Part shown: positions 1 through 43,879 of the stretch, one piece after another | How positions within the stretch are numbered: position 1 is the stretch's first letter | How the letters are laid out: each line of letters starts with the position of its first letter | Origin: Fusibacillus kribbianus | Lineage (GTDB): Bacteria > Bacillota > Clostridia > Lachnospirales > Lachnospiraceae | Direction of reading: 5' to 3' | Assembly (NCBI RefSeq): GCF_030053595.1 | Contig: NZ_JASGBQ010000025.1 | Span: forward strand, 1 to 43,879 | Length of the DNA stretch: 43,879 bases | Translations under genes and position numbers: made by a program | The notes under the pieces: model-generated | Database searches by the model: none | Told to the model about the DNA's origin: nothing | What the model saw: the letters and a program-made list of their open reading frames with translations, nothing else

Positions 1-24
1 GCATACTTAATTATACCACAGAGG

Positions 25-58
25 GCAGGTTCTTCGGAACCTGCTTTTCTGTTTTTTA
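25..58 (+). terminator. Intrinsic terminator of an upstream gene
   Basis: A perfect 8-bp stem (25-32 with 37-44) closed by a TTCG tetraloop is followed by a broken T tract. It probably ends a gene lying to the left of the window. Confidence 0.75.
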
Positions 59-80
59 CTGATTTTGGGGTATGAAAAGA

Positions 81-123
81 GGGATGCTACACAACTAATT
101 TTTTTTAGTTGTGCAACATCCCC
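81..123. terminator. Long hairpin, possible bidirectional terminator
   Basis: An 18-bp inverted repeat (81-98 with 106-123), whose two non-identical positions are G:U-compatible, surrounds a T-rich loop. No T tract follows the plus-strand stem, so its role is uncertain. It isolates the following polymerase gene from upstream transcription. Confidence 0.4.
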
Positions 124-214
124 CTCCTATTTTTATGAAATTGGTCGGATACTAGATTTTTGCGGCTTGGTCGACTATAATGATCGTAACCAATTGTGAG
201 GGGGGGACTGCGCT

Positions 215-1461
215 TTGAAACGGCTGATATTCCATATCGATGTGAATAGTGCTTTCCTGTCTTGGGAGGCCGCTCGGCGTGTTTCCCAGGGCGAGGATGA
301 TATTCGCAAGATTCCTTCAGCGATTGGCGGCGACCGCGAAAAGCGTACTGGCGTCATTCTGGCCAAGTCAATCCCAGCCAAAAAGTACGGGATCAAGACC
401 GGGGATCCTGTTGCTATGGCACTTCGCAAATGCCCCGATCTATTCTTAACTCGTCCCGATTTCCGGCTTTACGAACAGTCCTCAAAGGCGTTCATGGACA
501 TTGTGCGCTCCTATGCCCCTGTCGTGGAGAAGTATTCCATTGACGAGCGCTTTGCCGATTTCTCCGGGACGCAGAATGTCTATCCTGACCCCATCGCCCT
601 GGCACATACCATTAAAGACAGAATCCGGGATGAACTTAGCTTTACGGTAAACGTGGGTATTGGCGACTGCAAGCTCCTGGCAAAGATGGCCAGCGATTTT
701 GAGAAGCCAGACAAAGTGCATACCCTTTTCCTCTCTGAGATACAAGTGAAGATGTGGCCGCTCCCTGTCCGTGAGCTATTCACGGTTGGGGCGTCCACTG
801 CTGAGAAGCTGGAGAAGGCAAGAATACGGACAATCGGCGATCTTGCCAACACAGACCTATCCAGGGTTCAGAAACTGGTCGGCATGAAGCTGGGGCAGCA
901 GATCCACGATTACGCGAATGGCATTGATCCCTCGCCAGTCCTGGCAGCCCCAGAGGAGGCCAAGGGCTACAGCATCTCCACTACCCTGGAAGAAGTGTTG
1001 TCACGGCTGAGCAGGCCCACGCCATCCTCCTGGCCCTCTCAGACAGCGTCACAGCCCGGATGCGGGCTGACGGGGTGAAAGCGTGCTGTGTTGCGGTATC
1101 AATCCGTTCTAACGACTTCAGGACGCGCTCCCACCAAAAGAAACTGGCAGACCCCACTGACATTTCCAGGGAGGTCTACCAGTTAAACAAACAGCTATTC
1201 TCGGAACTGTGGGACGGCCATACGCCCTTGCGACTTCTGGGCGTTTCCCTAACAGACATAACCCACGAGGACAGCGCCCAGCTTTCCCTTTTCTCGGATG
1301 AGGCCAGGGAGCGGGCTAGGCGGCTCGATAAGGCTACCGATGCCATCAACGGCAAATATGGTGCTGCCATCATCGTTCGTGGCTCCAGCGTTCAATCTAA
1401 CCTCGATGTTGGCAAGAAGTACCGCGCCCAGATGGAACTGAAAAAGAAGCAACAAGGATGA
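215..1461 (+). pseudogene. Y-family (DinB/UmuC-like) DNA polymerase, frameshifted
   Basis: This encodes a Y-family translesion polymerase, an enzyme that copies damaged DNA. The first part (215-1078, TTG start after a G-rich ribosome site) carries the palm residues: D9 in HIDVNSAF and D110-E111 in KYSIDE. The little-finger part continues in another frame to 1461, with VVTAEQAHAILLALSDSV readable from about 997. The two frames join if one base is restored near 995-996, where the frame changes between the LEE and VVTAE motifs. The upstream frame then runs on only as out-of-frame residues to a stop at 1078. The catalytic core is present but the DNA-grip domain is detached, so the gene is probably inactive or makes a truncated enzyme. 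Chromosomal or element-borne copies of this family are common in Clostridia; the neighbouring insertion sequences favour an element-borne one. A sequencing error is the alternative explanation. Confidence 0.85.
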
Positions 1462-1490
1462 AATTGCACTGACCCAGTGGGGTAAAATAT

Positions 1491-1859
1491 ATGGATCTGA
1501 AAAAACGAGTAGCGGCCCTCAAAACAGATATTCCAGCCGTGTTCCTCGCCTTGAAAGCAAAAGAGACACCGCTCATTGCAAAGATTGTAGCGGGTATCAC
1601 CGTGGCGTATGCATTATCGCCGATTGACCTCATTCCTGACTTTATACCGATTTTGGGGTATTTGGATGACGTCATCCTTCTTCCCACGCTGGTATCCTTG
1701 ACGCTGAAGCTCATCCCTCCTGATGTGTTTGCCAACTATCGTGAGCAGGCAAAGGGTATGTGGGTGGATGGGAGGCCAAAGAAATGGTACTACGCCATCC
1801 CCATTATTCTTGTATGGGCACTGATAGTTTTTCTCGTTGTAAAAGCGATTCTCTTTTGA
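1491..1859 (+). CDS. YkvA/DUF1232 family small membrane protein
   Basis: A 122-residue protein of the DUF1232 (YkvA) family, whose function is not established. The family hallmark is visible around residues 40-65: a hydrophobic helix followed by SPIDLIPDFIPILGYLDDV. A second hydrophobic segment, about residues 100-121, ends the protein and likely anchors it in the membrane. It starts 29 bases after the broken polymerase in the same direction, so the two may have been co-transcribed. The ribosome site is weak (GGGG about 7 bases before the ATG). The protein looks complete and intact, unlike its neighbour. Confidence 0.8.
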   Translation: MDLKKRVAALKTDIPAVFLALKAKETPLIAKIVAGITVAYALSPIDLIPDFIPILGYLDDVILLPTLVSLTLKLIPPDVFANYREQAKGMWVDGRPKKWYYAIPIILVWALIVFLVVKAILF

Positions 1860-1872
1860 CTTGGGTTTCGCT

Positions 1873-1888
1873 GAGGGCTGAAGCCCTC
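1873..1888 (+). terminator. Short GC hairpin after the DUF1232 gene
   Basis: GAGGGC and GCCCTC pair across a TGAA loop, followed by TAGGTTTTC. It lies 13 bases after the stop codon and is a plausible but weak terminator. Confidence 0.45.
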
Positions 1889-1947
1889 TAGGTTTTCTAA
1901 CTTGACTTCCCCCTGGGGGTTCAACTGCACCCTCTGGGGGTTCATTT

Positions 1948-1962
1948 GTAAACGCTCCATAG
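1948..1962 (+). repeat. IS66 terminal inverted repeat, left
   Basis: Perfect 15-bp inverted match to 4490-4504. The similarity continues imperfectly inward, with CGTGT present on both sides offset by two bases. Confidence 0.85.
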
Positions 1963-1973
1963 CGTGTACTCCT

Positions 1974-2002
1974 ATTAAATAAAGGGCTGTTTTCACAGCC
2001 CT
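1974..2002 (-). terminator. Terminator of the IS66 tnpC remnant
   Basis: AGGGCTG (1983-1989) pairs with CAGCCCT (1996-2002). Read on the minus strand, the hairpin is followed by a T-rich run (TTTATTTAAT). It lies just after the tnpC stop. Confidence 0.7.
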
Positions 2003-2011
2003 GACAAATCG

Positions 2012-2588
2012 TTACTTATTTTTACGGATGCGATCTGGCAATGCAGGCGACCATGGTAGCAAGTCTTCCATGAATTTCAGATCATGATCATCCATGTGTT
2101 TTGGAATCTCGCTCAGCAGATGTTCAAAGTACTCATACGGTTTCAGATTATTCGCCTTCGCAGTCTCTGCAATGCTGTAGATGACGGCTGATGCATTAGC
2201 ACCATTGATTGTATCAATCATCTGCCAGTTTTTGCGGCCGACTGTAAAGCCTCGGATCGCACGTTCACTGGCGTTGTTGTCCATCGGCACATCACCGTCA
2301 GTAAGGAACACCTTCAGATATTTTTCCTGATTCAGGGCATAGTTGAACGCTTCACGCATTTTTCCTTTCGCCTGAATCCTTGGTTCATTCTGCTTCAGAT
2401 ATAAGAACAGGGCATCGACCAGCGGTTTGATCACTACCTCGCGTTGTTTCAGCCGTTCTTCGGATGAAAGATTCTTCAGCTTGCCTTCTTCATCATAGAT
2501 TGCCTGAATCTGCTTCATTACCAGATATCCGATCGTATTCTTCTGTTCCTTTTTCGGTATCTGTTCCAGGTGATGTTGTATAAATAAA
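2012..2588 (-). pseudogene. tnpC: IS66 transposase TnpC, C-terminal fragment
   Basis: About 190 codons of the IS66 DDE transposase remain. They include the conserved block with the catalytic glutamate (MDNNASERAIRGFTVGRKNW), followed by the SIAETAKANNL helix and the C-terminal tail typical of the family. A full TnpC is about 500 residues or more, so the first two-thirds, with both catalytic aspartates, are gone. The reading frame runs a few codons into the IS3 end, where an ATG is fortuitous. The fragment is not expected to be active. Confidence 0.9.
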
Positions 2589-2647
2589 GTTGACACCTTA
2601 TTCTCAAAGAATTCATGTATAATAAAGAGAATAAGGAGGAACTCTCA

Positions 2648-2989
2648 ATGTCACGTACCCAACGTAAATACGACCACGAATATAAGGTCCAGGCTGTCAA
2701 ACTTGCCAGAGAAATCGGCGGTGCTAAGGCAGCCAAAGAATTAGGTATTCCAGAAGGAACCATCCATACATGGCTGAAAGCAGTTAGAGCCGGCACATTG
2801 GATATTGGCGACGGTGCACATACTCCAGATAGTGCAATGAGCCTCGCTGAGGAACTTGCTATGCTCCGTAAACGCGTTAAGGATCAGGATAAAGAAATCC
2901 GGCGTCTGAAAGAGGAAAATGAATTTCTCGAGGAAGCAAGTGCTTTTTTCGCAGCCAGCCGTCGGAAGTCAGCAAGAACCAAAGAATGA
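2648..2989 (+). CDS. IS3-family transposase OrfA
   Basis: This encodes the DNA-binding subunit that recognises the element ends. It is 113 residues from the ATG at 2648, chosen because AAGGAGGAA lies 7 bases upstream; the open frame also extends upstream without a ribosome site. The N-terminal half is a Tnp_1-type helix-turn-helix (AKELGIPEGTIHTWLKAV). The C-terminal half is a heptad-rich coiled coil (AMLRKRVKDQDKEIRRLKEE) for multimerisation. It ends FFAASRRKSARTKE and overlaps OrfB by an ATGA. A -1 slippery heptamer near its end could fuse it to OrfB. Confidence 0.9.
   Translation: MSRTQRKYDHEYKVQAVKLAREIGGAKAAKELGIPEGTIHTWLKAVRAGTLDIGDGAHTPDSAMSLAEELAMLRKRVKDQDKEIRRLKEENEFLEEASAFFAASRRKSARTKE
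2944..2950 (+). promoter_or_regulatory. Candidate -1 ribosomal frameshift heptamer T_TTT_TTC
   Basis: In the OrfA frame the codons are GCT TTT TTC, giving a canonical X_XXY_YYZ slippery heptamer. The -1 frame is open from here through the OrfB ATG, so slippage would yield an OrfAB fusion, the active transposase of IS3 elements. IS3 elements often use A6G instead, so the T-type site is inferred. Confidence 0.5.
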
Positions 2990-3894
2990 TGTTCATTGCC
3001 ATAAAAACGGAAGACGGCGCGATTAAGGGAAAACTCTCATTCTATTGCCGGATGCTTGGTGTCAGCCGCCAGGGGTTCTACAAATATCTTGCTCATAAAG
3101 ACCGGCCCTGGAAATATCAGGATCTCGCTGATGCTATAAGAGCAATCCATACGGAGGATGAATACAATGATACCTATGGGCGTATTCGCATGTATCAGGC
3201 ACTTCTCCTTAAGAAACCGGAAGGACTCAAGATTCCTAGTGAGCGAACCGTCTACAGGGTCATGGATGAAATAGGCCTTAGTCATCGACCAAAACGTAAG
3301 CCGAATGGTATTACCAAGGCGGATCGGGAAGCTCGTAAGTCAGATGATCTTCTGAAGCGAGATTTCAAATCCGATAAGCCACTTGAAAAATGTGTAACTG
3401 ACATCACCGAAATCAAGGCTAAAGATGGAAAATTATATGTTTCAGCTATCTTTGACTGCTTTGATTCCAGTGTCCTTGGTCTGGCAATGGAAACCAACAT
3501 GAAAGCAACTTTGTGCGAGCATACCCTGGATAATGCCTATCTGGCATATCCTGATCCGCGAGGGGCTATTGTACACTCTGACAGAGGAACACAATATACC
3601 AGTGAAACCTATCGTAAGGTTCTTGCTAAATACGGTATTATTCAAAGCATGAACAGTGCTGGTGGCAGGTGTCACGATAATGCCCGATGCGAAAGCATGT
3701 GGGCCAGAATGAAAAGCGAGCTTCTCTATGACCGCTACAATACGGAGACTATGACCACAGAGGAACTGAAGGTTCTCATTTGGAGATATTTCATCAGTTA
3801 CTGGAATAACAGGAGGATCTGCTCTGCTAACGGTGGGCTTCCTCCGAGCATCAAGCGCCAGAGATACTATCGATCTTTGGACCTGGCTGCATAG
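2986..3894 (+). CDS. IS3-family transposase OrfB (DDE integrase core)
   Basis: The catalytic subunit of the IS3-family transposase, 302 residues. An HTH_21-like region (residues about 55-105, containing YGRIRMYQAL) precedes an rve integrase core. The triad is visible: D139 in VTDITEIK, D199 in HSDRGTQY and E236 in ARCESMWARMKSE, giving about 59- and 36-residue spacings as expected for DD(35)E enzymes. The stop precedes the right inverted repeat by 10 bases. It starts at the ATGA overlap with OrfA and can be made separately or as an OrfAB fusion. All catalytic residues are present, so the element may still be mobile. Confidence 0.93.
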   Translation: MMFIAIKTEDGAIKGKLSFYCRMLGVSRQGFYKYLAHKDRPWKYQDLADAIRAIHTEDEYNDTYGRIRMYQALLLKKPEGLKIPSERTVYRVMDEIGLSHRPKRKPNGITKADREARKSDDLLKRDFKSDKPLEKCVTDITEIKAKDGKLYVSAIFDCFDSSVLGLAMETNMKATLCEHTLDNAYLAYPDPRGAIVHSDRGTQYTSETYRKVLAKYGIIQSMNSAGGRCHDNARCESMWARMKSELLYDRYNTETMTTEELKVLIWRYFISYWNNRRICSANGGLPPSIKRQRYYRSLDLAA

Positions 3895-3925
3895 TCAGTG
3901 ATATCTTTGAGATAAATGTGTCAAC

Positions 3926-4036
3926 CAATATTGACAATATCAGAATGATGTTTGACAGGCTCTCCAGACCACGACGAAGATCAGAGTATCCGGTAGCTAT
4001 GAAGACTTTTTTAAAGCAGGACGCATTATTCAGCAT
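3926..4036 (-). pseudogene. tnpB: IS66 TnpB, N-terminal fragment
   Basis: Only the first 37 or so codons of the IS66 Orf2 protein remain, with the signature ATGYSDLRRGLESL. The frame then runs into the IS3 right end and continues as unrelated residues. Full TnpB is about 115 residues. The start overlaps the end of tnpA by 11 bases, the coupling usual in IS66 elements. Confidence 0.88.
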
Positions 4037-4412
4037 TGATCAGGCCTCCGACAGCATTGATCAGATCTGGTGATGCAGAATTAGTAAGTCCAATGAGGAG
4101 CCCTTTTGCCTGAATAACTGCATCTGGTTTAAAACCGTTATAAACGGAACCTTCTGATGTATTTTGTTCGAACTTCAACTCCACAAATGGAACGGTTGTG
4201 GGCTGTAGAACTGTCGGAAGTGACGAAGCTTTATCTGCCGGAACAGCTAATGCATAAGCTTCCCGACGAAGGATCTTCTGCCAGTAAAAAAATGCTTTGT
4301 CAGATATCCCGTTTTGCTTACACCAGGCTGTTTTTGACTGCCCGCTCGCAAGACATTCGGAGATGATCTTCGACCATTGTTCGCGACGCATCTGATGAGT
4401 AATCTTTTCCAT
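4026..4412 (-). CDS. tnpA: IS66-family accessory protein TnpA
   Basis: A 128-residue IS66 Orf1 protein, which assists transposition and is thought to bind DNA. The N-terminal 55 residues form the recognisable helix-turn-helix region (QWSKIISECLASGQSKTAWC, then GISDKAFFYWQKILRRE). The C-terminal part has the usual beta-rich segment (TTVPFVELKF) and ends LTNSASPDLINAVGGLIN. A GGGAGG ribosome site precedes the ATG. It is intact, but its partners tnpB and tnpC are broken. Confidence 0.9.
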   Translation of the reverse strand: MEKITHQMRREQWSKIISECLASGQSKTAWCKQNGISDKAFFYWQKILRREAYALAVPADKASSLPTVLQPTTVPFVELKFEQNTSEGSVYNGFKPDAVIQAKGLLIGLTNSASPDLINAVGGLINAE

Positions 4413-4489
4413 TTTTAATATCCTCCCAAAAACTCGTTAGTTTTTTAGAGAGATTATCCCAGAAAATGGAAGTTGAAACTAGACACGTA

Positions 4490-4504
4490 CTATGGAGCGT
4501 TTAC
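4490..4504 (-). repeat. IS66 terminal inverted repeat, right
   Basis: Reverse complement of 1948-1962 without mismatch. It marks the tnpA-proximal end of the element. Confidence 0.85.
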
Positions 4505-4652
4505 ATCGGAATGATCAGACTCCTTAACATGTTTGAAACAGAGCAAGAGATCTGCTCCTATTTGCATTATATATTATCATTTCCTACAGGTATATGTTCT
4601 GAGTGTGTTTCAGTGCGGCACATTCCAAGGTCATTCTTCGGTTGGAAGCTTT

Positions 4653-4772
4653 TTATGTTTTTGCGAGTTTGCGGATGGTCTTTCCATAATCCTTCACAAT
4701 AAGCTTTACAACCTTATCCATTTCGACCTTTTCAGACTTTGGCATTTTTTTCTTTAATTCTTCGGCTGTCAT
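4653..4772 (-). CDS. Small 39-residue lysine-rich protein, unknown
   Basis: An ATG at 4772 opens 39 codons ending KLAKT-stop. The product starts MTAEELKKKMPKSEKVEMDK and continues VVKLIVKDYGKTIRKLAKT. It is charged, predicted helical and cysteine-free. It begins 23 bases after the tandem-HTH gene in the same direction. An extended -10-like TGGTATAAT lies just before the ATG, and an AGAGGA is 15-20 bases upstream, so both the translation signal and the start are uncertain. I do not recognise a family. It could be a small accessory protein or the tail of a degraded gene. Confidence 0.45.
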   Translation of the reverse strand: MTAEELKKKMPKSEKVEMDKVVKLIVKDYGKTIRKLAKT

Positions 4773-4795
4773 GGCTTAATTATACCATATCCTCT

Positions 4796-5311
4796 TTATT
4801 TCTTCGGATACTCCCAGCTCTTCCGGATATATATTCCGTTCTCTTTGAGGACTTTGCGGATGGTATCTCCGCCAATCCCCACGATGGCTCCAACTTCTTT
4901 TGGGGTCTTCATTTCGGCATATAGCTCAATAATCTTTTTGACCAGTTCTGGTTTTGTGGTGGCCTGATGGGATACTTCGACTCCATTGCGCTTCAGAGTG
5001 TCGCTGATAGTTCTGCGGTGGCAGCCGAATTCCTTGGCTAGTTCGTAGCTTGAGGCGCCATTCTTATATCTTTCGCAAATAGTTTGAATTTCTAATTCAG
5101 AGAGATTTTTCTGTTGCTGAGTGATGGTTTTTACTGTAGAATTTGGGGCGTAGGATAAATCTGTGATTGATGGATCTATGGTCGGCTTTACAGCATTGAG
5201 TTCGGATTCTGTGCGTTTTATTCCAGAAAAAAACGCCGTGAATGGGGCGGTGTTCACAAGCCAGATTTTCAGTCCGTGCACGATGAAAGGCTCTCTGCAA
5301 TCCCTTTTCAT
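4796..5311 (-). CDS. Tandem helix-turn-helix protein, possible recombinase remnant
   Basis: A 171-residue open frame with two helix-turn-helix modules. The first spans about residues 70-113 (SSYELAKEFGCHRRTISDTL, a resolvase/Hin-like recognition pattern). The second spans about 121-163 (TPKEVGAIVGIGGDTIRKVL). The first 65 residues (GLKIWLVNTAPFTAFF and a polar linker) match no domain I know and may be the tail of a truncated protein. No serine-recombinase catalytic domain is present. It lies at the edge of the accessory region and points away from gatC, as expected if it is the C-terminal remnant of an integrated element's recombinase. A small DNA-binding regulator is the alternative. Confidence 0.55.
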   Translation of the reverse strand: MKRDCREPFIVHGLKIWLVNTAPFTAFFSGIKRTESELNAVKPTIDPSITDLSYAPNSTVKTITQQQKNLSELEIQTICERYKNGASSYELAKEFGCHRRTISDTLKRNGVEVSHQATTKPELVKKIIELYAEMKTPKEVGAIVGIGGDTIRKVLKENGIYIRKSWEYPKK

Positions 5312-5479
5312 CCGTCAAGCTACTTGCGTTCTTTTATAAAGTATTATAAAATAAAAAATGAAAGAAAATTTTGCGAAATCAGGCTGCAAACAGTCGATTT
5401 CGAAATATTGGGGAACTGTCTTTTGTTCCGTCAGGGAAAAAGGCAGCTCCTTTTTTATCAATGGGAGGGAAACGAAGGG

Positions 5480-5761
5480 ATGGATCAGGAAGCATTAAAA
5501 CGATTGGAAAGACTCAATAAGCTTCGGCTTACGGAGGAAGAAACTGCAGCGATGCTGGATTATTTTCAGATGCAGCGCAGGGAACTGGAAAGTCTCCATG
5601 CAGTCAACACAGAACAGGTAGAGCGCATGGTGCACGTTATGCCTATGACCAATATTATCAGAGAAGACAAGGCCAGCCAGCCATTTACCCGTGAGGAGCT
5701 TCAGGAGGGAGCTCCGGAGTCGTATGACGGATACTGGCAGGTGCCCCGTCTTGTGGATTAA
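5480..5761 (+). CDS. gatC: Glu/Asp-tRNA amidotransferase subunit C
   Basis: GatC is the small clamp that holds GatA and GatB together in the enzyme converting Glu-tRNA(Gln) and Asp-tRNA(Asn) to Gln- and Asn-tRNA. At 93 residues it has normal length. The family signature is present: KLRLTEEE near the start, VNTEQVERMVHVMPMTNIIREDKA in the middle, and APESYDGYWQVPRLVD at the end. The ATG at 5480 is chosen because GAAGGG precedes it and family members begin here, although the frame is open further upstream. Its stop overlaps the first possible start of the next gene (TAATG), so translation is probably coupled. Confidence 0.9.
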   Translation: MDQEALKRLERLNKLRLTEEETAAMLDYFQMQRRELESLHAVNTEQVERMVHVMPMTNIIREDKASQPFTREELQEGAPESYDGYWQVPRLVD

Positions 5762-5772
5762 TGGAGGAAAGG

Positions 5773-6981
5773 ATGACGACGATGAAAGTATATATCAGTG
5801 AAGCACAGGCGACCGAAAACAAAGTGGCGCTGGATGATATGATCCTGACAACGAAGCTGCCCACAACTGCAGGCTCCAGAATGCTGGATGACTACAGAAG
5901 TCTGTTTGATGCAGAGGTGGTGACGCGGCTTGAGACAGCAGGTTATGAAATTGCAGGAAAGGTGAATGTGGGAGAGTTTGCCATTGATCTGTTGGGGGAG
6001 ACCTCATATTATGGTCCATGTGAAAAGGATGGGCTTCTGACCGGCGCAGCTGCCGAGCTTCTGGAAAGGGATGAAGTAAAGGCTGTGGTCAGTCTGGATG
6101 TAAATGGAGCGCCAAGGAGAACAGCGGCTCTTGCAGGCCTTATCTGTATCAAACCTACCTACGGAACAGTCTCCAGGTATGGAACCATTCCGGCAGCCTG
6201 TTCTGGTGAAACCATCTGCGTAACAGCAGGAAATGCAGAGACCTGCCGCGAGATCCTTTCGGTGATCGTAGGGCATGACTGCAAGGATGGCACGAGTCTT
6301 CCGGAGGATGCGTGCGAACGTCTGAAGACAGAGGCGGAAAGAACGCCGGTGAAGAAGATCGCAGTTGCCAAAGCCATGGAAGCAGCTGCCGATGAGGCGG
6401 TCAGAGAGAAGATAGAACAGTTGAAAACCAGGGCGGCAAAATGCGGCATTGAGGTGATCGAGATTGAAGCAGAAGAACTTCTTTTGGCAAAGCCGGCGTG
6501 GAATATTCTGATGTCCGCTGAGGTGTGCAATAATGTATCCCGGTATGACGGCATCAAGTTTGGATATCGTACTCCCCATTATGAGGATATCGATGAGCTT
6601 TATACCAACAGCAGAACGGAGGCTTTTGGATTTCTCCTGAAATCAACCGTATTGTTCGGCTCGGATGTATTGTCTACGGATAATTACTGGAAAGCATATG
6701 ACAAATCCCTGCGGATCCGCCGGGTACTCAGTGAATACCTGAACCGGATATTCGGTGAAGTGGATGCCATTGTGCTTCCGGCATGCGGGAAAGAAGCCTA
6801 TAGCGGAGAGATGGTGAAAGAAAATCCGTACATCGCTTATGATGAGAGTCTCTTCACGGCTCCCTCCTCCATTACCGGATATCCTGCGCTGGTTACAGAA
6901 GGGGTTCAGTTGATGGGAAACATGTTCTCGGAAAACAGCCTTCTTGATCTGGCACTTATGTTTGAAAAGGAGGGGAAATGA
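5773..6981 (+). CDS. GatA homologue lacking the amidase catalytic triad
   Basis: By position and C-terminal sequence this is the GatA subunit (NNVSRYDGIKFGYRTPHYED, TRTEAFGF-like, FTAPSSITGYPALV). It is 402 residues from the ATG at 5773 (GGAGG 5 bases upstream; 5761 also possible), against about 485 normally. GatA makes ammonia from glutamine with a Lys/cis-Ser/Ser triad. Here the IKDN lysine is D21 (ALDDM), the GGSSGGS loop is LLTGAAAE (L89/T90 replace the cis-Ser), and TGGSIRQPA has become VNGAPRRTA, with A113 in place of the nucleophile. The N-terminal helices are also shortened. The frame is open, so this is not a decayed pseudogene. It is probably a structural or regulatory GatA paralogue. 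A normal gatA may exist elsewhere. Confidence 0.85.
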   Translation: MTTMKVYISEAQATENKVALDDMILTTKLPTTAGSRMLDDYRSLFDAEVVTRLETAGYEIAGKVNVGEFAIDLLGETSYYGPCEKDGLLTGAAAELLERDEVKAVVSLDVNGAPRRTAALAGLICIKPTYGTVSRYGTIPAACSGETICVTAGNAETCREILSVIVGHDCKDGTSLPEDACERLKTEAERTPVKKIAVAKAMEAAADEAVREKIEQLKTRAAKCGIEVIEIEAEELLLAKPAWNILMSAEVCNNVSRYDGIKFGYRTPHYEDIDELYTNSRTEAFGFLLKSTVLFGSDVLSTDNYWKAYDKSLRIRRVLSEYLNRIFGEVDAIVLPACGKEAYSGEMVKENPYIAYDESLFTAPSSITGYPALVTEGVQLMGNMFSENSLLDLALMFEKEGK

Positions 6982-6983
6982 TC

Positions 6984-8420
6984 ATGAAATATGAAACTGT
7001 CATCGGACTGGAGGTTCATGTAGAACTTGCCACCGAATCAAAAATATTCTGCTCCTGTTCTGCAAAATTCGGCGCAGAACAGAATGAGCATGTATGCCCT
7101 GCCTGCTGCGGCATGCCCGGGATGCTCCCCGTTGTGAATAAAAGAGTTGTGGATCTTGGCATGACAGCAGGGATGATGTTGAATTGTGACATCAATCGCG
7201 TGACCACCTTTGACAAAAAGAGCTACTATTATCCGGATCTTCCCGCCTCCTATCAGACGACCCAGTGGTTTGCTCCCATTTGCGTCAACGGAACGGTGGA
7301 TATCAGGACTTCTGCAGGAGAGAAGAAGATAAGGATCAAGCAGATTCATATGGAAGAGGATGCCGGCAAGCTGGTCCATGATGACTGGACCGACACTTCT
7401 CTGGTGGATTTCAACAGGACAAGTGTACCGCTGATCGAGATTGTAAGCCAGCCGGATCTTTCCAGTGCTGAGGAGGTTCTTGCTTATCTGGAACGTCTGA
7501 GGGATCTGCTCCGCTTTGCAAAGGTTTCAGACTGCCGGTGGGAGCAGGGCTCCATGAGATGTGATGTCAATCTTTCTGTCCGCCCGGAAGGCAGCGATGT
7601 GCTGGGAGTAAGGACAGAGATGAAAAATATGAATTCTCTGTCTGCCATTGAACGCGCAATTGAATATGAAACGGCAAGGCATATCGATGCCATTGAGCGC
7701 GGAATCGGAGAGCTGGTGCAGGAGACCCGTCGCTGGGATGATATCAAAGGGAAGAGTTATTCCATGAGAAATAAGGAAACGGCGGGAGATTACCGGTATT
7801 TCCCTGACCCTAATATTATGCCGGTCGTGATCGACGATGACTGGTACGACAGGATCCGCGCGTCACTTCCCGATTTCCCTGAGGTGAAGAAGGCCCGTTA
7901 TATGGAGGAACTGGGACTGAGCGAGTATGATGCAGACCAGCTGATCCAGAGTAGGGCATTCTGTGATGTGTTTGAAGCTGCATATGCAGAATGCGGCATG
8001 GCAAAGGAAGCAGCCAACTGGCTGATTTCTGACTGTGCTTCGGTGCTGAATAAGAATCAGCAGACCTTTGACATGCTGAACATAAACGGGAAAGCTCTCG
8101 GACAGCTGATCAGGCTGGTGGCAGAAGAGAAGGTGAGCCGGGGCAATGCAAAGCGCATTCTGGCGGAAATGTTCAAAAAGGATATCGATCCGGAGGAATT
8201 TGCAAAGGCTAACGGCTTGATCCTTTCCAATGATACTGGTGCCATTGAAGCTGTGGTAAAAAATGTGATCGTTTCCGATCCGAAATCCGTTGCTGATTAT
8301 AAAGGCGGTAAGGAAAAAGCGCTGATGGCTCTCTTCGGAAAATGTATGAAGGAGCTGAAAGGAAACTGCAACCCTCAGGTGCTGAGAGAGTTATTGATCA
8401 AAGCGATCAATGAAGAATAG
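6984..8420 (+). CDS. gatB: Glu/Asp-tRNA amidotransferase subunit B
   Basis: GatB binds the misacylated tRNA, phosphorylates its side chain and accepts ammonia. The 478-residue protein is full length. Visible landmarks are ETVIGLEVHVEL at the N-terminus, the zinc cysteines (CSC and CPAC, residues about 25-45), YYPDLPASYQ, HMEEDAGK, NRTSVPLIEIVS, MRCDVNLSVRPEG and DYRYFPDPN. A helical plus YqeY-like tail follows (residues about 290-478). It overlaps the GatA-like gene by a few bases. I place the start at 6984 because GatB proteins begin MKYETVIG; 6978 (MIMKYE) is also possible with the same AGGAGGGG site. Its active-site motifs look functional, which makes the inactive partner more notable. Confidence 0.92.
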   Translation: MKYETVIGLEVHVELATESKIFCSCSAKFGAEQNEHVCPACCGMPGMLPVVNKRVVDLGMTAGMMLNCDINRVTTFDKKSYYYPDLPASYQTTQWFAPICVNGTVDIRTSAGEKKIRIKQIHMEEDAGKLVHDDWTDTSLVDFNRTSVPLIEIVSQPDLSSAEEVLAYLERLRDLLRFAKVSDCRWEQGSMRCDVNLSVRPEGSDVLGVRTEMKNMNSLSAIERAIEYETARHIDAIERGIGELVQETRRWDDIKGKSYSMRNKETAGDYRYFPDPNIMPVVIDDDWYDRIRASLPDFPEVKKARYMEELGLSEYDADQLIQSRAFCDVFEAAYAECGMAKEAANWLISDCASVLNKNQQTFDMLNINGKALGQLIRLVAEEKVSRGNAKRILAEMFKKDIDPEEFAKANGLILSNDTGAIEAVVKNVIVSDPKSVADYKGGKEKALMALFGKCMKELKGNCNPQVLRELLIKAINEE

Positions 8421-8434
8421 AAAAATAGGAAAAC

Positions 8435-8459
8435 AGGCTGATCCGGCGGTAGAATACCG
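8435..8459 (+). terminator. Hairpin after gatB, first copy of a duplicated unit
   Basis: CCGGCGGTA and TACCGCCGG pair across GAA, with the stem running to about 8463. No strong T tract follows. The 25-base unit recurs at 8499-8523 with two mismatches. Confidence 0.55.
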
Positions 8460-8498
8460 CCGGATTGGTTCGTTAAGTACCATCTGGAATGAGAGTAT

Positions 8499-8529
8499 AG
8501 GCTGATCCAGCGGTACAATACCGTTTTTT
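8499..8529 (+). terminator. Terminator of the gatCAB operon, second copy
   Basis: CGGTA CAA TACCG is followed directly by six T residues, giving a classical terminator. It is a diverged copy of the upstream hairpin, 64 bp away. It also lies just past the 3' end of the convergent XRE gene. Confidence 0.75.
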
Positions 8530-8541
8530 CAGGCATATTTA

Positions 8542-8889
8542 TTATCTGGTTGAATCACGCTCAATGCGGCAGAGCTCCCGGATCTTTTCAGCATAGGAAA
8601 GAAGGCGTTTTCTGTCTGCAGCATCAAGCTCATGGTATATGGAAAGCAGCGTAGTTTCCTCTTCTGATTTGTTTTTCCAGCCGAGAAGATCATCCGGAGG
8701 AATCGAAAGGGAAGCGGCGATGGCTTTCAATTTATCCAGCGGAATGTTGGTAATCATGTCGTTTTCATATTTATATATGGTTTGTTTGGTCGATCCGATT
8801 TTTTCTGCCAGCGCAGACTGGGAAAGACCGGAAGCCTTTCGGGCGGATCGGATCCTGGCCCCTGTGGTTTGCGTTTGTTCTGTATTCAT
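8542..8889 (-). CDS. XRE-family (Cro/CI-like) transcriptional regulator
   Basis: A 115-residue DNA-binding regulator. The HTH_3 domain spans residues about 11-68 (ARIRSARKASGLSQSALAEK, then IGSTKQTIYKYENDMITNIP). A charged helical tail (TLLSIYHELDAADRKRLLSY) may dimerise. It is divergent from recA. Its own promoter (TTGACT, 17 bp, TATAAT on the minus strand) is overlapped by repeats of AAAAGTATCTTGA, so it very likely represses itself. A second promoter facing recA shares the same operator, implying that it also affects recA transcription. No ligand or protease domain is visible, so the inducing signal is unknown. Confidence 0.88.
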   Translation of the reverse strand: MNTEQTQTTGARIRSARKASGLSQSALAEKIGSTKQTIYKYENDMITNIPLDKLKAIAASLSIPPDDLLGWKNKSEEETTLLSIYHELDAADRKRLLSYAEKIRELCRIERDSTR

Positions 8890-8917
8890 ATTCTGCCCTC
8901 AAAACAAAAATTCGGTA

Positions 8918-8997
8918 AAAAGTATCTTGATTATATCATAAAAATTGAAAAAAGTCAAGAAAAGTATCTTGACAAGTTACTTTCGGCGCGCCATAAT
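8918..8997. promoter_or_regulatory. Divergent promoters with XRE operator boxes
   Basis: On the minus strand, TTGACT (8958-8953) and TATAAT (8935-8930) are 17 bp apart and drive the XRE gene. On the plus strand, TTGACA (8969-8974) and CATAAT (8992-8997) are 17 bp apart and face recA. A palindrome with GTCAAG and CTTGAC arms (8954-8973) covers both -35 boxes. The 13-mer AAAAGTATCTTGA occurs at 8918-8930 (minus-strand -10) and again at 8960-8972, 42 bp apart or four helical turns. This is a classical autorepressor switch layout. Confidence 0.75.
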
Positions 8998-9079
8998 ATA
9001 GTCAGTGGCAACAGACAGATCATTCGGCCAGATTCAGAAGTGTTTCCGGGATTCTCCCCAATTTTCTCCACGAAACAGG

Positions 9080-9136
9080 TTGACTTTTGAGAAAAACTAT
9101 ATTACTATATTTACAGTGAGGGACGAACATTCGTTC
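9080..9136 (+). promoter_or_regulatory. recA proximal promoter with LexA (SOS) box
   Basis: TTGACT (9080-9085), a 17-bp spacer and TACTAT (9103-9108) form a promoter. The dyad GAAC-ATTC-GTTC (9125-9136), preceded by C, matches the Firmicutes LexA box CGAAC-N4-GTTC. It lies just after the expected start of transcription, a position where LexA would block recA until DNA damage. Confidence 0.82.
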
Positions 9137-9156
9137 TGATAGACGGAGGGTGAATT

Positions 9157-10197
9157 ATGATTAAAGAAGAGAAGCAGAAAGCATTGGATGCGGCATTGAT
9201 GAGTATCGAAAAAGCATATGGCAAGGGTTCCATCATGCGGCTGGGTGATTCTTCTGCCAATATGAATATTGAGACGATTCCCACCGGCTCTCTGAGTCTG
9301 GATATTGCACTGGGACTGGGCGGTGTTCCCAGAGGACGTATTGTGGAGATTTACGGACCCGAGTCCAGTGGCAAGACGACAGTGGCGCTTCATATGGTAG
9401 CCGAGGTACAGAAGCGTGACGGGATCGCAGGCTTTATTGATGCAGAGCATGCGCTGGATCCGGCTTATGCAAAGAAAATAGGAGTTGATATTGACAACCT
9501 CTATATTTCCCAGCCCGACAGCGGCGAGCAGGCCCTGGAGATTACAGAGACCATGGTGCGTTCCGGAGCCGTGGATATTGTGATCGTGGACTCTGTGGCA
9601 GCACTTGTGCCGAAGGCTGAGATCGACGGCGATATGGGAGACAGTCATGTGGGGCTCCAGGCACGTTTGATGTCTCAGGCTCTCAGAAAGCTGACAGCAG
9701 TCATCAGCAAGTCCAACTGTGTCGTGATCTTTATCAATCAGCTTCGTGAGAAGGTGGGCGTTATGTTCGGCAATCCGGAAACTACCACAGGAGGCCGTGC
9801 GCTGAAATTTTATTCCTCTGTCCGTCTGGATGTCCGCAGAGTGGAGAGCCTCAAGCAGGGAGGCGAGGTTGTCGGAAACCATGTCCGTGTCAAAGTGGTC
9901 AAGAATAAGGTGGCACCGCCCTTCAGAGAGGCGGAGTTCGATATTATGTTTGGTAAGGGCATTTCCAGAGAGGGAGATATCCTGGATCTTGCGGCCAAGG
10001 AAAACATCGTGGAGAAGAGCGGGGCATGGTATGCCTATGGCGGCAATAAAATCGGCCAGGGCCGTGAAAATGCCAAGATTTTCCTGGCAAATAATCCTGC
10101 CGTGATGGAAGAAATTGAGAAAAAAGTCCGGGTTCACTATGGTTTTGAGGAGGCTGATCCGGAGAGCGCGCAGGCGGAGGAAAAGAAAGAAAAATAA
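9157..10197 (+). CDS. recA: Recombinase A
   Basis: RecA forms filaments on single-stranded DNA, drives homologous recombination and triggers LexA self-cleavage. The 346-residue protein is full length. Walker A is GPESSGKTT at 67-75, Walker B is the [12 protein letters not shown] region near 137-148, and the L2/ATP-sensing region [20 protein letters not shown] follows. The core continues through [12 protein letters not shown] and ends with the usual acidic tail ([16 protein letters not shown]). GGAGGG precedes the ATG. It can be transcribed from a proximal LexA-box promoter and from a distal promoter that shares an operator with the divergent XRE regulator. The next gene, rny, has its own promoter. 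Confidence 0.98.
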
Positions 10198-10231
10198 TTT
10201 CAGACGTTTCCTCAACAGGGTGTAATAATGC

Positions 10232-10260
10232 TTGACAGTAGCGGGAAAAAAGTTTAAAAT
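10232..10260 (+). promoter_or_regulatory. Promoter of rny
   Basis: TTGACA (10232-10237), a 17-bp spacer and TAAAAT (10255-10260) give a near-consensus housekeeping promoter. About 80 nt of leader precede the rny start. Confidence 0.75.
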
Positions 10261-10343
10261 TGTATTGTTGTAGTGCTTATGGTATGTCTGCCATTACGTG
10301 CGATAAGTGATGTACAATGAAAACTAAATAAGGAGGTGCTCCT

Positions 10344-11891
10344 GTGGGAGGAACTATAATTGCTGTAGTTATTACGCTGTGTGTTGTAGCTCCTATAACT
10401 TGGTTTATTGCGATCGAATACCGCAAGAAGGTATATGAAAGCAAAATCGGCAAGGCAGAAGAAAAGTCGAGAGAAATCATAGATGAGGCATTGAAAGTTG
10501 CGGAAACCAAGAAGCGCGAAGCTCTCTTAGAGGCCAAAGAAGAATCCATGAAGACAAAGAATGATCTGGAGAAAGAGGTTCGTGAGAGAAGAGCGGAGAT
10601 ACAGCGTTATGAGAGGCGGGTATTAAGCAAAGAAGAGAATTTGGAAAAAAGGTCCGAGGCACTGGAGAAGAAGGAATCCAGCCTGTCATCCAAGGAAGAG
10701 CAGTTGACCAAGAGAAAGAAAGAGGTTGAAGAGCTTTTCGATAAGGAAGTACAAGAGCTGGAGAGAATTTCCGGATTTACCTCCGAACAAGCAAAAGAAT
10801 ATCTTTTAAAAACTGTTGAAAATGATGTTAAACATGATACTGCGAAGCTGGTAAAAGAGCTGGAAGCAAAGGCAAAGGAAGAGGCGGGGAAGAAAGCAAA
10901 GGAATATGTTGTTACCGCTATTCAGAAATGTGCCGCTGATCATGTGGCAGAATCTACGATTTCTGTTGTTCAGCTTCCCAATGATGAGATGAAGGGACGG
11001 ATCATCGGACGTGAAGGCCGGAATATCCGTACACTTGAGACACTTACCGGTGTTGATCTGATCATTGATGATACTCCTGAGGCGGTGATCCTGTCAGGAT
11101 TTGATCCCATCAGGCGTGAGGTAGCCAGAATCGCTCTGGAAAAACTGATTCTGGATGGACGGATCCATCCGGCCAGAATTGAGGAAATGGTTGAAAAAGC
11201 TCAGAAGGAAGTCGACACCATGATCCGTGAAGAAGGCGAGGCAGCAGTTCTCGAGGTTGGTATTCACGGTATTCATCCCGAACTGGTGAAGCTTTTGGGC
11301 AAGATGAAGTTCAGGACCAGTTATGGTCAGAACGCTTTGAAGCATTCGATTGAGGTTGCACATCTGTCAGGTCTTCTGGCAGCCGAGATTGGTGTAGATG
11401 TGCGGATGGCAAAAAGAGCCGGTTTGCTGCATGATATTGGTAAGGCAGTAGACCATGAAATGGAAGGCTCACATATTCAGCTGGGTGTTGAATTATGTAG
11501 GAAATACAAAGAGTCTGCTGTTGTTATCAATGCAGTGGAATCTCACCATGGCGATGTAGAGCCGGAGACGTTGATTGCCTGTATCGTACAGGCTGCAGAT
11601 ACGATTTCTGCAGCACGTCCTGGTGCGCGTCGTGAGACAATCGAAACATATACCAACAGATTAAAACAATTAGAAGATATTACCAACACCTTCAAGGGTG
11701 TGGACAAATCTTTTGCTGTTCAGGCAGGACGTGAAGTTCGTATTATGGTAGTGCCGGAGCAGGTAAGCGATGATGATATGGTTTTGATGGCAAGAAATAT
11801 TGCAAAACAGATTGAGTCAGAGCTTGAATATCCCGGACAGATTAAAGTAAACGTAATCCGTGAATCGAGAGTTACAGATTACGCAAAGTAA
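10344..11891 (+). CDS. rny: Ribonuclease Y
   Basis: RNase Y is the membrane-bound endoribonuclease that starts mRNA decay in many Firmicutes. The 515 residues show the full layout: one N-terminal membrane helix (residues 3-24), a long charged coiled coil (about 25-200), a KH RNA-binding domain with the [15 protein letters not shown] loop (about 205-270), and an HD hydrolase domain with [10 protein letters not shown] and [13 protein letters not shown] (about 330-425). The GTG start at 10344 is supported by AAGGAGG 8 bases upstream and by the membrane helix beginning immediately. A strong terminator follows, so it is probably monocistronic. Confidence 0.96.
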
Positions 11892-11898
11892 TAGGCTG

Positions 11899-11937
11899 AA
11901 AAGCGGAAGAAATTGGTGAGTTTCTTCCGCTTTTTTT
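11899..11937 (+). terminator. Terminator of rny
   Basis: AAAGCGGAAGAAA pairs with TTTCTTCCGCTTT around a short loop and is followed by seven T residues. Confidence 0.9.
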
Positions 11938-11967
11938 ATCAGAGGAAGAAGGGAAAGAGGGATAATC

Positions 11968-12501
11968 ATGGAGGATATCAGACGGATCAGGCGGGAACTG
12001 GTTTATAAGGGGAAGATCCTGAATTTTTATGAGGACTATATGGCTTTGCCCAATGGGAATACGGCTGTATGGGATTTTATCGAGCACAAGGGAGCTGCTG
12101 CAGTGGTACCGGTGACTTCTGACGGAAAGATCCTGATGGTACGTCAGTATCGGAATGCACTGGAACGGTATACTCTGGAAATTCCGGCGGGTGCTGTCAA
12201 CTATCTGGGGGAGCCGAAGGAAGAGTGTGCAGCCAGGGAACTGGAGGAGGAGACGGGATATCGGGCAGGAAAGCTGGAGTGGCTGATGAATGTCAATACT
12301 ACGGTAGCCTTCTGTAATGAACTCATTGGGATCTATGTGGCTCAGGACCTGATTCCTACCAGTCAGCATCTTGACGAGGATGAGTTTTTGAATGTGGAAA
12401 AACATGATCTGGATGAGCTTCTTGCCATGGTTTATGACGGGAGGATCACCGACGGAAAGACAGCGGCAGCGCTGCTGGCCTATCGCGTGAAATACAGGTA
12501 A
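11968..12501 (+). CDS. NUDIX hydrolase, ADP-ribose pyrophosphatase type
   Basis: A 177-residue NUDIX enzyme, most like bacterial ADP-ribose pyrophosphatases (NudF type), which split ADP-ribose into AMP and ribose phosphate. The NUDIX box is centred on GEPKEECAARELEEETGY (residues about 77-95), with the REL-EE metal ligands intact. The loop between the first glycine and the box is one residue longer than consensus. IPAGA precedes the box, as in ADP-ribose enzymes, and the N-terminal strands form the dimer-swapping segment. It is followed by a SpoIIM-like gene; a nudF-spoIIM linkage is also known in Bacillus, which supports the call. The substrate is inferred from family resemblance. Confidence 0.88.
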   Translation: MEDIRRIRRELVYKGKILNFYEDYMALPNGNTAVWDFIEHKGAAAVVPVTSDGKILMVRQYRNALERYTLEIPAGAVNYLGEPKEECAARELEEETGYRAGKLEWLMNVNTTVAFCNELIGIYVAQDLIPTSQHLDEDEFLNVEKHDLDELLAMVYDGRITDGKTAAALLAYRVKYR

Positions 12502-12591
12502 GACCAAGAGCTCTTCCCAGGTGGGGAGCTTTACAGCATAACATGGACATTCCCATCATATAGTAGCTTTAAGGCGAGGATGGAGGATGTC

Positions 12592-13170
12592 ATGGATCGG
12601 AAAAAAAGGTTTATTCAGACGGCAGTGGTCGTTTTTGCAGCTTTTTTGATTGTTGGAACAGTGGCGGCCAATCTGAGCAAAAGCCATGGCCAGGATGGGT
12701 GGCAGCTGTATTTCAGCCAGCTTGGTGAGGCTTTGAATCAGAAGGATTTTGCAAGAGAAAGTTATTTTTTCTATGTGCTGCGGCTGCGGCTGACAGAGAC
12801 GGCAGCTCTGTGGCTGTTGTCCATGACAGCCTTTGGTGCAGTGAGCCTGTGGGCTGCCCTTGCATGGCTGGGATTTGCCTGCGGAGTTCGGATCTCGCTG
12901 GGAACCATGGTCTTTGGAAGGAGCGGTATTCTGTACTTTCTCTGCAGTATTTTTCCCCAGGCGGTTTTTTATGTGCCGGCTGTTTTGCTGCTGGGCATTC
13001 GTGGATTTCAGATCTATTCGTTCATGAAAAACCAAAAAAGCTGGGGACAGTATCGGCGCATACGGATGGGAAAGGATATGCTGCTTTTGATTATTCTGCT
13101 CCTTTGTCTGCTTCCGGGGATCATCTGCGAGTGTTATATCAATCCGCTGCTTTTGAGGGTGTTTTTTTAG
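12592..13170 (+). CDS. spoIIM: SpoIIM-like (stage II sporulation protein M) membrane protein
   Basis: An integral membrane protein of the SpoIIM family, one of the DMP proteins that drive membrane migration during spore engulfment. About five hydrophobic segments are visible: residues 7-26, 60-85, 90-108, 115-138 and a C-terminal pair near 160-190. Family hints are IFPQAVFYVPAVLLLGI, which resembles the SpoIIM P-H-G-x-x-E-x-P-A block, and a tail ending PGIICECYINPLLL. The ATG at 12592 has GGAGG 5 bases upstream; 12580 is also possible. The position after the NUDIX gene agrees with known gene order. The sequence is divergent, so the family call is likely but the role is inferred. Confidence 0.78.
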   Translation: MDRKKRFIQTAVVVFAAFLIVGTVAANLSKSHGQDGWQLYFSQLGEALNQKDFARESYFFYVLRLRLTETAALWLLSMTAFGAVSLWAALAWLGFACGVRISLGTMVFGRSGILYFLCSIFPQAVFYVPAVLLLGIRGFQIYSFMKNQKSWGQYRRIRMGKDMLLLIILLLCLLPGIICECYINPLLLRVFF

Positions 13171-13210
13171 TGTTTATAATGGAATCAATATAAGAAACGG
13201 AGGAAAAGAA

Positions 13211-13762
13211 ATGAAGGTATTGATGTTAAACGGAAGTCCAAGAATGAAGGGAAACACGAGGACAGCCCTTTTGACTGTAAAAGAAGGAATCGAACGGGAA
13301 TTGAAGCCGGAGTGTCTTGAATTTTATGACATTTCCCGACATAAGCTGTCCCCCTGCCTGGCCTGCGACGGATGCCAGAAGAACGGAGGAAACTGTGTAC
13401 AGCCGGATGAGAGCGCGGAACTGATTCAGAAGATCTATGATGCGGATGTGGTTATTTTCGGTACGCCGGTATACTGGTGGGGGATGTCTGCACAGCTTAA
13501 AATGGCCATCGACAAGCTGTATTCCAAGGATGGACTTTTGAAACAGCAGGGCGGCAAGAAGATCGGTCTGGTAACTGTGGGAGCGGCAGATACCGAGGAT
13601 CCGGAATACCGTCTGATCGAGGAACAGATGACCTGTATCTGCAATCATCTCAACTGGAAGCTGGCATTTTCCTATGGAATTTCTGCCTACAATCCCGGTG
13701 ATCTGGAAAAGAATGAACAGGCTCTGGAAGTGCTGAAGGAAGCCTGGGGAACCCTGGAATAA
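13211..13762 (+). CDS. Flavodoxin-fold NAD(P)H-dependent FMN reductase
   Basis: A 183-residue flavoprotein of the NADPH-dependent FMN reductase / iron-sulfur flavoprotein-like group. The FMN phosphate loop is at the N-terminus (LNGSPRMKGNTRTAL, residues 6-20). A CxxCxxC cluster, CLACDGCQKNGGNC (about residues 49-62), resembles the motif of clostridial iron-sulfur flavoproteins, though those usually have a compact CxxCxxCx4-7C. PVYWWGMSAQLKMAIDK contacts the flavin. It may transfer electrons or reduce quinones or nitro compounds; the substrate cannot be told from sequence. GGAGGAAAAG precedes the ATG, and a terminator follows. Confidence 0.85.
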   Translation: MKVLMLNGSPRMKGNTRTALLTVKEGIERELKPECLEFYDISRHKLSPCLACDGCQKNGGNCVQPDESAELIQKIYDADVVIFGTPVYWWGMSAQLKMAIDKLYSKDGLLKQQGGKKIGLVTVGAADTEDPEYRLIEEQMTCICNHLNWKLAFSYGISAYNPGDLEKNEQALEVLKEAWGTLE

Positions 13763-13782
13763 ACACTGCAAAAAGTTAAAAG

Positions 13783-13845
13783 AAAAACCGTCCGATGACG
13801 TTTTCCGTACCGTATATCTGTCGGAAAAGCTGTTGGACGGTTTTT
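13783..13845. terminator. Bidirectional terminator
   Basis: AAAACCGTCC and GGACGGTTTT form the base of a long stem that continues through GTTTTCCG/CGGAAAAG. T tracts occur on both strands. It serves the convergent FMN-reductase and DAHP-synthase genes. Confidence 0.88.
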
Positions 13846-13867
13846 GATTTGAAATAATCGGTCTGAT

Positions 13868-14896
13868 TTAAAGAAGCTCTGCGATGTCATAGATCAGCTG
13901 TCTGGATTCTTCCCATCCAAGGCAGGGATCGGTGATGGAACAGCCGTAAATGTGGCCGCCTACCTTCTGACTTCCGGGCTCGATATAGCTTTCGATCATG
14001 ACACCTTTCACCAGACTCCGGATATCCATGGAATGCTGGCGGCTGTGGAGAACCTCTTTAACGATGCGGATCTGCTCCTTGTACAGCTTGTTGGAATTAG
14101 AATGGTTGGCATCCACGATGCAGGCGGGATTCTTTAATTCCCGTTTCCCGTACATATCGCAGAGCAGACGCAGATCCTCATAATGGTAGTTGGGCTGGCT
14201 CTGACCGTGCTTGTTGACGGCACCACGCAGGATCGTATGGGCATAAGGATTTCCGTCGGTATGGACCTCCCAGCCGCGGTAGATGAAGGTGTGTCCGTGC
14301 TGAGCCGCCATCACAGAGTTCAGCATAACAGAAAAATCTCCGCTGGTGGGGTTTTTCATTCCGGTACCGACTTCCATGCCGCTGACGGTAAGGCGGTGCT
14401 GCTGGTTTTCCACGGAACGGGCACCTACTGCCACATAGGAAAGCAGATCGGAAAGGTAACGGTAATTTTCCGGATAGAGCATTTCATCGGCTGCAGAAAG
14501 GCCGCTTTCCTGTAGAACGCGCATATGCAGCTTGCGGATGGCCAGGATACCCTCGAACAGATCCGGTGCCTTTTCCGGATTGGGCTGATGAAGGATCCCT
14601 TTATATCCATCCCCGGTGGTACGTGGTTTATTGGTATAGACACGGGGAACGATGATCAGGTCATCTTTGGTGTCCTCCTGCACCTTAACCAGACGGGAAA
14701 CATAATCGCATACGGAATCCTCATTGTCGGCAGAGCAGGGACCGACAATGACCAGAAATTTGTCACTGTTTCCAGTGAGTATGTCACGGATCTCCTGGTC
14801 CCGTTTGTGCTTTACCTGGGTGAGTTCCTCAGAGAGGGGAAACTGATGTCGGATTTCAGCTGGTGTAGGCAGCTTGCTGATGAATTCAAAGCCCAT
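13868..14896 (-). CDS. 3-deoxy-7-phosphoheptulonate (DAHP) synthase, class I
   Basis: Catalyses the first step of aromatic amino acid synthesis, joining phosphoenolpyruvate and erythrose 4-phosphate. The 342-residue protein is of the AroF/G/H type. The metal ligands expected from the E. coli enzyme are all visible: the cysteine in GPCSADN (residues about 52-58), the histidine in DANHSNSNK, the glutamate in MIESYIEPGSQ, and the aspartate in SITDPCLGWE. PRTT and AVGARSVENQQHR complete the active site. VGTGMKNPTSGDF replaces the commoner VGFKNGTDG segment with one extra residue. It follows the DUF368 gene by 18 bases on the same strand and is probably co-transcribed with it. Which aromatic amino acid inhibits it cannot be read. 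Confidence 0.93.
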   Translation of the reverse strand: MGFEFISKLPTPAEIRHQFPLSEELTQVKHKRDQEIRDILTGNSDKFLVIVGPCSADNEDSVCDYVSRLVKVQEDTKDDLIIVPRVYTNKPRTTGDGYKGILHQPNPEKAPDLFEGILAIRKLHMRVLQESGLSAADEMLYPENYRYLSDLLSYVAVGARSVENQQHRLTVSGMEVGTGMKNPTSGDFSVMLNSVMAAQHGHTFIYRGWEVHTDGNPYAHTILRGAVNKHGQSQPNYHYEDLRLLCDMYGKRELKNPACIVDANHSNSNKLYKEQIRIVKEVLHSRQHSMDIRSLVKGVMIESYIEPGSQKVGGHIYGCSITDPCLGWEESRQLIYDIAELL

Positions 14897-14914
14897 AAAA
14901 CTGTCTCCTTTCTG

Positions 14915-15799
14915 TCAGGCGTGTTTTCTTCCCATGTACCAGGTGACAAACCCACCGGCAGCGAAAAGGATGATGCCGATGAGGAACCCGGGGATGGTAA
15001 AGTGTGCCAGAGCGTTGGTGTTATAAAAAATTCCAAAGGGCGAGGAAAGAATCAGGCCCAGGATTGCAGCGTAAGTAGAAACGGTATGCCGTTCAAAGAG
15101 GTATTCAATCAGCTTGGAGATCAGGAAGATTCCCAGAACCGCACCGATCCCAAAGGGGATCAGGATCCCCAGCTGAGCTGCCATGGCGGAAATACTACCG
15201 GCCTTGAGTCCGTCGATAAAGCTTGTGATGGAATTGATGATGCCGTAGTAATAACCGAGGATCATCATGATCATGGAGCCGCTGACTCCGGGAATCACCA
15301 TGGTAGCGGAAGCAATCACACCCATAAAGAACAGGATGATCATCGTGCCGGGAGTGGCAGTCAGGATCATTAAAGTATCATCACTGCTTTTCAGAAGCGG
15401 CAGAGCGATGGCAAAGGCAAAAAGCAGAAGAAAGGCCAGTACATTGGCTGCGGTCAGGCGGCCGTTTTTGCTTTTTTTGATTCCCTCCTTCATATCCTTG
15501 AAAAGGACGGGAATACCGCCCAGGATCAGGCCGAGAAAAGCCAGACAGGTGGGAAGGGGCTGGTTGGCCAGCAGATATTTGATGGCGTAGGAAAATCCAA
15601 CAATGCCGAGGGCACAGCCCAGAAGGATCGGAATCAGTGTGGCGATGCTCTTTTTGAAGTCCTTGAACAGGTGGGAAATGGAAGAGATCAGCCGGTTGTA
15701 AATGCCGAGAGAAACAGCCATGGTACCTCCGCTGACTCCGGGGATCACGTTGGCGATGCCGATGAGGGCTCCTTTTATGGTGTCCAAAATGAATTTCAT
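14915..15799 (-). CDS. DUF368 polytopic membrane protein, likely polyprenyl-phosphate transporter
   Basis: A 294-residue protein with about eight or nine membrane helices. Two copies of the DUF368 hallmark, IPGVSGGTMAVSLGIYNRLI (residues about 19-38) and IPGVSGSMIMMILGYYYGII (about 168-187), mark inverted half-repeats. Members of this family (PopT) have been reported to return undecaprenyl phosphate to the cytoplasmic face for cell-wall synthesis. The same role is inferred here from the family alone. Its start is 14 bases after a weak GGATC-containing leader; the minus-strand promoter is not obvious. Linkage to DAHP synthase is unexplained. Confidence 0.88.
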   Translation of the reverse strand: MKFILDTIKGALIGIANVIPGVSGGTMAVSLGIYNRLISSISHLFKDFKKSIATLIPILLGCALGIVGFSYAIKYLLANQPLPTCLAFLGLILGGIPVLFKDMKEGIKKSKNGRLTAANVLAFLLLFAFAIALPLLKSSDDTLMILTATPGTMIILFFMGVIASATMVIPGVSGSMIMMILGYYYGIINSITSFIDGLKAGSISAMAAQLGILIPFGIGAVLGIFLISKLIEYLFERHTVSTYAAILGLILSSPFGIFYNTNALAHFTIPGFLIGIILFAAGGFVTWYMGRKHA

Positions 15800-16052
15800 A
15801 AATGAGAGATCCTTTCATACTCATAATAGTTATGTGTTCAACCACATATTATAGAAGGAAACCGTGGGGATGTCAAGAAAGGGAGGGGACATGGAAACGT
15901 AAAATCTGACAGAGCCGGGACCGTAAAATCGGGCGGGATTTCAGCATCAACATCAAAAAATCTTAAGAATTTAGTGTAATTCTCCTATAGGAATTCCATA
16001 AAAAATCTGTTATATTCATGGTGTGTCAGAAGAAGGAGGAAAAAGAAGTAAA

Positions 16053-18113
16053 ATGGGAGAATTTTGGAAAAAACTGCAGGCAGGGATCGAGCGGCATCCG
16101 CTCCGTTCCGGATTTGCAGCTTCATTGATCTTGAATTTTCTGGTGGAGGTGTTGTCCAGGCGTTCATTGGTGAAGCCGATTCTGTTCCTTGTGACGAGAC
16201 CTCACATCTTTCTTTATAACAGCTGCATTATTTTCTGGTTTTTTACATTGCTCCTTCTGGTGAGAAGGAAGCTTTTCGGAGGGATCGTGGTCAGCGTTGT
16301 CTGGCTGATCCTGGGTTTTGTGAATTTTGTGCTCCTTGGCTGCCGGGTCACACCCTTCAATGGAGCGGATCTTCGACTTACAAAGGATGCACTTGTCATA
16401 GCCGGGAAATATCTGACCTGGTGGCATCTGGTGCTGATCGGAGCTGCCGCAGTGGGGCTGATCATTGCCCTTGCGGTGTTGTTCCGAAAGCTGCCCAAAT
16501 GGCCGAGAAAGCCCATATATATAAAGAGCCTCACCTTCGTGGTGTTTTATCTGCTGGCACTTTTGGGCGTGTTCAGTGTCGGGGTGAAAACGGGAGTCCT
16601 GTCCGATCAGTTCGGCAATCTGGCGCAGGCATATCTGGATTATGGCTTTCCCTTGTGCTTTTCCAACAGTCTGATCAACACAGGGATCAGCAAACCGGAG
16701 GATTACAGCGAGGAGGTCATCAACGAGATCAAAAATCAGGAGATCCTTCCGGAGGAGCACGGCTGGGCGCCGCTGGTTCTGGAGGATCGGCCCCAGGTCG
16801 TCAATCCCCACGGTGTGGCTGTGACAGAAAAAACCCCGAATATTATTTTTCTGCAGCTGGAATCCTTCAGTGATCCCCTGAAGTACCTGCATATGACCTG
16901 TTCTGAGGATCCCATTCCCAATTTCCGGAAGCTTTCGGACCGGTATTCCTCCGGGTATCTGTCAGTGCCGTCTGTGGGAGCGGGAACCGCCAATACGGAG
17001 TTTGAGGTCATTACCGGTATGAACCTGGACTTTTTCGGTCCGGGAGAATATCCCTACAAGACCGTCCTTCAGAAAGAAGTGTGTGAAAGTCTGTGCTTTG
17101 ATCTGAAGGAGATCGGGTATCATGCCCAGGCGATCCACAACAATTCCGGCACCTTTTATGACCGGTATACGGTGTTTTCCCAGCTCGGCTTTGATACCTT
17201 TACTTCTCTGGAGTATATGTCCTCCTATGAGACCACTTATATGGGATGGGCAAAGGACAAGGTGCTTCGGGAACAGATCGGAAAGGTTATGAATTCCACC
17301 ACCGGGGCGGACTTCATTTATACGATCTCTGTGCAGGGCCATGGATCCTATCCTGCGGAAAAGGTTCTTGATGATCCGGCGATCCGGGTGACCGGCCTTC
17401 CCACGGAGGAGGAGACAAATGCCATGGAGTATTATCTGCAGCAGATCCATGAGATGGATGCCTTTGTGGGGGAATTGATCACGTATCTGGAGAGCCGAAG
17501 CGAACCCACGATTCTGGTGATGTACGGGGATCATCTTCCAAGTCTGAATCTCACAGAGGAAAATCTGGAAAATGGGGATGTATTCCAGACAGAGTACGTC
17601 ATCTGGGACAATATGGGCCTTCAGAGGGCGGTCAGGGACGTGGAGGCCTATCAGCTGGGAGCCTACGTGCTGGATAAGCTGAATATTAAGAAGGGAACCA
17701 TGTTCCGCTTTCATCAGGCTTATCTTCAGGAGGAAGCACATACGGAAGAAGAGCAGCAGAAATATCTGGATGATATGAAGCTTCTGGAATATGATATTCT
17801 TTATGGAAATCAGGATATATTTGAGGGAGAAATGCCCTATGAGGCCACGGACCTCCATATGGGAGTACAGCCTGTCACCATCAGCAGACTTCTTCTGCAG
17901 GGAAACGGACTGTATGTGACCGGGTGGAACTACACACCCAACAGCGTGGTTTACATGGATGAGGAAGCCTGCGAGACGCATTTTGTTTCTTCCAATCTTC
18001 TCTACTGTGCAGATCTGGAGCTGGAAGAAGAAAGCTGTAAGGTCACAGTCAAGCAGGTCAGTGATGATAATATTGTCCTCAGCAGTTCGGATCCCTACGA
18101 CCTAGAAAAGTGA
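16053..18113 (+). CDS. LTA-synthase-like sulfatase-family membrane enzyme
   Basis: A 686-residue LtaS-type phosphoglycerol transferase or related enzyme acting outside the membrane on polymers or glycans. About five N-terminal membrane helices (to residue about 185) are followed by an alkaline-phosphatase/sulfatase domain. The metal and nucleophile motifs are NIIFLQLESFSDP (about 263-275), GAGTANTEFEVITG with the presumed nucleophile T312, VQGHGSYP, and MYGDHLPS. A beta-rich C-terminal extension of about 90 residues follows. The ATG at 16053 is preceded by AAGGAGGA at a slightly long spacing; a GTG 30 bases upstream lies before that site. The 250-base gap before it holds two promoters at most and a palindromic TCCTATAGGA. 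Confidence 0.9.
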   Translation: MGEFWKKLQAGIERHPLRSGFAASLILNFLVEVLSRRSLVKPILFLVTRPHIFLYNSCIIFWFFTLLLLVRRKLFGGIVVSVVWLILGFVNFVLLGCRVTPFNGADLRLTKDALVIAGKYLTWWHLVLIGAAAVGLIIALAVLFRKLPKWPRKPIYIKSLTFVVFYLLALLGVFSVGVKTGVLSDQFGNLAQAYLDYGFPLCFSNSLINTGISKPEDYSEEVINEIKNQEILPEEHGWAPLVLEDRPQVVNPHGVAVTEKTPNIIFLQLESFSDPLKYLHMTCSEDPIPNFRKLSDRYSSGYLSVPSVGAGTANTEFEVITGMNLDFFGPGEYPYKTVLQKEVCESLCFDLKEIGYHAQAIHNNSGTFYDRYTVFSQLGFDTFTSLEYMSSYETTYMGWAKDKVLREQIGKVMNSTTGADFIYTISVQGHGSYPAEKVLDDPAIRVTGLPTEEETNAMEYYLQQIHEMDAFVGELITYLESRSEPTILVMYGDHLPSLNLTEENLENGDVFQTEYVIWDNMGLQRAVRDVEAYQLGAYVLDKLNIKKGTMFRFHQAYLQEEAHTEEEQQKYLDDMKLLEYDILYGNQDIFEGEMPYEATDLHMGVQPVTISRLLLQGNGLYVTGWNYTPNSVVYMDEEACETHFVSSNLLYCADLELEEESCKVTVKQVSDDNIVLSSSDPYDLEK

Positions 18114-18123
18114 CAGCTTTTTA

Positions 18124-18152
18124 TTGCCTTTGATCTTCAGATATGGTATAGT
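18124..18152 (+). promoter_or_regulatory. Promoter of the cobalamin riboswitch leader
   Basis: TTGCCT (18124-18129), a 17-bp spacer and TATAGT (18147-18152) lie about 20 bases upstream of the aptamer. No such element is seen after the aptamer before galE. Confidence 0.55.
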
Positions 18153-18170
18153 TAGTATGTGCAATGAATG

Positions 18171-18337
18171 CCGTATCAAGTGCCTGCCCATGGCGAGAAG
18201 AGGGAATCAGGTGAGAATCCTGAGCGATCCGGTCACTGTATTCAGGGAGCACCGTCTCAAAATCCATTGCAAACCCTATCATGCGAGAAGGAGAGACGGA
18301 GGCGTTGAACTGTAAGTCAGGAAACCTGCTTGGTATG
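18171..18337 (+). ncRNA. Cobalamin (AdoCbl) riboswitch
   Basis: The conserved cobalamin aptamer blocks occur in order: GAGGGAATCAGGTGAGAATC (18199-18218), CACTGTATTCAGGGAGCACC (18234-18253), CCATTGC, GAGAAGGAGAGACGGAGGCG, and the B12 box AAGTCAGGAAACCTGCTT (18314-18331). TATCAAG (18174-18180) pairs with CTTGGTA (18329-18335) to close P1. The aptamer therefore looks complete. A terminator hairpin follows at 18392. No cobalamin synthesis, transport or B12-dependent enzyme gene lies downstream; the next gene is galE. Confidence 0.92.
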
Positions 18338-18391
18338 TGAGATGGGCTTCCGTGAAAAGCTTTACATCCAACAGAGGAGTTCCTCTGAGGT

Positions 18392-18423
18392 GTCGGCTTA
18401 TGGGTTAAGCAGACATATTTTTT
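18392..18423 (+). terminator. Riboswitch expression-platform terminator
   Basis: GTC-G-GCTTA / TAAGC-A-GAC form a stem with a TGGGT loop (18392-18413), then ATATTTTTTA. It is placed 55 bases after P1 and is the likely cobalamin-controlled terminator. Confidence 0.75.
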
Positions 18424-18550
18424 ATCTCAAACAGTATTTACATGCACAATCATCGTTGCGGAGAATGAGTCCGTGCATGGTGCGTTCCTACTCGCCGGGC
18501 ATTGCCCGTACGCCGTGTTTCCGGGCTGTGTGCACATTCAAAAGAACGAT
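18424..18550 (+). other. Gene-less structured gap between riboswitch and galE
   Basis: No credible protein is encoded. Two self-pairing segments are visible: CATGCAC (18441-18447) with GTGCATG (18473-18479), and CGGGCA with TGCCCG near 18496-18508. This could be a small RNA, part of a leader, or the remains of a deleted gene. Confidence 0.45.
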
Positions 18551-18551
18551 G

Positions 18552-18579
18552 GGGACGCGCCGGCAGGTGCGTCCCTTTT
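18552..18579 (+). terminator. Second terminator just before galE
   Basis: GGGACGC (18552-18558) pairs with GCGTCCC (18569-18575) and is followed by TTTT. Only 25 bases separate it from the galE start, leaving no room for a promoter, so galE must be read through it. Confidence 0.75.
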
Positions 18580-18604
18580 AAAGTTTATTGGAGGATGATC
18601 GGTT

Positions 18605-19618
18605 ATGGCAGTTTTACTTACCGGGGGAGCCGGTTATATCGGTACCCATACGGCCATCGAGGTGGCAAAGAGCGGATATGATGTGGTGATCGCGGACAAT
18701 CTGGTCAACAGCTGTCCGGAGGCTGTGAAACGGGCAGAGGAGCTTGCCGGTGCTCCTTTTCCGTTCTATCAGGTGGATGTGGCGGATGAGGAAGGGCTGG
18801 AGAAGGTGTTTGCCAGTCATACGATTGAAGCGGTCATTCATTTTGCGGGGCTTAAGGCGGTAGGAGAATCGGTGGAGAAGCCCCTGGAGTATTATGAGAA
18901 TAATCTCGGCAGCACCCTTACTCTTTTGAAGGTTATGAAAAGGCATGGCTGCAGCCGGATCGTGTTCAGCTCATCGGCGACGGTCTATGGGACACCGGAG
19001 ACGGTTCCTATCACCGAAACGATGCCTGTGGGCAGAAGCTGTACCAACCCCTACGGTTGGACCAAGGTGTTTATTGAACAGATCCTGAGGGATGCGGCCC
19101 ATGCGGATCCTGAGCTTTCCGTGGTGCTTCTCCGGTATTTCAATCCCATCGGCGCCCATGAGAGCGGCAGGATCGGGGAGAATCCCAATGGGATTCCCAA
19201 CAACCTGATGCCCTATATTTCCCAGGTGGCTGTGGGAAGGCTTCCGAGACTGCGGGTGTTCGGAAACGATTATCCGACACCGGACGGGACCGGGGTGCGG
19301 GACTATATTCATGTGGTAGATCTGGCAAAGGGCCATGTGGCTGCCCTTTCTTACGGAACCGGTCATAAAGGTGTGGAGGCCTTTAACCTGGGAACCGGAA
19401 CAGGTTACAGCGTTCTGGATCTGGTGCATACCTTCGAGCGGGTCAACGGAGTGAAGATCCCCTATGATATCGTGGAGCGCCGGGCCGGAGACATTGCAGA
19501 GTGCTATGCGGATGCTTCCCGGGCGGAGAAGGAGCTGGGCTGGAAGGCCGAAAAGACTCTGGAGGATATGTGCCGTGACACGTGGAACTGGCAGAGGAAC
19601 AATCCTCAGGGCTATTGA
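18605..19618 (+). CDS. galE: UDP-glucose 4-epimerase
   Basis: GalE interconverts UDP-glucose and UDP-galactose using bound NAD+, supplying precursors for cell-surface polysaccharide and the Leloir pathway. The 337 residues include the N-terminal nucleotide loop GGAGYIGTHT (residues 7-16), the FSSSATVYG serine segment, the catalytic Y-x3-K (NPYGWTKVFIEQIL, about 149-162), and RYFNPIGAHESG with LMPYISQVAVGRLPRLRVFG for substrate binding. A GGAGGATGATCGGTT leader precedes the ATG. It is odd that the gene sits behind a cobalamin riboswitch and two terminators, because no known pathway links GalE and cobalamin. Confidence 0.95.
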   Translation: MAVLLTGGAGYIGTHTAIEVAKSGYDVVIADNLVNSCPEAVKRAEELAGAPFPFYQVDVADEEGLEKVFASHTIEAVIHFAGLKAVGESVEKPLEYYENNLGSTLTLLKVMKRHGCSRIVFSSSATVYGTPETVPITETMPVGRSCTNPYGWTKVFIEQILRDAAHADPELSVVLLRYFNPIGAHESGRIGENPNGIPNNLMPYISQVAVGRLPRLRVFGNDYPTPDGTGVRDYIHVVDLAKGHVAALSYGTGHKGVEAFNLGTGTGYSVLDLVHTFERVNGVKIPYDIVERRAGDIAECYADASRAEKELGWKAEKTLEDMCRDTWNWQRNNPQGY

Positions 19619-19683
19619 TACGGGAATAGAAATGAAAAAAACGGAATAAAATAGAAGTAACGATAAGACCCGGAGCAGGTTTT

Positions 19684-20940
19684 ATGAAACGATTACTTCA
19701 AATGACGGCTGTTTTCTATCTGTCGCTTTGTCTGGTATGTGCCCTTTGCACATCGGTCATGGCGTCGGACGGAGGACAGCCTTTTTTTTCGTCTCCAGAG
19801 ACAGCCGATCAGCCGTCGCCCGAAGAAAAATCCAGGTCTGCAGATCTGGGAATCACGGCCCGTTCGGCGATTCTCATGGAGGCGTCCACCGGAACCGTCA
19901 TTTATGAGAAAAATGCAGATGAAGCCCTTCGGCCGGCCAGCATTACAAAAATCATGACGCTGCTTCTGATTTTTGATGCCATTCGGGATGGGAAAATACG
20001 GATGGATGACCAGGTGACCACCAGTGCCTATGCAAAATCCATGGGAGGCTCGCAGGTGTTTCTGGAGGAGGGGGAGGTCCAGACTGTAGAGACTCTCATC
20101 AAATGCATCGTCATTGCCTCGGGGAATGATGCGGCTGTGGCTATGGCGGAGTACATAGCAGGGAGTGAAACGGAGTTTGTGAGACAGATGAATGAAAAGG
20201 CCAGGTCCCTTGGTATGGAACAGACCAATTTCGAGGACTGCTGCGGACTGACTGATTCGGAGACCCATCTGACCTCGGCACGCGATGTGGCCATCATGAG
20301 CCGCGAGCTGATTACTCATTACCCCCAGATCGAAGCTTACAGCACCATCTGGATGGAAAACATTACCCATGTAACGAAAAAGGGAAGCAGTGAGTTTTGT
20401 CTGTCCAATACCAACAAGCTGTTGAAAATGAGCAATTCCTTTACCGTGACCGGCCTGAAAACGGGAAGCACCAGCCTGGCAAAATACTGTCTGTCGGCCA
20501 CGGCAAAAAAAGACGGAGTGGAGCTGATTGCCGTGATCATGGCGGCTCCCGACTACAAGGTACGGTTCTCCGAGGCGGCGAGTCTGTTGAATTACGGCTT
20601 TGCAGGCTGCCGTCTTTACACGGACAGTGACGAAAATCGGGAAGCTCTTCCCAGGCTTTCGGTAGCCATGGGCGTAGAGCCGGAAATAAAGCTTCAGTAT
20701 GGGGGAGATTTCTCCTATTTAAGTATGGACGGATCGGATTTTACAGCGGTGGAAAAAACGATCACCCTGCCGGAAAAGCTGACAGCCCCGGTGCGGGAAG
20801 GAGACATTGTCGGAAGCCTCACCTATACCCTGGAGGGAAAGGAGCTGGGAACCGTAAACATTCTGGCGGCTGAGACAGTGGAGGCGGCATCCTATCAGGA
20901 TTATCTGGGATGGCTGTGGAAAAAGATGATTTTTGCATAG
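19684..20940 (+). CDS. D-alanyl-D-alanine carboxypeptidase (PBP5/DacF type)
   Basis: A low-molecular-weight penicillin-binding protein that trims the terminal D-alanine from peptidoglycan. The 418 residues begin with a signal peptide (hydrophobic about 8-25, then VMASDGG). The three serine active-site motifs are intact: SITK in PASITKIMTLLL, SGN in IASGNDAAVAMAE, and KTG in TGLKTGSTSLAKY. A PBP5_C-like beta domain follows from about residue 320, and the last residues (YLGWLWKKMIFA) form the amphipathic membrane-binding helix. DacF-type enzymes are often sporulation-associated, but the exact paralogue cannot be decided. Confidence 0.93.
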   Translation: MKRLLQMTAVFYLSLCLVCALCTSVMASDGGQPFFSSPETADQPSPEEKSRSADLGITARSAILMEASTGTVIYEKNADEALRPASITKIMTLLLIFDAIRDGKIRMDDQVTTSAYAKSMGGSQVFLEEGEVQTVETLIKCIVIASGNDAAVAMAEYIAGSETEFVRQMNEKARSLGMEQTNFEDCCGLTDSETHLTSARDVAIMSRELITHYPQIEAYSTIWMENITHVTKKGSSEFCLSNTNKLLKMSNSFTVTGLKTGSTSLAKYCLSATAKKDGVELIAVIMAAPDYKVRFSEAASLLNYGFAGCRLYTDSDENREALPRLSVAMGVEPEIKLQYGGDFSYLSMDGSDFTAVEKTITLPEKLTAPVREGDIVGSLTYTLEGKELGTVNILAAETVEAASYQDYLGWLWKKMIFA

Positions 20941-20946
20941 GAAAAA

Positions 20947-20982
20947 TTTACTTCCGTTACGGAAACTTTACCACATTTATAC
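20947..20982 (+). promoter_or_regulatory. Putative Pho box before pstC
   Basis: TTTAC or near-TTTAC words start at 20947, 20956 (GTTAC), 20967 and 20976 (TTTAT), about 10 bp apart. This resembles the spaced direct repeats bound by PhoP, although the Bacillus consensus is TTAACA. Confidence 0.5.
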
Positions 20983-21056
20983 GGTGGAGTGGTGTTGAGA
21001 GGAAAAAAAACGTGATATTTTGTGTAAGAGACAAGAAGAAAAAGAGAGGAATGCAT

Positions 21057-21995
21057 ATGAGATCAAAAAGCTTCAGTATCGTTGGAAGCAATAAGGCCAG
21101 AAGCATAACGGAAAGAACCGCCGGCTGCATTTTTATGATCTGCGGCGTGTTTGCCATTCTGGCCGTTGCTGTTATCACCCTGTATATGATCCTCAAGGGA
21201 GCGCCGGCTCTGGGTAAAGTGGGAATCGCAGAGATCCTGCTGGGAACCGTATGGGCGCCGACGGCAGCAGAGCCCTCCTTTGGGATCCTTTATATTATTC
21301 TGACATCAATCGTCGGTACCATGCTGGCGGTGCTCATCGGAGTGCCTGTAGGCGTGCTGACTGCGGTTTTTCTGGCAGAGGCAGCACCGCCGCGGCTGGC
21401 CAAAGCTGTAAGGCCTGCCGTGGAGCTGCTGGCCGGGATCCCCTCTGTCGTTTACGGACTGGTGGGAATCCTGATCCTGAATCCCCTGATGTATAAGCTG
21501 GAAATGTTTGTGTTTAAGGGAAGCACGACCCATCAGTGGACAGGCGGGTCCAATCTTCTCTGTGCGGTACTGGTACTGGCAGTCATGATTCTTCCTACGG
21601 TCATCAATATCAGCGAGTCAGCCCTGCGGGCAGTTCCGAAGGATTATAAGATGACCTCTCTGGCCCTGGGAGCCACCAGGATCCAGACTATCTTTCATGT
21701 GCTTCTGCCTTCGGCAAAATCGGGAATTGCCACTGCCGTTGTGCTGGGCGTGGGACGGGCCATCGGAGAGGCTATGGCCATCTGCCTTGTGGCCGGCAAC
21801 TCTGTGAATATCCCTCTGCCCTTTAATTCTGTAAGATTTCTGACAACGGCCATGGTCAGCGAAATGTCCTATTCCTCCGGCCTGCACAGAGAGGTGCTGT
21901 TTACCATCGGCCTTGTTTTGTTCGTTTTTATCATGATCATCAATCTGATCCTGAGCCGGGTAATGAAGAAAGGAGCGGAACATGGAGACAAATAA
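21057..21995 (+). CDS. pstC: Phosphate ABC transporter permease PstC
   Basis: PstC is one of the two membrane subunits of the high-affinity phosphate importer. The 312-residue protein has about six membrane helices. It carries the permease EAA-type loop with ALGATRIQTIFHVLLPSAKSG, followed by GRAIGEAMAICLVAGNS. A cytoplasmic N-terminus of about 20 residues precedes the first helix. The ATG at 21057 fits the GAGAGGA site 6 bases upstream; a second ATG at 21051 is possible. The stop codon overlaps the pstA start, so the two are translationally coupled. Confidence 0.94.
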   Translation: MRSKSFSIVGSNKARSITERTAGCIFMICGVFAILAVAVITLYMILKGAPALGKVGIAEILLGTVWAPTAAEPSFGILYIILTSIVGTMLAVLIGVPVGVLTAVFLAEAAPPRLAKAVRPAVELLAGIPSVVYGLVGILILNPLMYKLEMFVFKGSTTHQWTGGSNLLCAVLVLAVMILPTVINISESALRAVPKDYKMTSLALGATRIQTIFHVLLPSAKSGIATAVVLGVGRAIGEAMAICLVAGNSVNIPLPFNSVRFLTTAMVSEMSYSSGLHREVLFTIGLVLFVFIMIINLILSRVMKKGAEHGDK

Positions 21996-22905
21996 CAACA
22001 GTCTGTTTGTAAAACGGAAGCGTCCAACGGATATGGTATTGAAAGTCCTCATTTATTTCTGCGCTATCCTGTCCATTTCACTGGTGATCGGGATCGGTGG
22101 CTATGTGTTTGTCAGGGGAATAAAAGCCATCAACTGGCAGTTCCTTACGACCGTGCCAAGCAGCAGGAAGGGAACCTTCGGTATTGCAGGCAATCTGGTC
22201 AATACTCTTTACATCATTGTGATCACTCTGCTCATCGCAACACCCCTAGGAATCGGCGCAGCCATTTATCTCAACGAATATGCAAAGCCCGGGAAGCTGG
22301 TGCGCGCCATTGAGTTTACCACGGAGACTCTTTCCGGTATTCCGTCCATTATTTTCGGTCTGTTTGGCATGGTGTTCTTTGGGACGACCCTGGGACTTTC
22401 CTACTCCATTCTCACTGGTGCCCTGACGCTGACACTCCTCATCCTGCCGCTGATCACAAGAAATACCCAGGAGGCTCTCCGGACCGTGCCGGACAGCTAC
22501 AGAAGCGGCGCCCTCGGCATCGGAGCCACCAAATGGTATATGATACGGACCATCCTTCTTCCGTCGGCCATGCCCGGAATCCTTACCGGTGTGATTCTTG
22601 CCATCGGACGAATCGTCGGAGAATCCGCTGCCCTGATCTTTACGGCAGGAAGCGGCTATCTGCTGCCGAAGACCGTCGGCGGGGCTTTCCACAAGGTCCT
22701 GGAATCGGGAGGAACTTTGACCATTGAAATGTATCTGCGGATGTCCAATGCAGAGTACGATTACGCCTTCGGAATCGCGCTTGTGCTTCTCGTCATTGTG
22801 ATGGGAATCAATGCACTTACGAAGGTTCTTACAAAACGCTTTGATGTGACAAGGATGGATGAGCGGAAAAAGAAGAAAACAGGAGGAAACTATGCTGGCA
22901 AATAA
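21982..22905 (+). CDS. pstA: Phosphate ABC transporter permease PstA
   Basis: PstA pairs with PstC as the membrane channel of the phosphate importer. The 307 residues begin METNNNSLF, and the first helix spans about residues 25-50. The inner-membrane coupling loop reads [23 protein letters not shown], then [16 protein letters not shown]. The start overlaps the pstC end by 14 bases; GAGCGGAACATGG provides a modest ribosome site. The C-terminal end overlaps the pstB start by 14 bases. Confidence 0.94.
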
Positions 22906-23650
22906 AATTACTGCGGAAAAACTGAATCTTTATTATGGAGAAAATCATGCTCTGAAATCGGTCAGTATGAATATCCGGGAAAAAGCGGTGACGGCTCTGA
23001 TCGGTCCCTCCGGATGTGGGAAATCCACCTTCTTAAAGACACTGAACAGGATGAATGATCTTGTACCGGGGGTACGCATTGAGGGGAAGGTGACTCTGGA
23101 CGGGGAAGATATTTATGATCCGGCTGTGGATACGACGCTCCTGCGGAAGAAAGTGGGAATGGTTTTCCAGCAGCCCAACCCCTTTCCTATGAGTGTTTAT
23201 GACAATGTGGCCTACGGCCCCAGGATCCACGGAATAAAAAACAAGGCAAAGCTGGATGAGATCGTGGAGAAGAGTCTTCGCTCAGCGGCGATCTTTGATG
23301 AGCTGAAGGACAGGCTGAAAAAATCTGCCCTCGGCCTTTCCGGCGGCCAGCAGCAGAGACTTTGTATTGCAAGAGCTCTGGCAGTGGAGCCGGAGGTGCT
23401 CCTGATGGATGAGCCCACATCGGCTCTTGATCCCATTTCCACCCTGAAGATCGAGGATCTGATGGCGGAACTTCGGAACGATTATACAGTGGTCATTGTG
23501 ACCCATAACATGCAGCAGGCGGCCCGTATTTCCGATTATACGGCATTTTTCCTGGTGGGTGAGATGGTGGAATTCGGCACCACCGATGACATTTTCGCAA
23601 GACCGAAGGATAAGCGGACGGAGGATTATATCACCGGACGGTTTGGTTGA
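22892..23650 (+). CDS. pstB: Phosphate ABC transporter ATPase PstB
   Basis: PstB is the ATP-hydrolysing subunit of the phosphate importer. The 252 residues from the ATG at 22892 have GPSGCGKST (Walker A, 38-46), [18 protein letters not shown] (the Q-loop region), [15 protein letters not shown] (signature), [12 protein letters not shown] (Walker B) and [15 protein letters not shown] (H-loop). The start is chosen on AGGAGGAAAC 6 bases before it; an earlier in-frame ATG at 22859 has no such site. The product fits the family average. Confidence 0.95.
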
Positions 23651-23688
23651 TGGATGAACCATATCAGAATGAGGAAGGAGAATGCGTT

Positions 23689-24354
23689 GTGACAACGAGA
23701 GTGAATTATCAGAAAGAGCTTGCGATGCTGGGACAGTCCCTGGAGGAAATGGGAGAACTGGTGGAGAATAACATTGAAAAATCTCTGGCAGCCTTTGAGA
23801 AAAGAAATGTGGAGCTGGCCCAGGAGATCGTGAAGGGAGATCGGGCGGTGGATGACATGCAGCGATCCATCGAGGCGCGCTGTCTGTCCCTGATGCTCCA
23901 CCAGCAGCCGGTGGTGGCCAGAGACCTGCGTCTGGTGTCCTCGGCGTTAAAGATCGTCACAGATCTGGAACGGATCGGCGACCATGCCCAGGATATTGCG
24001 GAGCTGGTCCTTCGGATCACCGACGCGGATATCATCGGAAATGTGGGACATATCATCGAGATGGCATCAAAGGCCAAGAAGATGATGAAGGATGCCATTC
24101 ACGCCTATACAGCCCGGGATATGGCTCTGGCGGATCAGGTGACCAGGGATGACGATGCGGTGGATGATCTGTTTAATGAGGTGAAGCTGGAAATTTCCAA
24201 TCTTTTAAGAGATGGAAAGGAACCGGTAGACGACTGTGTGGATGTACTGATGATCGCCAAATATCTGGAACGGATCGGGGATCATGCGGTCAATATCTGT
24301 GAATGGACAGAGTTTAATGAGACCGGTGTGGTAAAAAACATCCGCCTTCTGTAA
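23689..24354 (+). CDS. phoU: Phosphate transport regulator PhoU
   Basis: PhoU couples the Pst transporter to the PhoR kinase and keeps the regulon off when phosphate is plentiful. The 221-residue helical protein has two repeats, each with the metal-binding motif: DLERIGDHAQDIAELVL (about residues 82-98) and YLERIGDHAVNICEW (about 195-209). I choose the GTG at 23689, because AAGGAG lies 8 bases upstream and the family's VNYQKELAMLGQ follows. The frame also opens at 23647, overlapping pstB, without a comparable site. Confidence 0.92.
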   Translation: MTTRVNYQKELAMLGQSLEEMGELVENNIEKSLAAFEKRNVELAQEIVKGDRAVDDMQRSIEARCLSLMLHQQPVVARDLRLVSSALKIVTDLERIGDHAQDIAELVLRITDADIIGNVGHIIEMASKAKKMMKDAIHAYTARDMALADQVTRDDDAVDDLFNEVKLEISNLLRDGKEPVDDCVDVLMIAKYLERIGDHAVNICEWTEFNETGVVKNIRLL

Positions 24355-24391
24355 GGAGTCGCACTGTAAAAAGAGGAACAACAAAGACGAG

Positions 24392-24436
24392 TTTACGGGA
24401 AATTTACAAAAATCAGATATAAACGTGATAGTTTAC
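24392..24436 (+). promoter_or_regulatory. Putative Pho box before pstS
   Basis: TTTAC occurs at 24392 and 24403, exactly 11 bp apart, and again at 24432. The 11-bp spacing is that of PhoP direct repeats. The site implies separate regulation of pstS. Confidence 0.55.
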
Positions 24437-24508
24437 TGAAAAAACCAGTGCTAAACTGTGGATGTTCCAAGAGAAAAAGAAAAGACAAGAAAAAGGAGAG
24501 GAATTAAA

Positions 24509-25417
24509 ATGAGAAAGAAAATTGTTGCAGCCGTAATGGCAGGCCTCATGCTGTTATCTCTGGCAGCATGCGGAGAGAAAAAGGAAGAGACAAAGGCAGC
24601 CGATACCACTGCAGCTGAGACAACAGCAGCTGAAACAAAGGAAACAGAAGCAAAAGAGACAGAAGCCAAAACAGCTGATCTGAGCGGTTCCATTGCCCTG
24701 AGCGGTTCCACCTCCATGGAGAAGATGGTGAGAGCTCTGAGTGAAGCCTTTATGGAAGTAAATCCGGGCGTTACCGTGAATACGGAATTCGTTGGCTCCG
24801 GCGCAGGCATTGAGGCAGTAACTGCAGGCACAGTAGATATCGGAATTTCCTCCAGAGCCCTGAAGGATGAGGAAAAGGCAAACGGCGTTATTGAGAATAT
24901 CGTAGCAATCGACGGCATCGCTGTAGTTGTAGATCCCTCCAATGAGGTGACAGCCCTTACCAAGGATCAGCTGATCCAGGTTTATGACGGTACTGTTACC
25001 AACTGGAAAGACCTTGGCGGAAGCGATATGCCCATCGTGGTCATCGGCCGTGAGTCCGGATCCGGTACAAGAGGAGCCTTTGAGGAGCTTCTGAAGCTGG
25101 AGGACAAATGCAAATACGCTTCTGAGCTTGACAATACCGGCGCTGTTATGGCAAAGGTTGCTGCAACTCCCGGAGCCATCGGTTATGTATCTCTGGATGT
25201 GGTGGATGACAGTGTCAAGGCAGTTTCTCTGGATGGTGTAGAGCCCACAGAAGAGAACATCAAGGCAGGAAGCTATATTCTCAGCAGACCCTTCGTAATG
25301 GCTACCAAGGGTGAGATCTCCGAGCAGAATGAACTGGTTCAGGCATGGTTTGAGTACATTGCCAGCGCTGAGGGCCAGGAGGTAATCAAGTCCGCAGGTC
25401 TGATCCTTCCCAACTAA
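24509..25417 (+). CDS. pstS: Phosphate-binding lipoprotein PstS
   Basis: The extracellular phosphate receptor of the Pst system. It begins with a lipoprotein signal (MRKKIVAAVMAGLMLLSLAA, then Cys21), a canonical lipobox LAAC. A low-complexity Thr/Ala/Glu/Lys linker of about 35 residues follows. The PBP-like fold carries the phosphate-binding motifs SGSTSMEK (about 61-68), FVGSGAGIEAV and ESGSGTRGAF. The 302-residue length is typical of Clostridia. It is unusual for pstS to lie downstream of phoU rather than first; it has its own leader and Pho-like repeats, so it may be produced at a different level from the permease genes. Confidence 0.94.
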   Translation: MRKKIVAAVMAGLMLLSLAACGEKKEETKAADTTAAETTAAETKETEAKETEAKTADLSGSIALSGSTSMEKMVRALSEAFMEVNPGVTVNTEFVGSGAGIEAVTAGTVDIGISSRALKDEEKANGVIENIVAIDGIAVVVDPSNEVTALTKDQLIQVYDGTVTNWKDLGGSDMPIVVIGRESGSGTRGAFEELLKLEDKCKYASELDNTGAVMAKVAATPGAIGYVSLDVVDDSVKAVSLDGVEPTEENIKAGSYILSRPFVMATKGEISEQNELVQAWFEYIASAEGQEVIKSAGLILPN

Positions 25418-25444
25418 GAGATCTTCAATAAACGGAGGATATGG

Positions 25445-25470
25445 TTTACAAGAAATCGAAAATGATTTAC
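25445..25470 (+). promoter_or_regulatory. Putative Pho box before phoP
   Basis: TTTAC at 25445 and 25466 are 21 bp apart, about two repeat periods. With the pstC and pstS sites it suggests feedback regulation by PhoP. Confidence 0.4.
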
Positions 25471-25553
25471 ACTGAGGGGTGAGCAGAATTTCTGCCCGCC
25501 CTGATGTGCGGTTAAAAAAAACGGAATGCAGAGGATCGAGAAAGGAATCAGAA

Positions 25554-26249
25554 ATGGAATTGATTTATGTCATTGAGGACGATGAGAATATCCGGGAGCT
25601 TATAAGGGCAGCTCTTTCCAGCTATGGCTATCAGGTGGAGGCTTTTGAGGCGGCAGAGCCGGCCCTGGAGCAAATCGAGAAGGATCAGCCGGCTTTGGCG
25701 ATCTTTGATCTGATGCTTCCGGGAATGGATGGACTGGAGGCCATTGAGCAGATTCGGAAAATGCCTCAGGTGAGCAGTCTTCCGGTCATTGTCCTGACGG
25801 CCAGGGATAAGGAATTCGACAAAGTCATCGGACTGGACAGAGGAGCCGATGATTACATGACGAAGCCCTTCAGCGTACTGGAACTGGCAGCCAGGGTTCG
25901 GTCCCATCTGAGACGGGAAAATGCCAGAAAGCAGCCGGCCGGGAGTCTCCGGGAGGGCAGGCTTTTGATCTGTCCGGAAACGAGAGAGGTATTTCTGGAT
26001 GATGTCCCGATTCATCTGACGCTGAAAGAATATGAGCTTTTAAAATACCTGGCAGAGAATAAAAACCGGGTGGTTCCGAGAGAACAGATTCTGAATCAGA
26101 TCTGGGGATATGAGTACGAGGGAGAATCCCGTACGCTGGATATGCATATCAGAAGCCTTCGCCAGAAGCTGGGGGAGGACGGTGCGGAAATGATCAAGAC
26201 CATACGCGGAGTTGGCTACCGCTTTTTCAGCCAGGGGAGTGAAGAGTGA
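25554..26249 (+). CDS. phoP: PhoP/PhoB-family response regulator
   Basis: An OmpR-type response regulator, by context the phosphate-starvation activator. The 231 residues comprise a receiver domain (residues 1-118) with acidic D9-D10, phospho-acceptor D52 in AIFDLMLPGMDG, the switch threonine in VLTARDKEFD and K102 in MTKPFSVLELAAR. A winged-helix output domain (about 135-228) has the EYELLKYLAE and RTLDMHIRSLRQKLGED recognition region. AAAGGA precedes the ATG at 25554. The stop overlaps the phoR start by four bases. Confidence 0.9.
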   Translation: MELIYVIEDDENIRELIRAALSSYGYQVEAFEAAEPALEQIEKDQPALAIFDLMLPGMDGLEAIEQIRKMPQVSSLPVIVLTARDKEFDKVIGLDRGADDYMTKPFSVLELAARVRSHLRRENARKQPAGSLREGRLLICPETREVFLDDVPIHLTLKEYELLKYLAENKNRVVPREQILNQIWGYEYEGESRTLDMHIRSLRQKLGEDGAEMIKTIRGVGYRFFSQGSEE

Positions 26250-27646
26250 AAAAATCCATTTTCAAAAAATTTGTTCTGATGATTCTGCTGGCCCTTCTGG
26301 TGAGCAGCACGGTTTTCGGTCTGGTCATGAGCCGCAGGATCCTGGGGCAGACGGAGGAGAAGCTTTCTGATACCCTGAGACTTATGGATTATATCCTGGA
26401 TTATGAGGGAGATGTGGAAAGCCAGATCGACTCCCTCTGTGCCATTGACGGAAATGAAAACAGCCGTGCGACGGTCCTGCGTGCCGACGGTCAGGTGCTG
26501 GCGGACAGTGGTGTGGTGGACACAGAGCAGATGGAAAACCATCTGGACCGGGAAGAGATCCGCGAGGCACTGGAGAAGGGCCAGGGCTTTGCCACAAGGT
26601 ATTCCAAGACGCTCCACGAGCAGATGCTTTATGCCGCTATGACTGTCGAAGACGGACAGTATGTGCTGCGCCTTGCGGTTCCTTATGAGGGGCTGTATAC
26701 GTATCTGAAGGTGCTCATTCCGGCGGCCCTTGCGGGAATCGCCGTGGCAATGGCAGCGTCCTTTTTCATGGCTGAACGGTTTGCCGGATCGGTGTCTACC
26801 CCTTTAAAGGAGATCGCCGCTGAGCTCAGAAAGGTGGATAAGGGTGAGCCGGAAATCTTCATGAAGCATTACCGGTACGAGGAACTCAATGTGATCATCG
26901 ATGCCATGAATCAGATGTCGGCGGAGATCGGAAGTTACGTGAAGAAGCTGGAGCTGGAGCGTATCGTTCGTCAGGAGTTTTTCTCCAATGCCTCCCACGA
27001 ACTAAAAACTCCCATCACCTCCATTAAAGGCTATACGGAGCTTCTCGGAAGCGGTCTTATTACAAAGGAGGAGGTGCGGGAGGATTTCCTCAGGAGAATC
27101 GGGGTTGAGGCTGACAACATGACAAGCCTGATCAATGATATTCTGATGATCTCGCGGCTGGAGACCAAGGACGTAGAGGAGGAGATGGCAGTTCTCCAGA
27201 TCTGTCCCATTGTCGATGACGTGCTTTCCTCGCTGGAACCGGTGGCGGCCGATTACGGCGTGAAAATCTATGCGGAGTGTGAGCCGCTTAAGGTGAATGC
27301 CAGTCTCCGTCAGTTAAAGGAGCTTCTCAATAATCTTCTGATGAATGCCGTCAAGTACAATAAGCCTGACGGTGTGGTGCGCCTGACCGTCTCCTCCGAC
27401 ATGGAGGATCTGGTCATTGTGGTCAGTGATACGGGCATGGGGATTCCCAAGGAGGCCCAGAGCCGTGTGTTTGAACGGTTTTACCGGGTAGATAAGGGCA
27501 GGAGCAAAAAGCTGGGAGGTACCGGTCTGGGGCTTTCCATCGTCAAGCATATCGTGAATTATTATGGAGGAACCATCGGCCTGGAGAGCCAGGTGGACGT
27601 GGGCACGACCTTTACGGTGAGGCTGCCGATTGTTATACAGAAATAA
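26246..27646 (+). CDS. phoR: PhoR-family sensor histidine kinase
   Basis: A membrane sensor kinase, partner of the preceding regulator. It starts GTG, overlapping the phoP stop. Of 466 residues, helix 1 is about 8-29, an extracytoplasmic domain (30-155) resembles the PhoR sensing domain, helix 2 is about 156-176, and a HAMP-like linker follows. The HisKA box is FFSNASHELKTPITSIKGY (phospho-acceptor H251). The ATPase domain shows NLLMNAVKYN (N box), DTGMGIP (G1), FERFYRVDKGRSKKLGGTGLGLSIVKHIV (F/G2). A strong terminator follows. Confidence 0.92.
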   Translation: MKKSIFKKFVLMILLALLVSSTVFGLVMSRRILGQTEEKLSDTLRLMDYILDYEGDVESQIDSLCAIDGNENSRATVLRADGQVLADSGVVDTEQMENHLDREEIREALEKGQGFATRYSKTLHEQMLYAAMTVEDGQYVLRLAVPYEGLYTYLKVLIPAALAGIAVAMAASFFMAERFAGSVSTPLKEIAAELRKVDKGEPEIFMKHYRYEELNVIIDAMNQMSAEIGSYVKKLELERIVRQEFFSNASHELKTPITSIKGYTELLGSGLITKEEVREDFLRRIGVEADNMTSLINDILMISRLETKDVEEEMAVLQICPIVDDVLSSLEPVAADYGVKIYAECEPLKVNASLRQLKELLNNLLMNAVKYNKPDGVVRLTVSSDMEDLVIVVSDTGMGIPKEAQSRVFERFYRVDKGRSKKLGGTGLGLSIVKHIVNYYGGTIGLESQVDVGTTFTVRLPIVIQK

Positions 27647-27728
27647 CAGGACTTGCAGTAACGTTATCCGTTCTCTCGTGATATACGTCTAATCGTTTGA
27701 GATATGCTTTATATTCAATAAGTTGGGA

Positions 27729-27785
27729 GTGTTGCACAATGACCTGAAATCAGAATGATTCCGGGTCAGGAGCAACGCTCTTTTT
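27729..27785 (+). terminator. Terminator of the pst-pho locus
   Basis: GAGTGTTGC pairs with GCAACGCTC, and TGACC..AATC with GATT..GGTCA inside it, followed by five T residues. The stem is long and nearly continuous (27729-27780). Confidence 0.88.
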
Positions 27786-27824
27786 CTTATACTGAAAAAA
27801 TCCCCCTGAAAACAATATTAATAG

Positions 27825-27852
27825 TTGACAAAATGTTTAATGATAGTATAAT
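27825..27852 (+). promoter_or_regulatory. Promoter of the XRE-cupin/pot cluster
   Basis: TTGACA (27825-27830), a 16-bp spacer and TATAAT (27847-27852) form a consensus promoter. About 50 bases of leader precede the start. Confidence 0.85.
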
Positions 27853-27909
27853 TCATCCTGGGGCGAAAGTTTAGCAAAAAATGATTTTGGGTTTAGGAGA
27901 AATAACATT

Positions 27910-28467
27910 ATGGAATTGAACTATGTGAATGCCCAGATTGGTAAAAAAATCAAGGATTTAAGAAACCGCAAAGGGCTGACCCAGCAGGAGCTTGCGGACC
28001 GGACCGAGCTTACAAAAGGTTTTATCTCCCAGCTGGAACACGGGCAGGCTTCGCCGTCGGTAGTGACACTTTTGGATCTCATTGAGTGTCTGGGGACGAC
28101 TGCGTCGGAGTTTTTCAAGGAAGCGATGGAAGAGCAGATCGTGTTTACGGAAGAGGGCTTTTTTGAGAAAGTCGACGAGGTGGGAAACAGCATCCAATGG
28201 ATCGTACCAACGGCGCAGAAATACCGGATGGAACCTTTGCTGGTGTCGATGCAGCCCCACCAGAGTCTGGACGAGGATAAGCCCCATGACGGAGAAGAGT
28301 TCGGCTATGTGATCTCCGGGAAGCTGAACCTGTATCTGGGAGATCAGATCTATCATGTAAAGGCGGGAGAGAGCTTTTATTATCCTGCTAAACGGAAGCA
28401 CCGCATTGAAAACCCGGGCAGCCGTCCGGCAAAATTTATCTGGGTGAGTACGCCGCCCACGTTCTGA
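27910..28467 (+). CDS. XRE-family regulator with cupin domain (PuuR-like)
   Basis: A 185-residue regulator combining an XRE helix-turn-helix (residues about 11-66, NRKGLTQQELADRTELTKGF and LEHGQASPSVVTLLDLIECLG) with a cupin domain (about 108-182, PHDGEEFGYVISGKLNLYLG and AKRKHRIENPG). Such proteins, including PuuR of E. coli, often sense small metabolites, and polyamine transport operons in Firmicutes are commonly preceded by them. Only 39 bases separate it from potA, so it is likely co-transcribed and controls the transporter. Promoter and start: consensus promoter 50 bases upstream and an AGGAG site before the ATG. Confidence 0.9.
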   Translation: MELNYVNAQIGKKIKDLRNRKGLTQQELADRTELTKGFISQLEHGQASPSVVTLLDLIECLGTTASEFFKEAMEEQIVFTEEGFFEKVDEVGNSIQWIVPTAQKYRMEPLLVSMQPHQSLDEDKPHDGEEFGYVISGKLNLYLGDQIYHVKAGESFYYPAKRKHRIENPGSRPAKFIWVSTPPTF

Positions 28468-28506
28468 TAAAGAAAAATGCTTTTACGAGGATGAGAGGAA
28501 AAGACA

Positions 28507-29946
28507 ATGGAGCAGAGAGAGAATATCATTGAATTAAAGCACATTACCAAAACGTTTGAGGACGGTTTCCACGCAGTGGAGGATTTCAATCTGGAGGTAA
28601 AGAGGGGAGAATTTGTGACCTTTCTGGGGCCGTCCGGCTGCGGAAAGACGACGACTCTTCGGATGATCGCGGGCTTTGACGTTCCGACAGAGGGGGAAAT
28701 TCTGCTGAACGGAAAATCCATTACGGACCTGCCGCCCAATAAGCGGCCCATCAACACCGTATTTCAGCGGTATGCCCTGTTTCCCCACATGAACATTTTT
28801 GACAACATTGCCTTTGGGCTGAAACAGAAAAAGATCCCCAAAGATGTGATCGAGAAAAAGGTAAAAAAGGTCCTGGAGCTGGTGGATCTGGAAGGGTTTG
28901 AAAACCGCCGGGTCTCCACCCTGTCAGGCGGACAGCAGCAGAGAGTTGCCATCGCCAGGGCCGTGGTCAACGAGCCTGAGATCCTGCTTCTGGATGAACC
29001 TCTGGGCGCACTGGATCTGAAAATGAGAAAAGAGATGCAGCTGGAGCTTAAAGCTATGCACAAGGAGCTTGGCATCACCTTCATCTATGTGACCCACGAT
29101 CAGGAGGAAGCCCTTACCATGTCCGATAAGATCGTAGTCATGTCGGAGGGCAGAACCCAGCAGATCGGCACGCCGGAGGATATCTACAATGAGCCGAAAA
29201 ACGCCTTTGTGGCGGACTTTATCGGAGACAGCAATATTTTCAACGGTATTATGACCGGACATTTGAAGGCGCGTTTCTGCGGTGGCGAATTTGTCTGCGT
29301 GGACGATGTGGAGGAGGGGACCCACATCACGGCCGTTGTGCGTCCGGAGGATGTGGTGCTTACCGCACCCGAGGAGGGTACCATAAAAGGCGTTGTCACC
29401 TCGGTGATCTTTAAGGGAATCCACTATGAGATCGCGGTGGCCTCCGGAAAGAACGAGATGGTGATCCAGTCGGTGAAGGCGGCAAAGCCGGGCGACCTGG
29501 TGGGAATGAAGGTGGATCCCGACAACATTCATATTATGATCGCCGAGGATCACACCAATATTTTTGAGGTGGAGATCAACCGGAACCATCGTCTGGAGTA
29601 TAACGGTACGGTTCTGGACACCAGCCTGACAAAAATTATCAGAGGCAGCAGGCGGACCGAGAACGGAATGCTGATCGATGCGGCGGGAGAGGAGATCGAT
29701 CCGAAAAAGATACGGATCATGGCGGCGATCAGGCCGGAAGATATCCGGATGACTGACCATCAGGATGAAGGACTGGTACAGGGCTATATCAGCAATCTTA
29801 TTTATAAGGGCGACCATTACAGCTATGTGATCCACACGGATATCGGCCAGGATTTTGTGGTCGACGACGAAGATCTTTGGAACATGGAAGATCAGGTTGG
29901 ACTGATCATGCCGGTTGATAAAATGACTTTTTCAGTCAGGAGATAA
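28507..29946 (+). CDS. potA: Spermidine/putrescine ABC transporter ATPase PotA, double TOBE
   Basis: The ATPase of the polyamine importer. The N-terminal nucleotide-binding domain has GPSGCGKTT (Walker A, 41-49), [14 protein letters not shown] (139-152) and LLLDEPLGALDL (160-171). Normal PotA is about 370 residues; this protein has 479. After the NBD there are two similar C-terminal modules, both starting xxRPEDxxxT: VVRPEDVVLTAPEEGTIKG (about residue 278) and AIRPEDIRMTDHQDEGLVQG (about 409). This indicates a duplicated TOBE substrate-sensing domain joined by a linker with an acidic/basic mix. The extra domain may alter regulation by intracellular polyamine. Confidence 0.9.
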   Translation: MEQRENIIELKHITKTFEDGFHAVEDFNLEVKRGEFVTFLGPSGCGKTTTLRMIAGFDVPTEGEILLNGKSITDLPPNKRPINTVFQRYALFPHMNIFDNIAFGLKQKKIPKDVIEKKVKKVLELVDLEGFENRRVSTLSGGQQQRVAIARAVVNEPEILLLDEPLGALDLKMRKEMQLELKAMHKELGITFIYVTHDQEEALTMSDKIVVMSEGRTQQIGTPEDIYNEPKNAFVADFIGDSNIFNGIMTGHLKARFCGGEFVCVDDVEEGTHITAVVRPEDVVLTAPEEGTIKGVVTSVIFKGIHYEIAVASGKNEMVIQSVKAAKPGDLVGMKVDPDNIHIMIAEDHTNIFEVEINRNHRLEYNGTVLDTSLTKIIRGSRRTENGMLIDAAGEEIDPKKIRIMAAIRPEDIRMTDHQDEGLVQGYISNLIYKGDHYSYVIHTDIGQDFVVDDEDLWNMEDQVGLIMPVDKMTFSVRR

Positions 29947-29958
29947 GGAGAGAGACGG

Positions 29959-30753
29959 ATGGGTAAAATTTCATTTTCCAGAAAAAGTCTGGGTATTCCC
30001 TATACGCTCTTTCTGGTACTGTTTGTGGTGGCGCCTCTTCTGGTGCTGATCTACTATGCGTTTACAAATGGACAGGGGCAGTTTACATTTGCGAACCTGG
30101 TCGGCTTTTTTACGAATCCCAACACGTTGGGAACCCTTTTCTACAGCGTTGCAGTGGCGGCGACAACGACGGCGGTCTGCCTATTGCTTGCTTACCCGAC
30201 TGCCTATATTCTGGCGAAGAGCAAGCTGAAAGCGAAGTCTGTGATCGTGATGACCTTTATTATGCCGATGTGGATCAACTTTTCCCTTCGGATCACGGCC
30301 CTGAAGGAGATCCTGACGTTAATCGAGGGAAATCTGGCCTATTATCCTTTCCTCAATGCAGTGATCGGCATGACCTATGACTTTCTTCCGTTTATGATCC
30401 TGCCCATTTACAACACCATCGTAAAGCTGGACGAATCGCTGCTGGAGGCGGCCAGAGACCTGGGGGCCAATGAGACCGAGGCGTTTTTAAAGGTGACGCT
30501 GCCTCTTTCCGTACCGGGTATCGTAAGCGGCATCGCCATGGTATTTCTGCCGGCCATGACCAACTATGTAGTGCTGGATATGCTGTATAACAGCACTTAT
30601 ATCATGGGCAGTCTGATCGGAGGCTATTTTGCGGCATACAACTGGAACGGCGGATCCATGATCGCGCTGATCCTGTTGGCAATTATCTGTCTGTTTACGC
30701 TGCTCACCAGGGGGGCGGAGGAAGAGAATTCGAGAGGGGGTGCGCTTCTGTGA
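29959..30753 (+). CDS. potB: Polyamine ABC transporter permease PotB
   Basis: First membrane subunit of the spermidine/putrescine importer, 264 residues with six membrane helices. The coupling loop reads EAARDLGANETEAFLKVTLPLSVPGIV. The N-terminus LGIPYTLFLVLFVVAPLLVLIYYAF is the first helix. It starts 12 bases after potA behind a GGAGAGAG site and overlaps potC by four bases. Confidence 0.93.
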   Translation: MGKISFSRKSLGIPYTLFLVLFVVAPLLVLIYYAFTNGQGQFTFANLVGFFTNPNTLGTLFYSVAVAATTTAVCLLLAYPTAYILAKSKLKAKSVIVMTFIMPMWINFSLRITALKEILTLIEGNLAYYPFLNAVIGMTYDFLPFMILPIYNTIVKLDESLLEAARDLGANETEAFLKVTLPLSVPGIVSGIAMVFLPAMTNYVVLDMLYNSTYIMGSLIGGYFAAYNWNGGSMIALILLAIICLFTLLTRGAEEENSRGGALL

Positions 30754-31553
30754 TGAAAAAGGTATGGAAAGGCATTGTGATCCTGTTCGTTCTGCTGTTT
30801 TTGTATCTGCCGATCCTGCTTCTGGCCGTATACAGCTTCACCGATGCGACCCAGATCGGAGCGATCCGCGGATTCTCTCTGCATAATTATGTGACCCTGT
30901 TTACCACTCCCGAGCTGCGGGATATGATCGTCGGAACGATCCTTCTGGCCTTTTCTTCCGCAGTGATCGCAACGATCCTCGGAACAGCCGGAGCCATCGG
31001 TTCCTTTTACAGCGGGAAGAGGATGTCCTCGGCGATTTCCACGATGAACCAGGTCCCGGTCGTAAACGCGGATGTGGTGACCGGATTTTCCATCTGTATC
31101 CTTCTGGTGGTCGTGTTCGGCATCAGCAAAGACTCCTTTGTACCGTTAATTGTTGGCCATGTGACGCTTTGCGCACCCTTCGTGTTTCTGTCGGTGATTC
31201 CGAAGTTAAAACAGATGGATTCCAGCATTTATGAGGCTGCACTGGATCTGGGGGCGACGCCGGCAGTGGCTCTTCGGAAGATCGTGCTCCCTCAGATCAT
31301 GCCGGGAGTGATATCCGGATTTGCATTGGCAGTTACCCTTTCCCTGGATGATTATTTTGTGGCGACTTATACAAAACCGGCCACTTTCGATACGATCAGC
31401 ACCTATGTAGTGAACGCCACAAAGGGTTCTCAGACCACCATTAAAACGGCGCTGTGGGCACTTTCTACCGTGATTTTCCTGGTGGTTATTCTGGTTGTTG
31501 TGCTGATGAACCTGAAAGCGAAGACAGAGACGTCGGAAAGGGCAGAGGTATGA
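30750..31553 (+). CDS. potC: Polyamine ABC transporter permease PotC
   Basis: Second membrane subunit of the importer, about 267 residues with six helices. The coupling loop is EAALDLGATPAVALRKIVLPQIMPGVISG, followed by SLDDYFVATY, typical of PotC. The start is GTG at 30750 overlapping the potB stop, or the ATG three bases later; GAGGGGG lies 9-12 bases upstream. Its stop overlaps the potD start as ATGA. Confidence 0.93.
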   Translation: MMKKVWKGIVILFVLLFLYLPILLLAVYSFTDATQIGAIRGFSLHNYVTLFTTPELRDMIVGTILLAFSSAVIATILGTAGAIGSFYSGKRMSSAISTMNQVPVVNADVVTGFSICILLVVVFGISKDSFVPLIVGHVTLCAPFVFLSVIPKLKQMDSSIYEAALDLGATPAVALRKIVLPQIMPGVISGFALAVTLSLDDYFVATYTKPATFDTISTYVVNATKGSQTTIKTALWALSTVIFLVVILVVVLMNLKAKTETSERAEV

Positions 31554-33043
31554 GAAAAAAGGGAATTTACAGAGCGGCCGTCATGGCTTTAAGCAGCATC
31601 CTGCTGTGTACCGGCCTGCCGTCTTTTGCGGCGTCCGGGGAAGAGACGCCGGAGGTGACCTTACGGGTCTGCAACTGGGAAGAGTATATTGATCTGGGCG
31701 ACTGGGATGAGGAGGAGACCATCGACCTGGAGAGCGGCGATATCATAGGCGAAAACTCCATGGTGGAAGATTTTGAGGCATGGTATGAGGAAACCTACGG
31801 AATCAAAGTCCATGTGGAATATTCCACCTTCGGGACAAACGAGGATCTTTACAATATGCTTACCCTGGGAGATGTCTATGATCTGGTCTGTCCGTCCGAG
31901 TATATGATCATGAAGCTGATGGCGGAGGATAAGCTGGAGCCGCTTTCAGAAGATTTTTTTGACGAGACCGATGAAAACAATTATTACATCAACGGGGTTT
32001 CGCCCTATATCCGTTCCATTTTCGAGGAGAATGAGATCGAGGGGGAGGCCTGGGCCAAATATGCTGCCGGATATATGTGGGGAATCACCGGGATCGTCTA
32101 TAATCCGGAGCTGGTGACAAAAGAGGATGCTTCCAGCTGGAACATATTGAACGATCCGGCTTATTACCGTCAGGTTACCATCAAGGACAATGTGCGCGAT
32201 TCCTACTTTGCAGCCTTAGGCGCGCTGAAATCGGACCTTTTAACCTCGGAGGAGTTTTTGCAGGATCCGGACTATTCAAAAAATCTGGAAGCGGAGATGA
32301 ACGATACGTCTCCGGAGACCATTGCGCTTGTACAGGAGTATTTGCAGGATGTAAAAAAGAACGCCTATTCCTTTGAGACCGATTCGGGAAAGGCCGATAT
32401 GGTGACCGGAAAGGTGGCGGCCAACTATCAGTGGTCCGGCGATGCGGTGTATACGATGGACCAGGCCGACGAGGACGATTTCACGCTGGCCTTTGCAGTG
32501 CCGGAGGAATCCACCAATATTTATTTCGACGGCTGGGTCATGTTAAAAAGCGGGATCGGGGAGGATGCGGCAAAGCAGCACGCGGCGGAGGCCTTTATCA
32601 ATTTCAATTCCAGGCCGGACAATGTAATCCGGAATATGTATTATATCGGTTACACCTCGGTCATTTCCGGAGGAGAGGACGAGAGAATCTTCGAGTATGC
32701 AGACTGGTGCTACGGTGCGGAGGAGGACGAAGAAGAGGTAGAGGATTATAATATCTCCTATTTCTTTACCGACGAGGAGGACAGCGAGGATTATGTGATC
32801 ACGGCGCCTGCGGAGCAGGTGGACCGGCAGCTGTCGGCCCAGTATCCGTCCAGGGAAGCCATTGAAAGATCCTCGATCATGGTGTACTTCAACAACGAAC
32901 AGAATGAAGCAATCAATCAGATGTGGATCAGCGTCCGCTGCTACAATATCAATGATGTGCCGGTGTGGGCATGGATCCTGACAGTCTGTGCGATTGCTCT
33001 GGTGGCTGTTTTTGGGGTACGGAACGCAAAACGAAGAGGATAA
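31550..33043 (+). CDS. potD: PotD-like polyamine-binding protein with C-terminal membrane anchor
   Basis: The extracellular substrate-binding subunit of the importer, 497 residues from the ATG at 31550 (an earlier in-frame ATG lies inside potC). A signal peptide (about residues 1-27, cleavage near SFAAS) is followed by the PotD fold: LRVCNWEEYID, WGITGIVYN, and AANYQWSGDAVYTM. No lipobox is present. Instead the protein ends with a hydrophobic helix (VWAWILTVCAIALVAVFGV) and a basic tail NAKRRG, so it appears to be anchored by its C-terminus. A very acidic stretch (EEDEEEVEDYNISYFFTDEE) lies near residue 400. It is longer than the usual 350-residue PotD. Confidence 0.85.
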   Translation: MRKKGIYRAAVMALSSILLCTGLPSFAASGEETPEVTLRVCNWEEYIDLGDWDEEETIDLESGDIIGENSMVEDFEAWYEETYGIKVHVEYSTFGTNEDLYNMLTLGDVYDLVCPSEYMIMKLMAEDKLEPLSEDFFDETDENNYYINGVSPYIRSIFEENEIEGEAWAKYAAGYMWGITGIVYNPELVTKEDASSWNILNDPAYYRQVTIKDNVRDSYFAALGALKSDLLTSEEFLQDPDYSKNLEAEMNDTSPETIALVQEYLQDVKKNAYSFETDSGKADMVTGKVAANYQWSGDAVYTMDQADEDDFTLAFAVPEESTNIYFDGWVMLKSGIGEDAAKQHAAEAFINFNSRPDNVIRNMYYIGYTSVISGGEDERIFEYADWCYGAEEDEEEVEDYNISYFFTDEEDSEDYVITAPAEQVDRQLSAQYPSREAIERSSIMVYFNNEQNEAINQMWISVRCYNINDVPVWAWILTVCAIALVAVFGVRNAKRRG

Positions 33044-33061
33044 GAGGGGAAAAGAGAGCTT

Positions 33062-34339
33062 ATGAGAATGATGTTGGTGGGCGCGGGAGCCGTGGGGGAG
33101 AGCATCTTAAAGATCCTGCAGTGGAGAGATCCGAACGGTTCCTGGCTGGAGTATGTACTGATCTGTGATTATGACAGAAAAAGAGCCGATGAAGTGGCGG
33201 GGATGCTGGGCGGCGACCGGCGGTTTGAAACCTCCGGAATCAATGCTACAGACCGGGAGGAGATGAAGCGGGTCATAAGAGACCATGAGATCGATTTTGT
33301 GATGGATGCAGCTCCGCCCTTTGCCAGCAATATGATCTTCGACGCGGCCTTTGAGACCGGCTGCAATTACGCCAGCATGGGGACCTGGTCGGTGCCGATG
33401 GATGAACCCGCCTACGGACTGGGCATCGAAAACAGCTATCTGGAGCCGATGACAAAGTATAATTTTGACCGACATGAAGCGTGGAAGGAAAAGGGCCAGA
33501 TGGCGGTCATCTGCATCGGGATCGATCCCGGCGTGGTAAATGTGTTTGCCAAATACGCGGCCACAGAGCTTTTCGACGAGATTCATGAAGTCCATGTCAA
33601 GGACGGCGGAAATCTGTCCGTTCCGGGAGCAGACAAGGATGATATCATGTTCGGCTTCAATGTGTGGACTGTTCTGGACGAGGTGATGAATCCCAATGTG
33701 GAATACGACGAGTCACGGGGCGGTTTTCTTGTGGAAAAGCCTTTTGCCGGGCAGGAGGTCTTTGAGATGCCGGAGGGCGTGGGCCTCAATACGCTGGTGA
33801 AGGTGGAGCACGAGGAAGTGGTCACCATGCCCCGCTACCTGAAGCAGTACGGACTGAAAAAGGCGACCTTTAAGATCAGCCTCGACGAAAATCTGATCAT
33901 GGCTCTGAAGGTGCTGGATAAGCTGGGGCTTCGTGGGCTTCACCCGGTTCAGGTGGGAGACGTGAAGGTCGTACCGCGGGATGTGGTGGCGGCCTGTGCG
34001 CCGCAGCCGAAGGATATCGGAAATGAGATGGTGGGTAAGATGCTGGTGGGCGTCCACTGCATTGGACAGAAAAACGGAGAGCGAAAAGAGTATTTCCTGT
34101 ACCAGCCCTTTGACAATCAGGAATCCATGAAGCGCTTCGGATGCCAGGCCGTCACAGCCCAGACCGGCTTCGGGGCCGCTCTGGCGCTGGAACTGATCGG
34201 CCGCGGAATCTGGAGGGACGCGGGAGTTTTTTCGCCGGAATACTTCGATCCGAAGCCGTATTTGAAGCTGATGGAAGAAAGCGGGTTTAAATATGGCATC
34301 AAAGAACGGGGTGAGCAATCATGCAAAAGCGGAATCTGA
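33062..34339 (+). CDS. Saccharopine dehydrogenase / carboxynorspermidine dehydrogenase-like enzyme
   Basis: A 425-residue NAD(P)-dependent reductase. The Rossmann loop is at the N-terminus (MLVGAGAVGES, G7-x-G9-x-x-G12). The body resembles carboxynorspermidine dehydrogenase of Vibrio in the block DPGVVNVFAKYAATELFDEI and in the C-terminal YFDPKPYLKLMEESG region. Such enzymes condense an aldehyde with a diamine to a carboxypolyamine, or handle saccharopine. No carboxynorspermidine decarboxylase (nspC) is nearby. It lies 18 bases after potD, in the same direction, so its substrate is probably a polyamine or derivative; this is inference from context. Confidence 0.82.
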   Translation: MRMMLVGAGAVGESILKILQWRDPNGSWLEYVLICDYDRKRADEVAGMLGGDRRFETSGINATDREEMKRVIRDHEIDFVMDAAPPFASNMIFDAAFETGCNYASMGTWSVPMDEPAYGLGIENSYLEPMTKYNFDRHEAWKEKGQMAVICIGIDPGVVNVFAKYAATELFDEIHEVHVKDGGNLSVPGADKDDIMFGFNVWTVLDEVMNPNVEYDESRGGFLVEKPFAGQEVFEMPEGVGLNTLVKVEHEEVVTMPRYLKQYGLKKATFKISLDENLIMALKVLDKLGLRGLHPVQVGDVKVVPRDVVAACAPQPKDIGNEMVGKMLVGVHCIGQKNGERKEYFLYQPFDNQESMKRFGCQAVTAQTGFGAALALELIGRGIWRDAGVFSPEYFDPKPYLKLMEESGFKYGIKERGEQSCKSGI

Positions 34340-34390
34340 AAAAGTGAAAGAATCAGAGGGCTGATTCCTGAAGATTTTGCATGATACGTG

Positions 34391-34425
34391 AAAAGACGGT
34401 ACAGCTGTCCGGCTGACCGTCTTTT
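34391..34425. terminator. Bidirectional terminator (pot operon and tRNA-Ala)
   Basis: AAAAGACGGT (34391-34400) pairs with ACCGTCTTTT (34416-34425), closed by CAGC/GCTG. It ends the dehydrogenase gene on plus and tRNA-Ala on minus. Confidence 0.9.
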
Positions 34426-34432
34426 GCTAAAG

Positions 34433-34505
34433 TGGAGCATACGGGATTCGAACCCGTGGCCTCAACAATGCGAATGTTGCGCGCTCCCAACTGCGCTAAT
34501 GCCCC
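34433..34505 (-). tRNA. tRNA-Ala (anticodon CGC)
   Basis: The minus-strand sequence folds as a 73-nt cloverleaf. The acceptor GGGGCAT pairs with ATGCTCC and contains the G3:U70 pair that identifies alanine tRNA. The anticodon stem CAACA/TGTTG bears loop TTCGCAT, anticodon CGC, which reads GCG. The T arm is ACGGG-TTCGAAT-CCCGT. The CCA end is not encoded. Confidence 0.92.
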
Positions 34506-34583
34506 TCACAATTATCCATTTTATCACAACCGGAGGAAAAGTAAAGAAGTTTTTCACCTCTTTTGTGCTCTGCTCATAAAATA

Positions 34584-34634
34584 GAAAAAAGGCATTCAGA
34601 GCGGGAAGAAAAAGCCCTCTCCGGATGCCTTTTT
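34584..34634 (-). terminator. Terminator of the cell-wall protein gene
   Basis: GGCAT (34591-34595) pairs with ATGCC (34625-34629), with a further AGAG-GGG/CCC-TCT inner stem. On the minus strand it is followed by six T residues. Confidence 0.8.
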
Positions 34635-34661
34635 GACGGAATGAAATGGAATGGAAGGATT

Positions 34662-35921
34662 TCAGCTCAGCTCTGCGATTCTGGTGATGCCGACAAAGAT
34701 TTCGGAAATCTTGTACCAGGTCCGGAAATCCACCACTCCGGTCACGGGAAGACCGAATACGGACTGAAAGGCCTCCACTGCGTTTCGCGTATTCTCTCCG
34801 AAGATGCCGTCGGGAGTCAGAGACGGGATCGCATAATACACGCTGGCGATGCTGTTGAGCTGTTCCTGCAGCTGTCTGACCTTCGGGCCGCTGGAGCCGA
34901 TGGAGAGATCTTCGCCGGGCCAGGAGGAGGGAATACCGGAAATCTGCTCCGCTGAATTGATGTAGATATCTTCTCCATAATAATACCGGAGAATCTCGAT
35001 GGGAGAATAGCCCTGTTCTCCCAGATCCCTGGAACCCCACTGGGTCATCCAGTCCGGGCAGGCCACTCGCTGTCCGTCACAGTATTGAGTGAGGATCGGC
35101 TGCTTTACGTCGGGACGGGACAGATAGCTGGTAAAAATGTCATCGACTACGGCAGAGATGCTTTCAAAGATGTTTCTTCCATAAATCCATTTGTGATCGT
35201 AGGCGGTGGAGGAAGTGATGGTGAAGTCATAGCCTTTGTTCCGGTACCATTCCGTATAGACCCGGTTCATGGTGAAGGACATAATGGCAAGCACATTGGC
35301 GGTGATGGTGGATTCCGGCCAGTTGGCGTAAATTTCACTGGAGGCCACATTTTTGATGTAATCCCGGTAGGGAACATAGTAATTGGAGGCCGAGGCATTG
35401 CGGGGTGTCCCGTCGTGGACCACGATGATCTCCGGCGTGACAACACGGCTCAGCACAATATTTCCGCTTTCGGCGATGGGCTTGATTTCCGGTTCGGCGA
35501 TTTTAGGCGGATATTCCCCGTAAAGGGTGTGATCCGGGATCAGAATGTCAGGAGGAGTGACCTCATCCTCGGCAAGAGGCCGGAGTCGTACATTCTGGAT
35601 GGAGGTGGCATCGGGCAGTACCTCGGAGCCCTCGACGGTCTGAGGCTCATAGCCGGGGGCTGAGACCGTGATGGTATATTCTGCGTAGGGGCGCGGTTCC
35701 CCGGGCTCCATGCTGTATTCCAGAGGCGGAGTTCCCAGAGTGACCTCATCCGTCTGGCCGGAGGAGTTGGTGTTCAGCTCCTCCAGAACACGGCCGTCTC
35801 CTCCGGTGATGGAAATGCTGACGGTGGCGCCGCTTATGGGAAAATTGTTTAAGGAGGAATTTACGGCGATGGAGAGCTTTCCCCTGTCGGTGGTATTGTT
35901 CTGTGATGCTCTTAAAATCAA
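34662..35921 (-). CDS. Peptidoglycan-binding protein with CnaB-like and SpoIID-like regions
   Basis: A 419-residue protein of likely cell-wall or spore role. The N-terminal part (about 15-115, LSIAVNSSLNNFPISGATVS and YAEYTITVSAPGYEPQTVEG) resembles CnaB or carboxypeptidase-regulatory beta domains. The middle (about 200-315, NVLAIMSFTMNRVYTEWY and YCDGQRVACPDWMTQWGSRD) resembles the SpoIID/LytB lytic domain. The C-terminal domain (about 345-412, GPKVRQLQEQLNSI and TPDGIFGENTRNAVEAFQSVFG) is PG_binding_1. No signal peptide is visible, so it may be a mother-cell spore protein. Start ATG at 35921. Confidence 0.8.
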   Translation of the reverse strand: MILRASQNNTTDRGKLSIAVNSSLNNFPISGATVSISITGGDGRVLEELNTNSSGQTDEVTLGTPPLEYSMEPGEPRPYAEYTITVSAPGYEPQTVEGSEVLPDATSIQNVRLRPLAEDEVTPPDILIPDHTLYGEYPPKIAEPEIKPIAESGNIVLSRVVTPEIIVVHDGTPRNASASNYYVPYRDYIKNVASSEIYANWPESTITANVLAIMSFTMNRVYTEWYRNKGYDFTITSSTAYDHKWIYGRNIFESISAVVDDIFTSYLSRPDVKQPILTQYCDGQRVACPDWMTQWGSRDLGEQGYSPIEILRYYYGEDIYINSAEQISGIPSSWPGEDLSIGSSGPKVRQLQEQLNSIASVYYAIPSLTPDGIFGENTRNAVEAFQSVFGLPVTGVVDFRTWYKISEIFVGITRIAELS

Positions 35922-36016
35922 GGGTGATCTCCCGGTTTTATTTCTATATAATATATGGAAGAAATGTGCTTCTGGTGCAGGTCATAAAATTCACAAAATT
36001 TCCTGGGATAAAAGGG

Positions 36017-36045
36017 TTGAAATGTGGAAAGCATTGTGGTAGAAT
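36017..36045 (+). promoter_or_regulatory. Promoter of carAB
   Basis: TTGAAA (36017-36022), a 17-bp spacer and TAGAAT (36040-36045) precede a 75-base leader. No attenuator hairpin or PyrR-like motif is obvious. Confidence 0.7.
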
Positions 36046-36125
36046 TTTTACAATTTGAGCAAAAGTTGGATGGAGTGTACGGACTCTGTGCATTTTACAG
36101 GACTACGAAAGGAAGCGGTGGACAC

Positions 36126-37205
36126 ATGAAAGCTTTTCTGATACTAGAAGATGGAACCGTCTTTTCCGGTACCAGTATCGGCTCGGAAAAAGAAATTATC
36201 AGCGAAATTGTCTTTAACACATCAATGACAGGTTATCTCGAAGTTCTAACAGACCCCTCTTACGCCGGACAGGCAGTAGTAATGACTTATCCCCTGATTG
36301 GTAATTATGGCATTTGCCATGAAGATATGGAATCCTTAAAGCCCTGGCCCGACGGATATATTGTGCGGGAGCTTTCCAGAATGCCCAGCAATTTCAGAAG
36401 CGAAGATACGATCCAGCATTTTCTGGAGAGTAATGATATTCCCGGAATCGCAGGAATCGATACGAGAGCACTGACCAAGCTGCTCCGGGAAAAGGGAACC
36501 ATGAACGGTATGATCACCACCAATGAGAATTATGATCTGGAGGAGGTGCTTCCGAAGATTCGGGAATACTCTCCCAGAGGAGTGGTCCGCAAGGTTACCT
36601 GTACGGAAAAGAGTGTGCTTCCCGGAAACGGTTTTAAGGTGGCTCTGCTGGATTTCGGCGCCAAGAGAAATATTGCCCGTTCCTTAAATGAAAGAGGCTG
36701 TCAGGTGACGATTTATCCTGCTTACACAAAGGCGGAGGAGATTATCGCAGATGCTCCCGACGGGATCATGCTTTCCAACGGACCTGGAGATCCCAAGGAA
36801 TGTGTGGAGATCATCGAAGAGATCCGGAAGCTTTACAACACCGATATTCCGATTTTTGCCATCTGTCTTGGACATCAGCTGATGGCCCTTGCTACAGGCG
36901 GCGATACCTATAAATTAAAATACGGACACAGAGGAGGAAATCATCCGGTCAAGGATCTGAAGACCGGCCGTGTCTACATTTCTTCTCAGAATCACGGCTA
37001 TGTGGTGGATACGGATTCTCTGGATGAGAAGGTGGCAGTGCCTGCCTTCATGAATGTCAACGACAGGACCAACGAGGGCCTTGCCTACACCGGAAAAAAT
37101 ATCTTTACGGTTCAGTTCCATCCGGAGGCCTGCCCCGGACCGAGAGATTCCGCATACCTGTTTGACCGTTTTCTTGAAATGATGGAGGTGAAGAGCCATG
37201 CCTAA
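36126..37205 (+). CDS. carA: Carbamoyl-phosphate synthase small subunit
   Basis: The glutamine-amidotransferase subunit that delivers ammonia to CarB for pyrimidine and arginine synthesis. The 359 residues show the CPSase small-subunit domain (residues 1-145) and a class I GATase with the nucleophile in FAICLGHQLMALA (cysteine near 242) and HPEACPGP, the histidine/glutamate pair near 320-325. The ATG at 36126 is preferred over an earlier in-frame ATG at 36024, because MKAFLILEDGTVF is the family start and GGAAGCGGTGG lies upstream. It overlaps carB by 8 bases. Confidence 0.95.
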   Translation: MKAFLILEDGTVFSGTSIGSEKEIISEIVFNTSMTGYLEVLTDPSYAGQAVVMTYPLIGNYGICHEDMESLKPWPDGYIVRELSRMPSNFRSEDTIQHFLESNDIPGIAGIDTRALTKLLREKGTMNGMITTNENYDLEEVLPKIREYSPRGVVRKVTCTEKSVLPGNGFKVALLDFGAKRNIARSLNERGCQVTIYPAYTKAEEIIADAPDGIMLSNGPGDPKECVEIIEEIRKLYNTDIPIFAICLGHQLMALATGGDTYKLKYGHRGGNHPVKDLKTGRVYISSQNHGYVVDTDSLDEKVAVPAFMNVNDRTNEGLAYTGKNIFTVQFHPEACPGPRDSAYLFDRFLEMMEVKSHA

Positions 37206-40200
37206 GAATCCTGATATCAAAAAAGTTCTGGTGATCGGTTCCGGTCCCATTATCATCGGCCAGGCTGCCGAGTTTGATTATGCAGGTACCCAGGCCTGCC
37301 GTTCTCTGAAGGAGGAGGGCATCGAGGTGGTGCTCTTAAATTCCAATCCCGCCACGATCATGACGGACAAGGACATTGCGGACCAGGTCTATATTGAGCC
37401 CCTGACGGTGGAGGTCCTTGAAAAACTTATTGAAATTGAGAAGCCGGACAGTATTCTGCCTACCCTGGGCGGTCAGGCCGGCCTGAATCTGGCCATGGAG
37501 CTGGCTGACTCGGGATTTTTGGATACCCACAACGTGAAGCTGATCGGAACGACGCCGGAGACCATCAAGAAGGCTGAGGACCGTCAGGAATTCAAGGATA
37601 CCATGGAGAAGATCGGTGAGCCCTGTGCTGCTTCCCTGGTGGTCCATGATGTGGAGTCCGGTATTGCCTTTGCCAATGAGATCGGTTATCCGGTGGTACT
37701 TCGTCCTGCCTATACTCTGGGCGGCAGCGGCGGCGGTATTGCCGACAATGAGGAACAGCTGGTGGAGATCCTTCAGAACGGCCTCCGTCTTTCCCGCGTG
37801 GGCGAGGTTCTGGTGGAGCGCTGCATCGCAGGCTGGAAGGAAATCGAATATGAGGTGATGCGTGACGGAAACGGAAACGTGATCACCGTTTGTAATATGG
37901 AAAACATTGACCCGGTGGGCGTACACACCGGCGACAGCATCGTAGTGGCTCCTTCCCAGACTTTGGGAGACAAGGAGTATCAGATGTTAAGAAGCGCGGC
38001 TCTCAACATCATTGACGAGCTCAAGATCACCGGCGGATGCAATGTGCAGTTTGCCCTTCATCCGGAAAGCTTTGAGTACTGCGTTATCGAGGTGAACCCC
38101 CGTGTGAGCCGTTCCTCGGCCCTGGCATCCAAGGCCACCGGTTATCCCATTGCCAAGGTGGCGGCGAAGATCGCCCTCGGCTATACCCTGGATGAGATTC
38201 CCAATGCCATCACCGGAAAGACCTATGCCAGCTTTGAACCCATGCTGGATTACTGCGTCGTAAAGATGCCTCGTCTGCCCTTTGACAAATTTATCAGTGC
38301 AAAGCGGACGCTGACCACTCAGATGAAGGCCACCGGCGAGGTAATGAGCATCTGTACCAATTTCGAGGGCGCTCTGATGAAGGCCATCCGTTCTCTGGAG
38401 CAGCATGTGGACAGCCTGCTCAGCGTGGATTTTTCAAAGGATACGGATGAGGAGCTTCTTAAGCACCTGCATCGGGTGGATGATCAGCGAATTTATGTGA
38501 TCGCTGAGGCTCTGCGCCGCGGTGTTTCCTATGACACTATCCACGAGATCACAAAGATCGACAAGTGGTTTATTGATAAGATTGCCATTCTCACAGAGAT
38601 GGAAAAGCGTCTTCAGACGGAGCCCCTCACAAAGGAGCTTCTGGCTGAGGCAAAGCGCATTGAATTCCCTGACAGCGTTATTGGCCGTCTGACCGGTAAG
38701 ACGGAGCGGGAGATCAAGGAACTGAGAAACGAATACGACATTCATGCTGCCTTCAAGATGGTGGATACCTGCGCAGCCGAGTTTGCGGCGGAAACTCCCT
38801 ATTATTATTCCTGCTTCGGCAGTGAAAATGAGGCTGCCGGCGACAGGAGGAGAAAGAAGGTTCTGGTGCTGGGGTCCGGTCCGATCCGCATCGGCCAGGG
38901 TATTGAATTCGACTTCTGCTCTGTTCACAGCACCTGGGCTTTCAGCGAGGCGGGCTATGAGACGATTATTATCAACAACAATCCGGAGACCGTAAGTACC
39001 GACTTTGATATTGCAGATAAGCTGTACTTTGAGCCGCTGACTCCGGAAGACGTGGAAAATGTGGTAGAGCTGGAGCGGCCTGACGGCGCTGTGGTTCAGT
39101 TCGGCGGACAGACTGCCATTAAGCTGACAGAAGCGCTGATGAAGATGGGCGTTCCCATTCTGGGAACCTCCGCCGAGGACGTGGATGCGGCTGAGGACCG
39201 GGAGCTGTTTGACAAGATCCTGGAGGAGTGCTGCATTCCCAGACCGGCAGGCCATACGGTGTTCACCTGTGAGGAGGCAATTCAGGCGGCCAACGATCTT
39301 GGTTATCCCGTTCTGGTCCGTCCCTCCTATGTATTGGGCGGACAGGGCATGCAGATCGCCATCAACGATCAGGATATCACGGAGTTTATCGGTGTCATCA
39401 ACCGGATCGCCCAGGAACATCCGATCCTTGTGGACAAGTACCTTGTGGGAAAAGAGATCGAGGTGGATGCTGTGTGCGATGGAGAGGAAGTTCTGATTCC
39501 CGGCATCATGGAACATATTGAGCGGGCAGGAATTCATTCCGGCGACAGTATTTCCGTTTATCCGGCCCAGAGTCTTTCCGAGAAGACAAAACGGGTCATT
39601 GAGGAATATACAAGGAGGCTGGCAAAAGCGCTTCATGTGCGCGGTCTCATTAACATTCAGTTTATTGTCAGCAACGACGAGGTGTATGTCATCGAGGTCA
39701 ATCCCCGTTCCAGCCGGACGGTGCCTTACATCAGCAAGGTGACAGGAATCCCCATCGTGAAGCTGGCAACTCAGGTGATCATCGGAACTACCATCCGGGA
39801 GCTGGGCTATGAGCCGGGACTTCAGCCGGAGGCAGATTATATTGCCATCAAGATGCCGGTGTTCTCCTTTGAAAAGATCCGTGGCGCCGATATCGGACTG
39901 GGTCCGGAGATGAAATCCACCGGCGAATGTCTGGGAATTGCAAAGACCTTCAATGAAGCTCTTTACAAGGCCTTCCTCGGTGCAGGCATCCATCTGCCCA
40001 AAACGAAGAAGATGATCATGACGGTCAAGGATGCCGATAAGCTGGAGGCCGTGGACATCGGGCGGAGATTTGCGGCTCTGGGATATAAGATCTATGCCAC
40101 CAGAAGTACGGCTAAAGTGCTCAACGAAAACGGTGTCAAGGCCATCAGGATCAATAAGCTGGAGCAGGAGTCTCCCAACCTTCTTGATCTGATCCTGGAG

Positions 40201-40410
40201 CACGATATCGATCTTGTCATCGATACTCCCAACCAGGGGGCCACGAAGAGTCATGACGGTTTTGTGATCCGCCGGAATGCCATCGAGACCGGTGTCAATG
40301 TACTGACGGCCATCGATACGGCAAGAGCGCTGGTCACCAGCCTTGAGAACCGGGAGGAAGGCCTCAGCCTTGTGGATATCGCAACGGTGAAGAGCAGAGG
40401 CAGAAATTAG
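37198..40410 (+). CDS. carB: Carbamoyl-phosphate synthase large subunit
   Basis: The 1070-residue ammonia-dependent synthetase that makes carbamoyl phosphate from bicarbonate, ammonia and two ATP. It contains two homologous ATP-grasp halves: the first begins KKVLVIGSGPIIIGQAAEFDYAGTQACRSL (residues about 8-37), the second KKVLVLGSGPIRIGQGIEFDFCSVHSTWAF (about 553-582). ATP-binding glycine loops (GGSGGGIADN and GGQGMQIAIND) are intact in both. The oligomerisation and MGS-like allosteric domain (about 930-1070) ends with ATRSTAKVLNENGVKAIRINK. Length and order are normal. Confidence 0.97.
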   Translation: MPKNPDIKKVLVIGSGPIIIGQAAEFDYAGTQACRSLKEEGIEVVLLNSNPATIMTDKDIADQVYIEPLTVEVLEKLIEIEKPDSILPTLGGQAGLNLAMELADSGFLDTHNVKLIGTTPETIKKAEDRQEFKDTMEKIGEPCAASLVVHDVESGIAFANEIGYPVVLRPAYTLGGSGGGIADNEEQLVEILQNGLRLSRVGEVLVERCIAGWKEIEYEVMRDGNGNVITVCNMENIDPVGVHTGDSIVVAPSQTLGDKEYQMLRSAALNIIDELKITGGCNVQFALHPESFEYCVIEVNPRVSRSSALASKATGYPIAKVAAKIALGYTLDEIPNAITGKTYASFEPMLDYCVVKMPRLPFDKFISAKRTLTTQMKATGEVMSICTNFEGALMKAIRSLEQHVDSLLSVDFSKDTDEELLKHLHRVDDQRIYVIAEALRRGVSYDTIHEITKIDKWFIDKIAILTEMEKRLQTEPLTKELLAEAKRIEFPDSVIGRLTGKTEREIKELRNEYDIHAAFKMVDTCAAEFAAETPYYYSCFGSENEAAGDRRRKKVLVLGSGPIRIGQGIEFDFCSVHSTWAFSEAGYETIIINNNPETVSTDFDIADKLYFEPLTPEDVENVVELERPDGAVVQFGGQTAIKLTEALMKMGVPILGTSAEDVDAAEDRELFDKILEECCIPRPAGHTVFTCEEAIQAANDLGYPVLVRPSYVLGGQGMQIAINDQDITEFIGVINRIAQEHPILVDKYLVGKEIEVDAVCDGEEVLIPGIMEHIERAGIHSGDSISVYPAQSLSEKTKRVIEEYTRRLAKALHVRGLINIQFIVSNDEVYVIEVNPRSSRTVPYISKVTGIPIVKLATQVIIGTTIRELGYEPGLQPEADYIAIKMPVFSFEKIRGADIGLGPEMKSTGECLGIAKTFNEALYKAFLGAGIHLPKTKKMIMTVKDADKLEAVDIGRRFAALGYKIYATRSTAKVLNENGVKAIRINKLEQESPNLLDLILEHDIDLVIDTPNQGATKSHDGFVIRRNAIETGVNVLTAIDTARALVTSLENREEGLSLVDIATVKSRGRN

Positions 40411-40442
40411 ACCGGATTTACAGCAGTAAAAGGAGTGAAATT

Positions 40443-41387
40443 ATGGAGAAGCAGGAAAGCTGGGGGAGGAGAATCTGGAGGCTGATCTATCCGGGGCTGA
40501 CGTACTATGGCGTCTGCTTCATCGTAGAGGTCATTGCAGCTGTGTGGATCGCTTTTTCTACGGTTGCAGGATATGACGCAAACAGCCTGAACAGTGAGAT
40601 GAATTATATTATCAATGAAATGCTGGAGAGGACCCTTTCAGTTGCCCTTGAGCTTCAGGTCCTGGCAGCACTCATCACCCTTCCTCTCCTGATTCTTTAT
40701 TATCGGATGGACAGGAAGCGGGATGTGCGCTTTGGACGGGTGCGCCGGTTTACGCAGGTGCCCTCGTGGAAGTATGTGCTGGTGGCTGTTCTTGGTATGG
40801 CCACCTGCCTGGCAGGCAACAACCTGATCGCAATCAGCGGTCTTTATGAGATCTCGGATTCCTATGAGGCAATTTCCGAGCTTCTGTACGGGGGCAAGCT
40901 GGTTCTGGAGAGCGTTGGTCTGGGCATCATTGTTCCTGTGGTGGAGGAACTGATTTTCCGCGGACTCATGTATCGGAGAATGCGGGAATATATGAGCATC
41001 GGTACAGCTGCCGTTGTCTGTTCCCTGATCTTCGGATTCTACCATGGAAATCTGGTCCAGGGTATCTATGCCTTTTTGCTGAGCCTTTTGTTTATTTATG
41101 TATATGAGCGGTTCCATTCCATGCTGGCGCCGATCCTTTTCCACGCAGCGGCCAATGTGCTGTCAGTTTTGGTGTCGGAGACCGGAATGCTGGATGGGAT
41201 TTATCGTTCGGCTGTACCGTTCTGGTCCTGTACCATACTGGCCTGTGCAGTTCTCATCGGCATGGTTTATCTGATTGAGAATTTTGTTCATTCGGAGGAA
41301 ATACCGGTGCCGGCCGCAACAGAGGCGCTTCCGGAGGAGATCCGGCAGGAGGAGCAGGACGTGGAAAATCCCGAGGACAGGCAATGA
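40443..41387 (+). CDS. CPBP-family intramembrane metalloprotease
   Basis: A membrane protein of the CPBP (Abi, CAAX-protease-like) family, 314 residues with about eight helices. The family motifs are EELIFRGLMYRRM (E-E-x3-R, about residues 172-184), FGFYHGNLVQGIYAF (F-x3-H, about 199-213) and HAAANVLS (about 236-243). These would bind zinc and cleave membrane substrates. The role in this species is unknown; members act in regulated proteolysis or immunity to bacteriocins. The charged tail from about residue 292 is low complexity. It follows carB by 32 bases. Confidence 0.9.
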   Translation: MEKQESWGRRIWRLIYPGLTYYGVCFIVEVIAAVWIAFSTVAGYDANSLNSEMNYIINEMLERTLSVALELQVLAALITLPLLILYYRMDRKRDVRFGRVRRFTQVPSWKYVLVAVLGMATCLAGNNLIAISGLYEISDSYEAISELLYGGKLVLESVGLGIIVPVVEELIFRGLMYRRMREYMSIGTAAVVCSLIFGFYHGNLVQGIYAFLLSLLFIYVYERFHSMLAPILFHAAANVLSVLVSETGMLDGIYRSAVPFWSCTILACAVLIGMVYLIENFVHSEEIPVPAATEALPEEIRQEEQDVENPEDRQ

Positions 41388-41443
41388 AAGCAGATAAACG
41401 GCAGTGAAAGGAAAAATGCCGCAGAATATCATGAAATGAAAAA

Positions 41444-41488
41444 GAAAAGACAGCGCAGAGGGAAGAAATGCTTTTGTGCTGTCTTTTC
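41444..41488 (+). terminator. Terminator after the CPBP gene
   Basis: GAAAAGACAGC (from 41444) pairs with GCTGTCTTTTC (41478-41488), giving a long A/T-flanked stem. Confidence 0.82.
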
Positions 41489-41559
41489 GCTGTCTGAAAC
41501 GAAAAGCGGAAGTGGTCTGACCTGACCGGACAGGGGATCTTTCGCAGAAAGAAAAAAGA

Positions 41560-41587
41560 AAAAGGTCCTGATTTCTCAGAACCTTTT
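41560..41587 (-). terminator. Terminator of the tRNA-Val/Met unit
   Basis: AAAAGGT and ACCTTTT pair around CTGA/TCAG in a compact stem, and TTTTTC follows on the minus strand. Confidence 0.75.
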
Positions 41588-41589
41588 CG

Positions 41590-41663
41590 TAGCGGAAGGG
41601 AGATTTGAACTCTCGACACCACGGGTATGAACCGTGTGCTCTAGCCAACTGAGCTATTCCGCC
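41590..41663 (-). tRNA. tRNA-Met (anticodon CAT), elongator type
   Basis: A 74-nt cloverleaf on minus. The acceptor GGCGGAA/TTCCGCT has a G1:U72 pair, as in many Firmicutes elongator tRNA-Met. The anticodon stem CACGG/CCGTG carries loop TTCATAC (CAT). The T arm is GAGAG-TTCAAAT-CTCCC, with imperfect pairing. Isoleucine-2 is a formal alternative. Confidence 0.9.
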
Positions 41664-41667
41664 ATAG

Positions 41668-41740
41668 TGGGGCCTATAGGGCTCGAACCTATGACCCTCT
41701 GCTTGTAAGGCAGATGCTCTCCCAGCTGAGCTAAGACCCC
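41668..41740 (-). tRNA. tRNA-Val (anticodon TAC)
   Basis: A 73-nt cloverleaf on minus, four bases upstream of tRNA-Met. The acceptor GGGGTCT/AGGCCCC has a T5:G68 wobble. The anticodon stem TCTGC/GCAGA holds loop CTTACAA, anticodon TAC. The T arm is ATAGG-TTCGAGC-CCTAT. No CCA is encoded. Confidence 0.94.
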
Positions 41741-41782
41741 TAATGCAATTTTAAACAATATTTTATTTTCGACTGCTTTGCT

Positions 41783-41811
41783 AGTATACCCCGTATTGTT
41801 CAAATTGTCAA
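41783..41811 (-). promoter_or_regulatory. Promoter of the tRNA-Val/tRNA-Met unit
   Basis: On the minus strand TTGACA (41811-41806), a 17-bp spacer and TATACT (41788-41783) form a strong promoter 43 bases before tRNA-Val. Confidence 0.88.
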
Positions 41812-41941
41812 GACTTTTTCCACTATTTTTATTTATAAATTTTCTTTGTAACTTTGGTACGTTCTATGGTACAATAGAGTCATCATATAGTGTTAATGGC
41901 GGGATACTGCCATGACGCTGTACATTGGCAGGAGGACCCCC

Positions 41942-42877
41942 ATGTATTATTTTATCGTGAATCCGCATTCCCGCTCGGGTAAGGGGATGAACATCTGGAA
42001 CAGACTGAAAGAACGTCTTGACAGGGAGGAGGTTTCCTATGAAGCATATCTGACGGAGCGGCCGGGACATGCGGTGGAGTTGACTGCCATGCTTACCTCA
42101 CCCCATCATGAGGACACAGATCCGAAAAACATTGTGGTTCTGGGGGGCGACGGCACTCTGAACGAGGTGCTCAACGGTCTTTCCATGAGCGCTCCCGTGA
42201 GCCTGGGCTATATTCCCTCGGGGTCCGGCAATGATTTTTCCAGAGGAATGAAGCTGCCGCGGAATCCGGAAAAGGCTTTGGAGTTTCTGCTGGATTCGCA
42301 GCGGATCCGCACCATCGATTACGGTATCCTGTCCTACGGGAAGGAGCGGCCGGTCCATCGGCGTTTCATTGTCAGCAGCGGCATTGGCTACGATGCGGAT
42401 GTCTGTCAGAGTCTTTTATCCAGCAGGCTGAAGAAGCTCTTAAATCAGCTTCACATCGGCAAGCTGGTCTATCTGGTCATCGGTATAAAAAGGATTCTTC
42501 TCTGCAAAAGTGCGGACGGATGTCTGATGCTTGACGGGGTCAAAAAGGTGAATCTGAAACGGATCCGGTTTATTTCTTCTCACATTCAGAAATTTGAGGG
42601 CGGCGGATTCCGGTTTGCGCCCAAAGCGGATCCGTCTGACGGGTATCTGGATCTTTGCGTGGTGTCCGGGGTGTCGAAGCTTCGTCTGACCGTGCTGCTG
42701 CTTGCATCCCTGGTGGGAAGGCATACCAGCTGCAACGGAGTCCGCACCTATACCTGCAGAGAGGCATCGCTTCATACAGAAAAACCACTGTTCGTCCATA
42801 CGGACGGTGAGGTTTTGGGAAAGCAGACAGACATTGTGGTCCGCTGTGTGGAAAAGAAAATAAAGTTTATGTGTTAA
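41942..42877 (+). CDS. Diacylglycerol/lipid kinase, DagK (YegS) family
   Basis: A 311-residue lipid kinase that would phosphorylate diacylglycerol or a related lipid, recycling glycerolipids. The family motifs are NPHSRSGKG (residues 7-15), VVLGGDGTLNEVLNG (about 68-82, catalytic GGDGT) and IPSGSGNDFSRG (about 93-104), with an HTDGE element near the C-terminus. AGGAGG lies 8 bases before the ATG at 41942. The frame also opens at 41912 without a site. LTA synthases release diacylglycerol, so this enzyme may recycle the product of the LTA-synthase-like protein encoded 24 kb away; that link is inference. Confidence 0.92.
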   Translation: MYYFIVNPHSRSGKGMNIWNRLKERLDREEVSYEAYLTERPGHAVELTAMLTSPHHEDTDPKNIVVLGGDGTLNEVLNGLSMSAPVSLGYIPSGSGNDFSRGMKLPRNPEKALEFLLDSQRIRTIDYGILSYGKERPVHRRFIVSSGIGYDADVCQSLLSSRLKKLLNQLHIGKLVYLVIGIKRILLCKSADGCLMLDGVKKVNLKRIRFISSHIQKFEGGGFRFAPKADPSDGYLDLCVVSGVSKLRLTVLLLASLVGRHTSCNGVRTYTCREASLHTEKPLFVHTDGEVLGKQTDIVVRCVEKKIKFMC

Positions 42878-43042
42878 GATAAGAACGCGGATGGTGGTAA
42901 ATGCAAATTTTTCAGAATTGTTTCTAAAGATTTGATTAAGATACTTGCCATCTGTAAAGAACCATGCTATAGTGGCACAGAGAAATATTGGAGTATTGTG
43001 CTAACGTTGTTGTTCTTTGTGGGAAAAGGAAGGCGACTGAGA

Positions 43043-43753
43043 GTGAAAGCAATGAAAAACTTCCTGTATAAGTACCGCCAGGCCTGGGTTCTTCTCTATG
43101 TGTTTATTTATTTTCCCTGGTTTTTCTGGCTGGAAAAACATGTGACTGTTGGTACTTCGTTTACCAATATCCATATCGCATTTGATGACCTGATTCCGTT
43201 TTGTGAGTATTTTATTGTGCCTTATCTGTTCTGGTTTCTGTATGTGGCAGGAACGGTGGTCTTCTTTTTATTCCGTCGTCCGAAAAAGGAGTTTTACCGG
43301 ATGACGGGCCTTCTGTTCATCGGCATGACGATCTGCCTTGCCATCTGTACGCTGTTTCCCAACGGGCAGACCATGAGGCCTCCGGTGAATCCGGAAAAGA
43401 ACATTTTCTCGAAGCTGATCGTTGAACTTTATAAAACGGATACTTCCACCAATGTATTTCCCAGCATTCATGTGTTTGCATCCCTGGGAGTCAATCTGGC
43501 ATGGTGGAACAGCGGCATATCATCCAAACAGCGATGGATCCGCCCGGTGTCTTCGGTAATTGCAGTTTCCATCTGTCTTTCCACGGTATTCTTAAAGCAG
43601 CATTCTGTGGTGGACGGACTTGGTGCCATTGTACTGACGATCGTTTTATATTTCTTTGTTTATCAGTGGGAAATGGTAAAGGCGTCTGTCAGAACGGCGA
43701 GAGAGCGGGCGAAGTCGAAACGGCGCCGGCTCTACGGATATAAAAGTAAATAG
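43043..43753 (+). CDS. PAP2-family membrane phosphatase
   Basis: A membrane phosphatase of the PAP2 superfamily, subgroup with PSIHV in place of PSGH (IPC-synthase/PAP2_3-like). About five or six helices are seen. Catalytic motifs are FPNGQTMRPP (C1 region), FPSIHVFASLG (C2) and TVFLKQHSVVDGLGA (C3, with the key histidine and aspartate). A basic tail (RERAKSKRRRLYGYKSK) ends it. The GTG at 43043 is 9 bases after AAGGAAGG; the ATG at 43052 is also possible. With the lipid kinase 165 bases upstream it could act in phospholipid turnover. Confidence 0.87.
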   Translation: MKAMKNFLYKYRQAWVLLYVFIYFPWFFWLEKHVTVGTSFTNIHIAFDDLIPFCEYFIVPYLFWFLYVAGTVVFFLFRRPKKEFYRMTGLLFIGMTICLAICTLFPNGQTMRPPVNPEKNIFSKLIVELYKTDTSTNVFPSIHVFASLGVNLAWWNSGISSKQRWIRPVSSVIAVSICLSTVFLKQHSVVDGLGAIVLTIVLYFFVYQWEMVKASVRTARERAKSKRRRLYGYKSK

Positions 43754-43785
43754 GAAAGGGGGCTGTAAAAAAACTCCCCTGACAG

Positions 43786-43822
43786 AAAAATCGCCCAGAC
43801 CGTGAGGTCTGAGCGATTTTTT
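43786..43822 (+). terminator. Terminator after the PAP2 gene
   Basis: AAAAATCGC and GCGATTTTTT close an inner CAGACC/GGTCTG stem, with T tracts on both strands. The final 57 bases of the window hold no gene that I can see. Confidence 0.9.
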
Positions 43823-43879
43823 GGTATAATTAATTATGCTACTAAATAACAATACCAGTACTAATTATACTATGCGTCA

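Follow-up and report, generated by a model that had tools for sequence, protein, structure and literature searches.

The window, a 43,879-nucleotide stretch of DNA that makes up contig C18 of a 2.9-Mb, 48-contig genome rated 100% complete, carries an operon in which the gene between gatC and gatB encodes a GatA homologue without the amidase triad, here called GatA*. We think it probable, at about two chances in three, that GatC, GatA* and GatB* form a working Asp-tRNA(Asn) amidotransferase that has no glutaminase of its own and that would take ammonia either free or as made elsewhere. The evidence consists of the loss of the triad, the catalytic residues of GatB*, the gene order, the missing amidase and AsnRS matches in many carrier genomes and some T-boxes with an Asn specifier. 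If GatA* belongs to a conserved glutaminase-less family in genomes with no other route to Asn-tRNA(Asn) found, the complex would be a tRNA amidotransferase that depends on ammonia by nature.

The GatA homologue and its lost amidase site

All three frames of the operon are open and lie on the plus strand. gatC* (5480 to 5761) encodes 93 amino acids from a start at the position equivalent to that of its relatives; scores of 42.8 bits against Pfam GatC and 66.6 bits against NCBIfam gatC (cut-off, 47.1) were computed on the longer open reading frame from 5276 to 5761. The gatA* frame runs from 5761 to 6981 (406 amino acids), and the ATG at 5773 is its likely start, a reasonable choice because GGAGG lies five bases upstream; the product scored 165 bits against Pfam Amidase. 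gatB*, encoding the kinase/transamidase subunit with intact ATP and Mg residues, occupies 6984 to 8420 in a frame open from 6978. The stop of gatC* shares one base with the ATG at 5761, and that of gatA* overlaps the ATG at 6978 (ATGA). GatC, GatB_N and GatB_Yqey in the flanking genes were all above their Pfam cut-offs, gatC* and gatB* pass the NCBIfam cut-offs too, and the adjoining gatC, gatA-type and gatB genes make up a GatCAB gene set. The open reading frame and domain searches thus confirm an earlier note on this DNA, which had placed an open GatA homologue at 5773 to 6981 between gatC and gatB with coupled starts. Scans of 4400 to 8700 gave 7 promoter-like sites (5.0 expected) and 5 terminator-like sites (4.2 expected) and were uninformative.

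We aligned the window GatA* with 20 canonical GatAs, all of which retain every motif, and with 18 GatA* relatives. Against the canonical proteins, the triad Lys is replaced by D21 (codon 5833 to 5835, plus strand, counted like those that follow from the ATG at 5773), the cis-Ser, which we take to be the first Ser of GGSSGGS, by L89, and the nucleophilic Ser by A113 (codon 6109 to 6111, plus strand); L89 and T90 (codons 6037 to 6042, plus strand) align with the Ser pair of GGSSGGS. The Asp that binds the glutamine amide is Ser, the Arg of RSEGFG is retained, a seven-residue gap precedes the Ser loop, and the N terminus is about 60 residues shorter. GGS is absent from the whole translation. Both the triad loss at D21, L89/T90 and A113 and the shorter N terminus had been noticed earlier, and both stood up in this alignment. 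The roles of the triad and glutamine-binding residues follow the accessible text of PMC4027206 and were mapped here by motif.

The same pattern runs through the family. We compared 19 GatA* copies (from 16 genomes and three MAG contigs, with the copy in genome G994 outside the count). The triad Lys column holds Asp in 18 and Glu in 1, the cis-Ser column is Leu in all 19, and the column of the glutamine-amide Asp is Ser, Asn or Gly in all 19, so that none of the three residues expected of a GatA equivalog occurs in any copy (0/19 each). The nucleophile column varies (Ala in 9, Ser in 6, Thr in 3 and Phe in 1), and the glutamine-binding Arg is kept in 19/19. The window protein scored 253 bits against NCBIfam gatA (TIGR00132), and the four copies scanned gave 253 to 277 bits, all below the cut-off of 481. 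Judged by its triad, its glutamine site and the model cut-off, GatA* is not a GatA equivalog. Its near full-length match to solved GatAs nevertheless points to the amidase signature fold: phmmer aligned residues 22 to 402 with them at a best E of 1.7e-49 for the single sequence, and a profile search gave 1.4e-80. An AlphaFold2 model built from a 4-row alignment had a pLDDT of 41.8, too low for use.

A sequencing or assembly error that hides the motifs has practically no chance of being the explanation, since 18 relatives are without the same Lys, cis-Ser and Asp, which are thus missing from 19/19 sequences in separate assemblies, and we rejected it. We also rejected a pseudogene: dN/dS was 0.126 for the only GatA* pair of 171 with dS below 1 (the other 13 pairs printed gave 0.15 to 0.46 at dS above 1, where the ratio is less reliable), and the Lys, cis-Ser and Asp positions are altered in 19/19 copies. 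The earlier note had framed the protein in terms of loss. The triad is indeed lost, but mere loss does not describe the data, which are those of a conserved, remodelled family. A tree of the 19 GatA* and 20 canonical sequences split the two sets on one branch with 100/100 support, subject to a long-branch warning.

At 34 columns, at least 18 of the 19 GatA* copies share a residue found in at most 2 of the 20 canonical GatAs, and the window protein agrees with the family at 33 of them. Seven singled out from these columns, D72, N111, R116, W243, C252, N253 and E358, occur in 19/19 GatA* and 0/20 canonical sequences; they presumably lie in or near the old GatA pocket, a location based partly on known GatA structures. 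They could form a new catalytic centre, which is one point against our main reading: GatA* would then still be an amidase with its pocket rebuilt on these residues, perhaps with Cys252 as the nucleophile or with another amide donor, for example, asparagine. The sharp division of the seven residues between the two sets is a pattern of rebuilding rather than drift, and the retained glutamine-binding Arg fits it as well. However, Cys252 stands in place of a conserved Ser other than the nucleophile, the placement in the pocket is presumptive, and no enzyme of the amidase-signature group is known to function when the Lys is missing. We therefore regard a rebuilt amidase as unlikely and prefer a glutaminase-less amidotransferase.

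GatB* looks active by its residues. In the 17 copies picked, which did not include those of loci L008 and L059, the ATP and Mg residues are kept throughout, except that Ser155 is Thr in 12, as it is in the yeast enzyme; residue roles were mapped by motif from the accessible part of PMC4027206. The same text reports that yeast GatFAB transamidates in vitro with NH4Cl in place of Gln and that one truncated form uses NH4Cl better than the full enzyme does, so a GatB that is supplied with ammonia in some other way is chemically plausible. In the mechanism that we propose, AspRS would mischarge tRNA(Asn) with Asp, and GatB* would phosphorylate the Asp side chain with ATP and then amidate it. GatA* would make no ammonia from Gln; retained and remodelled, it would serve a structural role, holding GatB* and probably shaping the entry of ammonia, which would come from solution or from another enzyme. 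An asparaginase encoded beside the operon, where present, may supply both Asp and NH3. The activity, the ammonia source, the tRNA specificity and the extension of this role to the window copy are what we infer from the sequences.

Carrier genomes and the window genome

A contig scan with the window protein found three relatives of 53 to 60% identity, on two Oscillospiraceae MAG contigs and one from Coriobacteriales; in each of them, gatC and gatB accompany a GatA that likewise has no triad. A profile of four GatA* sequences, used at a cut-off of E 1e-90 at which weaker members would be missed, found carriers among 4 of 299 family genomes and 13 of 391 class genomes, with the window genome counted in both samples. 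A wider profile gave 25 matches in a phylum sample of 398 genomes, of which two, at 637 and 556 bits, were counted as GatA*; the remaining 23, set aside by score and frame size rather than individually read, reached at most 296 bits in frames of 468 to 514 amino acids, the size of canonical GatA. GatA* was thus found in 16 genomes across the family and class samples, in one phylum-sample genome (G994) and on the three MAG contigs, and because carriers are few in all three samples, the family is rare and patchy. A search of a plasmid collection matched 340 records, none of which reached 60% identity; the best 20 of the 340 were at 33.7% or less. We found no amidase-dead GatA family in the literature as represented by titles and abstract openings, mostly without subscription papers.

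The strongest evidence for our reading, as far as sequences can provide it, is genome content, which we compared between the 16 carriers and 24 noncarriers picked from earlier lists. Outside the window's family, each of the 12 carriers has GatA* as its sole PF01425 protein. These genomes are 65 to 96% complete, and the product of (1 − completeness) over the 12, a measure of all of them missing an intact gatA by chance, is 1e-11 if they are independent and completeness is taken at face value; for the six that are at least 90% complete it is 1e-7. AsnRS over the cut-off was absent from 11 of the 12, the exception being G551, versus 9 of the 24 noncarriers (Fisher p 0.0035). All 24 genomes without AsnRS have GatB, and all 8 without GatB have AsnRS. 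Two sub-threshold AsnRS-like matches, in G350 and G013, were individually identified, and each passes the NF003483 cut-off as an aspartate--tRNA(Asn) ligase. From the amidase counts, we rejected for the family the idea that GatA* is only a spare copy, although it is possible for the window genome.

GlnRS was over the cut-off in 12 of the 16 carriers, so the need would be mainly for Asn. A role in Gln-tRNA is nevertheless left open by three of the 12 GatA*-only genomes in which no GlnRS was found (G476, G551 and G567) and by a fourth, G426, in which it is a truncated piece.

GatA* is not the only GatA in every carrier. The four in the window's family (G000, G013, G221 and G237) also have an intact GatA, with no AsnRS over the cut-off in any of them, and in G994 the order gatC*-gatA*-gatB* is followed directly by a canonical gatC-gatA-gatB (locus L112, 4577 to 10970). 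Because G994 and G551 have AsnRS and G994 has a canonical gatCAB (and GlnRS besides), GatCA*B* is not always the sole route. The canonical genes in these five genomes would suit a regulatory or tRNA-binding pseudo-subunit that tunes canonical GatCAB and carries out no transamidation with GatB*. That role is very improbable, however, in view of the 12/12 carriers outside the window's family in which no canonical GatA was matched and GatB is encoded once (in G426, as two contig pieces). The complex, as its sequences present it, probably works like GatCAB, fed with ammonia from outside.

The window genome is a different case. Its three Pfam Amidase matches are two pieces of GatA* and one intact GatA on contig C23, where gatC, gatA and gatB lie together with GGSSGGS and DTGGSIRQP intact. 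GlnRS is present and no AsnRS over the cut-off was found in this genome; tRNA(Asn) can thus be served by the canonical GatCAB. The earlier note had offered three readings of the altered GatA, namely, a second complete gatA elsewhere, the use of free ammonia and a new role. The search of the genome verified the first. The use of free ammonia is the best supported of the three, by the 12/12 carriers without another amidase match, the 11/12 without AsnRS, the GatB* residues, aspS and the Asn T-boxes, but this support comes from the relatives and not from the window. For the third, a role such as tRNA binding or regulation, the analysis gave no support.

The window operon has no adjoining aspS, no Rfam T-box and no asparaginase gene beside it; two aspS genes and an asparaginase of the high-scoring type all lie on contigs other than C18. 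Its neighbours differ from those in G237, the nearest relative here, which suggests that the operon was horizontally acquired. It could then be an acquired copy that is redundant or silent and is being lost, a possibility that we find doubtful but worth weighing, and one compatible with the explanation we favour for the family. The intact gatCAB on C23, the occurrence of GatA* in only 4 of 299 family genomes at E 1e-90, the unlike neighbours, the missing T-box and transposon remains 1 to 3.5 kb upstream would all fit such decay. On the other side stand the three open frames, the agreement with the family at 33 of the 34 columns and the divergence from G237, with a dN of 0.07 and a dS of 2.3 for GatB* and a dN of 0.21 and a saturated dS for GatA*. 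With its frames open and the family residues in place, the window copy is probably functional, but our claim is weaker for it than for the family.

The region from 2012 to 4412 of the window is probably one transposable element inside another. It includes the C-terminal part of an IS66 transposase (2012 to 2596, minus strand) and, adjoining this remnant, a pair of integrase-core transposase genes (2615 to 3894), presumably of the IS3 type. A DNA polymerase IV-type gene of the IMS family (215 to 1461) is split by a frameshift or an assembly error into two overlapping frames, one with the IMS and thumb domains (215 to 1078) and one with IMS_C (1060 to 1461). A cobalamin riboswitch lies at 18161 to 18347 (94.5 bits).

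Operon layout and comparison with known systems

The order of genes in the operons suggests the purpose of the complex. aspS is present in the operons of all 12 carriers outside the family and is usually fused to gatC. In type 2 (13 genomes), aspS stands just before gatA*-gatB* or, in G395, just before gatC. An AspRS-GatC fusion, for which Pfam was run on two loci, was seen in 12 of the 13 type-2 loci (one a contig-end fragment); aspS and gatC are separate in G395 and also in G583, on another branch, which has an unfused aspS-gatC-gatA*-gatB*. gatC* has no neighbouring aspS in the window, L007, L008, L009, G237 and G994. AspRS with a C-terminal GatC is already an annotated kind (NCBIfam NF009460), but the L055 fusion scored 451 bits against a cut-off of 1379, and its partner is GatA*.

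We scanned 18 operons for T-boxes, with L064 and L112 outside the scan. Rfam T-boxes above the gathering score were found upstream of three, L066, L007 and L009, all with a specifier read as AAC (Asn), and none at the window, L008 or L069; this amounts to 3 of 6 type-1 loci versus 0 of 12 type-2 loci. A T-box antiterminator core nevertheless precedes aspS in 11 of the 12 type-2 leaders inspected (L058 is the exception), and GGGAAC is kept before the closing stem in 10 aligned type-2 leaders, from which that of L055, with no recognisable stem I, was excluded. One type-2 leader scored 39.1 bits (E 2.7e-7) at a laxer threshold, versus a gathering score of 93. By these features the type-2 leaders are T-box-like variants and not accepted Rfam members. 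Ten of them, upstream of aspS-gatC in L056, L057, L059 to L063, L065, L067 and L068, have a variant stem I and are possibly an undescribed T-box subclass. An older T-box survey, in its accessible part, reports no T-boxes before amidotransferase genes (PMC2494555), in contrast to those seen here before GatA* operons.

The GatA here is amidase-dead, whereas that of the Clostridium acetobutylicum transamidation operon is reportedly canonical. The two systems would be alike in control of the transamidation genes by a T-box for tRNA(Asn) where such a T-box lies upstream, as at L066, L007 and L009; the C. acetobutylicum operon is described as under a tRNA(Asn)-sensing T-box in the accessible text of a review (PMC4052509; Saad et al. 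2012, 2013).

Eight of the type-2 loci read have a PF00710-type asparaginase gene next to the operon (Pfam was run on four); in G426 the gene is on the same contig as gatB*, and in G567 it is beside an aspS on a different contig from the operon, giving linkage in 10 of 13 type-2 genomes (9 without G567). It is on other contigs in G221 and G432, and none was found in G551. In archaeal GatDE, a GatB-type kinase works with an asparaginase-type ammonia maker, and the asparaginase beside the type-2 operon L062 has archaeal GatD as its best PDB match (E 2e-17, with the alignment beginning at GatD residue 89). Against the GatD cut-offs of 310 and 324, however, the L062 asparaginase scored 103 and 96 bits and that of L055 scored 81 and 78 bits; both scored best as type I asparaginase, also below the cut-off. 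The asparaginase alignment was built from motif-picked sequences, L067 (1 of 19) not among them, and so is no test of the motifs. The systems differ further in that the asparaginase here is a separate gene, one that does not adjoin the window operon, and in that GatC and GatA* are retained.

Of the 40 genomes compared, 24 have no AsnRS, and 20 of these carry a divergent, low-scoring asparaginase (65 to 111 bits), which occurs in 0 of the 16 that have AsnRS (Fisher 1.5e-7). Seven of the 20 are noncarriers with an intact GatA, and their asparaginase is on a contig other than that of gatA, so this asparaginase belongs to tRNA-dependent Asn synthesis generally. The idea of a GatD-like partner is weakened by the same unlinked type in these 7 noncarriers. 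Linkage to the operon was 10/13 versus 0/7 (p 0.003, or 0.005 without G567); contig breaks could bias these statistics, and related genomes are not independent. The association is suggestive but ambiguous, and the asparaginase could feed Asp, NH3 or both. A more tentative extension of our reading is a glutaminase-free transamidosome composed of AspRS-GatC, GatA* as an ammonia/ammonium entry module, GatB* and an asparaginase that makes Asp and NH3 from Asn. If this were true, imported asparagine would reach Asn codons without AsnRS, and the complex would be the bacterial equivalent of archaeal GatDE, having evolved independently of it.

In the usual view, the core of bacterial GatCAB is the GatA glutaminase together with the ammonia channel. 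The complex described here resembles canonical GatCAB in its three subunits, its C-A-B order, the catalytic residues of GatB and, by sequence, the GatA fold, and differs from it in a GatA* without the triad, Ser loop and glutamine-amide Asp and with a shorter N terminus. With GatA*, one can test whether GatB requires a channelled donor and what use an amidase scaffold has without its chemistry. NAD synthetases offer a parallel as synthetases used with or without a glutaminase, although they are unrelated enzymes that involve no tRNA and their glutaminase domain is absent rather than dead. They exist in ammonia- and glutamine-dependent kinds, according to the accessible text of PMC3376133. Pathway models of gut genomes, as described in the part of PMC9026213 available, treat GatABC as sufficient for Asn; for GatA* genomes, the amide donor in such models would need rethinking.

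A few further genes and RNAs accompany the operons. In L057, L061, L062 and L067, an AlaX-like gene with tRNA_SAD and DHHA1 domains, identified by a domain scan in L062 and by inspection in the others, comes after the operon or after its asparaginase gene. Both Oscillospiraceae MAGs have an M14-type carboxypeptidase gene downstream of the operon (L007, 10878 to 12575, on which Pfam was run; L009, 10478 to 12175). Just 3′ of gatB* in G551, a Gut-1 RNA (RF01706) lies at 7465 to 7541 of L063.
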